42,327 nucleotides of DNA, from contig CADEGL010000028.1 of assembly GCA_902826885.1 (NCBI GenBank), positions 1 to 42,327 of the forward strand, read 5' to 3'. Below, piece after piece: positions 1 through 42,327 of the stretch. The translations under genes and the position numbers were made by a program. The DNA is from an uncultured Alphaproteobacteria bacterium (lineage in GTDB: Bacteria; Pseudomonadota; Alphaproteobacteria; CADEGL01). The notes under the pieces were generated by a model. It made no database searches. It saw only the letters and a program-made list of their open reading frames with translations, and was not told where the DNA came from. Numbering within the stretch: position 1 is the stretch's first letter; the number at the start of each line of letters is the position of its first letter.

Positions 1-9
1 TCGTCCACG

Positions 10-348
10 TCAGCCGGTCGGCTGCTGGCCGCTCTCGCCCGCGCGGGCTTTCTCGAACGACGCGTTGATCTGGTTTTTGAGGACGTGCGAGGCGCGGAAC
101 ACCAGCACCCGCCGCGGCAGGATCGGCACTACGGCACCCGTCTTGGGATTGCGCCCAACCCGCTGGCCCTTCTGGCGCACGGAAAAGCTGCCGAAGGACG
201 AGATCTTCACGGTCGCGCCCGCGGCCAGCGCATCCGACATCTGCTTCAGGATCGATTCGACCAGCTGGGCCGATTCATGGCGCGACAGGCCGACCTCCTG
301 GTAGACCGCCTCGCTCAGGTCAGCGCGGGTCAAGGTTCTTCCAGTCAT
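10..348 (-). CDS. ihfA: Integration host factor alpha subunit
   Basis: This 112-residue protein is the alpha subunit of IHF, which pairs with IhfB, bends DNA sharply and serves replication, transcription and recombination in the nucleoid. The whole length matches the HU/IHF fold: the N-terminal helices ([10 protein letters not shown]), the KISSFGSF strand near residue 50, and the DNA-intercalating arm [12 protein letters not shown] with its conserved proline near residue 75. The start is set by an AG-poor but G-rich ribosome site (GGGGGAT) six bases upstream of ATG. It lies downstream of plsX; in most alphaproteobacteria fabH separates the two, and here it is absent. The alpha rather than beta assignment rests on the plsX neighbourhood and the [11 protein letters not shown] start. 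Confidence 0.93.
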
Positions 349-376
349 TGAGATCCCCCACTCGTCTCAACTATCG

Positions 377-405
377 ACGGTAATGCCGGACCTTAAGGCC
401 GTCAA
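377..405 (-). promoter_or_regulatory. Probable ihfA promoter
   Basis: Read on the minus strand, TTGACG (400-405) and TACCGT (377-382) are separated by exactly 17 bases, giving a start point about 20 bases before the ihfA ATG. A 7-bp inverted repeat (AGGCCGT at 396-402, ACGGCCT at 427-433) overlaps the -35 box and could be an operator or part of the plsX 3' end. Seen by eye only. Confidence 0.45.
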
Positions 406-445
406 TTACCTTGATATGCGAGAAATACGGCCTAACCAACGGGGT

Positions 446-1513
446 TCACAACGCGGCACTGCCCTTGGGCGGGGCCAGAGGCTCTGCAACGAGCGCGGCT
501 TCCTGAGAGGCAGCAGTCAGCCGTTCGAATTCGTCCTTGATACGCTGATTGAAGCCGCCAACCGCCATGTCGTGCGCCACCCCGATGGCGTTGGCGAAGC
601 TCAGCGCATCGGCCCCGCCATGGCTCTTCACCGCGATGCCGTTCAGCCCAACGAACATCGCGCCATTGTAGCGGCGCGGATCGACCCGGCGGCTCAGCTT
701 CTTGAGCGCCCGGCGGGCCAAGAGATAGCCGAACTGAGCCGAGATGGAACTCTTGAACGCCTCGCGCAGGAACTGGTTGATCAGCTTGGCCGTGCCTTCG
801 GCCGTCTTGAGCGCGATGTTGCCCGTGAAGCCGTCGGTGACGACGACGTCCACGGTCCCCGCCGCGATATCGTTGCCCTCGATGAAGCCGTGAAAGCGGA
901 TCGGCAGGTTGCTGGAGCGCAAGGTCGCCGCGGCGGCCTTCAGCTCGTCATGCCCCTTCATATCCTCGCTGCCAACGTTGAGGAGGCCGATCGTGGGCTG
1001 CGTCAGCCCGAGCACAGTCCGGGCAAAAACCTCACCCATAACAGCGAATTGGACCAGATTGTTCGCATCGCACTCAACGTTGGCGCCAAGATCCAGCATG
1101 ACGCTTTCCCCACGCAGGGTCGGGAAAAAGGAGGCCATGGCGGGACGGTCGATGCCAGGCAGGGTGCGCAGCAGAAGCTTGGACATCGCCATCAGGGCGC
1201 CGGTGTTGCCGGCGGAAACCACACCATCGGCCTGACCTTCGCGCACGGCCTCGATGGCCAGCCACATGCTCGACTTGCGCCCGCCACGCAATGCCGCGGA
1301 CGGACGGGCGTCGGCGGCGACCATTTCGGTCGTGTGGCGGATGGTGACGCGATCCCGCAGCTTGCGCTTGCGGCGAACGAACTTAACCAAACGCGGCTCG
1401 TCGCCGACCAGAAGGAACTGGCAATTGGGATAGCGCTGGCGAGCGATATTCGCGCCGCGCATGACCATGTCCGGCGCGTTGTCGCCGCCCATGGCATCCA
1501 AGGCTATGGTCAA
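446..1513 (-). CDS. plsX: Phosphate acyltransferase PlsX
   Basis: PlsX makes acyl-phosphate from acyl-ACP, the first committed step feeding PlsY in glycerophospholipid synthesis; it is a peripheral membrane enzyme. The 355-residue product starts with the family signature IALDAMGGDNAPDM and continues with SAGNTGALMA (about residues 100-110), DLGANVEC and TDGFTGNIALKTAEG, all expected for PlsX, at full length. The start is odd: no ATG exists at the N-terminus. TTG at 1513 gives the usual N-terminus, but GGAGG lies too far upstream of it (17 bases) and is better placed for the in-frame CTG at 1525. It follows rpmF closely and probably shares its transcript. Confidence 0.96.
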   Translation of the reverse strand: MTIALDAMGGDNAPDMVMRGANIARQRYPNCQFLLVGDEPRLVKFVRRKRKLRDRVTIRHTTEMVAADARPSAALRGGRKSSMWLAIEAVREGQADGVVSAGNTGALMAMSKLLLRTLPGIDRPAMASFFPTLRGESVMLDLGANVECDANNLVQFAVMGEVFARTVLGLTQPTIGLLNVGSEDMKGHDELKAAAATLRSSNLPIRFHGFIEGNDIAAGTVDVVVTDGFTGNIALKTAEGTAKLINQFLREAFKSSISAQFGYLLARRALKKLSRRVDPRRYNGAMFVGLNGIAVKSHGGADALSFANAIGVAHDMAVGGFNQRIKDEFERLTAASQEAALVAEPLAPPKGSAAL

Positions 1514-1562
1514 CGTCTGGGTCAGCCGCCCCTCCGGCCTCGCCGGGCGAACCGTCGGCGGA

Positions 1563-1748
1563 TCAGGTCGCGGTGGCGACCCCGGCCACTTCGCGGTCTT
1601 TATAATGACCGCAAGCGCCGCAAACGTTATGCGGGCGCGTCATCTCGCCGCAGTTCGGGCACTCGACATAGGCCGAGCCCTTCAGCGCGTGATGCGAGCG
1701 GCGCATATTGCGGCGCGACTTGGAGGTCTTTTTCTTAGGAACAGCCAT
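1563..1748 (-). CDS. rpmF: 50S ribosomal protein L32
   Basis: L32 is a small protein of the large ribosomal subunit near the peptidyl-transferase region. The 61-residue sequence has the family start [13 protein letters not shown] and the alphaproteobacterial RRSHHAL segment. Four cysteines in two CxxC pairs (C30/C33 and C43/C46) are intact, so this is the zinc-binding (C+) form. A good ribosome site, GGGAG, lies upstream of ATG. It sits between the DUF177 gene and plsX, the conserved yceD-rpmF-plsX order that links ribosome and membrane-lipid synthesis. Confidence 0.97.
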
Positions 1749-1845
1749 AGGTTTCTCCCGGATATATTCCCGGCGACAGTGTCGATGTCCGTGCTGGAAG
1801 GGGGGTACGTTTAGCCAAAAACCGCCCGTCCGGCAAGAGATTAGC

Positions 1846-2433
1846 TCAACTGGACTTGGTTTTCCGCAAGGTTTCCAGGACCGCGAAGGGACTGGGACGC
1901 TTCTCCTCTCCCGCCTCGGCGGCCTTCCCGCGCGGCAAAACGGCCTCTAGCGAGGCGCCCGGGGCCCGGGGGTAGGGGTTCAAGGAGATAGCCAATTGCT
2001 GGGCCACCGCCTCGCCCAGGTCGATCAGGTCGCCGTCCATGACTTCCGGCGCCTCGTCCTCCAGCCCCTCTTCGGCCTCGGCCGCGCTGGCTTTACCTTT
2101 CGCCGCGCCGCTCCTCCGCTTCACGAAGGTCACGGCGATGGGTTCGTCGAGCGAGGCTTTAAGCGGCTCCAGCGTGACGACGCATTGCTGCACGACGGCG
2201 GCGGAGAGGCGCCCGGAGACATGGAACATGTCGCCGCTGACCCGGCGTATGGTAAGCGTCGCGGAAAGCCGGTCCAGCGCCTGCAGCCCGAATCGCTGGG
2301 TCAGCGCCGCGCGTTCGGCATCGTTCGCGGAAACTTCGCGCTCGGCCACTTCGTCGGACATCTCGCCGGTGTCGAAGGGCCGGTAGAATTCGGTCTGCTG
2401 AAGGCCCTCGCCGGCCGGGGGGCGTCGTTTCAT
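1846..2433 (-). CDS. DUF177 (YceD-like) protein
   Basis: This 195-residue protein belongs to the YceD/DUF177 family, found next to rpmF in most bacteria; plant and E. coli members have been linked to 23S rRNA accumulation. The sequence shows the family core [11 protein letters not shown] near residues 80-90, a variable acidic/Ala-rich linker (about 110-130), and the closing motif [22 protein letters not shown]. The C-terminus ends in the typical [10 protein letters not shown]. The conserved cysteine is present. The start is the ATG at 2433. It is probably the first gene of the rpmF-plsX transcript. Confidence 0.9.
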
Positions 2434-2511
2434 CTGTCGTCTCCGGAAGGCATCCGCTCCATGTAAGGGCGGCGGCCCTGGGGGTCAACGGCACCCGGCA
2501 GGATGGATGGC

Positions 2512-3045
2512 TCAAGCGGGTGGCGGCCCGAATTGCAGCCGTCCCTCCAGCACGTCCGTACGCCCCTCCCCGGCTTCCGCCTCGCGCCGCAGATAGCCCG
2601 CCATCGCGGCCATGCGCGCAGCGTCCACGGTATCGCCCGCGTAAAGATTGCGGCCGAGCGCCTCGGTCAGAGCTTCCGGCGCCGCGGCAGCCAGCGCGAC
2701 CTCGTAAGCGTGAACACGGCCATAGAAGCCCTTGGCCATGGCCTTAACCCTGCGGCCGACGCCAAGATCGCCAACACCCATTTCGCGCAGGTTGCGGTCC
2801 ATATCCGCGAACATGACGTCGAAAAGCGCCTGAGCGATGCCTGCCCCCTGCTGTTTGGTGGCTTTGAGCTGGCGCATGGCGAGAAAAGCATGCAGCGCGA
2901 TCAGGTCGAAACGCCCCGCGACCGTGTCTGGAACGCCGCCGGTCAGATAAAACGCCGGTTTCCGCGCTTGCTGGACGATTTGATGGTAGAGCGCCTCGGC
3001 CGTACGCTCATTGTCGCGCCGGCGGCGGCTCAAGAATCCGAACAT
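2512..3045 (-). CDS. Ubiquinol-cytochrome c chaperone family protein (CBP3-type)
   Basis: The 177-residue product matches the ubiquinol-cytochrome c chaperone domain (mitochondrial CBP3/UQCC1 relatives), which in yeast helps cytochrome b synthesis for the bc1 complex. Supporting motifs are YHQIVQQARKPAFY near residues 20-33, DLIALHAFLAMRQLK, and ALFDVMFADMDRNLREMGVGDLGVGRRVKAMAKGFYGR. It is soluble, with a basic N-terminus (FLSRRRR). It is divergent from the BamE-like gene, a pairing common in alphaproteobacteria. Its precise bacterial role is unproven; the family call is firm. Confidence 0.9.
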   Translation of the reverse strand: MFGFLSRRRRDNERTAEALYHQIVQQARKPAFYLTGGVPDTVAGRFDLIALHAFLAMRQLKATKQQGAGIAQALFDVMFADMDRNLREMGVGDLGVGRRVKAMAKGFYGRVHAYEVALAAAAPEALTEALGRNLYAGDTVDAARMAAMAGYLRREAEAGEGRTDVLEGRLQFGPPPA

Positions 3046-3058
3046 GACAGGCTTTCTG

Positions 3059-3086
3059 TTGACAGGATGCCGCTTCGGTGCAATTT
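3059..3086 (+). promoter_or_regulatory. Probable promoter of the bamE-like gene
   Basis: A perfect TTGACA (3059-3064) is followed 16 bases later by CAATTT (3081-3086), a weak -10. The predicted start point near 3094 lies downstream of the alternative GTG at 3078 and upstream of the ATG at 3141, so it supports the shorter reading frame of the lipoprotein. Confidence 0.45.
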
Positions 3087-3140
3087 CTGGCCGAGACTAT
3101 CGGGGGTCGAAGCGAGAGGATCAAGGAAGTCCGACACGCG

Positions 3141-3659
3141 ATGCGTTGCCTGTTACACCGCAACTCCCCCCTGCCCGCCCAGCGCGTGGGCCGCCCGATA
3201 TCCTTATCCCTGCTGGGCCTCTCCCTATTCGCCTTGGCAGCCTGCTCACCGCCGGTGGAAACCCGCGGCAATCCGCCCGACCCCGTCATTCTGGGCGAGG
3301 TCACGCCCGGTCAGACCACCAAGGATCAGGTCGAGGCCCTGCTCGGTACGCCCTCCAGCGTGGCGCCGTTCTCGAAGAACACTTGGTACTATATCGGCCA
3401 AAAGACCGAGCGGTTCGCGTTCTTCAATCCTGAAGTGCTGGATCAACAAGTCGTCGCGGTGATTTTCGACGACAAGGGCACGGTCACCGAGATTCGCCGC
3501 TTCAACCAGAAGGACGGCAAGGAAGTCGAGGTGGTCGAGCGCGAGACGCCAACCCGCGGTAAGGAACTGACCTTTGCCCGCGCGCTGCTCGGCACGCTGG
3601 GCATCCTGGGCCGCGATTCGCTGAACAGCGGCAGCGGCTACACCAAGGAAGGCAAGTAG
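3141..3659 (+). CDS. bamE: BamE/SmpA/OmlA-like outer-membrane lipoprotein
   Basis: BamE is a small lipoprotein of the Bam complex that inserts beta-barrel proteins into the outer membrane. From ATG 3141 the 172-residue protein has a basic N-terminus, a hydrophobic stretch and a lipobox LAAC with the lipidated cysteine at C35. The SmpA/OmlA domain follows: ILGEVTPGQTTKDQVEALLGTPS (about 50-72) then NTWYYIGQKTERFAFF and a VVAVIFDDKGTV strand. ATG 3141 is chosen over an in-frame GTG at 3078 because AAGGAAG precedes it and the probable promoter lies between. Gene ends 7 bases from the convergent dioxygenase gene. Confidence 0.9.
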   Translation: MRCLLHRNSPLPAQRVGRPISLSLLGLSLFALAACSPPVETRGNPPDPVILGEVTPGQTTKDQVEALLGTPSSVAPFSKNTWYYIGQKTERFAFFNPEVLDQQVVAVIFDDKGTVTEIRRFNQKDGKEVEVVERETPTRGKELTFARALLGTLGILGRDSLNSGSGYTKEGK

Positions 3660-3666
3660 CCCGCCT

Positions 3667-4413
3667 TCAGACCCGGAAGACGTATTTCTTGGTTCCGTCG
3701 CGCTCGATATCGGGCGGGAAGTTGCGGCGCTTGTCGGCGAAATATTGCACGCGATGATCGCCGTATTTGGCCAGGTTATAGGTCAGATACAGAATCCGCC
3801 GCTGCTCCTTGGTGAGGTTCGGCTTGGAGGCGTGCGGCACGAAGCTGTCGAAGAACAGCACGTCCCCCGGCTGCGTCGGCACGGCGATGAGTCCCAGCTT
3901 GTCTTCCGACAGCGGAACCCATTCCTTGCCGACCATGCCCTCGCGGTGACGGCCGGCCACCAACTCAAGACAGCCGTTCTCGATCGTCGCGGGATCAATG
4001 GCCACGAGCGCGGTGACGAACAGCGGCGCGTAGGTTGTCCAACCGGCCTGCTGGTCCTGGTGCGCCTTGAAGCCATCGCCACCAGGTTTTTTGAAATTGA
4101 TCTTCTCCTTGAATAACGCGACAGGCCCGCCCATCAGCGCCGCGACCCAATCGCTTAGGCGGCTCGCGCGGATCAATCCGTCGAACCCTTCGTGGAAGGG
4201 GCAGAAATTCTCGATCCGCTGCACCACCCGCTTGCCGGGTTCGGTCAGGCTGTCCTCGTAATAGACCATCTGGCGGCCGGGCACCTCGGGCGCCTCGGTG
4301 ACTTCCTTGGTCCAGCGCAGGATTTCCGGCATTTCCTCCGGGCCGAAGAAACCGCGCGCGACAAGGAACCCGTCGCGCTCGAAATCGGCGTGATCCTTTT
4401 GCGTCGGCAGCAT
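3667..4413 (-). CDS. Phytanoyl-CoA dioxygenase (PhyH) family protein
   Basis: An Fe(II)/2-oxoglutarate oxygenase of the PhyH family. The iron-binding triad is visible as H118-x-D120 (AHQDQQAGW) and H194 (FVPHASKPN), with an arginine about 11 residues later (QRRILYL) suited to bind 2-oxoglutarate. I place the start at ATG 4413, which AAAGGAA precedes at 5 bases; a GTG at 4428 would overlap the upstream stop. The 248-residue product is of normal length. It is 11 bases downstream of a nucleotidyltransferase gene, so the two probably act together. The substrate is unknown: phosphonates, amino-alcohol head groups or modified lipids are possible, and phytanoyl-CoA itself is unlikely. Confidence 0.85.
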   Translation of the reverse strand: MLPTQKDHADFERDGFLVARGFFGPEEMPEILRWTKEVTEAPEVPGRQMVYYEDSLTEPGKRVVQRIENFCPFHEGFDGLIRASRLSDWVAALMGGPVALFKEKINFKKPGGDGFKAHQDQQAGWTTYAPLFVTALVAIDPATIENGCLELVAGRHREGMVGKEWVPLSEDKLGLIAVPTQPGDVLFFDSFVPHASKPNLTKEQRRILYLTYNLAKYGDHRVQYFADKRRNFPPDIERDGTKKYVFRV

Positions 4414-4424
4414 GGCGTTTCCTT

Positions 4425-5186
4425 TCACGACGCGAGCGCGGGCAGAACCTGCGCCCGCGCCTTGTCGACGTCGGCCTGAAAATCGATCTCGATCCAGGGC
4501 AAGTCGCTGACGTCCTCGTAGCCGAATAGGCCGGGCGAAGCAGCCAGGATCATGTCCCGAATGGCCTCTTCATACTCCAGTTGGGGCTTTCCCGCATCGA
4601 CATAACCGCGCGCGCGGCCCGCCAGTTCGGCCGCCGCATCCGTCGCGAAGCGGAAGAACCCCACCGATTCGCCGTGCCATTCGTGGGACTTCTGCGGCTT
4701 CTTATGGAAATCGACGATCTGACCGCCGGAGATGCACAGCTTGACCGGCTCGTCGCCCGGTTCGATGGCCTTGTCGAGCAGGAAGCAGTTCGGCTTGGCG
4801 CTGCCCACCAGGCGCGACAGCAGCCGGCGGTCATACAGCACGTCCGCATCCATCAACACGACCGGCCGCCCCGCGCGCAATACACCCTCGGCCGTGGCCA
4901 GGGACACGACGCTGCCGTTGCGGAAATCCGGGTTGGCGATGGTCTGGATCGCCGTGCCGTCGGGCAACGCATCCAATGCCGCGCGGATCTTATCGGCCTG
5001 ATAGCCGACCACGACCGTGATATCGGCGACCCCACAGTCGCGCAGGAAACCCACATGCCGCGCCAGCAGGCTGCGGCCGCCGAAATCGAGTAAAGCCTTG
5101 GGTGGGTGATCGCCCGGCCCCGCGCCGCCCAACCTGCGCCCCACGCCGGCGGCCAGAATGACCGCCTTGGTTTCCTTCGGTGACAT
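4425..5186 (-). CDS. LicC/IspD-like nucleotidyltransferase
   Basis: A 253-residue NTP transferase of the glycosyltransferase-A fold. The nucleotide loop KAVILAAGVGRRLGG occupies residues 7-22, followed by PPKALLDFGGRSLL; the metal-binding aspartates appear in VLMDADVLYD; and DEPVKL, DFHKKP and the closing WIEIDFQADVDKA match the LicC-type cytidylyltransferase set, which activate phosphocholine, inositol phosphate or phosphonates with CTP. The base (CTP or UTP) and acceptor cannot be read from sequence. It lies just after the hppA terminator, with GAAGGAG upstream of its ATG, and leads into the PhyH gene. Confidence 0.82.
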   Translation of the reverse strand: MSPKETKAVILAAGVGRRLGGAGPGDHPPKALLDFGGRSLLARHVGFLRDCGVADITVVVGYQADKIRAALDALPDGTAIQTIANPDFRNGSVVSLATAEGVLRAGRPVVLMDADVLYDRRLLSRLVGSAKPNCFLLDKAIEPGDEPVKLCISGGQIVDFHKKPQKSHEWHGESVGFFRFATDAAAELAGRARGYVDAGKPQLEYEEAIRDMILAASPGLFGYEDVSDLPWIEIDFQADVDKARAQVLPALAS

Positions 5187-5213
5187 GGCGCGGCTTCACT
5201 CCTTCGGTGCAAA

Positions 5214-5247
5214 CGAAAAGAGGCCCCGGATTGCGCCGGGGCCTCTT
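5214..5247 (-). terminator. Intrinsic terminator after hppA
   Basis: Minus-strand RNA would form a perfect 12-bp stem (arms 5236-5247 and 5218-5229, AAGAGGCCCCGG type) with a 6-base loop, followed by UUUUCGUUU. It lies 18 bases past the hppA stop and separates hppA from the nucleotidyltransferase unit. Confidence 0.9.
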
Positions 5248-5264
5248 CGCGAATCGGGCAATCC

Positions 5265-7343
5265 TCAGAACTTGGCGAGGATGGCCAACAGCAGCAACGC
5301 CATGATGTTCGCGATCTTGATCATGGGGTTGACGGCCGGACCCGCCGTATCCTTGTACGGGTCGCCAACGGTGTCGCCGGTGACCGCCGCCTTGTGGGCG
5401 TCGGAACCCTTGCCGCCGAAATTGCCTTCCTCGATGTACTTCTTGGCGTTGTCCCAAGCGCCGCCGCCCGACGTCATCGAGATGGCGACGAACAGGCCGG
5501 TGACGATCGTGCCGAGCAGCATGGCGCCGAGCGTGGTGAACGCCGCCGCCTGGCCCGCGATGACCAGCACGATAAAGTAGAGCGCAATGGGCGCGAGGAT
5601 GGGCAGCAACGAGGGGATGATCATTTCCCGGATCGCGGCCTTGGTCAGAAGGTCGACGGCCGCGCCGTACTCTGGCTTAGCAGTACCTTCCATGATGCCC
5701 TTGATCTCGCGGAACTGACGGCGGACCTCTTCGACCACCGCGCCACCCGCGCGACCCACGGCCTGCATGCCGAGCGCACCAAACAGGTATGGCAGCATGC
5801 CGCCCAGGAACAGGCCGATCACCACGAACGGATTGTCGAGCGAGAACGTCACTTCGACATCCGGGAAGTAGTGGGTCAGATCCTGCGTGTAGGCCGCGAA
5901 CAGCACGATCGCCGCCAAGCCGGCCGAACCGATGGCGTAGCCCTTGGTGACGGCCTTCGTGGTGTTGCCGACCGCGTCCAGCGCGTCCGTCGTCTTACGG
6001 ACGTCCGGCGGCAGTTCCGACATCTCGGCGATGCCGCCCGCGTTGTCGGTGACCGGGCCATACGCGTCGAGCGCCACGATCATGCCCGCCAGCGCCAGCA
6101 TCGTGGTCGCCGCGATCGAGACGCCGAACAGGCCGGCGGCCAGGAACGAGGCGATGATGCCGACCGCGATCACGATCACCGGCAGGGCGGTCGCCTCCAT
6201 GGAGACGGCAAGACCCTGGATGATGTTGGTCGCATGGCCGGTGGTGGAGGACTTCGCCACGCTGGTCACCGGACGGTGGCCGGTGCCCGTGTAGTACTCG
6301 GTGATCCACACCAGAAGCGCGGTCACCGCGAGGCCGATCAGGCCGCACCACAGAAGCGACATGCCCGTGATCGTGCTTTCGCCGATGGGCGTGCTGAAGC
6401 CTTGGAACAGCTTGTGCGTGACCGCGGCGATCAAGACCGCCGAAATCAACGCCGACACGATCAGGCCCTTGTAGAGAGCGGCCATGATCTTGTTGTCGGA
6501 ACCCAAGCGCACGAAGAACGTGCCGATGACCGAGCCGATGATGCACACCGCGCCGATCAGAAGCGGGTACAGCATGACTGCGCCAATGGCCGGGCCCGCG
6601 AAGAACAGCGCGCCAAGCAGCATGGTGGCCACGATGGTGACGACATAAGTCTCGAACAGGTCGGCGGCCATGCCGGCGCAGTCGCCGACATTGTCGCCAA
6701 CGTTGTCGGCGATCACGGCGGGGTTGCGCGGGTCATCTTCGGGAATATTGGCCTCGATCTTGCCGACCAGGTCGGCGCCGACGTCCGCGCCCTTGGTGAA
6801 GATGCCGCCGCCCAGACGGGCGAAGATGGAGATGAGCGAGGCGCCGAAGCTGAGCGCGACCAGAGATTCGATGATGTGCCGGATATCCATGCCCATGCGC
6901 TGGAGCACGAAGTAGTAGATCGTGACGCCCAGGAGGCCGAGGCCGACAACCAACATGCCGGTGACCGCACCGGACTTGAAGGCGATCGACAGGGCCGGCT
7001 TAAGACCGCCCTTCGCGGCTTCCGCCGTGCGGACGTTGGCGCGCACCGAGACGTTCATGCCGACATAGCCGGCGACGCCCGACAGAATGGCGCCGATAAA
7101 GAAGCCGATCGCCGAACTGATGCCGAGAAGCAATCCAAGCAGAACGCCCACGATCACGCCGACGATCGCGATGGTCCGGTACTGCCGGTTCAGGTAGGCG
7201 CGGGCGCCTTCCTGGATCGCTCCCGCGATCTCCTGCATGCGTGCGTTGCCAGGGCTGGCGGCGAGCACTTGGCGGCTCACGACCACTCCGTAAGCCAGCG
7301 CGAGCACACCGCACGCGATGATCAGCCATTCCATACCGGACAT
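5265..7343 (-). CDS. hppA: Membrane-bound proton-translocating pyrophosphatase, K+-independent type
   Basis: A 692-residue integral membrane pyrophosphatase that couples PPi hydrolysis to ion pumping across the cytoplasmic membrane. The catalytic motif DVGADLVGK lies at 187-195, followed by the acidic [11 protein letters not shown] loop and a second acidic cluster near the C-terminus ([14 protein letters not shown]). At the potassium determinant the sequence reads [16 protein letters not shown], with K463 and T466; the K/T pair marks K+-independent H+-pumping enzymes, whereas K+-dependent ones have Ala and Gly/Ala. The start is ATG 7343, with AGGGGGA nine bases upstream; a longer frame to 7451 adds 36 residues unlike the family. 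Confidence 0.96.
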
Positions 7344-7521
7344 ATTTCTATTCCCCCTAAAGGAAAAGGACGAAAGGCACGGTGGCGCGCGATCGCGCGG
7401 CCCGGCCGTTTGATTGGCCGGGAACATGCCAGAACGAGGCACCGCGTGCAACGCCGAAAAGCCCGACAGCTTGCCTAAGATTCAAGGACTTGGCGGATTT
7501 TTTCCATCCACCCGCCCACTG
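7344..7521. other. Intergenic region upstream of hppA
   Basis: These 178 bases hold no gene. On the minus strand a possible promoter, TTGCAC then CATGTT at 17 bases, lies upstream of hppA but is weak. A 14-bp perfect palindrome CGCGCGATCGCGCG is at 7386-7399 and a short hairpin (CGGCC/GGCCG) follows at about 7403-7420; they could be an operator or attenuator, with no stronger support. Confidence 0.35.
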
Positions 7522-8700
7522 TCAGGCCGGCGCCGCCGGATGCCGCCGCAACCACAGGATGGCCACCGCGGCCAGCCCGATCACGGGCACGACGCCCAGG
7601 TTGATGGCCGCCCAGCCCAAATCATGCTGCACCCTGCCCGCCGTCAGCGCGGCCAGGGTGACCATTCCGTACATGAGGAAGTCGTTCATGCCCTGGACCT
7701 TGGCACGCTCGGCCGGCCGGTGAGACTGGGTCAGGAGCGTGGTCGCGCCGACGAACAGGAAATTCCAGCCCACGCCCAACAGCACCAGCGCCGCCCAAAA
7801 GAAATCGACGCTGTCGCCCGACAGATTCACCCCGACGCAGGCCGTCAACAGCACCGCGCCCGCGATCATCACGTTGAGCACGCCGAACCGGCTGATGAGA
7901 TGGCCCGTCACGAAGGACGGCGCATACATACCCAGCACGTGCCACTGGATGACGAAGGCCGTGTCACCGAAGCTGTGGTTGCAGGCCAGCATGGCCAAAG
8001 GGGTGGCGTTCATCACCAGCGCCATCACCCCATAGGCGGCGGCGCTGCAGAACATGGCGGTGTAGCAGATGGGCTGGCGAATCACTTCGAGAAGGGGGCG
8101 CCCGGTGCGGCCGCCAATCGTTTCGGTCGGCCGCGGAATCTTCACGAAGGCCAATACGGCCGAGACGCCGAGATAGAGAAAGATAAGTGCCAGGTAGCAC
8201 CCGGCGAAGAGCACGGGTTCGAAGACGTCGCGGCTGTAACGCGCCAAGTTCGGCCCGATCACGGCAGCAACCACGCCGCCGGTCAGAACCAGCGAAATAG
8301 CGCGAGCGCGGTGCTTGTCGTCCGCCACGTCGGCGGCCGCGAAGCGGAAAAAGATGGCGAAGCCGTAGAAAACCCCGATCACGCCGGAACCAATGGTGAA
8401 GCCCCAGAAACTGTTCTGGAAGATCGAGATCGTGGCGATGGCGGCGCCCACGATGCCAACAGCCGCGCCCAGCCAGAAGCCCGCGCGCCGTCCGATCCGC
8501 CGCATCAAATGGGATGCGGGAATCGTGGTCAGCATGGTCACCACGAACTGGAACGCCAGCGGCAGCGTCGCATCCGCTTTGTCTATGGCCAGCGAATAGC
8601 CGACGAGGGCCGCGGTCGTCGCGATCATCGACGTGCCCGACATCCCCAGGCCCTGACAGACGGCCAGGAGCAGAATGGGCTTCCAGGTCTTGAGCGTCAT
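7522..8700 (-). CDS. Major facilitator superfamily transporter
   Basis: A 392-residue membrane protein with about 12 hydrophobic segments, typical of MFS. The loop 2-3 motif is HLMRRIGRRAGFWLGA (about residues 66-81), and an equivalent GHLISRFG loop occurs in the second half. The start ATG 8700 overlaps the thiL stop as ATGA, implying translational coupling. The longer frame upstream is only the thiL shadow. Substrate is unknown; position behind rib and thi genes makes a vitamin-related or efflux role possible but unproven. Confidence 0.85.
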   Translation of the reverse strand: MTLKTWKPILLLAVCQGLGMSGTSMIATTAALVGYSLAIDKADATLPLAFQFVVTMLTTIPASHLMRRIGRRAGFWLGAAVGIVGAAIATISIFQNSFWGFTIGSGVIGVFYGFAIFFRFAAADVADDKHRARAISLVLTGGVVAAVIGPNLARYSRDVFEPVLFAGCYLALIFLYLGVSAVLAFVKIPRPTETIGGRTGRPLLEVIRQPICYTAMFCSAAAYGVMALVMNATPLAMLACNHSFGDTAFVIQWHVLGMYAPSFVTGHLISRFGVLNVMIAGAVLLTACVGVNLSGDSVDFFWAALVLLGVGWNFLFVGATTLLTQSHRPAERAKVQGMNDFLMYGMVTLAALTAGRVQHDLGWAAINLGVVPVIGLAAVAILWLRRHPAAPA

Positions 8701-9698
8701 CGGATGGTTGGCGCCCCAAAATGCCGGTAGCCGCCATGCCCCGTTTCCAGCGCGCGGCCCGCGGCGTCGCGCACCGTCACGCCGCCACCCGCCACCATCG
8801 TTCCAATATGCGTCAGCGCCGTACCCGTTTCCTTCGCCAGCGCCGTCAACGCGCCGTCTTGAGACACCGGCGCCGTGAACAGAATCTCGTAATCGTCGCC
8901 GCCGGTCAGGATGTCGCGCAGCCGCTCCGGCGCATGCATCAGCACGACGCGGGCCGCGGCGGACAACGGAACCCGCGCCGCCTCGATCTCGGCACCCAGG
9001 CCAGACGCGTCGCAAATGTGGCGCAGATCGCCCACCAGCCCATCCGATACATCCATCGCCGCGTGCGCCACGCCGACAAGCCGCGGCCCAAGCGTCACCC
9101 GCGGACGCGGCAAACGATAACGATCCGCGAGCAACCTCTCCGCATCGGCATCCAAACCTAGAGACTCGCCGCGCGCGGCGGCCAAGCCCAGCGCACCGTC
9201 ACCGATGGTGCCCGAGACCCAAATGCCGTCGCCATCCCGCGCGCCGCCGCGGCGCAGCGTCCGTCCCTGGGCGACCTCGCCCATCGCGGTAACGGACAAG
9301 GTGGTCGGACCGGGTGTCGCGGTGGTGTCGCCCCCGGCGAGGGAAACGCCGAACTCGTCCTGGTCTTTCGCCAGGCCGTTCGCGAAGGACGCGATCCACG
9401 ATTCGTCCACGGCGGGGCCCAGCGCGAGGGTCATCAGGTAGACGGTCGGAGTGGCACCCTTGGCGGCCAAGTCGGACAGGTTCACCCGCAACATTTTGCG
9501 CGCGATCAGGTCCGGCGGGTCGTTGGAAAGGAAATGGACGCCTTCGACCAGCGCGTCCGCCGTCACGACCAGTTCGCGGCCCGCACCCACGCGCAACGCG
9601 GCGGCGTCATCGGACAATCCCATCGCGCCTTCGCATTTCGCCGCGAGCGGCTTGAAATGGCGCGCGATGATCTCGAACTCATCGAGGCGTCTTGGCAT
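8697..9698 (-). CDS. thiL: Thiamine-monophosphate kinase
   Basis: ThiL phosphorylates thiamine monophosphate to the coenzyme thiamine diphosphate with ATP. The 333-residue protein has the family start DEFEIIARHF, the metal-binding pair D30-D31 (GLSDDAAAL), VNLSDLAAKGATP, AGGDTT and the MDVSDGLVGDL motif, followed by the GGDDYEILFT signature. Length is normal. It overlaps the nusB 3' end by 20 bases and the MFS start by 4, so it is embedded in the rib-nusB-thiL transcript. Confidence 0.97.
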   Translation of the reverse strand: MPRRLDEFEIIARHFKPLAAKCEGAMGLSDDAAALRVGAGRELVVTADALVEGVHFLSNDPPDLIARKMLRVNLSDLAAKGATPTVYLMTLALGPAVDESWIASFANGLAKDQDEFGVSLAGGDTTATPGPTTLSVTAMGEVAQGRTLRRGGARDGDGIWVSGTIGDGALGLAAARGESLGLDADAERLLADRYRLPRPRVTLGPRLVGVAHAAMDVSDGLVGDLRHICDASGLGAEIEAARVPLSAAARVVLMHAPERLRDILTGGDDYEILFTAPVSQDGALTALAKETGTALTHIGTMVAGGGVTVRDAAGRALETGHGGYRHFGAPTIR

Positions 9699-10185
9699 CG
9701 GCTTGCATCTCGCCTGCGCGCAGGGAGCGCGCCAGCTTGTCCAGGACGCCGTTCACCAGTCCGGTCTCGCGCTCGGCGAAGAAAGCGTGACTGATGCCGA
9801 CATGCTCGGCCAAGGCAACCCGTGCCGGCACGTCGAGCCGCGCCAAAATCTCGAAGGTTCCCGCGCGCAAGACGACCCGTAGCAGCAATTCGAGGCGCTC
9901 GACCGTCAGGTCGCGCGCAAGGGCGCCGGCGATAAGCTGGTCGATCTCGCCCTTGCGCTCCACCACGCCCTTGACGATGTCGTCGAAGAAATCGCGGTCG
10001 AACGAGGGATTCTCGCCGCCATCCAATGTCTCGACCGCGAAGCGGCCCGGGAACTCGCCCAACACGGCCGCGGATGGCTTCTCGCCCGAAATCTCAAGCT
10101 GGTAGAGCGCCTGTACCGCGGCAAGCCGCGCCGCGCGGCGCGCCGACGGCTGGTCATCTGTCTTGGGACGGGTTTCGGTGTTCAT
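9679..10185 (-). CDS. nusB: Transcription antitermination factor NusB
   Basis: NusB binds boxA RNA with NusE (S10) and supports antitermination in rRNA operons. The 168-residue protein shows RRAARLAAVQALYQLEISG (about 15-33), the acidic FDRDFFDDIVKGV helix and the C-terminal DVPARVALAEHVGISHAFFAERETGLVNGVLDKLAR, all diagnostic. ATG 10185 shares bases with the ribH stop (TGATG), so ribH and nusB are coupled; this ribH-nusB order is conserved. A longer open frame to 10290 is not homologous and lies inside ribH. Confidence 0.96.
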   Translation of the reverse strand: MNTETRPKTDDQPSARRAARLAAVQALYQLEISGEKPSAAVLGEFPGRFAVETLDGGENPSFDRDFFDDIVKGVVERKGEIDQLIAGALARDLTVERLELLLRVVLRAGTFEILARLDVPARVALAEHVGISHAFFAERETGLVNGVLDKLARSLRAGEMQADAKTPR

Positions 10186-10628
10186 CAGCGGGCTGCGAGG
10201 TTGAAGCGGCGGCGCAAAGCCAGCATGTCCAGGCACGCGCGCGCGGCACCGCCGCCTTTGTCCTGGCGGTCGACCCGCGCGCGGTCCCAAGCCTGGGCTT
10301 CGTTCTCGACCGTGATGATGCCGTAACCGATGGCGATGGCATGCCGAATGGCCAAATCCTGAAGCCCGCGCGCGCTCTCGCCGCAGACGTAATCATAATG
10401 CGTCGTTTCGCCCCGGATCACGCAGCCCAGCGCGACATAGCCGTCATAGGAACCCGTCTGGACCGCCATCTGGACGGCGGCGGGAATCTCGAAGGCGCCC
10501 GGGACGGTGATTCGGTCGAATGCGGCTCCGGCACTTTCCAAAGCGGCGACCGCGCCGCGCGCCATCTCGTCGGCGATCGCCTCGTAGTAGCGCGCTTCTA
10601 CGATCAGGATACGGGAACGCTCGGCCAT
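10185..10628 (-). CDS. ribH: 6,7-dimethyl-8-ribityllumazine synthase
   Basis: Lumazine synthase condenses 5-amino-6-ribitylaminouracil with dihydroxybutanone phosphate. The 147-residue protein has the N-terminal ILIVEARYYEAIAD, VPGAFEIPAAVQ and the catalytic GCVIRGETTHYDYVC with the proton-transfer H77. Length and order are normal. It lies 3 bases after the ribBX gene and overlaps nusB, so it is part of the riboflavin operon. Its expected partner, riboflavin synthase, is two genes upstream. Confidence 0.97.
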   Translation of the reverse strand: MAERSRILIVEARYYEAIADEMARGAVAALESAGAAFDRITVPGAFEIPAAVQMAVQTGSYDGYVALGCVIRGETTHYDYVCGESARGLQDLAIRHAIAIGYGIITVENEAQAWDRARVDRQDKGGGAARACLDMLALRRRFNLAAR

Positions 10629-10631
10629 CGC

Positions 10632-11756
10632 TCAGCCTTCCAGAAACGGCACGGCGCGGCGCTCGACGACTTTCAACCCATAACCTTCGAGGCCGACGAT
10701 GGTGCGTGGCGTGTTGGTGAGAAGAACCATTTCCTTAACGCCAAGGTCGAGAAGAATCTGGGCGCCCACGCCGTAATCGCGCAGCTCGCCGCCGCCGGGC
10801 GTGCGCTCGCCGTTCCGGATTCGGACCCGATCGGACAGGCTGGTCGGTGTCGGCTCGCGGATCAACACGACCACGCCCCTGCCCTCGTTCGCGATCAGGC
10901 GCATGGCCGAATGCAACTCGTGACCACGGCCGGGCGTACGCTCGCCCAACACATCCGTCAGAAGATTGAGCGCGTGCATGCGCACCAGCACCGGGCCCGG
11001 CTGAGACAAATCGCCCTTCACCAGCGCCACGTGCTCCGCATAGGCCACGCGGTTGCGGTAGACGTACATCTTGAATTCGCCGCCGTGAATGCTTTGCAGC
11101 GCCGTTTCAACCTGGCGCTCGACGATGCGCTCCTTGCGGCGGCGATAGTTGATCAGGTCGGCGATCGTCGCGATCTTCAAACCGTGGTGCTGGCAAAACG
11201 ACACCAAGTCCGGCAACCGCGCCATGGTGCCGTCGTCGTTCATGATCTCGCAGATCACGCCCGAGGGATTGAGCCCCGCCAGCCGCGCGATATCCACCGC
11301 GGCCTCGGTGTGGCCGGCACGAACCAGAACGCCGCCGTCGCGCGCCACCAGCGGGAAGACGTGGCCGGGGCTGGTGATATCGTCACGTCCCTTGCTGGGA
11401 TCGATCGCGACCGCGATGGTGCGCGCGCGATCAGAAGCCGAAATACCAGTCGCGATTCCCTCGCGCGCCTCGATCGACACCGTGAACGCCGTCTGATGCC
11501 GCGACAGGTTGTTCTGCGACATCAGCGGCAGGCCCAGCTTGCTGACCCGCTCGTGCGGAAGCGCCAGGCAGATCAAGCCGCGGCCGAAGCGCGCCATGAA
11601 GGTGATGGCCTGAGGCGTCGCCATCTGCGCGGGGATGACCAGATCGCCTTCGTTCTCGCGATCCTCGTCGTCGACCAGCACCACCATGCGGCCGTTGCGC
11701 GCGTCTTCGATGATCTCCTCGATGGAGGAAAGATAATCGCGATACGAGGTCGTCAT
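10632..11756 (-). CDS. ribB: 3,4-dihydroxy-2-butanone 4-phosphate synthase with degenerate GTP cyclohydrolase II domain (RibBX type)
   Basis: Residues 1-205 form an intact DHBP synthase, making the four-carbon unit of riboflavin: DDEDRENEGDLVIPA (29-43), RHQTAFTVSIEA (86-97), TGISASDRARTI, SPGHVFPL and RAGHTEAAVDI with ICE at 168-170. Residues about 207-374 have the GTP cyclohydrolase II fold signs (LTNTPRTIVGLEGYGL) but the zinc site is gone: where the family has three cysteines the sequence is VRMHALNLLTDVLGE. This is the alphaproteobacterial RibBX arrangement, so cyclohydrolase activity probably comes from another gene. Start is ATG 11756; ten codons upstream in frame are not conserved. 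One base separates it from ribE. Confidence 0.93.
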   Translation of the reverse strand: MTTSYRDYLSSIEEIIEDARNGRMVVLVDDEDRENEGDLVIPAQMATPQAITFMARFGRGLICLALPHERVSKLGLPLMSQNNLSRHQTAFTVSIEAREGIATGISASDRARTIAVAIDPSKGRDDITSPGHVFPLVARDGGVLVRAGHTEAAVDIARLAGLNPSGVICEIMNDDGTMARLPDLVSFCQHHGLKIATIADLINYRRRKERIVERQVETALQSIHGGEFKMYVYRNRVAYAEHVALVKGDLSQPGPVLVRMHALNLLTDVLGERTPGRGHELHSAMRLIANEGRGVVVLIREPTPTSLSDRVRIRNGERTPGGGELRDYGVGAQILLDLGVKEMVLLTNTPRTIVGLEGYGLKVVERRAVPFLEG

Positions 11757-11757
11757 G

Positions 11758-12360
11758 TCAGCTCCGTCCCGCAAGCCGGGCGGCATAGCGCGCCAGCAGA
11801 TCGACTTCCAAATTCAACCTATCGCCGGGAGCGAGAGCGCCGAAGGTGGTGTGCACGCGGGTGTGCTCGATGATATTCACGCCGAATTGCGCACCACCGC
11901 CCGGAATATCCCGGACTTCGTTCACCGTCAGCGAGACACCATCGAGCGCGACCGATCCCTTTGAGGCGATATAACGCGCCACCTCCGCGCCGGTCTCGAT
12001 CACAAAACGCACGCTGTCGCCTTCGGGCTCGCGGGAAACGGCCAATGCCGTGGCGTCGATATGCCCCGTGACCAAATGCCCCCCCAGTTCAGCGCCAAGC
12101 GAAAGCGGGCGCTCGAAATTCACATGGGTTCCGGCCTTCCAAGAACCGAGCGTCGTGCGCGCCAATGTCTCGGCCGACGCCTTGGCCGCGAACCAGCCAG
12201 GCCCCTTCTCGATCACGGTGAGACACGGCCCGCTGCACGCGATCGAGGCGCCGATTTCGACCGAGCTCATGTCATAGCCGGTCGCGAACGCGAAACGGGT
12301 GTCGCCCGCGCGTTCGACGGCCGTGACGCGGCCTAGGTCCGTGATGATTCCCGTGAACAT
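11758..12360 (-). CDS. ribE: Riboflavin synthase alpha chain
   Basis: Riboflavin synthase dismutates two lumazine molecules to riboflavin. The 200-residue protein starts with the diagnostic MFTGIITDLGRV and has two tandem lumazine-binding repeats: the first with IACSGPCLTV and LGGHLVTGHID, the second with GSVALDGVSLTVNEV and GVNIIEHT. Length is normal. It lies 12 bases after ribD and one base before ribBX. Confidence 0.97.
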   Translation of the reverse strand: MFTGIITDLGRVTAVERAGDTRFAFATGYDMSSVEIGASIACSGPCLTVIEKGPGWFAAKASAETLARTTLGSWKAGTHVNFERPLSLGAELGGHLVTGHIDATALAVSREPEGDSVRFVIETGAEVARYIASKGSVALDGVSLTVNEVRDIPGGGAQFGVNIIEHTRVHTTFGALAPGDRLNLEVDLLARYAARLAGRS

Positions 12361-12372
12361 GCGCGGCCTAAA

Positions 12373-13458
12373 CTATTCCCGGCGCGCATAGGTTTCCAGG
12401 ACATCGTCGCCCGCGCGGCGCATGGCGATACGGCGGAAACGCCGGATGTCGGCCAGTTTATCCGCGCCGTAGGGCTGGGCGACGGGTGTGCCGTCGCCGC
12501 CGATGATGCCGCCGGAGCGGAACCACGCCAACCGGTCGACCAGACCCGTGGCCAGCAGCGCCGCGGCCAGATGACTGCCGCCCTCCACCATCACGCGCGT
12601 CAGCCCCAACGCGCCCAGTCTGCGAAGAATGCGGCCCGTGGGCGGCTGATCGGTCGCCTCGCTGTCCACTTCGACGATCTCGACGCCCGCCTGGGCATAG
12701 GCCTCGATCCGCGCCGAATTGCCATCCGCCCGCGTGACCAGCCAAGTCGGCGTCTCGCGCGCGGTGCGAACAACGGCGCTGGTGAGCGGAAGCCGTAAGC
12801 GTCCATCCACCACGATGCGGACGGGGGAGCGGCCTGCTAGGCCGGGCAGCCGGCACGTCAGGCTGGGGTCGTCGGCGATGGCGGTGCCGATACCGACCAT
12901 GACCGCATCGTGCGAGGCGCGCAGCCCATGCGCCCAATCGCGCGCAACCTCGCCCGTGATCCACTGGCTGTCACCGCTGCGGGTCGCGATCCGCCCATCG
13001 AGCGTGGTCGCGGCCTTGAGCGTGACCAACGGCCGCCCAGCACCAACACGCAGGAAGAATCCGGCATTAAGCTCCGCCGCCTCCGGCTCGCAAACGCCTT
13101 CGTCGACGCGCATGCCCGCCTCGCGCAACCGGGCGATGCCGCGGCCCGACACGCGCGGATCAAGGTCCGTCTTGGCCACAACCGCGCGCGCGATTCCCGC
13201 CGCGACGAGAGCGTCGGCGCATGGCGGCGTCTTACCGGTGTGACTGCAAGGCTCGAGGCTGACATAGGCGGTCGCGCCCCGCGCGCGGGCGCCGGCACGC
13301 CGCAGCGCCTCGGTTTCCGCGTGCGGACGCCCCCCAGGCTGCGTCCAGCCCCGGCCAACCACCTCTCCATCGGGCGCCGCGATCACGCAACCCACGGCCG
13401 GATTTGGCCAGACCGTGCCGAGCCCGCGCCTTGCCAGCGCGAGCGCGACACGCATCAT
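12373..13458 (-). CDS. ribD: Bifunctional pyrimidine deaminase/reductase RibD
   Basis: RibD deaminates and reduces the pyrimidine intermediate of riboflavin synthesis. From ATG 13458 the product is 361 residues. The N-terminal cytidine-deaminase-like domain carries H46-A-E48 and the zinc cysteines C71 and C80 in PCSHTGKTPPC; the C-terminal reductase domain begins near RPLVTLKAATTLDGRIAT and contains SQWITG, SHDAVMVGIGTAIADDP and MVEGGSHLAAALL. The upstream part of the frame overlaps nrdR and is unrelated, hence this start, 10 bases after the nrdR stop; no clear ribosome site, so coupling is likely. Confidence 0.95.
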   Translation of the reverse strand: MMRVALALARRGLGTVWPNPAVGCVIAAPDGEVVGRGWTQPGGRPHAETEALRRAGARARGATAYVSLEPCSHTGKTPPCADALVAAGIARAVVAKTDLDPRVSGRGIARLREAGMRVDEGVCEPEAAELNAGFFLRVGAGRPLVTLKAATTLDGRIATRSGDSQWITGEVARDWAHGLRASHDAVMVGIGTAIADDPSLTCRLPGLAGRSPVRIVVDGRLRLPLTSAVVRTARETPTWLVTRADGNSARIEAYAQAGVEIVEVDSEATDQPPTGRILRRLGALGLTRVMVEGGSHLAAALLATGLVDRLAWFRSGGIIGGDGTPVAQPYGADKLADIRRFRRIAMRRAGDDVLETYARRE

Positions 13459-13468
13459 TCGTGTGTCG

Positions 13469-13939
13469 TTACTTGTCGTCGCGCTCGACGATGCCACCGA
13501 GCGAGCCCACGAATTCCTCGAAGTCCTTCGCCTCGCGGAAATTGCGATAGACGGAAGCGAAACGGACATAAGCAACGGGGTCGAGACTGGCCAGCGCGTC
13601 CATCACCAGCTCGCCAATCACATGGGAGGGCACATCGCTCTCGCCGGAGCTTTCCAGCCGCCGCACGATACCGTTGATCATGCGCTCGATCCGGTCGGGC
13701 TCGATCGGACGCTTCCGCGTGGCCAGGTTGATCGAGCGCATCAGCTTCTCGCGGTCGAACGGCATGCGTTGGCCGTCCTTCTTCACCACGGTCAGCTCGC
13801 GCAACTGCACGCGTTCGAACGTGGTGAAGCGCGAACCGCAGGCCGGGCACGAACGCCGCCGCCTGATGGCCGAATTGTCCTCGGTCGGCCGCGAGTCCTT
13901 CACTTGCGTGTCGTCATGACCGCAGAACGGACAGCGCAT
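13469..13939 (-). CDS. nrdR: Transcriptional repressor NrdR
   Basis: NrdR senses ATP/dATP and represses ribonucleotide reductase genes by binding NrdR boxes. The 156-residue protein has the N-terminal zinc ribbon with C3, C6, C31 and C34 (MRCPFCG and CPACG), the [21 protein letters not shown] segment, and the ATP-cone domain ([16 protein letters not shown], residues about 50-65). The glyA-nrdR-ribD order is the usual alphaproteobacterial one; no nrd gene is in this window. Confidence 0.97.
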
Positions 13940-13962
13940 GAATCCCCTCCCCCGCGTTTCTC

Positions 13963-15279
13963 TCAGATCGCTTCGTTATAGATCGGAAAACGTCTGCACA
14001 GATCGATGACCTTGGCTTTCGCCGCCGCCTCGGCCACGCCGTTTCCGTCCGGATTTGTCTTTAGCCCGTCCAACACGTCGGCGATCAGTCCGCCGACGGC
14101 ACGGAACTCCGCAACGCCGAAGCCGCGCGTGGTGCCGGCAGGCGTTCCCAACCGGACGCCGGATGTGATGGCCGGCTTCTCCGGATCGAATGGCACGCCG
14201 TTCTTGTTGCAGGTCAGATTCGCGCGGCCGAGCGTGGCTTCCGCGGCCTTGCCCGTCAGCTTGTTCCGGCGCAGATCGACCAGCATCAGGTGCGTGTCGG
14301 TGCCGCCGGAGACGATGTCGTAACCGCGCTGCATGAGCGTGTCGGCCAAAGCGTGCGCGTTGCCCACGACGTCGCGCGCGTAATCGCGGAACGACGGTTC
14401 CAACGCCTCGCCCAGCGCCACGGCCTTGGCGGCGATCACGTGCATCAGAGGGCCGCCTTGCAAGCCCGGGAAGACCGCCGAGTTGATCTTCTTCGCGATC
14501 TCCTCGTCGTTCGTCAGCACCATGCCGCCGCGCGGGCCGCGCAACGTCTTATGCGTGGTCGTGGTGACGATATGGGCGTGCGGGAACGGGCTGGGATGGG
14601 TGCCGCCCGCGACCAGCCCCGCGAAATGCGCCATGTCGACGAACAGGAGCGCGCCGACCGCATCGGCGATGGCGCGAAAGCGCGCGAAATCGATGATGCG
14701 CGGATAGGCCGAGCCGCCCGCGATGATCATCTTGGGCTTTTTCGCGCGGGCCAGCGCTTCGACCTCGTCGTAGTCGATGCGGCCGTCCTGGCGCCGGACG
14801 CCGTAGGCAACCGCGTCGAACCACTTGCCGGAAAAGTTGGGTGGCGCACCGTGCGTCAAATGCCCGCCCGCCGACAGAGACATGCCCAAGATCGTGTCGC
14901 CCGGCTTCGCCAGCGCGAAGAACACGGCCATGTTGGCTTGCGCGCCCGAATGCGGCTGCACGTTGACGAATTTGCAACCGAACAGTTCCTTCGCCCGGTC
15001 GATGGCCATCTGCTCGGCCACGTCGACATACTCGCAACCGCCATAGTACCGGCGGCCGGGATAGCCCTCGGCGTACTTATTTGTCAGGACGGAACCCTGC
15101 GCTTCGAGCACCGCGCGGGAAACGATGTTCTCGGACGCGATCAACTCGATATGCTCTTGCTGGCGCCTAAGCTCGTCGCGCAGCGATTGGAACAGGGCCG
15201 CGTCGCGCGCGGCGACACCGGCCGAAAAGAAACCCGAGGCATCGGAAGAAGGCCGCGGCTTTGAAACACTGACGTTCAT
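13963..15279 (-). CDS. glyA: Serine hydroxymethyltransferase
   Basis: GlyA interconverts serine and glycine with tetrahydrofolate, the main source of one-carbon units. The 438-residue product has [19 protein letters not shown] (45-63), [29 protein letters not shown] and the PLP-binding K244 in [13 protein letters not shown]. Start ATG 15279 gives a short extension before the conserved [10 protein letters not shown]; the 107 codons upstream are the shadow of rpiB. It lies 7 bases after rpiB, so the two are probably co-transcribed. Confidence 0.97.
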
Positions 15280-15286
15280 AATGCTC

Positions 15287-15724
15287 TCAACCCAATTTCG
15301 CGATGCGCCGGGAATGGCGCTCGCCGCCGTCGAACGGCGTTTCCAAAAAAATCTTGAGGCAATCCCTCGCCACCTCGACACCGACCAAACGCGCGCCGAG
15401 CGCCAGGACATTGGCGTCGTTATGCTGACGCGCCAAACGCGCGGCGGTGGCGTCGCCGCACGGCGCGGCACGCACACCCTTGAACCGGTTGGCGGCGATG
15501 CTGATGCCCAATCCCGTGCCGCACACGACGACGCCGCGCGATGCCTTGCCGTCGGTGATCGCGCGCGCGACCGCCGTGCCGAAATCGGGGTAGTCGACAC
15601 TGGTCTCGCTGTCGGTGCCGAGATCCAGAACGCGCAAGCCCATACCCTCCATCTCCTTGCGGAGAAGGCTTTTTAACTCCACGCCGGCATGGTCGGCGGC
15701 AATGGCGACGGTGTCCGATGGCAT
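15287..15724 (-). CDS. rpiB: Ribose-5-phosphate isomerase B
   Basis: RpiB interconverts ribose-5-phosphate and ribulose-5-phosphate, the latter being the substrate of RibB further down the cluster. The 145-residue protein opens with [13 protein letters not shown] and contains the active-site cysteine C68 in [16 protein letters not shown], and [13 protein letters not shown]. The chosen ATG fits the family N-terminus; a longer frame (to 15853) runs into the control region. It is the first gene of the rpiB-glyA-nrdR-rib block. Confidence 0.95.
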
Positions 15725-16100
15725 CGGGCTCGGGAATCCAGTTAGCGGCTCTCGGAAAGAGTTTTCATACCATATGTCGAATGGCTGCACCACCCCGCCA
15801 CTAGCGCTCGAAGGCTCGAAACCGCCACGCGGCCGCGGTTTTAGGCGCGGCAATGGCGCACGGAACGGCGCCTTCGATCCATTCCGCCCAATCGGAATGG
15901 AATTAAATCGAGGAATCCATGTCTACAACTGTACTTGGACTTGCCCGTCCCAAATATCGCCGAGGAATACCCATAGGAATATTGAACCACATTACGATTT
16001 ATTAAGCCGAGTTCGCGTTGACAGGCCTGTAAAACGCATGCCAGAAGGCGCAGCTTTTTAAAGCAATTCCCAGAACCCCCGTGGATAAAGGCTGTTTTGT
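15725..16100. promoter_or_regulatory. Divergent control region between rpiB and mucR
   Basis: These 376 bases hold no gene. The mucR side (about 15900-16060) is clearly richer in A and T than its surroundings, as expected of MucR-family targets, which prefer AT-rich DNA with TpA steps. A perfect TTGACA is at 16018-16023 facing mucR but has no good -10 at 16-18 bases. A 9-bp inverted repeat (TCCATTCCG, 6-base loop, CGGAATGGA) spans 15878-15901, and a 7-bp hairpin (AAACCGC/GCGGTTT) lies at 15819-15841. MucR genes elsewhere are autoregulated, so these may be its own sites; that is inference. Confidence 0.45.
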
Positions 16101-16544
16101 ATGGCTCAGGACGACCATAAAGCGAAGTCACCGCAATCGGATCTCTTGCGCATGACGGCAGACGTCGTCTCCGCCTATGTCGGCAACAACACATTACCGG
16201 TGAGCCAGGTGTCCGACGTGATCAAGTCGGTTTACGGCTCGCTGAGCGCCCTCGCGGGCGAAGGCGGCGGCGTGCATGGCGAAGGCTTGAAGCCGGCCGT
16301 GCCGATCCGCAAATCGATCGCGCCCGACTATGTCGTCTGTCTCGAGGACGGCAAGCGCCTGAAAATGCTCAAGCGGCACCTGCGCACGACCTACGGGCTG
16401 ACACCCGACGAATACCGCGCCAAGTGGGGCCTGCCGGCGGATTATCCGATGGTCGCACCCAACTACGCCGCCCAGCGTTCGGCCTTCGCGAAGAAGATCG
16501 GCTTGGGGCGCAAGCCGGGCCGCAGGCGCAAGTCGCGCGGCTAG
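16101..16544 (+). CDS. mucR: MucR/Ros-family transcriptional regulator with an altered zinc site
   Basis: MucR/Ros proteins are zinc-finger, H-NS-like regulators of exopolysaccharide, cell-surface and cell-cycle genes in alphaproteobacteria. The 147-residue protein has the N-terminal oligomerisation segment and the core YVVCLEDGKRLKMLKRHL (77-94) followed by LTPDEYRAKWGLPADYPMVAPNYA, which is diagnostic. C80, D83 and H93 are present, but the second histidine expected at 97 or 98 is replaced (HLRTTYG), so zinc binding may be lost, as in some Mesorhizobium relatives. AAAGG lies nine bases upstream of ATG. It ends in a strong terminator. Confidence 0.93.
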   Translation: MAQDDHKAKSPQSDLLRMTADVVSAYVGNNTLPVSQVSDVIKSVYGSLSALAGEGGGVHGEGLKPAVPIRKSIAPDYVVCLEDGKRLKMLKRHLRTTYGLTPDEYRAKWGLPADYPMVAPNYAAQRSAFAKKIGLGRKPGRRRKSRG

Positions 16545-16556
16545 CTCGTTCTGTTT

Positions 16557-16599
16557 GGCCGCGGGCTGCGCCCCTAGGCGCGCCCGCGGCCTTCCTTTA
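16557..16599 (+). terminator. Intrinsic terminator after mucR
   Basis: A 10-bp perfect outer stem (16557-16566 with 16582-16591, GGCCGCGGGC type) encloses an inner 5-bp stem (GCGCC/GGCGC), with one unpaired T, then TTCCTTTA. It lies 12 bases past the mucR stop and isolates mucR from gcdH. Confidence 0.8.
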
Positions 16600-16667
16600 C
16601 AATTCACATTGCTGCGTTCGCCGTATCCGGCCGAGCGCGCCCCTACGGTCTTCAAGGAGTTTCAGCG

Positions 16668-17894
16668 ATGTCGTCATCGGACGCCGCCGTTCGCAAGCCG
16701 TCCGGCAAATCCTCGTCGAAGGTGGCTTTCCAATGGGAGGACCCTCTTCTGCTCGAGGGCCAACTCACCGAGGACGAGCGCATGATCCGCGACTCCGCGC
16801 GCCAGTACGCGCAGGAGAAGCTGATGCCGCGCATCCTGGAAGCCAACCGCCATGAGCGGTTCGATCGCGCCATCATCAGCGAGATGGGCGAGATGGGTTT
16901 CCTCGGCGCGCCGCTGCACGGCTATGACTGCGCCGGCGTCAACTACGTCTCCTACGGCCTGATCATCCGCGAGGTCGAGCGGGTCGACAGCGGCTACCGC
17001 TCCGCCCTTTCGGTTCAGTCGAGCCTCGTGATGTATCCGATCTACCAGTACGGCTCCGAGGCGCAGAAGCAGAAGTATCTGCCCCGTCTGGCCAAGGGCG
17101 AGATCGTCGGCTGTTTCGGCCTGACCGAGCCCGATTTCGGCTCCGATCCCGGCGGCATGAAGACCCGCGCCAAGAAAGGCGACGGCGGCTTCATCCTGAA
17201 CGGCGCCAAGATGTGGATCACCAACTCGCCCATCGCCGACGTGATGGTCGTGTGGGCCAAGGACGACGAAGGCCAGATCCGCGGCTACATCCTCGAGCGC
17301 GGCATGAAGGGACTGTCTACGCCCAAGATCGAAGGCAAGTTCTCGCTGCGCGCTTCGGCCACCGGCGAGATCGTGATGGACAACGTCTTCGTGCCGGAAG
17401 CCAACATGCTGCCCAACGCACGCGGCCTGGGCGGTCCGTTCGGCTGCCTCAACCGCGCGCGCTACGGCATCTCGTGGGGTGCGATGGGCGCGGCGGAGTT
17501 CTGCTGGCACGCGGCGCGCACCTACACGCTCGACCGCAAGCAGTTCGGCCGTCCCTTGGCCGCCAACCAGCTCATCCAGAAGAAGCTGGCCGACATGCAG
17601 ACCGAGATCGCCCTCGGCCTGCAGGGCTCGTTGCGCCTCGGCCGCATGATCGACGAAGGCACGGCCGCGCCGGAATCGACCTCGCTGATGAAGCGCAACA
17701 ATTGCGGCAAGGCCTTGGACATCGCGCGCATGGCGCGCGACATGCACGGCGGCAACGGCGTGTCGGACGAGTTCCACGTCATCCGCCACTGCATGAATTT
17801 GGAAGCCGTCAACACCTACGAGGGTACCCACGACATCCACGCCCTCATCCTGGGCCGCGCGCAGACCGGCATCCAGGCCTTCACCGGCGCATGA
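16668..17894 (+). CDS. gcdH: Glutaryl-CoA dehydrogenase
   Basis: This FAD enzyme oxidises and decarboxylates glutaryl-CoA to crotonyl-CoA in lysine and tryptophan breakdown. The 408-residue protein starts with [25 protein letters not shown], the glutaryl-CoA dehydrogenase N-terminus, and contains [33 protein letters not shown] and the catalytic glutamate E385 in [14 protein letters not shown], where the family differs from other acyl-CoA dehydrogenases. AAGGAG precedes ATG at nine bases. It is single between terminators. Confidence 0.95.
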
Positions 17895-17902
17895 CGAAAA
17901 CC

Positions 17903-17924
17903 CGCGGCGCCTTCGGGCGCCGCG
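17903..17924. terminator. Hairpin between gcdH and the marR gene
   Basis: A perfect 9-bp stem (CGCGGCGCC/GGCGCCGCG) with a TTCG tetraloop lies 8 bases after the gcdH stop and 28 bases from the convergent marR stop. It has no clear U tract, so it may stabilise 3' ends or work bidirectionally. Confidence 0.6.
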
Positions 17925-17951
17925 GCTCGCCTGGATCGGGCCGTCTGGAAG

Positions 17952-18548
17952 CTACCGCGCGGTGGCGCGGAAATTGACGCAGATCTGACCTTTATCGGCG
18001 TCGTTCAACGGGTCGCCGTTGAGGCCACATTGGGTTTGGTTGTCGGCCTTGGTGCTGCCGCAGGCCTCTTCGCCTTCACGCAGATGACCACACTCGCCGC
18101 ACAGGCCGAACGCACGGCCGCCGCAATTGTCCTGCAGCTTGCCCATCAAGGCGCCAAGGCCCGCCAACATTGCCTTGCTGGTCTCGGGCGGCAGGGCGGC
18201 CACGGCCTGCTCCAGCCGTTTGATGGGATCTTGCTTCAGAACGGCGCATCCGGCGTCCGTAACTTCGAGACAGATGGCCCGCCCGTCGGAACAATCCTTC
18301 GAGCGCCGGAGATATCCCTTGGACTCCAGCGCGCGAATGGTCTGGGAAACGGTGCCCTTGGTCGTGCCCAAGAACTCGGCGATGGCGGTCGGCGAACGGG
18401 AATAGCGGTTGGCGCGGGCCAAATAGCGGAGTGTTTCCCATTGGGCGGGATTCAACCCCTGCTCGAACTGCAGGCAATGGGCCGCACGGCCTAAACGGTT
18501 GACGAACTCCGCCACACGCCCATTACAAGTATTTGTAAAACAAGCCAT
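17952..18548 (-). CDS. MarR-family regulator with a cysteine-rich C-terminal tail
   Basis: A 198-residue winged-helix regulator. Residues about 25-120 are a MarR domain: LNPAQWETLRYLA, SPTAIAEFLGTTKGTVSQTIRALESKGYLRR with the recognition helix, and the wing DCSDGRAICLEVTDAG. The last 60 residues hold six cysteines (C142, C150, C153, C163, C174, C190) and H155, with a C-x2-C-x-H core, suggesting a bound metal or iron-sulfur cluster or a redox switch; this tail is not part of classic MarR. It is divergent from rpoH with 130 bases between them, holding two palindromes that are likely operators. The ligand is unknown. Confidence 0.85.
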   Translation of the reverse strand: MACFTNTCNGRVAEFVNRLGRAAHCLQFEQGLNPAQWETLRYLARANRYSRSPTAIAEFLGTTKGTVSQTIRALESKGYLRRSKDCSDGRAICLEVTDAGCAVLKQDPIKRLEQAVAALPPETSKAMLAGLGALMGKLQDNCGGRAFGLCGECGHLREGEEACGSTKADNQTQCGLNGDPLNDADKGQICVNFRATAR

Positions 18549-18569
18549 TTATTCGTTAGCCCCGCCGCT

Positions 18570-18631
18570 CGTTTCGAGTCGAAATTATTCTTGTTGCCGC
18601 CCCGCAAGCGGCATAGTATCGACTCGAAACG
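18570..18631. promoter_or_regulatory. Paired palindromes between marR and rpoH, probable MarR operators
   Basis: TTTCGAGTCGAAA at 18572-18584 is a 13-base palindrome around a central G. A second copy of the same core, TCGACTCGA at 18619-18627, continues into AAACG. The two are themselves arms of a 13-bp inverted repeat (18570-18582 with 18619-18631). One lies 24 bases from the marR start and the other covers the predicted rpoH start point, so a bound regulator could silence both genes. Confidence 0.6.
18591..18619 (+). promoter_or_regulatory. Probable rpoH promoter
   Basis: TTGTTG (18591-18596) and TAGTAT (18614-18619) are 17 bases apart and point to rpoH, with a start point near 18626 and a leader of about 53 bases. 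The boxes sit exactly between the two palindromes. No sigma-32-type CTTG/CCCCAT pair is evident. Confidence 0.5.
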
Positions 18632-18653
18632 AAATACCTCGCTCTTTCGCGAG

Positions 18654-18669
18654 GACCTCCAAGAAGGTC
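18654..18669 (+). promoter_or_regulatory. Hairpin covering the rpoH ribosome-binding site
   Basis: GACCT (18654-18658) can pair with AGGTC (18665-18669) over a CCAAGA loop. The right arm includes the AAGG of the likely ribosome site (18661-18667) 11 bases before ATG. A second hairpin, CCTCGC/GCGAGG at 18637-18654, lies just upstream. Such a weak stem could open with temperature. Confidence 0.4.
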
Positions 18670-18678
18670 TGTTCAGCC

Positions 18679-19557
18679 ATGGCAAATGTCAATTCTTTGA
18701 ATACGGATCGCAACGATCGCCGCTACATCGCCGCGACGATGACCGCTTCCTACCTTGATCCCGAGAAGGAAAAAGACCTGGCCCGCCGCTGGCGCGACCA
18801 TCAGGACGAGGATGCCCTCTCCGAGCTGATCGAAAGCCATGCCCGCTTGGCCGTCCGGATGGCTTGGGACTTCCGCCGCAGCGGCATGCCGCTCGGCGAC
18901 CTGATCCAGGAAGGCAATATCGGGCTGGCCCAGGCCGCGGCGCGCTTCGATCCCGAGCGCAACGTCCGCTTCTCGACCTACGCCGGCTGGTGGATCATGG
19001 CCGAGATTCAGGACTACATCCTGCGCAACCAGTCGATCGTCCGCTTTGCGACGACGCCGCTGCACCGCAGCCTGTTCTTCAAGCTGCGCCGCCTGCGCAG
19101 CCGCATGGCGACCAACCCGGACGGCACCCTGCCGGCGGTCGAGAAGGAGCGGCTGGCCAAGGAGCTGGACGTGCCGATGGCCGAGATCGAGCGGATCGAT
19201 GGCGCGCTCGCGCGCGGGGATCAGTCGCTCAACGCCACGCGCGAGGACGACGACACGGACAATCTGCAGGACTCCCTGCCAGACCCCGGCCCGTCGCCCG
19301 AAGAGGTCGTGATGGACCGGATGGACCGCGGGGTCCAGAAGGACCAGCTGTTCAAGGCGCTGGACCGGCTGAATCCGCGCGAACGGCAGATCATCGTCAG
19401 CCGCTTCCTCGACCAGAAGAAGCACGTGACGCTGGCCGAGATCGGCGAGGAATTCGGCGTGAGCAAGGAACGGGTGCGTCAGCTCGAAGGGCGCGCGCTG
19501 ACCAAGCTCAAGGGCTATCTGAAGGAAACCATGGGCGAGCCGGCCGCCAGCCACTAA
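18679..19557 (+). CDS. rpoH: RpoH-family (sigma-32) sigma factor
   Basis: An alternative sigma factor of the heat-shock class that redirects RNA polymerase to chaperone and stress promoters. The 292-residue protein has region 2 (GDLIQEGNIGLAQAAARFDPERNVRFSTYAGWWI, about 73-106), the RpoH-box-like HRSLFFKLRR at 129-138, and region 4.2 (TLAEIGEEFGVSKERVRQLEGRALTKLK). Its box departs from the classic QRKLFFNLR, so it may be an RpoH2-like paralogue (oxidative/photo-oxidative stress) rather than the main heat-shock factor. Start is ATG 18679, preceded by AAGAAGG within a small hairpin. Downstream 10 bases away is a rhodanese gene. Confidence 0.93.
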   Translation: MANVNSLNTDRNDRRYIAATMTASYLDPEKEKDLARRWRDHQDEDALSELIESHARLAVRMAWDFRRSGMPLGDLIQEGNIGLAQAAARFDPERNVRFSTYAGWWIMAEIQDYILRNQSIVRFATTPLHRSLFFKLRRLRSRMATNPDGTLPAVEKERLAKELDVPMAEIERIDGALARGDQSLNATREDDDTDNLQDSLPDPGPSPEEVVMDRMDRGVQKDQLFKALDRLNPRERQIIVSRFLDQKKHVTLAEIGEEFGVSKERVRQLEGRALTKLKGYLKETMGEPAASH

Positions 19558-19567
19558 ACTCGCTGCC

Positions 19568-19897
19568 ATGGTCGAGGAGCCCATCGAAATCGACGTCGAG
19601 GAACTGGACGCCCGCCTCAAGTCAGGCGAGGCCGTCCAGGTCGTCGATGTGCGCGAACCGTGGGAGCTCGACGTGGCGCGCCTCGCGGACACGATCGACA
19701 TTCCCATGTCCACGTTGCCCAAGGGCCTCTGCAATCTCGACCAGGAGAAGCCGCTGGCCGTGATCTGCCATCATGGCGGACGCAGCCTCCAGGTCGCACG
19801 CTGGCTCCGCCAGCAAGGCTATGCCCGGGCACAGAGCGTACGCGGCGGTCTGGATGTCTGGTCCCAGGCCATCGATCCCACCGTGCCGCGCTACTAG
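19568..19897 (+). CDS. Rhodanese-like domain protein
   Basis: A single-domain, 109-residue rhodanese, a sulfur-carrier/sulfurtransferase fold acting in the cytoplasm. The N-terminal IDVEELDARLKSGEAVQVVDVREPWELDVARL and the active-site loop with persulfide-forming C67 (ICHHGGRSLQVA, C-x3-G-R-S type) are intact, as is the closing VRGGLDVWS. Only 10 bases separate it from rpoH and no clear ribosome site is visible, so translation is probably coupled. Co-expression with rpoH would fit a role in sulfur or cysteine oxidative stress. Confidence 0.9.
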   Translation: MVEEPIEIDVEELDARLKSGEAVQVVDVREPWELDVARLADTIDIPMSTLPKGLCNLDQEKPLAVICHHGGRSLQVARWLRQQGYARAQSVRGGLDVWSQAIDPTVPRY

Positions 19898-20010
19898 ACG
19901 CGAAACCCGCATAGAGATTGGCCCGGCGATTCGAGCAAAAGTGGCTCTTTCGAAGGTGCCATATTCCAGCGATCCTACTCTCGGGACACGATTAACTTCC
20001 GGAGTGGGCG

Positions 20011-22050
20011 ATGACGAGCGTGGAACGGGCTTCCGTCTGCACCTTCGACTGTTTCGACACATGCAGCTTGACGGTCACGGTCGATGAGGGGCGCGTGGTC
20101 AAGGTGCGCGGCTCGGACGCGTTGCCTTACACCGATGGCGTCATCTGTACCAAGGTGGCGCACCATATCGGCGACTTCGTGCATGGCAACCGCCTCACCC
20201 ATCCGCTGAAGCGCGTCGGCCCCCGCGGCTCGGGCCGGTTCGAGCGGATCGGTTGGGACCAAGCGATCGACCTGGTTCACGCGGGCGTATCGGCCGTCGT
20301 CGACCGCTGGGGGCCGCAGGCCGTGATGCCCCTCAACTATGCGGGCCCGCACGGCATGCTGGCCAACGACAGCATGTCCACGCGCTTCTTCAACAAGCTG
20401 GGGGCGAGCCAGCTCTACCGCTCCGCGCTTTGCGGCGCCGTTCGCGCGGAGGCTTGGCTCGGCACCTACGGCCCCGTTCCCGGCATAAACCCGGAAGCGG
20501 CGGAGTTCGCCAAGCTCAACATCCTTTGGGCCAACAACGCCACGGTCACGAACCTCCACCTCGTGCGCAAGATCCACGCGGCCCGGAAGAACGGCGGCAA
20601 GCTCGTGGTGGTCGACCCGCTGCGCACCAAGATCGCGGGGCAGGCCGATCTGCACCTTGCACTCAAGCCCGGAACGGACGTGCTCCTCGGTTTCGCATTG
20701 GCCGACGAACTGGAGAAGATGGGCGCGCACGACAAACGCTTCATCGCCCAGCACGTGCTCGGCTACGACGAATACATGGCCCTCGCCCGCGCGTGGCCCG
20801 TGGACAAGGCCGCCGAGGCTTGCGGTCTGCGCGCGGAGGACATCCGCACGCTCGCCCGCTGGATGGCGGAGTTGGCCCCCCTGGTGATGGCGCCCGGGAA
20901 CGGAATCGAGCGCGGCCGCAACGGCGGCAGCGGCGTGCGCGCCGCCATCGCGTTGCCGGCACTTCTGGGCAAGCTCGGGGCGGGCAGCGGCGTCCTCATG
21001 GGCGCGGGCAAGAGCTTCCCCAAGACCTTCGACAAGCTCCAACGGCCCGACCTTTTGCCGCCCAACACGCGCACGATCAACATCATGGACGTGAGCCGGC
21101 ACCTGGAGCGGGACGATATCGACCCGCCGCTGCGCGCGCTGTTCATCTATAACCACAACCCGATCGTGGTGCACGCCGACCAGAACCGCATGAAGCGGGT
21201 GTTGGCGCGCGAGGACATCTTCCTCGTCGGCATCGAACTGACCATGACCGAATCCATGCAGTATTGCGACGTGGTGATGCCGGCCACGACGCATTTCGAG
21301 AACGACGACATCTATTCGTCCTACGGCCACCACTGGCTCCAACGGGCCGAAGCCGCGATTCCGCCCGTGGGCGAATCGCTGCCGAACACGGAGATCTTCC
21401 GGCGGCTGGCGGCGCGATTCGGCTATGACGAGCCCTGCTTCAAGGCCACGGACCGCGAACTGATCGACGACGCGATCGATGGCGCGGACCACCGCCTGCG
21501 CGGCATGAAGCCGAGCGAAATCCCCATCGGCGAACCGCTGCGCATGGTGGCCGAGGACGGCAAACCCATCGCGCTCTTCGACAACATCATGCCGAAAACG
21601 CCGTCTGGGAAGATCGAACTCATTTCCGACTTTCTGGCGGACCGGTGGGGCGCCTCGGCCCGGGCACCCGGCTTCCGGCCGCGCACGACCCAATTCCCGC
21701 TGACGCTGATCTCGCCGCCCTCCAACCGAAGCATATCCTCTACCATGCTGGGCCGGAGCCAGGCGCAAGGCGAGGCGCCCCCTCTCCGCATGCATCCGCA
21801 CGACGCACGGGCGCGAGGGTTGGAGACAGCGAAGCAAGTGCGCATCTGGAACGATCTGGGTTCGGTTTTTCTGCCGCTGGAGATCAGCGAGGCGGTGAAT
21901 CCCGGCGTGGTCGTGTCGGAAAAGGGTGCGTGGCTGGCCACGAGTCCCAACGGGCAGACGATCAGCGCGCTTTGCTCGGCCGACGACCGGGCTGATCTAG
22001 CCGATGGCTCCTGCTACAACGATACAGGCGTCGAGGTCGAAGCAGCCTGA
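20011..22050 (+). CDS. Molybdopterin-dependent oxidoreductase (DMSO reductase family)
   Basis: A 679-residue single-subunit molybdopterin enzyme. An N-terminal 4Fe-4S motif with C10-x3-C14-x3-C18-x27-C46 is followed by VMPLNYAGPHGML, SALCGAVRAEAW where C141 probably ligates Mo/W, LNILWANNATVTN, DPLRTKIA, and the C-terminal molydopterin-binding domain (LISPPSNRSISSTM, HPHDARARGLE, VVSEKGAW). There is no twin-arginine signal, so it is cytoplasmic. It resembles formate-dehydrogenase/BisC-like oxidoreductases, but substrate and electron partner cannot be inferred. GGAG lies upstream of ATG. It leads an M24-like gene 25 bases on. Confidence 0.88.
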   Translation: MTSVERASVCTFDCFDTCSLTVTVDEGRVVKVRGSDALPYTDGVICTKVAHHIGDFVHGNRLTHPLKRVGPRGSGRFERIGWDQAIDLVHAGVSAVVDRWGPQAVMPLNYAGPHGMLANDSMSTRFFNKLGASQLYRSALCGAVRAEAWLGTYGPVPGINPEAAEFAKLNILWANNATVTNLHLVRKIHAARKNGGKLVVVDPLRTKIAGQADLHLALKPGTDVLLGFALADELEKMGAHDKRFIAQHVLGYDEYMALARAWPVDKAAEACGLRAEDIRTLARWMAELAPLVMAPGNGIERGRNGGSGVRAAIALPALLGKLGAGSGVLMGAGKSFPKTFDKLQRPDLLPPNTRTINIMDVSRHLERDDIDPPLRALFIYNHNPIVVHADQNRMKRVLAREDIFLVGIELTMTESMQYCDVVMPATTHFENDDIYSSYGHHWLQRAEAAIPPVGESLPNTEIFRRLAARFGYDEPCFKATDRELIDDAIDGADHRLRGMKPSEIPIGEPLRMVAEDGKPIALFDNIMPKTPSGKIELISDFLADRWGASARAPGFRPRTTQFPLTLISPPSNRSISSTMLGRSQAQGEAPPLRMHPHDARARGLETAKQVRIWNDLGSVFLPLEISEAVNPGVVVSEKGAWLATSPNGQTISALCSADDRADLADGSCYNDTGVEVEAA

Positions 22051-22075
22051 CGGACGCCGAACCGGAGAACACATC

Positions 22076-23230
22076 ATGGCGTCCGCCATCGCGACCGAAC
22101 AACCTTTCCCCACCGCCGAGCTAGCCGACCGGTTGGCACGCGTTCGCGGTGCGATGACAGGCGCCGGTGTCGATCTCCTCATCGCCTCCGATCCCAACGA
22201 TATCTATTACCTGACCGGCGCGCGTGAGTTGGGCGGCCTCATCCAGATGGCGCTCCTGGTCCCGGCTTCCGGCGCCATGGCTTTCGTAGGCCGCGCGGTG
22301 GACGCCGTCGCTTTCGTGGCACACACGGGCAACAACGCGATCCACCCCTATCGCGATCACGAGAACGCCGAGGCGGCCGTCGGCCGCGCGATTACCGCGC
22401 TGGGCGCGGCGGGCGGGCGCATCGGCTACAGCGGCTCTGCGCTCTCCGTCGCCACCTTGAGCGCGCTGCGCCAAGCTCTTCCCCAAGCAACCTGGGTGGA
22501 TGCCACGCGTTTCATCTGGGATATCTCGGCCCTCAAGTCGCCGCGCGAACTCGACTACATGCGCGAAGCCGCGCGCATCAACGCCAAGGCGCTGGACCGT
22601 GCCATCGCCTCCATCGGGCCCGGCGTCAGCGACAACCACATCGCCGCCGAACTTTATGCCGGGATGCTGGAGAACGGCAGCCACCCCATGACCCATTTCA
22701 TGTTGGCCACGGGCCCGCGAACGGCCGTGGTTCATGCGACGTTCAACGACCGCAAGCTCGAAAAGGACGACATCGTGCATTTCGAGTTCTCGGCCACGCG
22801 TTATCTCTACACCGCGCCGCTCATGCGCACGGCGACATTGGGTACGCCCAACGCAGAGGCCGTAAAGCTGCATGACGGAGCGCTGGCCGCGGTCGAGGCG
22901 GCGATGGCCACCATCCGCGAAGGCGTGACGTCGGGTGAAGTAGACCGCGCCGCCAATGCGGAGCTGGAGAAGCGCGGCATCCGTCAATGGCACTATCACC
23001 GTACGGGCTACATGGTGGGCATGGCGGCTGGCGGATCTTGGGCTCTTGGCCATGTGGGCGCGCTGCGCGAGGCCGATCCCACCGTGCTCAAGGAAAACAT
23101 GACGTTCCACCTGCCCATGGTGCTGTTCAAGCCCGGCGCGGCGGGCGCAGGCCTTTCCGAGACCGTGCGCGTCACGCGTACGGGCGTGGAAGTGCTGACC
23201 GACTACAAGCGGGAGTTGGTGAAGCTCTAG
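22076..23230 (+). CDS. M24-family hydrolase, probably metal-independent (creatinase/ectoine-hydrolase-like)
   Basis: A 384-residue pita-bread protein with an N-terminal creatinase domain (residues about 12-150, FPTAELADRLARVRGAM and NDIYYLTGARELGG) and a C-terminal M24 domain. Three of the five metal ligands of Xaa-Pro peptidases are missing: the first Asp is E237 (VHFEFSA), the second is A247 (TAPLMRT), and the GMVFTIEPG-type Glu is absent (NMTFHLPMV). H308 (YHRTGYMVGM) and E362 (SETVRV) remain. This suits the metal-free creatinase and ectoine hydrolase (DoeA) branch rather than a peptidase. ATG 22076 has CCGGAG upstream. Confidence 0.85.
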   Translation: MASAIATEQPFPTAELADRLARVRGAMTGAGVDLLIASDPNDIYYLTGARELGGLIQMALLVPASGAMAFVGRAVDAVAFVAHTGNNAIHPYRDHENAEAAVGRAITALGAAGGRIGYSGSALSVATLSALRQALPQATWVDATRFIWDISALKSPRELDYMREAARINAKALDRAIASIGPGVSDNHIAAELYAGMLENGSHPMTHFMLATGPRTAVVHATFNDRKLEKDDIVHFEFSATRYLYTAPLMRTATLGTPNAEAVKLHDGALAAVEAAMATIREGVTSGEVDRAANAELEKRGIRQWHYHRTGYMVGMAAGGSWALGHVGALREADPTVLKENMTFHLPMVLFKPGAAGAGLSETVRVTRTGVEVLTDYKRELVKL

Positions 23231-24111
23231 CGCCCCTTCAGCATCTTGATGATGCCGGAGAAATCCGTTTCCGCCTCGCCCATGTTGCAGAACATGGCAT
23301 AGAGCGCGGCCGCTTCCGCTCCCAACGGCGTGGCCGCACCGGACGATGCCGCGGCTTCCTGCGCCAGACGCAGGTCCTTGACCATCATCGCCGCGGTGAA
23401 GCCCGCCTTGTAATCGCGGTTCGACGGCGCGGCCGGCACCATCCCCGGCTCCGGACAATAAGTCGTCAGCGACCAGCATTGGCCCGACGATTTCGCGCTG
23501 ATCTCGAACAGCTTCTTGGGGTCGAGGCCGAGCTTATGCGCTAGCGCGAACGCCTCGCCCACGGCGATCATCGAGACGCCCAGGATCATGTTGTTGCAAA
23601 TCTTGGCCGCCGTGCCCGCCCCCGACGGGCCGGCATGGACCACCGTCTTGCCCATGGTGCGCAGGATCGGCTCCGCGCGCGCGAAGGCCGCCTCGCTGCC
23701 GCCGACCATGAAGGTCAGCGTGGCGGCATCGGCGCCCGAGACACCGCCCGAAACAGGCGCATCCAGCATCTCGAAGCCCGCCTTGCCCGCGGCCGCGGCA
23801 ACGGCGCGCGCGCTGTCCACATCCACGGTCGAGCAATCGATCAGAAGCGCGCCCTTTGGCGCCACACCGAGCACGCCGTTCGCGCCGGTATAAACCTCGC
23901 GCACGTGCCTGCCAGCCGGCAGCATCGTGATCACGATTTCAGCCTTAGCCGCGTCGGCTGCCGTCGCACAGGCCTTGGCGCCATCCTTTTGCGCCTGCGC
24001 CAGCTTGTCCTTGGCCAGATCGAAGGCGGCCACCGCGTGTCCTTGCTTCATGAGGTTGCGCGCCATGGGTCCGCCCATGTTGCCCAATCCAATGAATCCG
24101 ATCTCCGCCAT
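23227..24111 (-). CDS. mmsB: 3-hydroxyisobutyrate dehydrogenase
   Basis: MmsB oxidises 3-hydroxyisobutyrate to methylmalonate semialdehyde with NAD+ in valine breakdown. The 294-residue protein has the Rossmann start IGFIGLGNMGGPMARNL, DAPVSGGVSGA (117-127), the catalytic K170 in AAKICNNMILG, and KDLRLAQEAA. Start ATG 24111; a GTG-like upstream frame of five codons is not used. Downstream it shares its CTAG stop tetramer with the convergent M24-like gene. It is the last gene of the valine operon. Confidence 0.95.
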   Translation of the reverse strand: MAEIGFIGLGNMGGPMARNLMKQGHAVAAFDLAKDKLAQAQKDGAKACATAADAAKAEIVITMLPAGRHVREVYTGANGVLGVAPKGALLIDCSTVDVDSARAVAAAAGKAGFEMLDAPVSGGVSGADAATLTFMVGGSEAAFARAEPILRTMGKTVVHAGPSGAGTAAKICNNMILGVSMIAVGEAFALAHKLGLDPKKLFEISAKSSGQCWSLTTYCPEPGMVPAAPSNRDYKAGFTAAMMVKDLRLAQEAAASSGAATPLGAEAAALYAMFCNMGEAETDFSGIIKMLKGR

Positions 24112-24130
24112 GGTCCCCTCCTTCACATGT

Positions 24131-24868
24131 TCACTGGCCGGCGCGCGGCAGCGGTAGATTCTTCACCTTTTCACCGAATGCGGCCTGCGGCTCGGATGGT
24201 TTTTCGTTCAAGCCCGCTTCGAGCCGTTCGATGCAGGCCCGCGTCCGGCCGAACAATTCGGACCACGTCGCCGAGCGGTCGATCTCGGCGAGCAGGCACC
24301 CATCGAAATAATTGTAGCGAAGCCGGAATTCGCAACCGAACGACACGCGCTCCTTGCGCGCCGCCGTCAGGACAATGCGGTCGTCCGCCACGACACCATC
24401 GCGCAGGAACGTTCCCGAATGGCAGGCGGACACCACCACGACGGCGGGACGGCCCGCGCAATATTCGTTCACGACGCGGCCCATCATCTCCGGCGACAAG
24501 GTCTGCTCGTTGTCCTTGTCCTGGCTCATCAGCAGCCCCGTCTCGGCGCCGTGCGAGGTGAAGTACAGAAGGCAGCCGTCATTCGCGCCGATATTGAGAG
24601 ACTTCAGAGCCTCATCGAGATTATGCGCCGTCGCCCGGATTTCGGAGCGCGACGCGCGGGGTGAGGCCGACAGGACGCGGATATCCTTGACGCCGCGCTG
24701 ACGGAGCTGCCCGGACAGCGTTGTGACGGCGTTTTCGAAGACAGGAACCGAATCGTCCCCGGCCACCAGAACGGCCTTCCATGTCACTTGCTCCTGCGCC
24801 TTCGCACCGACACCGCCCGCCAGGACGGCGAGCAAAACGGCGGCGGCCAAGCGCACGGTCATGTTCAT
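24131..24868 (-). CDS. Exported caspase-like C13-family cysteine peptidase
   Basis: A 245-residue protein with a signal peptide (MNMTVRLAAAVLLAVLAGGV, then AKAQE, about residues 1-26). The mature part matches the C13 (legumain/GPI-transamidase) branch of the caspase-like fold: catalytic H106 in YFTSHGAETG and C149 in VVSACHSGTF, then DDRIVLTAARKERVSFGC, typical of bacterial C13 members, so it is probably active in the periplasm. ATG 24868 overlaps the stop of the hydrolase gene upstream (ATGA), implying coupled translation; mmsB starts 19 bases after it. Known bacterial members are mostly uncharacterised; its link to valine catabolism is unexplained. Confidence 0.85.
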   Translation of the reverse strand: MNMTVRLAAAVLLAVLAGGVGAKAQEQVTWKAVLVAGDDSVPVFENAVTTLSGQLRQRGVKDIRVLSASPRASRSEIRATAHNLDEALKSLNIGANDGCLLYFTSHGAETGLLMSQDKDNEQTLSPEMMGRVVNEYCAGRPAVVVVSACHSGTFLRDGVVADDRIVLTAARKERVSFGCEFRLRYNYFDGCLLAEIDRSATWSELFGRTRACIERLEAGLNEKPSEPQAAFGEKVKNLPLPRAGQ

Positions 24869-25902
24869 GAGAAATCCAGATCGCCGCCGGGCAACGGCGC
24901 GAACCAGGCCTCGATATCGGCGTCGGAAACCTCGGCCAGCGAAGCTGGCCGCCATTTCGGCGCGCGGTCCTTGTCGATCACCGCGGCACGCACGCCTTCA
25001 TAGAAATCGTGAGCGGCCATGGCACGCTGGCTCAGGCGGAACTCCATCACCATGCAGTCCTCGAATGCCATGGTGCGGCCGTGCTCCAACTGGCGCAAGG
25101 TCACCTTCTCGCAGGTCGGAGCCTTCTCGCCCATGGCCGTTCGCGCGCCCTTCGCCCACTCCGAGCCGTCGGCTTCCAGCGCGTTCTGGATCGCTTCTAT
25201 GGACGACTCGGCGAAGCAGCGGTCCATGGTATCGCGATCCTGCTCGAGCGGCGCTTTACCCGGAGAGACAGCAAAGCGCGCGACGACATCCGTTACGGCG
25301 TCTCCGGCGTTTTTTCGAAGAGCGTCGATCAACGAGCCGAGCGCGCCTGAGGGCACGTAATGCGTTGCGATGCCCGCATAGAGACAGTCCGCGGCTTTGA
25401 TGCGTGCGCCGGTCAGGCCAAGATAGAACCCGACGCGGCCAGGACTACGCGGCAGGAAGTAACTGCCGCCCACGTCGGGGAACAAGCCGATGCCGGTTTC
25501 GGGCATGGCGAACAACGTGCGCTCGGTGGCGATGCGGTGCGAACCGTGGACCGAAACACCGACCCCGCCGCCCATGACGACACCGTCGATCAGCGCGACA
25601 TACGGCTTCGGATAGCGCTTGATGAGGCGGTTGAGACGGTATTCCTCGCGGTAAAAGTCCGCCGTCAGCGTGCCGGATTTGGATTTGCCCGAATCGTACA
25701 GCGCGCGGATGTCGCCTCCGGCGCAGAACGCCCGGTCGCCCGCGCCCTGGATCAGAACACAACGCACGTTCGGATCGCCCATCCAGGCGCGCAGTTGCTT
25801 ATCCAGGGCGCGCACCATTCCCAAGGTCAGCGCATTCAGCGCCTGGGGCCGGTTCAACGTGACCAGGCCGACGCCGCCCGATGCCTCGAATAGAATTTCC
25901 AT
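24865..25902 (-). CDS. 3-hydroxyisobutyryl-CoA hydrolase
   Basis: An enoyl-CoA hydratase-family enzyme of the HIBCH branch, which hydrolyses 3-hydroxyisobutyryl-CoA to 3-hydroxyisobutyrate in valine degradation. The 345-residue protein shows RPQALNALTLGMV, the oxyanion-hole FCAGGDIRALYD, MGGGVGVSVHGSHRIAT and AMPETGIGLFPDVGGSYFLPR, the signature of this branch, and ends in the family C-terminal segment FYEGVRAAVIDKDRAPKW. It is 1 base after the dehydrogenase gene and overlaps the C13 peptidase gene by 4. Confidence 0.93.
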   Translation of the reverse strand: MEILFEASGGVGLVTLNRPQALNALTLGMVRALDKQLRAWMGDPNVRCVLIQGAGDRAFCAGGDIRALYDSGKSKSGTLTADFYREEYRLNRLIKRYPKPYVALIDGVVMGGGVGVSVHGSHRIATERTLFAMPETGIGLFPDVGGSYFLPRSPGRVGFYLGLTGARIKAADCLYAGIATHYVPSGALGSLIDALRKNAGDAVTDVVARFAVSPGKAPLEQDRDTMDRCFAESSIEAIQNALEADGSEWAKGARTAMGEKAPTCEKVTLRQLEHGRTMAFEDCMVMEFRLSQRAMAAHDFYEGVRAAVIDKDRAPKWRPASLAEVSDADIEAWFAPLPGGDLDFS

Positions 25903-25903
25903 T

Positions 25904-27043
25904 TCAGCCGCCCAGCAGCCGGCGGGCGACGATCAGGCGCATGATCTCGTTGGTGCCTTCCAGGATCTGGTGCACGCGCGCATCGCGCAGATAGCGCTCG
26001 ATCGGGAAGTCGCGCAGATAGCCGTAGCCGCCGTGGATTTGCAGCGCCTCGTTGCAGACGGCGAAGCCCGCGTCGGTGGCGAAGCGCTTGGCCATGGCGC
26101 AGTGGAGCGTGGCGTCCGGGTCGCGCGCATCCAGCTTGGACGCCGCGCGGTGGATCAGAAGACGGGCCGCCTCCAGTTCCGTCGCCATGTCGGCCAGCTT
26201 GAACTGGAGCGCCTGGAACTCGGCCAGCTTGCGCCCGAACTGGCTGCGCGTCTTCATGTGCTCGCGCGCCAGGTCGAGGCAGGCCCGCGCCGCGCCCAGA
26301 GAGCAAGCGCCGATATTCAGCCGCCCGCCGTCCAGCCCCATCATCGCGATCTTGAAACCATCGCCTTCCGCGCCCAGCCGGTTCGCGACCGGCACGCGGC
26401 AATCCTCGAAAATCACCGCCGCCGTCGGCTGGCTGTTCCAGCCCAGCTTGGTCTCGCGCTTGCCGAAGGACAGGCCCGGCATGTCTTTCTCGACCACTAG
26501 GGCCGAGATGCCCTTCGCCCCCTCGCCGCCCGTGCGCACCATGCAGAGATAGAGATCGCTGGTGGAACCGCCGGAGATAAACGCCTTGCTGCCGTTGAGC
26601 ACGTAATGATCGCCGTCCCTCGCCGCGCGGGTCTTGAGCGCGGCGGCATCCGATCCCGCGCCGGGTTCGGTCAGGCAATAGCTGGCGAAATGCTCCATGC
26701 GCGTGAGGCGGGGCAGCCAGCGTTGACGCTGCGCCCCGTCGCCGAACGCGTCGATCATCCATGCGGCCATGTTGTGGATCGAGATATAAGCCGCCGTGGA
26801 GGTGCAGCCCGCGGCCAGTTCCTCGAAGATCAGCGCGGCATCGAGGCGCGACAGCGCCGTTCCGCCCACGTCGTCTTTCACATAGATGCCGCCGAAGCCG
26901 AGGGCGGCCGCCCTGCGCAACGCTTCGACCGGGAAAATGGATTTCACATCCCATTCGGCGGCATGGGGCGCCAATTCGGCCGCCGCGAAGTCGCGCGCGG
27001 TGTCGCGGAATGCCTGCTGCTCCTGGCTGAGTTCGAAGTCCAT
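25904..27043 (-). CDS. Isobutyryl-CoA dehydrogenase-type acyl-CoA dehydrogenase
   Basis: A 379-residue FAD acyl-CoA dehydrogenase. It has [58 protein letters not shown], the [23 protein letters not shown] helix and the catalytic E362 in [15 protein letters not shown]. Position ahead of HIBCH and MmsB makes isobutyryl-CoA, from valine, the likely substrate. ATG 27043 is preceded by CAGG; the longer frame reaching 27655 is antisense to hemB and rejected. It is the first gene of the operon. Confidence 0.92.
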
Positions 27044-27105
27044 GCCCTGACCTGCGTTCGGGCGCGTAACAGCCGGATTTCCAAGGCTTTCCGCGCGACG
27101 GGGCG

Positions 27106-27133
27106 ATCTTAGGCCCACCCCCCACCCTGTCAA
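27106..27133 (-). promoter_or_regulatory. Probable promoter of the valine-catabolism operon
   Basis: On the minus strand a perfect TTGACA (27128-27133) is followed at 16 bases by TAAGAT (27106-27111), about 60 bases upstream of the dehydrogenase ATG. The region also carries the hemB promoter on the other strand, possibly TAGGAT at 27185-27190, with no good -35. Confidence 0.55.
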
Positions 27134-27187
27134 CGCGCGCCCGCCATGCGAACGGCGCGGGTACACGCGTGAAGAGGTTTCCGCTAG

Positions 27188-28255
<1,068 letters not shown>

Positions 28256-28421
28256 CCGCCCCGGGCCTCCGGGAATGCCCTCTCCCCCTTCCGGCCCCTT
28301 TACAGAATGTTTCTTGGCCTTGATGCCGGAGCTTGTGGCATCTTTGCCTAAGTAAAAGTTCGGGGCTCCGGCACGGGTCGTGCACGGTTGGCGCCGTCGT
28401 GGCTCTCAGGGGGATGGCGCC
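28256..28421. other. Leader region between hemB and the unknown basic protein
   Basis: These 166 bases lack a gene. A 9-bp perfect inverted repeat, TGCCGGAGC (28324-28332) and GCTCCGGCA (28365-28373), encloses 32 bases; it may be an operator or RNA stem for the downstream operon. A 5-bp hairpin follows the hemB stop, too short for a confident terminator. Confidence 0.4.
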
Positions 28422-29258
28422 GTGGACCAGCTTCGCTATCGCGAATTCAAGATTCTGCTCAAACCCGAGCGCTTTTTCGCGCCGGAACGGCTCGAGGAAT
28501 ATTGGAAGATCGTCGGCAAGGTCGCCAAGAAGTGCGGTGTCGGCGTCTCCACCAACAAGGATGCCTTCCACCGCCTGATCCGCGAGGTCTTGTTCTACGA
28601 CACGAAGAGTTTCGATCTTTACAAGAACGCCTTCATCCTGCGGAAGCGGACTTTCTACAGGAACGGCTGGCCGGAAACGAACCACGAGCTGACGGTCAAA
28701 TACCGGCACCCCGAGTTCAAGGAAGCCGCCGCGGTGGACGTGAACCCGCTGATGCCGGGCGAGCGTAAGATCAAGTTCAAGGAAGAGATCCTCACGCTCA
28801 AGAATGAGCTGGGCGGGGCACGCAGCCTCTATTCTCACAATTGCGTGCTTTACACGCCCAACATCGTGCTGACGCAGGGGCTCGCGGATATCGCCAAGAT
28901 TTTTCCCAGCATGCAGAAGATCGGCCTGCTGCCGAAAGCCAAGATCCAGCTGGTCAACCACATGGCGGTCGAAGAGCTACAGGTGAACGCGGGCGTGCTG
29001 GATTTCGGGCACGGCCACGAGGCCAACGCGACCATCGCCATCTGGCGAAACCGCGCGTCCGAGACATCGCTGATCGGCGAGTTCGCCTTCCAGGCGAAGT
29101 TCAAGCGCTACGAGGAAATCCATTCGGGCGCGAAAGAGAAAGCCGAGACATTCCACAAAACCATGCAGACCTATGCGCCGGACTGGGTGCAGCTCGGCAC
29201 CACCAAGACGGCCATGATCTACGGCATGGGCAAGACCCTCGTGCGTGCCCATGAGTGA
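28422..29258 (+). CDS. Unrecognised basic protein, possible CYTH-like fold
   Basis: A 278-residue protein that I do not recognise. It has no signal peptide and no membrane segment. Charged strands such as ILRKRTFYR (72-80), LTVKYRHPEF (90-99), RKIKFKEEI (115-123) and GEFAFQAKFKRYEE (219-232) give a pattern of alternating Lys/Arg and Glu reminiscent of the CYTH triphosphate-tunnel fold, but the usual N-terminal ExExK is only approximate (REFK at 7-10), so this is weak. GTG 28422 is the probable start, with AGGGGGA upstream. Its stop overlaps the first chromate-transporter gene by 8 bases, implying coupling. Confidence 0.75.
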   Translation: MDQLRYREFKILLKPERFFAPERLEEYWKIVGKVAKKCGVGVSTNKDAFHRLIREVLFYDTKSFDLYKNAFILRKRTFYRNGWPETNHELTVKYRHPEFKEAAAVDVNPLMPGERKIKFKEEILTLKNELGGARSLYSHNCVLYTPNIVLTQGLADIAKIFPSMQKIGLLPKAKIQLVNHMAVEELQVNAGVLDFGHGHEANATIAIWRNRASETSLIGEFAFQAKFKRYEEIHSGAKEKAETFHKTMQTYAPDWVQLGTTKTAMIYGMGKTLVRAHE

Positions 29259-29880
29259 GGCGGCGCCCGCGCCCACCGCTCCCGCCGCCCCGGCGGGTCC
29301 GGTCCCGCTGCGCGAGATCTTCCTGACTTTTCTTCTGATCGGCGCGACCAGCTTCGGCGGCGGCGTCGTGGCCTACCTGCGCAACAGCCTGGTCCGGGCA
29401 AAAAAATGGCTCGATGAAGATCAGTTTCTGGAAGCGCTGGAGATTTCCCAGACCCTGCCGGGCCTAAACGCCACGAACATGAGCGTGATCGTGGGCGACC
29501 GGCTGCGCGGCCCTTGGGGCTCCGTCGCCGCCTTCCTCGGCATGACGTTGCCGGGCGCCGCGATGATGACGGCGCTCGGCGTGATGTATGCCCTGCACAA
29601 GGATCACGCGGTCGTCAGCAGCGTGCTGGTCGGCGTCGGCGCCGCGGCCGTCGGACTTCTGGCATCCGTCACCATCCAGGTCGGACGCAAGCAACTGGAG
29701 CATGTTCTGGACCTCAGCATCGTCGCCGCGACCGTCCTGATGATCAGCGTGTTCCACATTTCGATGCCGATCGTTCTGCTGGTCCTGGGACCCATCGCGG
29801 TTTTCATCTATCGCCCGCATCCGAAGCGCATTCACCTGCGCCGCCGGCATCACGGGCATGACATCAAGCCAGCGGATTGA
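29251..29880 (+). CDS. Short chromate-transporter (CHR) family protein, first of a pair
   Basis: A 209-residue membrane protein with one CHR domain. The motif SFGGGVVAYLRN (residues about 36-47) and ISQTLPGLNATNMSVIVGDRLRG (about 66-88) are those of short-chain CHR proteins, which work as pairs to export chromate or possibly other oxyanions. There are about five or six membrane segments and a His/Arg-rich C-terminal tail (RIHLRRRHHGH). ATG 29251 overlaps the unknown gene upstream, and the partner CHR gene begins 5 bases after the stop. Confidence 0.88.
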   Translation: MSEAAPAPTAPAAPAGPVPLREIFLTFLLIGATSFGGGVVAYLRNSLVRAKKWLDEDQFLEALEISQTLPGLNATNMSVIVGDRLRGPWGSVAAFLGMTLPGAAMMTALGVMYALHKDHAVVSSVLVGVGAAAVGLLASVTIQVGRKQLEHVLDLSIVAATVLMISVFHISMPIVLLVLGPIAVFIYRPHPKRIHLRRRHHGHDIKPAD

Positions 29881-29885
29881 GCGCG

Positions 29886-30416
29886 ATGGATTCCTCCCCT
29901 CCGTATCTGTCGATCCTCGGCGTCTTCGCGCTGCTTTCCGTCCTTGCGGTCGGCGGTGGCGCGGCGGTGCTGCCCGAAACCAAGGCGCTGACCGTCACCC
30001 ATTTCCACTGGCTGGCCGACGACGAGTTCCGCGATATCTACGGTCTCGGCCAGCTTTCGCCGGGCCCGAACATGCTGATGGTGATCGCTATCGGCTATTG
30101 GGTCGCGGGCTATCCCGGCGCGGCTCTGGCCTTCTTCGGGTTCTTCCTGCCCTCGTCCTTCATCTGCTTCGGCGCTTCGCGTCTGTGGAACCGGTTCGAG
30201 GGCTCGCAATGGCGCCTGGCCATCCAACGCGGCATGGCACCCATCGTGGTCGGCCTGATGGCCGCGGGTACCGTGTCGGTCGCAAGGGTCGCGATCGAGG
30301 GTTGGATCACGGCCGCGCTCGCGCTCGCCGTCTTCGGAATTCTGCTTGCCCGCAAGATCAACCCCGCCTACCTGGTCGCGGTCGGCGGCGTGGTCGGCTA
30401 CTTCTTCCTGGTGTGA
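29886..30416 (+). CDS. Short chromate-transporter (CHR) family protein, second of a pair
   Basis: A 176-residue membrane protein with one CHR domain, matching the second half of a full ChrA. Key motifs are SVLAVGGGAAVLPETKAL (about 18-35), DIYGLGQLSPGPNMLMV (about 50-66) and the following helices. It ends in TGATG, overlapping the SDR start, so it is translationally linked. The pair lacks the chrB/chrR regulators of resistance operons, so chromate export is inferred only from family. Confidence 0.88.
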   Translation: MDSSPPYLSILGVFALLSVLAVGGGAAVLPETKALTVTHFHWLADDEFRDIYGLGQLSPGPNMLMVIAIGYWVAGYPGAALAFFGFFLPSSFICFGASRLWNRFEGSQWRLAIQRGMAPIVVGLMAAGTVSVARVAIEGWITAALALAVFGILLARKINPAYLVAVGGVVGYFFLV

Positions 30417-31174
30417 TGGATTTTTCCGGCAAGACCGTTCTCGTCACCGGCGGCAGTTCCGGTATCGGAGCCGCGACGGTAAAGGCCTTCACCGCCGCCG
30501 GCGCGCGGGTGCTGTCCACCGGCCGCGACGCAAGGCGCGGCCACGCGGTTTGCGCGGCGACCGACGGCAAGGCCGTGTTCGTGGCAGGCGACCTGGCCGA
30601 TCCGCGCTTTTGCGAAACCCTGGTGCCGGAGGCCGTGAAGAGGCTTGGCCGCCTTGACGTGCTGGTCAACAACGCAGGCGCCCTCTACCGCACGGCGCCG
30701 GTCGACACCTCGGCCGCGCAGTGGCGCGAGATGTTCGCGGTCAACGTGGACGCGCCTTTCATCCTGTCCTCGGCCGCGGTGCGCCAGATGCGCGCGCAAG
30801 GCAACGGCGGGGCCATCGTCAACGTGGCATCGGAATTGGCCGTCGTGGGCGGCAAGGGCATCGGCTCCTACGCCGCGACCAAGGGCGCGGTCGCGCTCCT
30901 CACCCGTTCCATGGCCCTCGACCACGCCGAAGAAGGCATCCGCGTGAACGCCGTATGTCCCGGCGAGATCCATACGCCGATGCTGGAAAACTCGGTGCTC
31001 CAACGTGGCATGACCGTGAAGGACGGCGTGGCCTTCCTGGCGCAGCACGTGCCCATGAAGCGCGTGGCACGGCCCGAGGAAATCGCCGCTACTATCCTGT
31101 TCTTGGCATCGGACGCGGCCAGCTACGTGACCGGCGCGCTTCTCTCCGCCGACGGCGGCTCTACCGCCCGTTAG
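30416..31174 (+). CDS. Short-chain dehydrogenase/reductase (SDR)
   Basis: A 252-residue classical SDR. The NAD(P) motif TGGSSGIG occupies 11-18; NNAG is at 85-88; the catalytic S139 (NVASE), Y152 and K156 (YAATK) are intact; and the C-terminal PGEIHTPM and ADGGST fit the family. Its ATG overlaps the CHR stop (TGATG). The cofactor and substrate are unknown. It ends in a 4-base overlap with the convergent aldolase-like gene. Confidence 0.92.
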   Translation: MDFSGKTVLVTGGSSGIGAATVKAFTAAGARVLSTGRDARRGHAVCAATDGKAVFVAGDLADPRFCETLVPEAVKRLGRLDVLVNNAGALYRTAPVDTSAAQWREMFAVNVDAPFILSSAAVRQMRAQGNGGAIVNVASELAVVGGKGIGSYAATKGAVALLTRSMALDHAEEGIRVNAVCPGEIHTPMLENSVLQRGMTVKDGVAFLAQHVPMKRVARPEEIAATILFLASDAASYVTGALLSADGGSTAR

Positions 31175-31836
31175 CGCCCGACCTTATCGGCGGGCGGCAG
31201 GCCGACGAGATCGACCGTCTTTTCGCCCTTGTCGATGCGCGCGAGCGTTTCCTTTTCCTTCGCGATACGCGCGCGGCAGCGGTCGAGCAGGCCCGGCATC
31301 TGGTCGGGGCGCACCACGACGATGCCGTCGTCATCGCCGATCAGAAGATCGCCCGCGGACACGGCCACGCCGCCGCATTGAATCGGACCATTGATGGCGC
31401 CACCCCACGCCTTGTGCGGGCCCGTCGGCACCACGCCGCGAGAAAAGGCCGGCAAGCCCGAGACGCGAATCTCGGCCGCATCGCGCATGGCGCCGTCGAC
31501 CACCACGGCCGCGAGCCCCGTCTTCTTCGCCGCATAGTGAAGGATGCCGCCCCAGACGGCATTGCCGAGGAAGCCGCCGGCATCGACCGTCAACACGGCC
31601 CCCGGCCATGCGACCGTCAGGGCGTAATGGAGCGCCGCGTTGTCGGCCACCATGCACTGCGCCGTCAGCGCCTGGCCGACGAAGGTCATGCCCGGCGCCA
31701 GCGCCTTGATTCCCGCTACCATGGCGCCCGCCCGGTTCAGTTCGTCGCTAACGACGGCCGCGGGAATAGCCTGCCACGCGGCAATCTCCTGCGCGGACAG
31801 AAGGCGTTGAGGCGGCGGGTTGATCGTCAGCGGCAT
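31171..31836 (-). CDS. RraA-family protein, probable 4-hydroxy-4-methyl-2-oxoglutarate/oxaloacetate-type aldolase
   Basis: A 221-residue RraA-like protein. The Mg-binding core DGAMRDAAEIRVSGLPAFSRGV (about 117-138, with R and D) and IGDDDGIVVVRPD fit the HMG/CHA aldolase and RraA fold. Enzymatic members cleave C4-hydroxylated 2-oxo acids; others inhibit RNase E. The neighbouring oxidase and hydrolase favour a catabolic enzyme. It lies 16 bases after the FAD oxidoreductase gene and converges on the SDR gene. Confidence 0.85.
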   Translation of the reverse strand: MPLTINPPPQRLLSAQEIAAWQAIPAAVVSDELNRAGAMVAGIKALAPGMTFVGQALTAQCMVADNAALHYALTVAWPGAVLTVDAGGFLGNAVWGGILHYAAKKTGLAAVVVDGAMRDAAEIRVSGLPAFSRGVVPTGPHKAWGGAINGPIQCGGVAVSAGDLLIGDDDGIVVVRPDQMPGLLDRCRARIAKEKETLARIDKGEKTVDLVGLPPADKVGR

Positions 31837-31852
31837 GGTTCATCTCCTCGAT

Positions 31853-33037
31853 TCAATAGATGCCGGTTTCCCGCACGGCCTCGCCGGACAGGATACGCTC
31901 CACGCCGAAACGCTTGAGGTCGATCGTGCGGTAACCGCCGTGGACAATCAGCTCGGTGATCGCGCGGCCGGTGGCGGGCGACTGCATCACGCCATGGCCC
32001 GAAAATCCGGTGGCCACGTAGAAATTCTCCAGCCCCGGATACAGCCCGATGATCGCGTTCTGATCGAGCGTGTTGTGGTCGTAATGCCCGGCATAGGCGC
32101 GTTCGACGCGCAGCGCTTCGAAGATCGGCACGCGCTCGGCCAGCGTCGGCCACACGACCTCCTCGAACAGATAATGGTCGGGCTCGAACTCGGTCGTCGC
32201 CGGATCGGCATCTTCTGCCGGAGAAACGCCACAGAGCAGGAACTTGCCTTCCGGGCGCGACCAAACGCCGTTGGGCTCGAAGCGCAGCGGCCCGCCAGGC
32301 ATCGGTTGAGGACAACTCACGACGAAGGCCGAGCGTTTGCGCGGCTCGACCGGCAGCGACACACCCGCCCACTCCGCGACCCGGGCCGCGTCGCGCGCAC
32401 CGGCCGCGTTCAGCACCGCGCCCGCTTCGATGCGGCCATTGGCCTTGGTGTTCACGGCAACGATACGGCCGCCTTTGCGTTCCAAACCGACGGCTTCGTC
32501 GTTGAGATACTCGGTGCCGATCGCACGCGCCTTGCGCTTGTATGCGGCCAGGAGACCGAACGGGTCATACCAACCTTCGTTCTTAAGGCCCAGGAATCCG
32601 CCCGGCACGTCGTCCACGTGCATCCAGGGATAGCGCGCCTTCAGGTCGGCGCGCTCAAGCCAAACGATCTCCGCGCCGTGCTTGATCTGCAACGCATGGT
32701 TCTCGCGCAAGACCGGCATGGCCTCATCGGTGCCGAGAAGCAGATAGCCGTCCTCGCGGAAGCTGATCGACGGCTTCTCGTCATTCACTTCCAGGTGCTC
32801 GCCGACGTTCTTGAGAAATTTCGCGCCGAACAGACCGATCTCGATGTTCTCGGGGGTGGAGAATTGCTGCCGCACGCCGCCCGTGGCACGAGACGTCGAA
32901 CAGAACTCGTAGGTCGGGTCACGCTCGATGACCAGAACCGAGCCCTTGAAGCCCGCTTCGCTCTTCAGGAAATAGGCCGCCGCGCTGCCAATGCAGCCGC
33001 CGCCGACGATGACCACGTCAAAACGCTTGCCCGTCAT
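31853..33037 (-). CDS. FAD-dependent amine/amino-acid oxidoreductase (DAO family)
   Basis: A 394-residue flavoprotein of the D-amino-acid oxidase/sarcosine oxidase/glycine-oxidase superfamily. The FAD-binding motif VVIVGGGCIGSAAAYFL is at 8-24, and the closing ATGFSGHGVMQSPATGRAITELI is typical of the DAO family. A signal peptide is absent. Start ATG 33037 overlaps the alpha/beta hydrolase stop by 4 bases (ATGA). Substrate is unknown, but the operon partners (hydrolase, aldolase) suggest catabolism of an amine or imino acid. Confidence 0.9.
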   Translation of the reverse strand: MTGKRFDVVIVGGGCIGSAAAYFLKSEAGFKGSVLVIERDPTYEFCSTSRATGGVRQQFSTPENIEIGLFGAKFLKNVGEHLEVNDEKPSISFREDGYLLLGTDEAMPVLRENHALQIKHGAEIVWLERADLKARYPWMHVDDVPGGFLGLKNEGWYDPFGLLAAYKRKARAIGTEYLNDEAVGLERKGGRIVAVNTKANGRIEAGAVLNAAGARDAARVAEWAGVSLPVEPRKRSAFVVSCPQPMPGGPLRFEPNGVWSRPEGKFLLCGVSPAEDADPATTEFEPDHYLFEEVVWPTLAERVPIFEALRVERAYAGHYDHNTLDQNAIIGLYPGLENFYVATGFSGHGVMQSPATGRAITELIVHGGYRTIDLKRFGVERILSGEAVRETGIY

Positions 33038-33906
33038 TGTCCGTTCCTTTTCGCGGCGCCCGGTTTCGTGCGCCGAAGCCATTCTGCCACCGTCGCAATC
33101 TGGTCGTCCGCCATCAACGCGGGAGCATGCCCCACGTTGGGCACTTGGAAAATCTCGGTCTTCGGTCCGCGTCCCAGCATGTCACGCGCCGTCTCCGGCA
33201 GCAGAAGATCGGAATCCGCTCCACGCAGGACCATGACAGGGCACTGAACGGCATCCCAGAAGGCCCACAGATCGACGTCGGAAAGCCCGTTGCGAAACGG
33301 CGCGCCAATGACGGGGTCGTAGCGCAGCCGCAGGCTGCCATCGCTGTCCGGCTCGGTGCCGTGCTTCACCACATGCCGCCACTGCGCTTCGGTGAGAACG
33401 CCGAAAGGCTCCATCACCTTGCGGAAATAGGCTTCGGCCTCCGCGGCTTCCGGAAAGCGCGGATCGCGCCCGACATATTCGCCCAGGCGACGCAATCCCG
33501 CGCGCGGGACAAAGGGGCCGATGTCGTTGAGAACCATGCGCCGGATGGGCGTGCCCTTCTTGGCCGCCAGAAGCATGCCGATCAAGCCGCCCATGGACGT
33601 GCCCAGCCAATCGACCTGTTTGGCGCCCGTGCGTGCGATCAGCGCGGTCAGATCGGAGCAGTACTGGACATAATTGTAGAGCGCGGCGTCGTGCAGCCAG
33701 TCGCTGTCGCCGCGCCCGACCACGTCCGGGCAGACGACGCGATAGTCCTCGGCCAGCGCCTTGGCGATGAAGTCGAAATCGCGCGAATTGCGCGTCAGCC
33801 CGTGCACGCAGATCAGCACGTTGGCGTTGTCCGGTTCGCCCCATTCCTTGTAGGCGAGGCGATGAAAACCGTTGGGCCCGATCGCCATCAGGCTGCGTGA
33901 CACCAT
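33034..33906 (-). CDS. Alpha/beta hydrolase
   Basis: A 290-residue alpha/beta hydrolase. The nucleophile S104 lies in LGTSMGG, the acid in GADSDLLLP near residue 230, and the histidine in NVGHAPALM; the HGxT oxyanion segment is ICVHGLTRNSRDF. Start ATG 33906 is chosen; a GTG six bases upstream or an internal ATG is possible. It begins 56 bases from the divergent GNAT gene and overlaps the FAD oxidoreductase by 4 bases, so the three minus-strand genes form one transcript. Confidence 0.88.
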   Translation of the reverse strand: MVSRSLMAIGPNGFHRLAYKEWGEPDNANVLICVHGLTRNSRDFDFIAKALAEDYRVVCPDVVGRGDSDWLHDAALYNYVQYCSDLTALIARTGAKQVDWLGTSMGGLIGMLLAAKKGTPIRRMVLNDIGPFVPRAGLRRLGEYVGRDPRFPEAAEAEAYFRKVMEPFGVLTEAQWRHVVKHGTEPDSDGSLRLRYDPVIGAPFRNGLSDVDLWAFWDAVQCPVMVLRGADSDLLLPETARDMLGRGPKTEIFQVPNVGHAPALMADDQIATVAEWLRRTKPGAAKRNGQ

Positions 33907-33962
33907 GGGCACGGCCAGGATATACCCTCCCCGACTTCGACCGCAGCCTCAAGGACACGTCC

Positions 33963-34424
33963 ATGAAGACGCCGCTCAAAGGCCTCGTCGTCACCACCCC
34001 TGGACCTGAAGACAAGGCCGCGTGGCGCGTGCTGTATAACGGCTACGCCGAGTTTTACAAAGTCCCCATGACGGATCAGATCGCCGGCACGGTTTGGGGC
34101 TGGATTCACGACCCCGACCACGAAGTGAATGCGCTGGTCGCCAAGGATGGCAACGGCCGTCTGGTCGGCCTGGCTCATTACCGCCAGATGGCGCGCCCTC
34201 TGGCCGGCGCCGTCGCTGGCTTTCTGGACGATTTGTTCGTGGCGCCCGACCTACGCGGCAGCGGCGTCGCGGACGCCTTGATCGAACGCTTGACCGAGAT
34301 CGGCCGCGAGAAGAAATGGCAGGTGATCCGCTGGATCACGGCAGAGAACAATTATCGTGGCCGCTCTTTCTACGATCGCTGCGCCACCAAGACCAACTGG
34401 CTCACCTACGAAATCCGGCCCTAA
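33963..34424 (+). CDS. GNAT-family acetyltransferase
   Basis: A 153-residue GCN5-related N-acetyltransferase. The acetyl-CoA-binding loop FVAPDLRGSGVADALIERL (about 96-114) and the closing YDRCA strand fit the fold. The acceptor is unknown. It is the first gene of a plus-strand unit, 5 bases before the acyl-CoA synthetase gene. Confidence 0.88.
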   Translation: MKTPLKGLVVTTPGPEDKAAWRVLYNGYAEFYKVPMTDQIAGTVWGWIHDPDHEVNALVAKDGNGRLVGLAHYRQMARPLAGAVAGFLDDLFVAPDLRGSGVADALIERLTEIGREKKWQVIRWITAENNYRGRSFYDRCATKTNWLTYEIRP

Positions 34425-34429
34425 CGCCC

Positions 34430-35962
34430 ATGAGCACCACCGCGCCAGAACGTTTCGACGGCAATCTCTACGCGCTGTTCCAACGGCATTTTCCGGCCGA
34501 CCGCGCAAAGCCCTTCATCGAGATGGCGGATGGGCGCGTCTATGACTATGCCGCGCTGGAAGCCATCTCGGGGCGCTACGCCCGCTTGCTGCAGGATTTG
34601 GGCGCCGCCCAAGGCGAACGCGTGCTGGTTCAGCTAGAGAAATCGCCCGAGGCCCTGTTCCTCTATCTGGCCGCGTTGCGCGCGGGCGCGATCTACGTGC
34701 CGCTCAACACGGCCTATCGCGCGCACGAGCTGGAGTATTTCATCGGCGACGCCGAACCCAAGGTCGTCGTGTGCGATCCGGCTTCGGCGGACACCATCCG
34801 CAAGCTGGCCAAGGGCGCCGAGGTTTTGACGCTCGACGCGCACGGCAAAGGCACCCTGGCCGAACGCAGCGCGAGGCTGGATGCCGCCGTGGAGCCGGCC
34901 AAGAAAAGCGCCGACGACGTAGCCGCCATCCTCTACACCTCCGGGACCACGGGTCGCTCCAAGGGCGCGATGCTGACCCATTGGAACCTGGCGTCGAACG
35001 CGCTGACTCTGCACGCGCTGTGGGGCTTCCGCCCCGACGACGTGCTGTTGCATGCCTTGCCGATCTTTCACACCCATGGCTTGTTCGTCGCGACCAACTG
35101 CGTGCTGCTGAACGGCACGAAGATGATCTTCTTGCCGAAGTTCGAAGCCGGCACGGTAATCCGCCTGCTGAAGGCCTCGACCGTGCTGATGGGCGTGCCG
35201 ACGTTCTATGTGCGCCTATTGGCCGAAGCGGACTTCGGCGCCGAGCAGTGCAAGACCATGCGCCTGTTCGTCGCCGGTTCGGCGCCGCTTCTCGAAGAGA
35301 CGTTCAAGGAATTCGCGCGCCGCACGGGCCACACGATCCTGGAACGCTACGGCATGACCGAAGCGGGCATGATCACCTCCAACCCGCTGGTCGGCGAGCG
35401 CATCGCGGGCAGCGTGGGACCGGCCTTGCCGGGCGTCGAGGTGCGCGTGGCCGACGATAAGGGCAAGATTCTGCCCCAGGGCGAGGCCGGCGTGCTGGAG
35501 ATCCGTGGCCCCAACGTGTTCAAGGGCTACTGGCGGATGCCCGACAAGACGCGCGAGGAATTCCGCGCCGACGGATTCTTCATCACGGGCGACGTCTCGC
35601 GCGTCGATCCGAACGGCTATGTCGCCATCGTCGGGCGCGCGAAAGACCTGATCATCTCGGGCGGCTTCAACGTCTATCCGAAAGAGATCGAGCTGCAGAT
35701 CGATGCCATCGACGGCGTTGGGGAATCGGCCGTGATCGGCCTGCCCCACCCGGATTTCGGCGAAGGCGTGGCCGCCGTGGCGACGCGCAAGCCCGGCGCC
35801 AAGATCACCGAGGACGCCGTGATCGGCCGCCTCAAGGACGACCTGGCCAACTTCAAGGTGCCCAAGCGCGTCTTCTTCGTCGACGATCTGCCGCGCAACA
35901 CAATGGGCAAAGTCCAGAAGAACGTCCTACGCGAGACCTACAAGGACACGTTCCGGCGATGA
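34430..35962 (+). CDS. matB: Malonyl-CoA synthetase-like acyl-CoA ligase (MatB type)
   Basis: A 510-residue AMP-forming ligase. ATP-binding ILYTSGTTGRSKGAM, the YGMTEAGMITSNPL segment, TGDVSRVDPNGYVAIVGRAKDLI, and the catalytic K in RNTMGKVQKN are present. The TSNPL and GERIAGSVGPALPGVEVRV stretch is typical of malonyl/methylmalonyl-CoA synthetases, so MatB is likely although other dicarboxylates cannot be excluded. No matA or matC is nearby. It is 5 bases after the GNAT gene and 13 before the penicillin-acylase-like gene. Confidence 0.85.
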   Translation: MSTTAPERFDGNLYALFQRHFPADRAKPFIEMADGRVYDYAALEAISGRYARLLQDLGAAQGERVLVQLEKSPEALFLYLAALRAGAIYVPLNTAYRAHELEYFIGDAEPKVVVCDPASADTIRKLAKGAEVLTLDAHGKGTLAERSARLDAAVEPAKKSADDVAAILYTSGTTGRSKGAMLTHWNLASNALTLHALWGFRPDDVLLHALPIFHTHGLFVATNCVLLNGTKMIFLPKFEAGTVIRLLKASTVLMGVPTFYVRLLAEADFGAEQCKTMRLFVAGSAPLLEETFKEFARRTGHTILERYGMTEAGMITSNPLVGERIAGSVGPALPGVEVRVADDKGKILPQGEAGVLEIRGPNVFKGYWRMPDKTREEFRADGFFITGDVSRVDPNGYVAIVGRAKDLIISGGFNVYPKEIELQIDAIDGVGESAVIGLPHPDFGEGVAAVATRKPGAKITEDAVIGRLKDDLANFKVPKRVFFVDDLPRNTMGKVQKNVLRETYKDTFRR

Positions 35963-35975
35963 CGGTCCACGCCGT

Positions 35976-38303
35976 ATGAGGCGGACGTTCCGCCGGCTTC
36001 TGGTCGGCCTTGCCGCGCTGATCCTTCTGGGCGGCGCGGCGGTGGGCGGCGGTTATTTGTGGTTGCGAACCGGCCTGCCTCAGACGTCGGGCACCATCGT
36101 GTTGGAAGGCCCGTTCGCGCCGGTCGAGGTCCGGCGCGATGCGCAGGGCGTGCCCCATATCGTGGCGGCCGATTCGCGCGACGCGGCCTTCGCGATTGGC
36201 TTCGTCCATGCCCAGGACCGGCTGTGGCAGATGGATATGATGCGCCGCTATGGCGCGGGACGCCTATCCGAGGTCGTCGGCGGGCGGGCGCTCGACACCG
36301 ACCGGATGATGCGCACGCTGGGCGTTTACCGCCTGGCCGAGCGCGCGGTGGACCAGGTCGACGCCGACACACGCATCGCCCTCGAATCCTACGCCAAGGG
36401 CGTCAACGCCTTCCTGGCCACGCGGCGCGGCGCGCTGCCGCCCGAATTCATCGCGATGAACTATACGCCCGAGCCCTGGCGTCCCGCCGACTCGCTGGTC
36501 TGGGGCAAGCTGATGGCCATGCAGCTTTCCGGCGATTGGCGCGGCGAACTGTTTCGCGCGCAACTTGCCAAGCGGCTGGGACGCGAGGCCGTCGAGGCGC
36601 TGTTCCCGCCCGATGCGGGCGAATCGCCCACCATCCGCGACAGCGCGAGCCTGATGGCACCGTTCGACACGCGCGGCGCATCGAACATGTGGGTGTTGAC
36701 AGGCAGCCACACGGACACGGGCGCGCCCATCCTGGCCAACGACCCGCATCTCGGCGCGAATGTTCCGAGCCAATGGTATCTGGCGCGCATCGAGACGCCC
36801 GACGGGATCATGGCGGGCGCCACCGCGCCGGGCGTGCCGTTCATGGTCCTCGGCCGCAACGCACGCATCGCTTGGGGCTTCACCTCGACCCAGTCCGACG
36901 TCGAGGACCTGTTCGTCGAGACGGAAGCACCGGGCGATCCCGCCTCCTACTTGACGCCCGACGGTAGCCAGAAGTTCGAAACGCGCGAGGAACGCATTCG
37001 CGTCAAAGGCGAGGAAGACGCCATCGTCATCGTGCGCTCCACACGGCACGGCCCGGTGATCTCCGACGCGTTGAAGGACGGTGAGCGGCTCGACGGCGCG
37101 ATCCTGGCCCTTTCGGCGCCCTATCTGATGGAACCCGACCGCTCCGCCTCGGCCGTCCAAGGCCTCAACCGCGCACGCAACTGGGACGACGTGCTGGCGG
37201 CGATGCAGAACTTCGATTCGCTACAGCAAAATATTTTCTACGCCGACGTGGACGGGCATATCGGCTATATCGCGCCGGGGCGGATTCCGATCCGTAAGTC
37301 CGGTGATGGCTTCCTGCCCGCCGACGGCGCATCCGGCGCGGGCGATTGGACAGGTTTCGTCCCGTACGACGAACTGCCACGCGCCTACGACCCGCCCGCG
37401 GGCTGGTTGGCCAACGCCAACAATCGCCCGGTCGGACGGGATTACCCCTATTTCCTCTCGCGCGAGTGGGATGAACCGTACCGCTATGACCGTATCGTCG
37501 CGCTGATCAACGCCAAACCGCGGCAAACGATCGCGGATTCCGCCGCCATGCAGGCCGATATCCTGTCGCCGGTGGCCCGCGAATTCCTGGCTGCGCTCAT
37601 CATGCGCGCCGACCCAGGCGACGATCGCAGCGCGCCGATCCTCCGTGCCCTGGAAGCATGGGACGGCCGCATGACGCCAGATGCGCGCGAGCCGCTGATC
37701 TTCACCGCGTGGATGCGCGCGTTGATGCAAACCCTGTTCGAGCAGAAGCTCGGCCCCGACTTCGCGCGGTTCTGGGGCTTGCATCCGCGCCTTCTGCGCC
37801 AAGCGTTGGCCGGCCAAGGCGGCTGGTGTGCGCCGGCGGCCACGGATGCACCGACCTGCCAAACGGAAACGCGCGCGGCCCTGGGCGCCGCGCTCGACGA
37901 GTTGGGCTGGCGCTATGGCCCGGACCTGGCCCAATGGAATTGGGGCCAAGCCCATGCGCTGGTCTTGAGCCATCCCGTCCTTGGCGCACTGCCCGTCGTG
38001 GGAAAATGGTTTTCGAAGTTTCTGCCTCTGGGCGGCGCCGACGACACGGTGATGCGCGCCGCCATGCGCTGGTCTGGGCAAGCGCCCTACCGCACGGTGC
38101 ATATCTCGACCTTGCGCGCGATCTACGATCTCGGCGACCTGGACGCTTCGCAGTTCCTCATCGCGACCGGCCAGTCCGGCCACCCGCTGTCGCCCCATTT
38201 CCTCGATCTCGCCCAACGCTGGCTCGGTTTCGAATATCTGCGTCTGGGCCCGGCGCCGGCGGATGTCGCAGTCTTGCGGCTGACGCCGCCGAATTCGCCT
38301 TGA
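35976..38303 (+). CDS. Penicillin acylase-family (S45) Ntn hydrolase
   Basis: A 775-residue N-terminal-nucleophile hydrolase. An N-terminal membrane anchor or signal (residues about 8-30) precedes the alpha chain, with HIVAADSRDAAFAIGFVHAQDRLWQMDMMRR; autocleavage before S236 in TRGASNMWVLTG would expose the nucleophile, and LANDPHLG, QNIFYADVDGHIGYIAPGR follow. Family members cleave amide bonds of penicillins or acyl-homoserine lactones (quorum quenching). Substrate not determinable here. Confidence 0.93.
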   Translation: MRRTFRRLLVGLAALILLGGAAVGGGYLWLRTGLPQTSGTIVLEGPFAPVEVRRDAQGVPHIVAADSRDAAFAIGFVHAQDRLWQMDMMRRYGAGRLSEVVGGRALDTDRMMRTLGVYRLAERAVDQVDADTRIALESYAKGVNAFLATRRGALPPEFIAMNYTPEPWRPADSLVWGKLMAMQLSGDWRGELFRAQLAKRLGREAVEALFPPDAGESPTIRDSASLMAPFDTRGASNMWVLTGSHTDTGAPILANDPHLGANVPSQWYLARIETPDGIMAGATAPGVPFMVLGRNARIAWGFTSTQSDVEDLFVETEAPGDPASYLTPDGSQKFETREERIRVKGEEDAIVIVRSTRHGPVISDALKDGERLDGAILALSAPYLMEPDRSASAVQGLNRARNWDDVLAAMQNFDSLQQNIFYADVDGHIGYIAPGRIPIRKSGDGFLPADGASGAGDWTGFVPYDELPRAYDPPAGWLANANNRPVGRDYPYFLSREWDEPYRYDRIVALINAKPRQTIADSAAMQADILSPVAREFLAALIMRADPGDDRSAPILRALEAWDGRMTPDAREPLIFTAWMRALMQTLFEQKLGPDFARFWGLHPRLLRQALAGQGGWCAPAATDAPTCQTETRAALGAALDELGWRYGPDLAQWNWGQAHALVLSHPVLGALPVVGKWFSKFLPLGGADDTVMRAAMRWSGQAPYRTVHISTLRAIYDLGDLDASQFLIATGQSGHPLSPHFLDLAQRWLGFEYLRLGPAPADVAVLRLTPPNSP

Positions 38304-38334
38304 CGTGCGCGCCGGGATAGCCGAAACCCCGCCC

Positions 38335-39570
38335 ATGAGCGTCACCATCGACGATATCCGGACGGCCGCACGCGCCATCGATGGCGCGGTCGTTCGCACG
38401 CCCTGCGTTCCGTCGCGCACGCTGTCCGGCATCCTGGGCGCCGAAGTCTTCCTCAAGCTTGAGAACCTGCAATACACCGCGTCCTTCAAGGACCGCGGCG
38501 CGCTGGTGAAGCTTCTGAGCCTGACCGCCGAAGAGCGCGCCAAAGGCGTCATCGCCGTCTCCGCCGGCAACCATGCCCAAGGCGTCGCCTATCACGCCCA
38601 GCGCCTGGGGATTCCGGCCACGATCGTGATGCCCAAGGGCACCCCCTTCGTCAAAGTGATCCACACGCGCAACTTCGGCGCCGAGGTCATCCTGGAAGGC
38701 GACGATCTCTCGGTCGCGAATGTCCACGCCGAAGAGGTGCGCCACGCGCGCGGCCTCACCTTCGTGCATCCTTATGACGACGACCGCATCATCGCGGGCC
38801 AAGGCACGGTCGCGCTGGAAATGCTGGCCGACCATCCCGATCTGGATGTCATCGTGGCACCCATCGGCGGCGGCGGCCTGATCTCGGGCATCTCCATCGC
38901 GGCCAAGGCGCTCAAACCCGCCATCGAGATTCACGGCGTCCAAGCCGCGCTCTATCCCTTCATGGTCGAAGCCGTGAAGGGTGGCGCCGCCGGAACGGGC
39001 GGTCAGACCATCGCCGAAGGCATCGCGGTCAAACGCCCGGCCCAGCGTACGCGCGACATCGTCGCCAAACTCGTCTCTCGTCTGTCTCTCGTGAACGAAG
39101 CGGAGCTGGAACGCGCCGTTCTGATGCTGCTCGAAATCGAGAAGACCGTCGTCGAAGGCGCAGGCGCCGCCCCCTTGGCCGCGATGCTGGCCGATCCGCA
39201 CAGATACGCGGGCAAGCGCGTCGGTTTGGTCGTTTCTGGCGGCAACATCGACACGCGCATTCTGGCGTCCATCCTGATGCGCGGCCTCGTGCGCGAAGGC
39301 CGCCTCGTGCGCCTGCGCGCGCAGATCACGGACAAGCCCGGCACCCTGGCCCAAGTGGCGCAGATCATCGGCCAAGGCGGCGGCAACATCGTAGAGACGC
39401 ATCACCAGCGCCTGTTTTACGACGTGCCGGTGAAGCTCGCCGAACTGGATGTCGTGCTGGAGACGCGCGATTCCCGCCATGCCGAGGAAATTCGCGCGGC
39501 CTTGGAGGCCGCCGGCTTCCAGACCCGTATCCTGAGCACGACCGCGCATAACGACGGCGCCGCGGGATAA
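38335..39570 (+). CDS. Threonine dehydratase (threonine ammonia-lyase), with ACT domain
   Basis: A 411-residue PLP enzyme that deaminates threonine to 2-oxobutyrate. The PLP lysine K52 lies in SFKDRGA, the phosphate loop is GGGGLISG, and SAGNHAQGVAYHAQ is conserved; residues about 325-405 form one ACT domain (VRLRAQITDKPGTLAQVAQII), the short regulatory form of catabolic (TdcB-type) or biosynthetic-like enzymes. Start ATG 38335 is at the conserved N-terminus. It follows the penicillin-acylase gene by 31 bases. Confidence 0.93.
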   Translation: MSVTIDDIRTAARAIDGAVVRTPCVPSRTLSGILGAEVFLKLENLQYTASFKDRGALVKLLSLTAEERAKGVIAVSAGNHAQGVAYHAQRLGIPATIVMPKGTPFVKVIHTRNFGAEVILEGDDLSVANVHAEEVRHARGLTFVHPYDDDRIIAGQGTVALEMLADHPDLDVIVAPIGGGGLISGISIAAKALKPAIEIHGVQAALYPFMVEAVKGGAAGTGGQTIAEGIAVKRPAQRTRDIVAKLVSRLSLVNEAELERAVLMLLEIEKTVVEGAGAAPLAAMLADPHRYAGKRVGLVVSGGNIDTRILASILMRGLVREGRLVRLRAQITDKPGTLAQVAQIIGQGGGNIVETHHQRLFYDVPVKLAELDVVLETRDSRHAEEIRAALEAAGFQTRILSTTAHNDGAAG

Positions 39571-39655
39571 GGGTCTTCTTTCCCGCCTTAAGGGCCCCAG
39601 TGGCGTCCGTTTCCGGCCCGGCGTATGCTGTCAGGCGAGCCAACGGCGGGCGCCC

Positions 39656-40381
39656 ATGAACGAGCAAACCACCCGGCTGCCGAAATTCTTCTTCCGGACC
39701 ACGCCGCAGCCGTGCCCGTATCTGTCTGGCCGCACCGAACGCAACATCTTCGCCGAGATCGTCGGCCCCGACGGACAGCGCGCCTACGACCTTCTGGTCC
39801 ACCACGGCTTCCGCCGCAGCCACCGCATCGTCTACCGGCCCGATTGCATCGGCTGTTCCGCCTGCACCCCCGTGCGCGTGGTGGTGAACGACTTCGCGCC
39901 CAGCCGCTCGCAACAGCGCGTCCTGCGGCGCAACGCGGATCTTTCGGCGCACGAGCAGCGCGCGCGCTCGACCATCGAACAATACCTGCTGTTCGGCCGT
40001 TACCTGTCCGCCCGCCACGCCGACGGCGAAATGGCGGCCATGAGCTACGAAGATTTCCGCGGCATGATCGAGGACACGCCGGTCGAAAGCGGCCTGGCCG
40101 AGTTCCGCACGCCCGACGGTGCCTTGGCCGGCGTCTGTCTGTTCGACGGCCTGGCCGACGGTATTTCGGCCGTTTACAGCTTCTTCGACCCGGAACTGTC
40201 GGACCGCAGCCTGGGCACCTTCATGGTGATGTGGGCGATCGAGCGGGCGCGCAGCGCCGGCTTGCCTTACGCCTATTTGGGTTACTGGATCGCGGCCAGC
40301 CAGAAGATGGCCTACAAGGCGCGCTTCCGTCCGCTGGAGGCCCTGGGCGCGGACGGCTGGCGCCGCATCGAACCCGCCTGA
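39656..40381 (+). CDS. bpt: Aspartate/glutamate leucyltransferase
   Basis: Bpt transfers leucine from leucyl-tRNA to N-terminal Asp or Glu of proteins, making N-degrons for ClpS-ClpAP. The 241-residue protein has FFFRTTPQPCPYLSGRTERNIF, the CIGCSACTPVRV pair of cysteines and, in the second half, the GNAT-like catalytic fold, DGISAVYSFFDPE and YLGYWIAASQKMAYKARFRP. Length fits the bacterial Ate/Bpt group; leucyl rather than arginyl specificity follows from the family. It is convergent with bioY, 10 bases apart. Confidence 0.93.
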   Translation: MNEQTTRLPKFFFRTTPQPCPYLSGRTERNIFAEIVGPDGQRAYDLLVHHGFRRSHRIVYRPDCIGCSACTPVRVVVNDFAPSRSQQRVLRRNADLSAHEQRARSTIEQYLLFGRYLSARHADGEMAAMSYEDFRGMIEDTPVESGLAEFRTPDGALAGVCLFDGLADGISAVYSFFDPELSDRSLGTFMVMWAIERARSAGLPYAYLGYWIAASQKMAYKARFRPLEALGADGWRRIEPA

Positions 40382-40391
40382 CGAAAAGCGG

Positions 40392-41021
40392 TTAACGCCG
40401 CGTCAACCCGACCAGCCACCAGGCCGCGGGCATCAGGCATGCCGCGAGGGCGACCTTGACCAGATCTTCGAGCAGAAACGGCAGGAAGCCCGCGGCGATC
40501 GCGGCGCCGAAGGCCGTCTCGGCCCCGGTCTTCGCGACATAAGCGGCGCCCGGCCCGGCATAGAACAAGGCCAGCCACGGCACGCCGAAGGCGAAGATCA
40601 CGCCGCTGCCCAGCAGCTGCGCCAGGGCGGTCCGCGTGAAGCTGCGGCTCCAGCCGCGCTCGGCCAGCCAGCCGACAAAAGCCGCCGCGGCGATGAAACC
40701 CACGATGTATCCGCCCGTCGGCCCGGCCAGCACATGGGGGCCCGCCGACAATTTGGCGAAGACGGGGATGCCGGCGGCGCCTTCGATCATGTAGAGGGCT
40801 AGCGTCGCCGCGCCCAAACGTGCGCCGTAAGCCATGCCGATCACGAGAACGGCGAGCGTCTGGCCCGTGATGGGGACCGGCCAGAGCGGCACGGTCACCT
40901 GGGCCGACACGGCGACAAAGGCGCTGCCCGCGATCGCCAGAAGGGCGAAACGCAGGGCTTCGGGCAGGCGCGCGGCAGGCATCAATCGGCCGGCCAAGGT
41001 TGCCGGGCTCAATGCGAACAT
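40392..41021 (-). CDS. bioY: Biotin transporter BioY
   Basis: BioY is the substrate-binding S component of ECF-type or standalone biotin uptake. The 209-residue protein has about six hydrophobic helices, VPLWPVPITGQTLAVLVIGMAYGARLG, the conserved GPTGGYIVGFIAAA and LPFLLEDLVKVALAACL. No bioM or bioN is in the window, so it may act alone. GGGAGGA precedes ATG. It starts 50 bases after the parC stop. Confidence 0.95.
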   Translation of the reverse strand: MFALSPATLAGRLMPAARLPEALRFALLAIAGSAFVAVSAQVTVPLWPVPITGQTLAVLVIGMAYGARLGAATLALYMIEGAAGIPVFAKLSAGPHVLAGPTGGYIVGFIAAAAFVGWLAERGWSRSFTRTALAQLLGSGVIFAFGVPWLALFYAGPGAAYVAKTGAETAFGAAIAAGFLPFLLEDLVKVALAACLMPAAWWLVGLTRR

Positions 41022-41050
41022 GACGTCCTCCCTTCGGCTTTCGTGGCGCC

Positions 41051-41079
41051 GTTATAGCGCGGGTGGACCGATCAGGAAA
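41051..41079 (-). promoter_or_regulatory. Possible bioY promoter
   Basis: On the minus strand a good -10, TATAAC (41051-41056), is 17 bases from a poor -35, TTTCCT (41074-41079), which overlaps the parC stop. It would place the start point about 20 bases before bioY. Confidence 0.3.
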
Positions 41080-42327
41080 ATCGGTTCGAGCGTGGAAAAC
41101 CCGTCGGCGGCATACGCCCGGCCTGGGCGCGCTTGCCGATCCAGTCCTTCAGATCGTCGAAGGTGCGCGTCCGTCCATCCGGCGTGCGGCAGACCAGCCC
41201 TTCGGCCAGCTTGAAGACGGCCGCGTCGGACAGACCGCTGCGGTTGTAGCTTTGCAGGATCACGCCGCGCCCGCGCGTCATTTCCGGCACTTCGTCGAGC
41301 TTGAAGATCAGCAGTTTGCGGTTCTCGCCGATGACCGCGATCGATTCGCCGTCCACGGGCGCACAGACCGCCGCGCGCGCGCCGTCTCCCAGATTCATCA
41401 CCTGACGCCCTGCCCTGGTCTGGGCCACGACCTCATCGCCCGGAACGACGAAACCGCGCCCGTCGCTGGAGGCGACCAGATATTTGCGGCCCGCCTCGTG
41501 GACATGGAGCGCCACCACCTCGTGCCCGTCCTCCATGTCGACCATCAAGCGCAAAGGTTCGCCATGGCCGCGCCCGCCGGGCAGCTTGTCCGCGCCCATT
41601 GTGTACATGCGTCCGTTGGACGCGAAGATCATGATCTTGTCGGTGGTCTGGCAGAACAACGCGAACTTGCCCTGGTCGCCTTCCTTGTAGCGCACCTCGG
41701 ACAGGTCCGTGACGTGCCCCTTCAACGCGCGAATCCAACCTTTATCCGAGCACACCACGGTCACCGGCTCGCGCTCGATCATCACCTCGAGCGGCACGAT
41801 CTCGGCCGATGGCGGTTCGCCGAAACCCGAGCGGCGCTTGCCCAGTTCGGTCTTCTGGCCGAAGCGCGCGCGGATGTCCTTGATCTGCTCGGCGATCGTG
41901 TCCCAACGCTTGCCTTCGTCCTTGAGCAGGCGGCCGAGCTTCTTCTTCTCCTCGGTCAGCGCGTCGTGCTCGCGCTTGATCTCGATCTCCTCCAGCTTGC
42001 GCAGGGCGCGCAAGCGCATGTTGAGAATCGATTCGGCCTGAAGATCGGTCAGGTCCCATTTCTTCATCATCTTGGCCTTCGGATCATCCTCGTTACGGAT
42101 GATCTTGATGACCGCGTCGATGTTCAGATAGGCGATCAGATAGCCGGCCAGAATTTCCAGGCGGCGCTCGATCTCGCCCAGCCGGTGCTTGGTGCCGCGC
42201 ACCAGCACCTCGTGACGGTGGTCGAGGAACGCCTTCAAAGCGTCGCGCAGGTTCATCACCCGCGGCGTATGGTCCTTGTCCAGCACGTTGAGGTTGAGCG
42301 GGAAGCGCGTCTCCAGATCCGTCTGAC
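41072..42327 (-). CDS. parC: DNA topoisomerase IV subunit A, C-terminal part (window-truncated)
   Basis: The visible 418 codons continue in frame past the window edge and lack the N-terminus with the catalytic tyrosine. What is seen is the coiled-coil tower (HRHEVLVRGTKHRLGEIERRLEILAGYLIAYLNID), LTDLQAESILNMRLRAL, and a C-terminal beta-propeller of degenerate blades (MIFASNGRMYTMGADKLPGGRGHGEPL and GRGVILQSYNRSG). This propeller without a GyrA-box and the GEPLRLMVDM pattern favour ParC over GyrA. Confidence 0.93.
   Translation of the reverse strand, partial: QTDLETRFPLNLNVLDKDHTPRVMNLRDALKAFLDHRHEVLVRGTKHRLGEIERRLEILAGYLIAYLNIDAVIKIIRNEDDPKAKMMKKWDLTDLQAESILNMRLRALRKLEEIEIKREHDALTEEKKKLGRLLKDEGKRWDTIAEQIKDIRARFGQKTELGKRRSGFGEPPSAEIVPLEVMIEREPVTVVCSDKGWIRALKGHVTDLSEVRYKEGDQGKFALFCQTTDKIMIFASNGRMYTMGADKLPGGRGHGEPLRLMVDMEDGHEVVALHVHEAGRKYLVASSDGRGFVVPGDEVVAQTRAGRQVMNLGDGARAAVCAPVDGESIAVIGENRKLLIFKLDEVPEMTRGRGVILQSYNRSGLSDAAVFKLAEGLVCRTPDGRTRTFDDLKDWIGKRAQAGRMPPTGFPRSNRFS

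Follow-up and report, generated by a model that had tools for sequence, protein, structure and literature searches.

A Predicted Exported C13 Peptidase Gene Inside an Alphaproteobacterial Valine Operon Is Probably an Envelope-Related Passenger

The analyzed window, that is, the whole stretch of 42,327 nucleotides from an uncultured alphaproteobacterium, contains four genes in the minus-strand order acyl-CoA dehydrogenase (ACD), 3-hydroxyisobutyryl-CoA hydrolase (HIBCH), C13 peptidase, and mmsB. These genes and the adjacent features are listed below, starting from the divergent flank.

27227 to 28255, plus strand: hemB (porphobilinogen synthase), the divergent flank of the operon, with the same divergent neighbour in genomes G001, G002, G003, and G046
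27106 to 27133, minus strand: promoter-like site TTGACA-N16-TAAGAT ahead of ACD, a consensus match (10/12)
25904 to 27043, minus strand: ACD, isobutyryl-CoA dehydrogenase-like by context, with Pfam Acyl-CoA_dh domains
24865 to 25902, minus strand: HIBCH (PRK05617, 450 bits vs. a cut-off of 274; ECH_2, 444 bits)
24865 to 24868, minus strand: ATGA stop/start overlap, with the HIBCH TGA lying on the C13 ATG
24131 to 24868, minus strand: predicted exported C13 (legumain-fold) cysteine peptidase of 245 aa (Pfam Peptidase_C13, AlphaFold2 model, conserved dyad)
23227 to 24111, minus strand: mmsB, 3-hydroxyisobutyrate dehydrogenase (HIBADH model TIGR01692, 414 bits vs. a cut-off of 291.6)

With ACD ahead of HIBCH, the valine operon has one gene more than a previous sequence-only reading of this DNA had given. 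The position of ACD ahead of HIBCH is conserved in several other alphaproteobacteria, and mmsA is located at another place in the same genome. Both gene contacts described in that reading were recovered exactly, namely the ATGA overlap and the 19 bases between the C13 stop codon (ending at 24131) and the mmsB ATG (24111), which is preceded by the ribosome site GGAGGGG. A reading of the C13 gene as a 274-aa ORF is merely an in-frame upstream extension into HIBCH. The site ahead of ACD is the sole promoter-like site found in the operon region by a consensus scan; both hexamers and the spacer length are kept in G001, and the site is degenerate in G002. A separate promoter of the C13 gene, which the sequence-only reading regarded as evidence against coupling, was not found by the consensus scan, which has little power in DNA of 65% GC. 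Terminator-like matches are fewer than the chance number. The C13 gene is very probably co-transcribed with its operon and translationally coupled.

In the window's family and in G046, hemB is located divergently beside the ACD operon (window positions 25904-28255), and this neighbourhood is an older linkage. The canonical alphaproteobacterial ACD-HIBCH-mmsB operon encodes the three enzymes of the window operon in an identical order, with hemB divergent as in G046, whereas the window operon differs by the presence of C13 between HIBCH and mmsB.

The HIBCH-C13-mmsB order, together with the ATGA overlap, was also found in G001, belonging to the same genus (83% identity for C13), and in G002, belonging to a second genus of the same family (about 50%). 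In total, the arrangement was found in three species from two genera of the window's family (referred to as f1), and the three C13 proteins of these operons form one clade (support 100/99). The dN/dS value is 0.14 for C13 and 0.12 for HIBCH, indicating similar purifying selection. The draft genome consists of 134 contigs, of which the window is one, and in such a setting an artefact of assembly or annotation might be suspected, or else a decayed insertion; this explanation is extremely improbable, as the arrangement is repeated in two further assemblies, the catalytic dyad is intact, and dN/dS is low. A chance ORF is ruled out by the three species and the dN/dS value, and so is an insertion specific to one strain, which had been considered as a finding against coupling. 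In G002, a 17-base tandem repeat, present in six copies, lies between C13 and mmsB (L015 6656-6759).

No match to C13 was found in G003, belonging to a third genus of the family. In this genome, contig C44 contains HIBCH followed by a DUF898 gene and by the start of a DUF7092-domain ORF running off the contig (L159 8776-10496), and contig C208 opens within an M48 peptidase gene that ends just before mmsB (L160 1-593). The simplest reading is that the order here is probably ACD-HIBCH-DUF898-M48-mmsB, across the contig break. The slot between HIBCH and mmsB would then probably hold another membrane/protease passenger.

The protein encoded at 24131-24868 belongs to the known peptidase C13 family (PF01650), with a profile score of 53 bits vs. 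the curated cut-off of 22.8. Both expected motifs, His-Gly and Ala-Cys-x-Ser-Gly, are present as TSHG at H106 and SACHSG at C149, and in an alignment with legumains of solved structure these two residues coincide with the catalytic His and Cys. Among 87 aligned family members, H106 is kept in all 87 and C149 in 86. A natural variant lacking the catalytic Cys, with Ser at the Cys149 position, was observed in a Dongia mobilis MAG (L037 2494-3222). By eye, the N-terminal sequence MNMTVRLAAAVLLAVLAGGVGAKAQ has the features of a typical signal-peptidase I leader, with a signal peptide of about residues 1-24, and a lipobox or hydrophobic leader was found by a crude script in 99 of the 103 family ORFs. 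Profile, leader, and family alignment together uphold the earlier description of an exported C13 peptidase with an intact H106/C149 dyad. In the family alignment, C99, C137, C191, and C212 are invariant and C179 is kept in 85/87 members; these five strongly conserved extra cysteines are compatible with disulfides of an exported protein. The leader suggests a periplasmic location, and the dyad suggests proteolytic activity. Weak matches to C13 or caspase-like proteins, below the cut-off, were also observed in the window's own genome, G000 (C76:2699-2926, C8:79725-79934, and C64:12097-12309).

The AlphaFold2 model of the protein, built from the alignment of 87 family members, has a mean pLDDT of 94.0 and the caspase/haemoglobinase fold of clan CD. 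The structures most similar to it are those of legumains, plant asparaginyl ligases, metacaspases, and GPI transamidase. The model matches the legumain fold in Foldseek with an E-value of 2.8e-12, and human legumain is superimposed with Z 22.9 and rmsd 2.8 over 204 residues at 17% identity. No close solved structure for the bacterial C13 family was found in the structural search. The protein resembles legumain, the asparaginyl endopeptidase of PF01650, in its fold, catalytic motifs, and export, but differs in two respects. First, its last residue, 245, corresponds approximately to legumain residue 288, so that the C-terminal LSAM prodomain of legumain proper, the role of which has been described (PMC4357240), is absent. 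Second, of the residues forming the Asn/Asp P1 pocket of legumain, Arg44/His45 apparently fall on F44/E45/N46 in a weak hand alignment. S176 and D189, both invariant in the family alignment, are plausible counterparts of legumain Ser216 and Asp231. Since the S1 residue Arg44 is seemingly replaced by F44 or an acidic D/E45, specificity for Asn would not be expected with confidence. Prediction of P1 specificity from sequence was given up, as the alpha-1 region has no secure alignment and the relative from Acinetobacter baumannii differs there.

The same fold is common to legumain, plant peptide ligases, and the catalytic subunit of GPI transamidase, PIG-K/GPI8 (8imx_K, Z 21.4), so a transamidase or ligase joining exported proteins to a partner can be envisaged, by analogy with GPI8 and the plant legumain ligases. 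The fold does not separate hydrolases from ligases, and nothing resembling the partner subunits of GPI transamidase was seen near the C13 gene. This role is very unlikely for the window protein.

The C13 family is widespread in Alphaproteobacteria and was also found in some Beta- and Gammaproteobacteria. In the genome scan (257 relatives), 79 loci were kept, and in the class search the family was present in 29 of 385 genomes. Caulobacterales and Rhodospirillales-like groups often carry it, and it occurs in Bdellovibrionota and Niveibacterium as well. Caulobacter vibrioides, which served as a control genome, also gave a C13 hit. The neighbours of C13 are lineage-specific. In the Dongia group, the gene is found with a MocR regulator, with a 4-base overlap. 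Other homes are dxs-tlyA-rlmD-[C13]-aroC, where RlmD was identified and dxs, tlyA, and aroC were named by eye; SspB-thioesterase (4HBT)-[C13]-beta-lactamase-like in Caulobacterales; APH-TetR-[C13] and glyoxalase-[C13] in Inquilinus and related organisms; and Ccr-[C13]-Mcd-like in family f4, Ccr being crotonyl-CoA carboxylase/reductase and the Mcd-like protein an acyl-CoA dehydrogenase of 550 aa resembling methylsuccinyl-CoA dehydrogenase (L069, L072, L138, and L139; Ccr by TIGR01751, 628 bits vs. a cut-off of 379). The gene was further found between a luciferase-like oxidase and a solute-binding protein, between an S11 D-Ala-D-Ala carboxypeptidase and an AccD-like protein, and with PALP among its neighbours. 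Within 200 bp of C13, the co-directional neighbours fall into 48 distinct clusters, a number that likely includes spurious ORFs. In these homes, co-directional genes often overlap by 4 bases or lie less than 50 bases apart, so that close coupling to an upstream gene is a habit of the C13 gene rather than a sign of valine metabolism.

Tandem C13 duplicates were observed at L040, L050, L057, L067, L145, and L152; at the last two loci, the copies have about 440-490 aa and an extra C-terminal region. An Inquilinus-like C13 locus, L027, comes from a record titled Mycobacterium sp. KBS0706, which is probably mislabelled.

Acyl-CoA or glutathione-thioester chemistry occurs in four or five of the C13 homes, a pattern noticed after the fact, and several homes other than that in the window, with Ccr/Mcd, 4HBT thioesterase, or fghA, might represent a shared theme. 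The C13 protein could accordingly be imagined as an envelope peptidase co-expressed with acyl-CoA/thioester metabolism and handling envelope damage or remodelling. The presence of HIBCH, Ccr/Mcd, 4HBT thioesterase, glyoxalase, and fghA neighbours in separate lineages speaks for this explanation, but the homes with MocR, RlmD, TetR, PALP, and the luciferase-like protein do not fit, and we regard it as unlikely. A query set for this chemistry matched 7 of the 48 neighbour clusters (nominal p about 4e-8); as the categories and queries were chosen after the neighbours were known and drawn from the neighbours themselves, the low background rate is circular, and this enrichment was rejected as evidence. 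The broader claim that bacterial C13 peptidases are recurrently and selectively coupled to acyl-CoA/thioester or electrophile-prone operons (HIBCH, Ccr/Mcd, thioesterase, glyoxalase, and S-formylglutathione hydrolase), the envelope protease being part of the response, is decidedly improbable.

For the slot between HIBCH and mmsB, searches for both genes were run in 372 class genomes each, and counts were made by hand from the coordinates. HIBCH and mmsB are adjacent on one strand, with a gap of less than 250 bp, too short for C13, in at least about 101 class genomes. Outside f1, at least 7 genomes have an insert of more than 800 bp. In G016 it encodes an enoyl-CoA hydratase, in G060 an apparently exported protein resembling hydrolases, in G273 an exported protein with Sel1 repeats, in G056 a polytopic membrane protein, and in both G067 and G280 an exported protein resembling methyltransferases; the insert of G189 contains no clear co-directional gene. 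C13 is not found among these seven inserts, and the class survey of alphaproteobacteria detected no C13 between HIBCH and mmsB outside f1. In G007, G008, G046, and G070, HIBCH and mmsB are adjacent and C13 is located at another site. The passengers at L213, L214, L216, L217, and L218 are mostly exported or membrane proteins; those at L213, L216, L217, and L218 have no Pfam family, and their exported or membrane status was assigned by eye. The slot repeatedly receives unrelated, mostly envelope, genes.

A component of the valine operon would be linked to HIBCH or mmsB across lineages, and for C13 this linkage was found only in f1; a conserved valine linkage was rejected on the basis of the class survey. 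The proposal of the sequence-only reading that C13 is coupled into valine catabolism therefore stands for operon position and overlap, and for conservation of the order in three species from two genera of one family, but its pathway part is not supported, in view of the restriction to f1, the diverse homes, and the other passengers of the slot.

Legumain-type enzymes are usually specific processing proteases. This tells against the suggestion, also made in that reading, that amino acids are released as a carbon source. In such a scheme, valine or branched-chain substrates would induce the operon, and the secreted C13 would help to supply it with amino acids released beyond the cytoplasm. The tight coupling conserved within the family and the location of an exported protease beside amino-acid catabolic enzymes, with mmsA elsewhere in the genome, agree with this scheme. 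However, the arrangement was not found beyond the family, C13 relatives occur with RlmD, MocR, TetR, and others, and no peptide or amino-acid uptake genes are present in the operon. No positive evidence for the scheme was obtained, and it is distinctly unlikely.

Little literature on prokaryotic legumains was found beyond a clan CD review and reviews on Acinetobacter, and no paper was found on HIBCH, a caspase, and an operon together. In two reviews (PMC5346588; PMC10203620, citing Li 2016), deletion of abrp, encoding a 'peptidase C13 family' protein of A. baumannii, is summarized as increasing membrane permeability and slowing growth; Abrp is also tied to drug susceptibility, and the exact mechanism is given there as unknown. 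This permeability phenotype is the one phenotype of a bacterial C13 protein in the literature found. The A. baumannii 'peptidase C13 family' protein compared here, very likely Abrp according to this annotation rather than to a locus tag, has 27.6% identity to the window protein over 213 aa (E-value 4e-12) and keeps both the catalytic His and Cys. The two are similar in the homologous catalytic domain and in a gene overlapping a metabolic gene, in A. baumannii fghA. They differ in that the A. baumannii protein, at 483 aa, carries a long N-terminal extension, membrane-spanning by eye, whereas the window protein is short and has a cleavable-type leader. At the A. baumannii locus (L224 2805-5070), C13 overlaps fghA by 32 bases. 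An export signal, either leader or lipobox, as would be expected for Abrp-like proteins, occurs across the C13 family; the deletion phenotype comes from the A. baumannii reviews. Together with the homology and the kept dyad, that phenotype favours a general envelope role, and the window protein is possibly similar to Abrp in role.

We consider it probable that the C13 protein is an envelope peptidase riding the ACD-HIBCH-mmsB operon for expression, with no role as a step of valine catabolism. The occurrence of the same protease in many unrelated operons elsewhere makes a general envelope enzyme the most likely identity. An older ACD-HIBCH-mmsB operon would have acquired the C13 gene in the common ancestor of the family or in that of two of its genera. 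Expression would now start at the operon promoter, with translation of C13 coupled to that of HIBCH through the ATGA stop-start overlap, and the product would perform a general envelope job, processing an exported or membrane partner by proteolysis. Selection for co-regulation could explain the retention of the ATGA overlap in two genera equally well.

A valine role of the window C13 is not supported. Close coupling within an operon does not necessarily imply a shared pathway, even where a stop-start overlap is conserved; one gene riding many operons, together with one slot holding different passengers, provides a clean example. The analysis also brings to attention a widespread, well-conserved, exported bacterial family of the legumain fold, whose many lineages with different operon partners form a natural experiment for the common role of C13.
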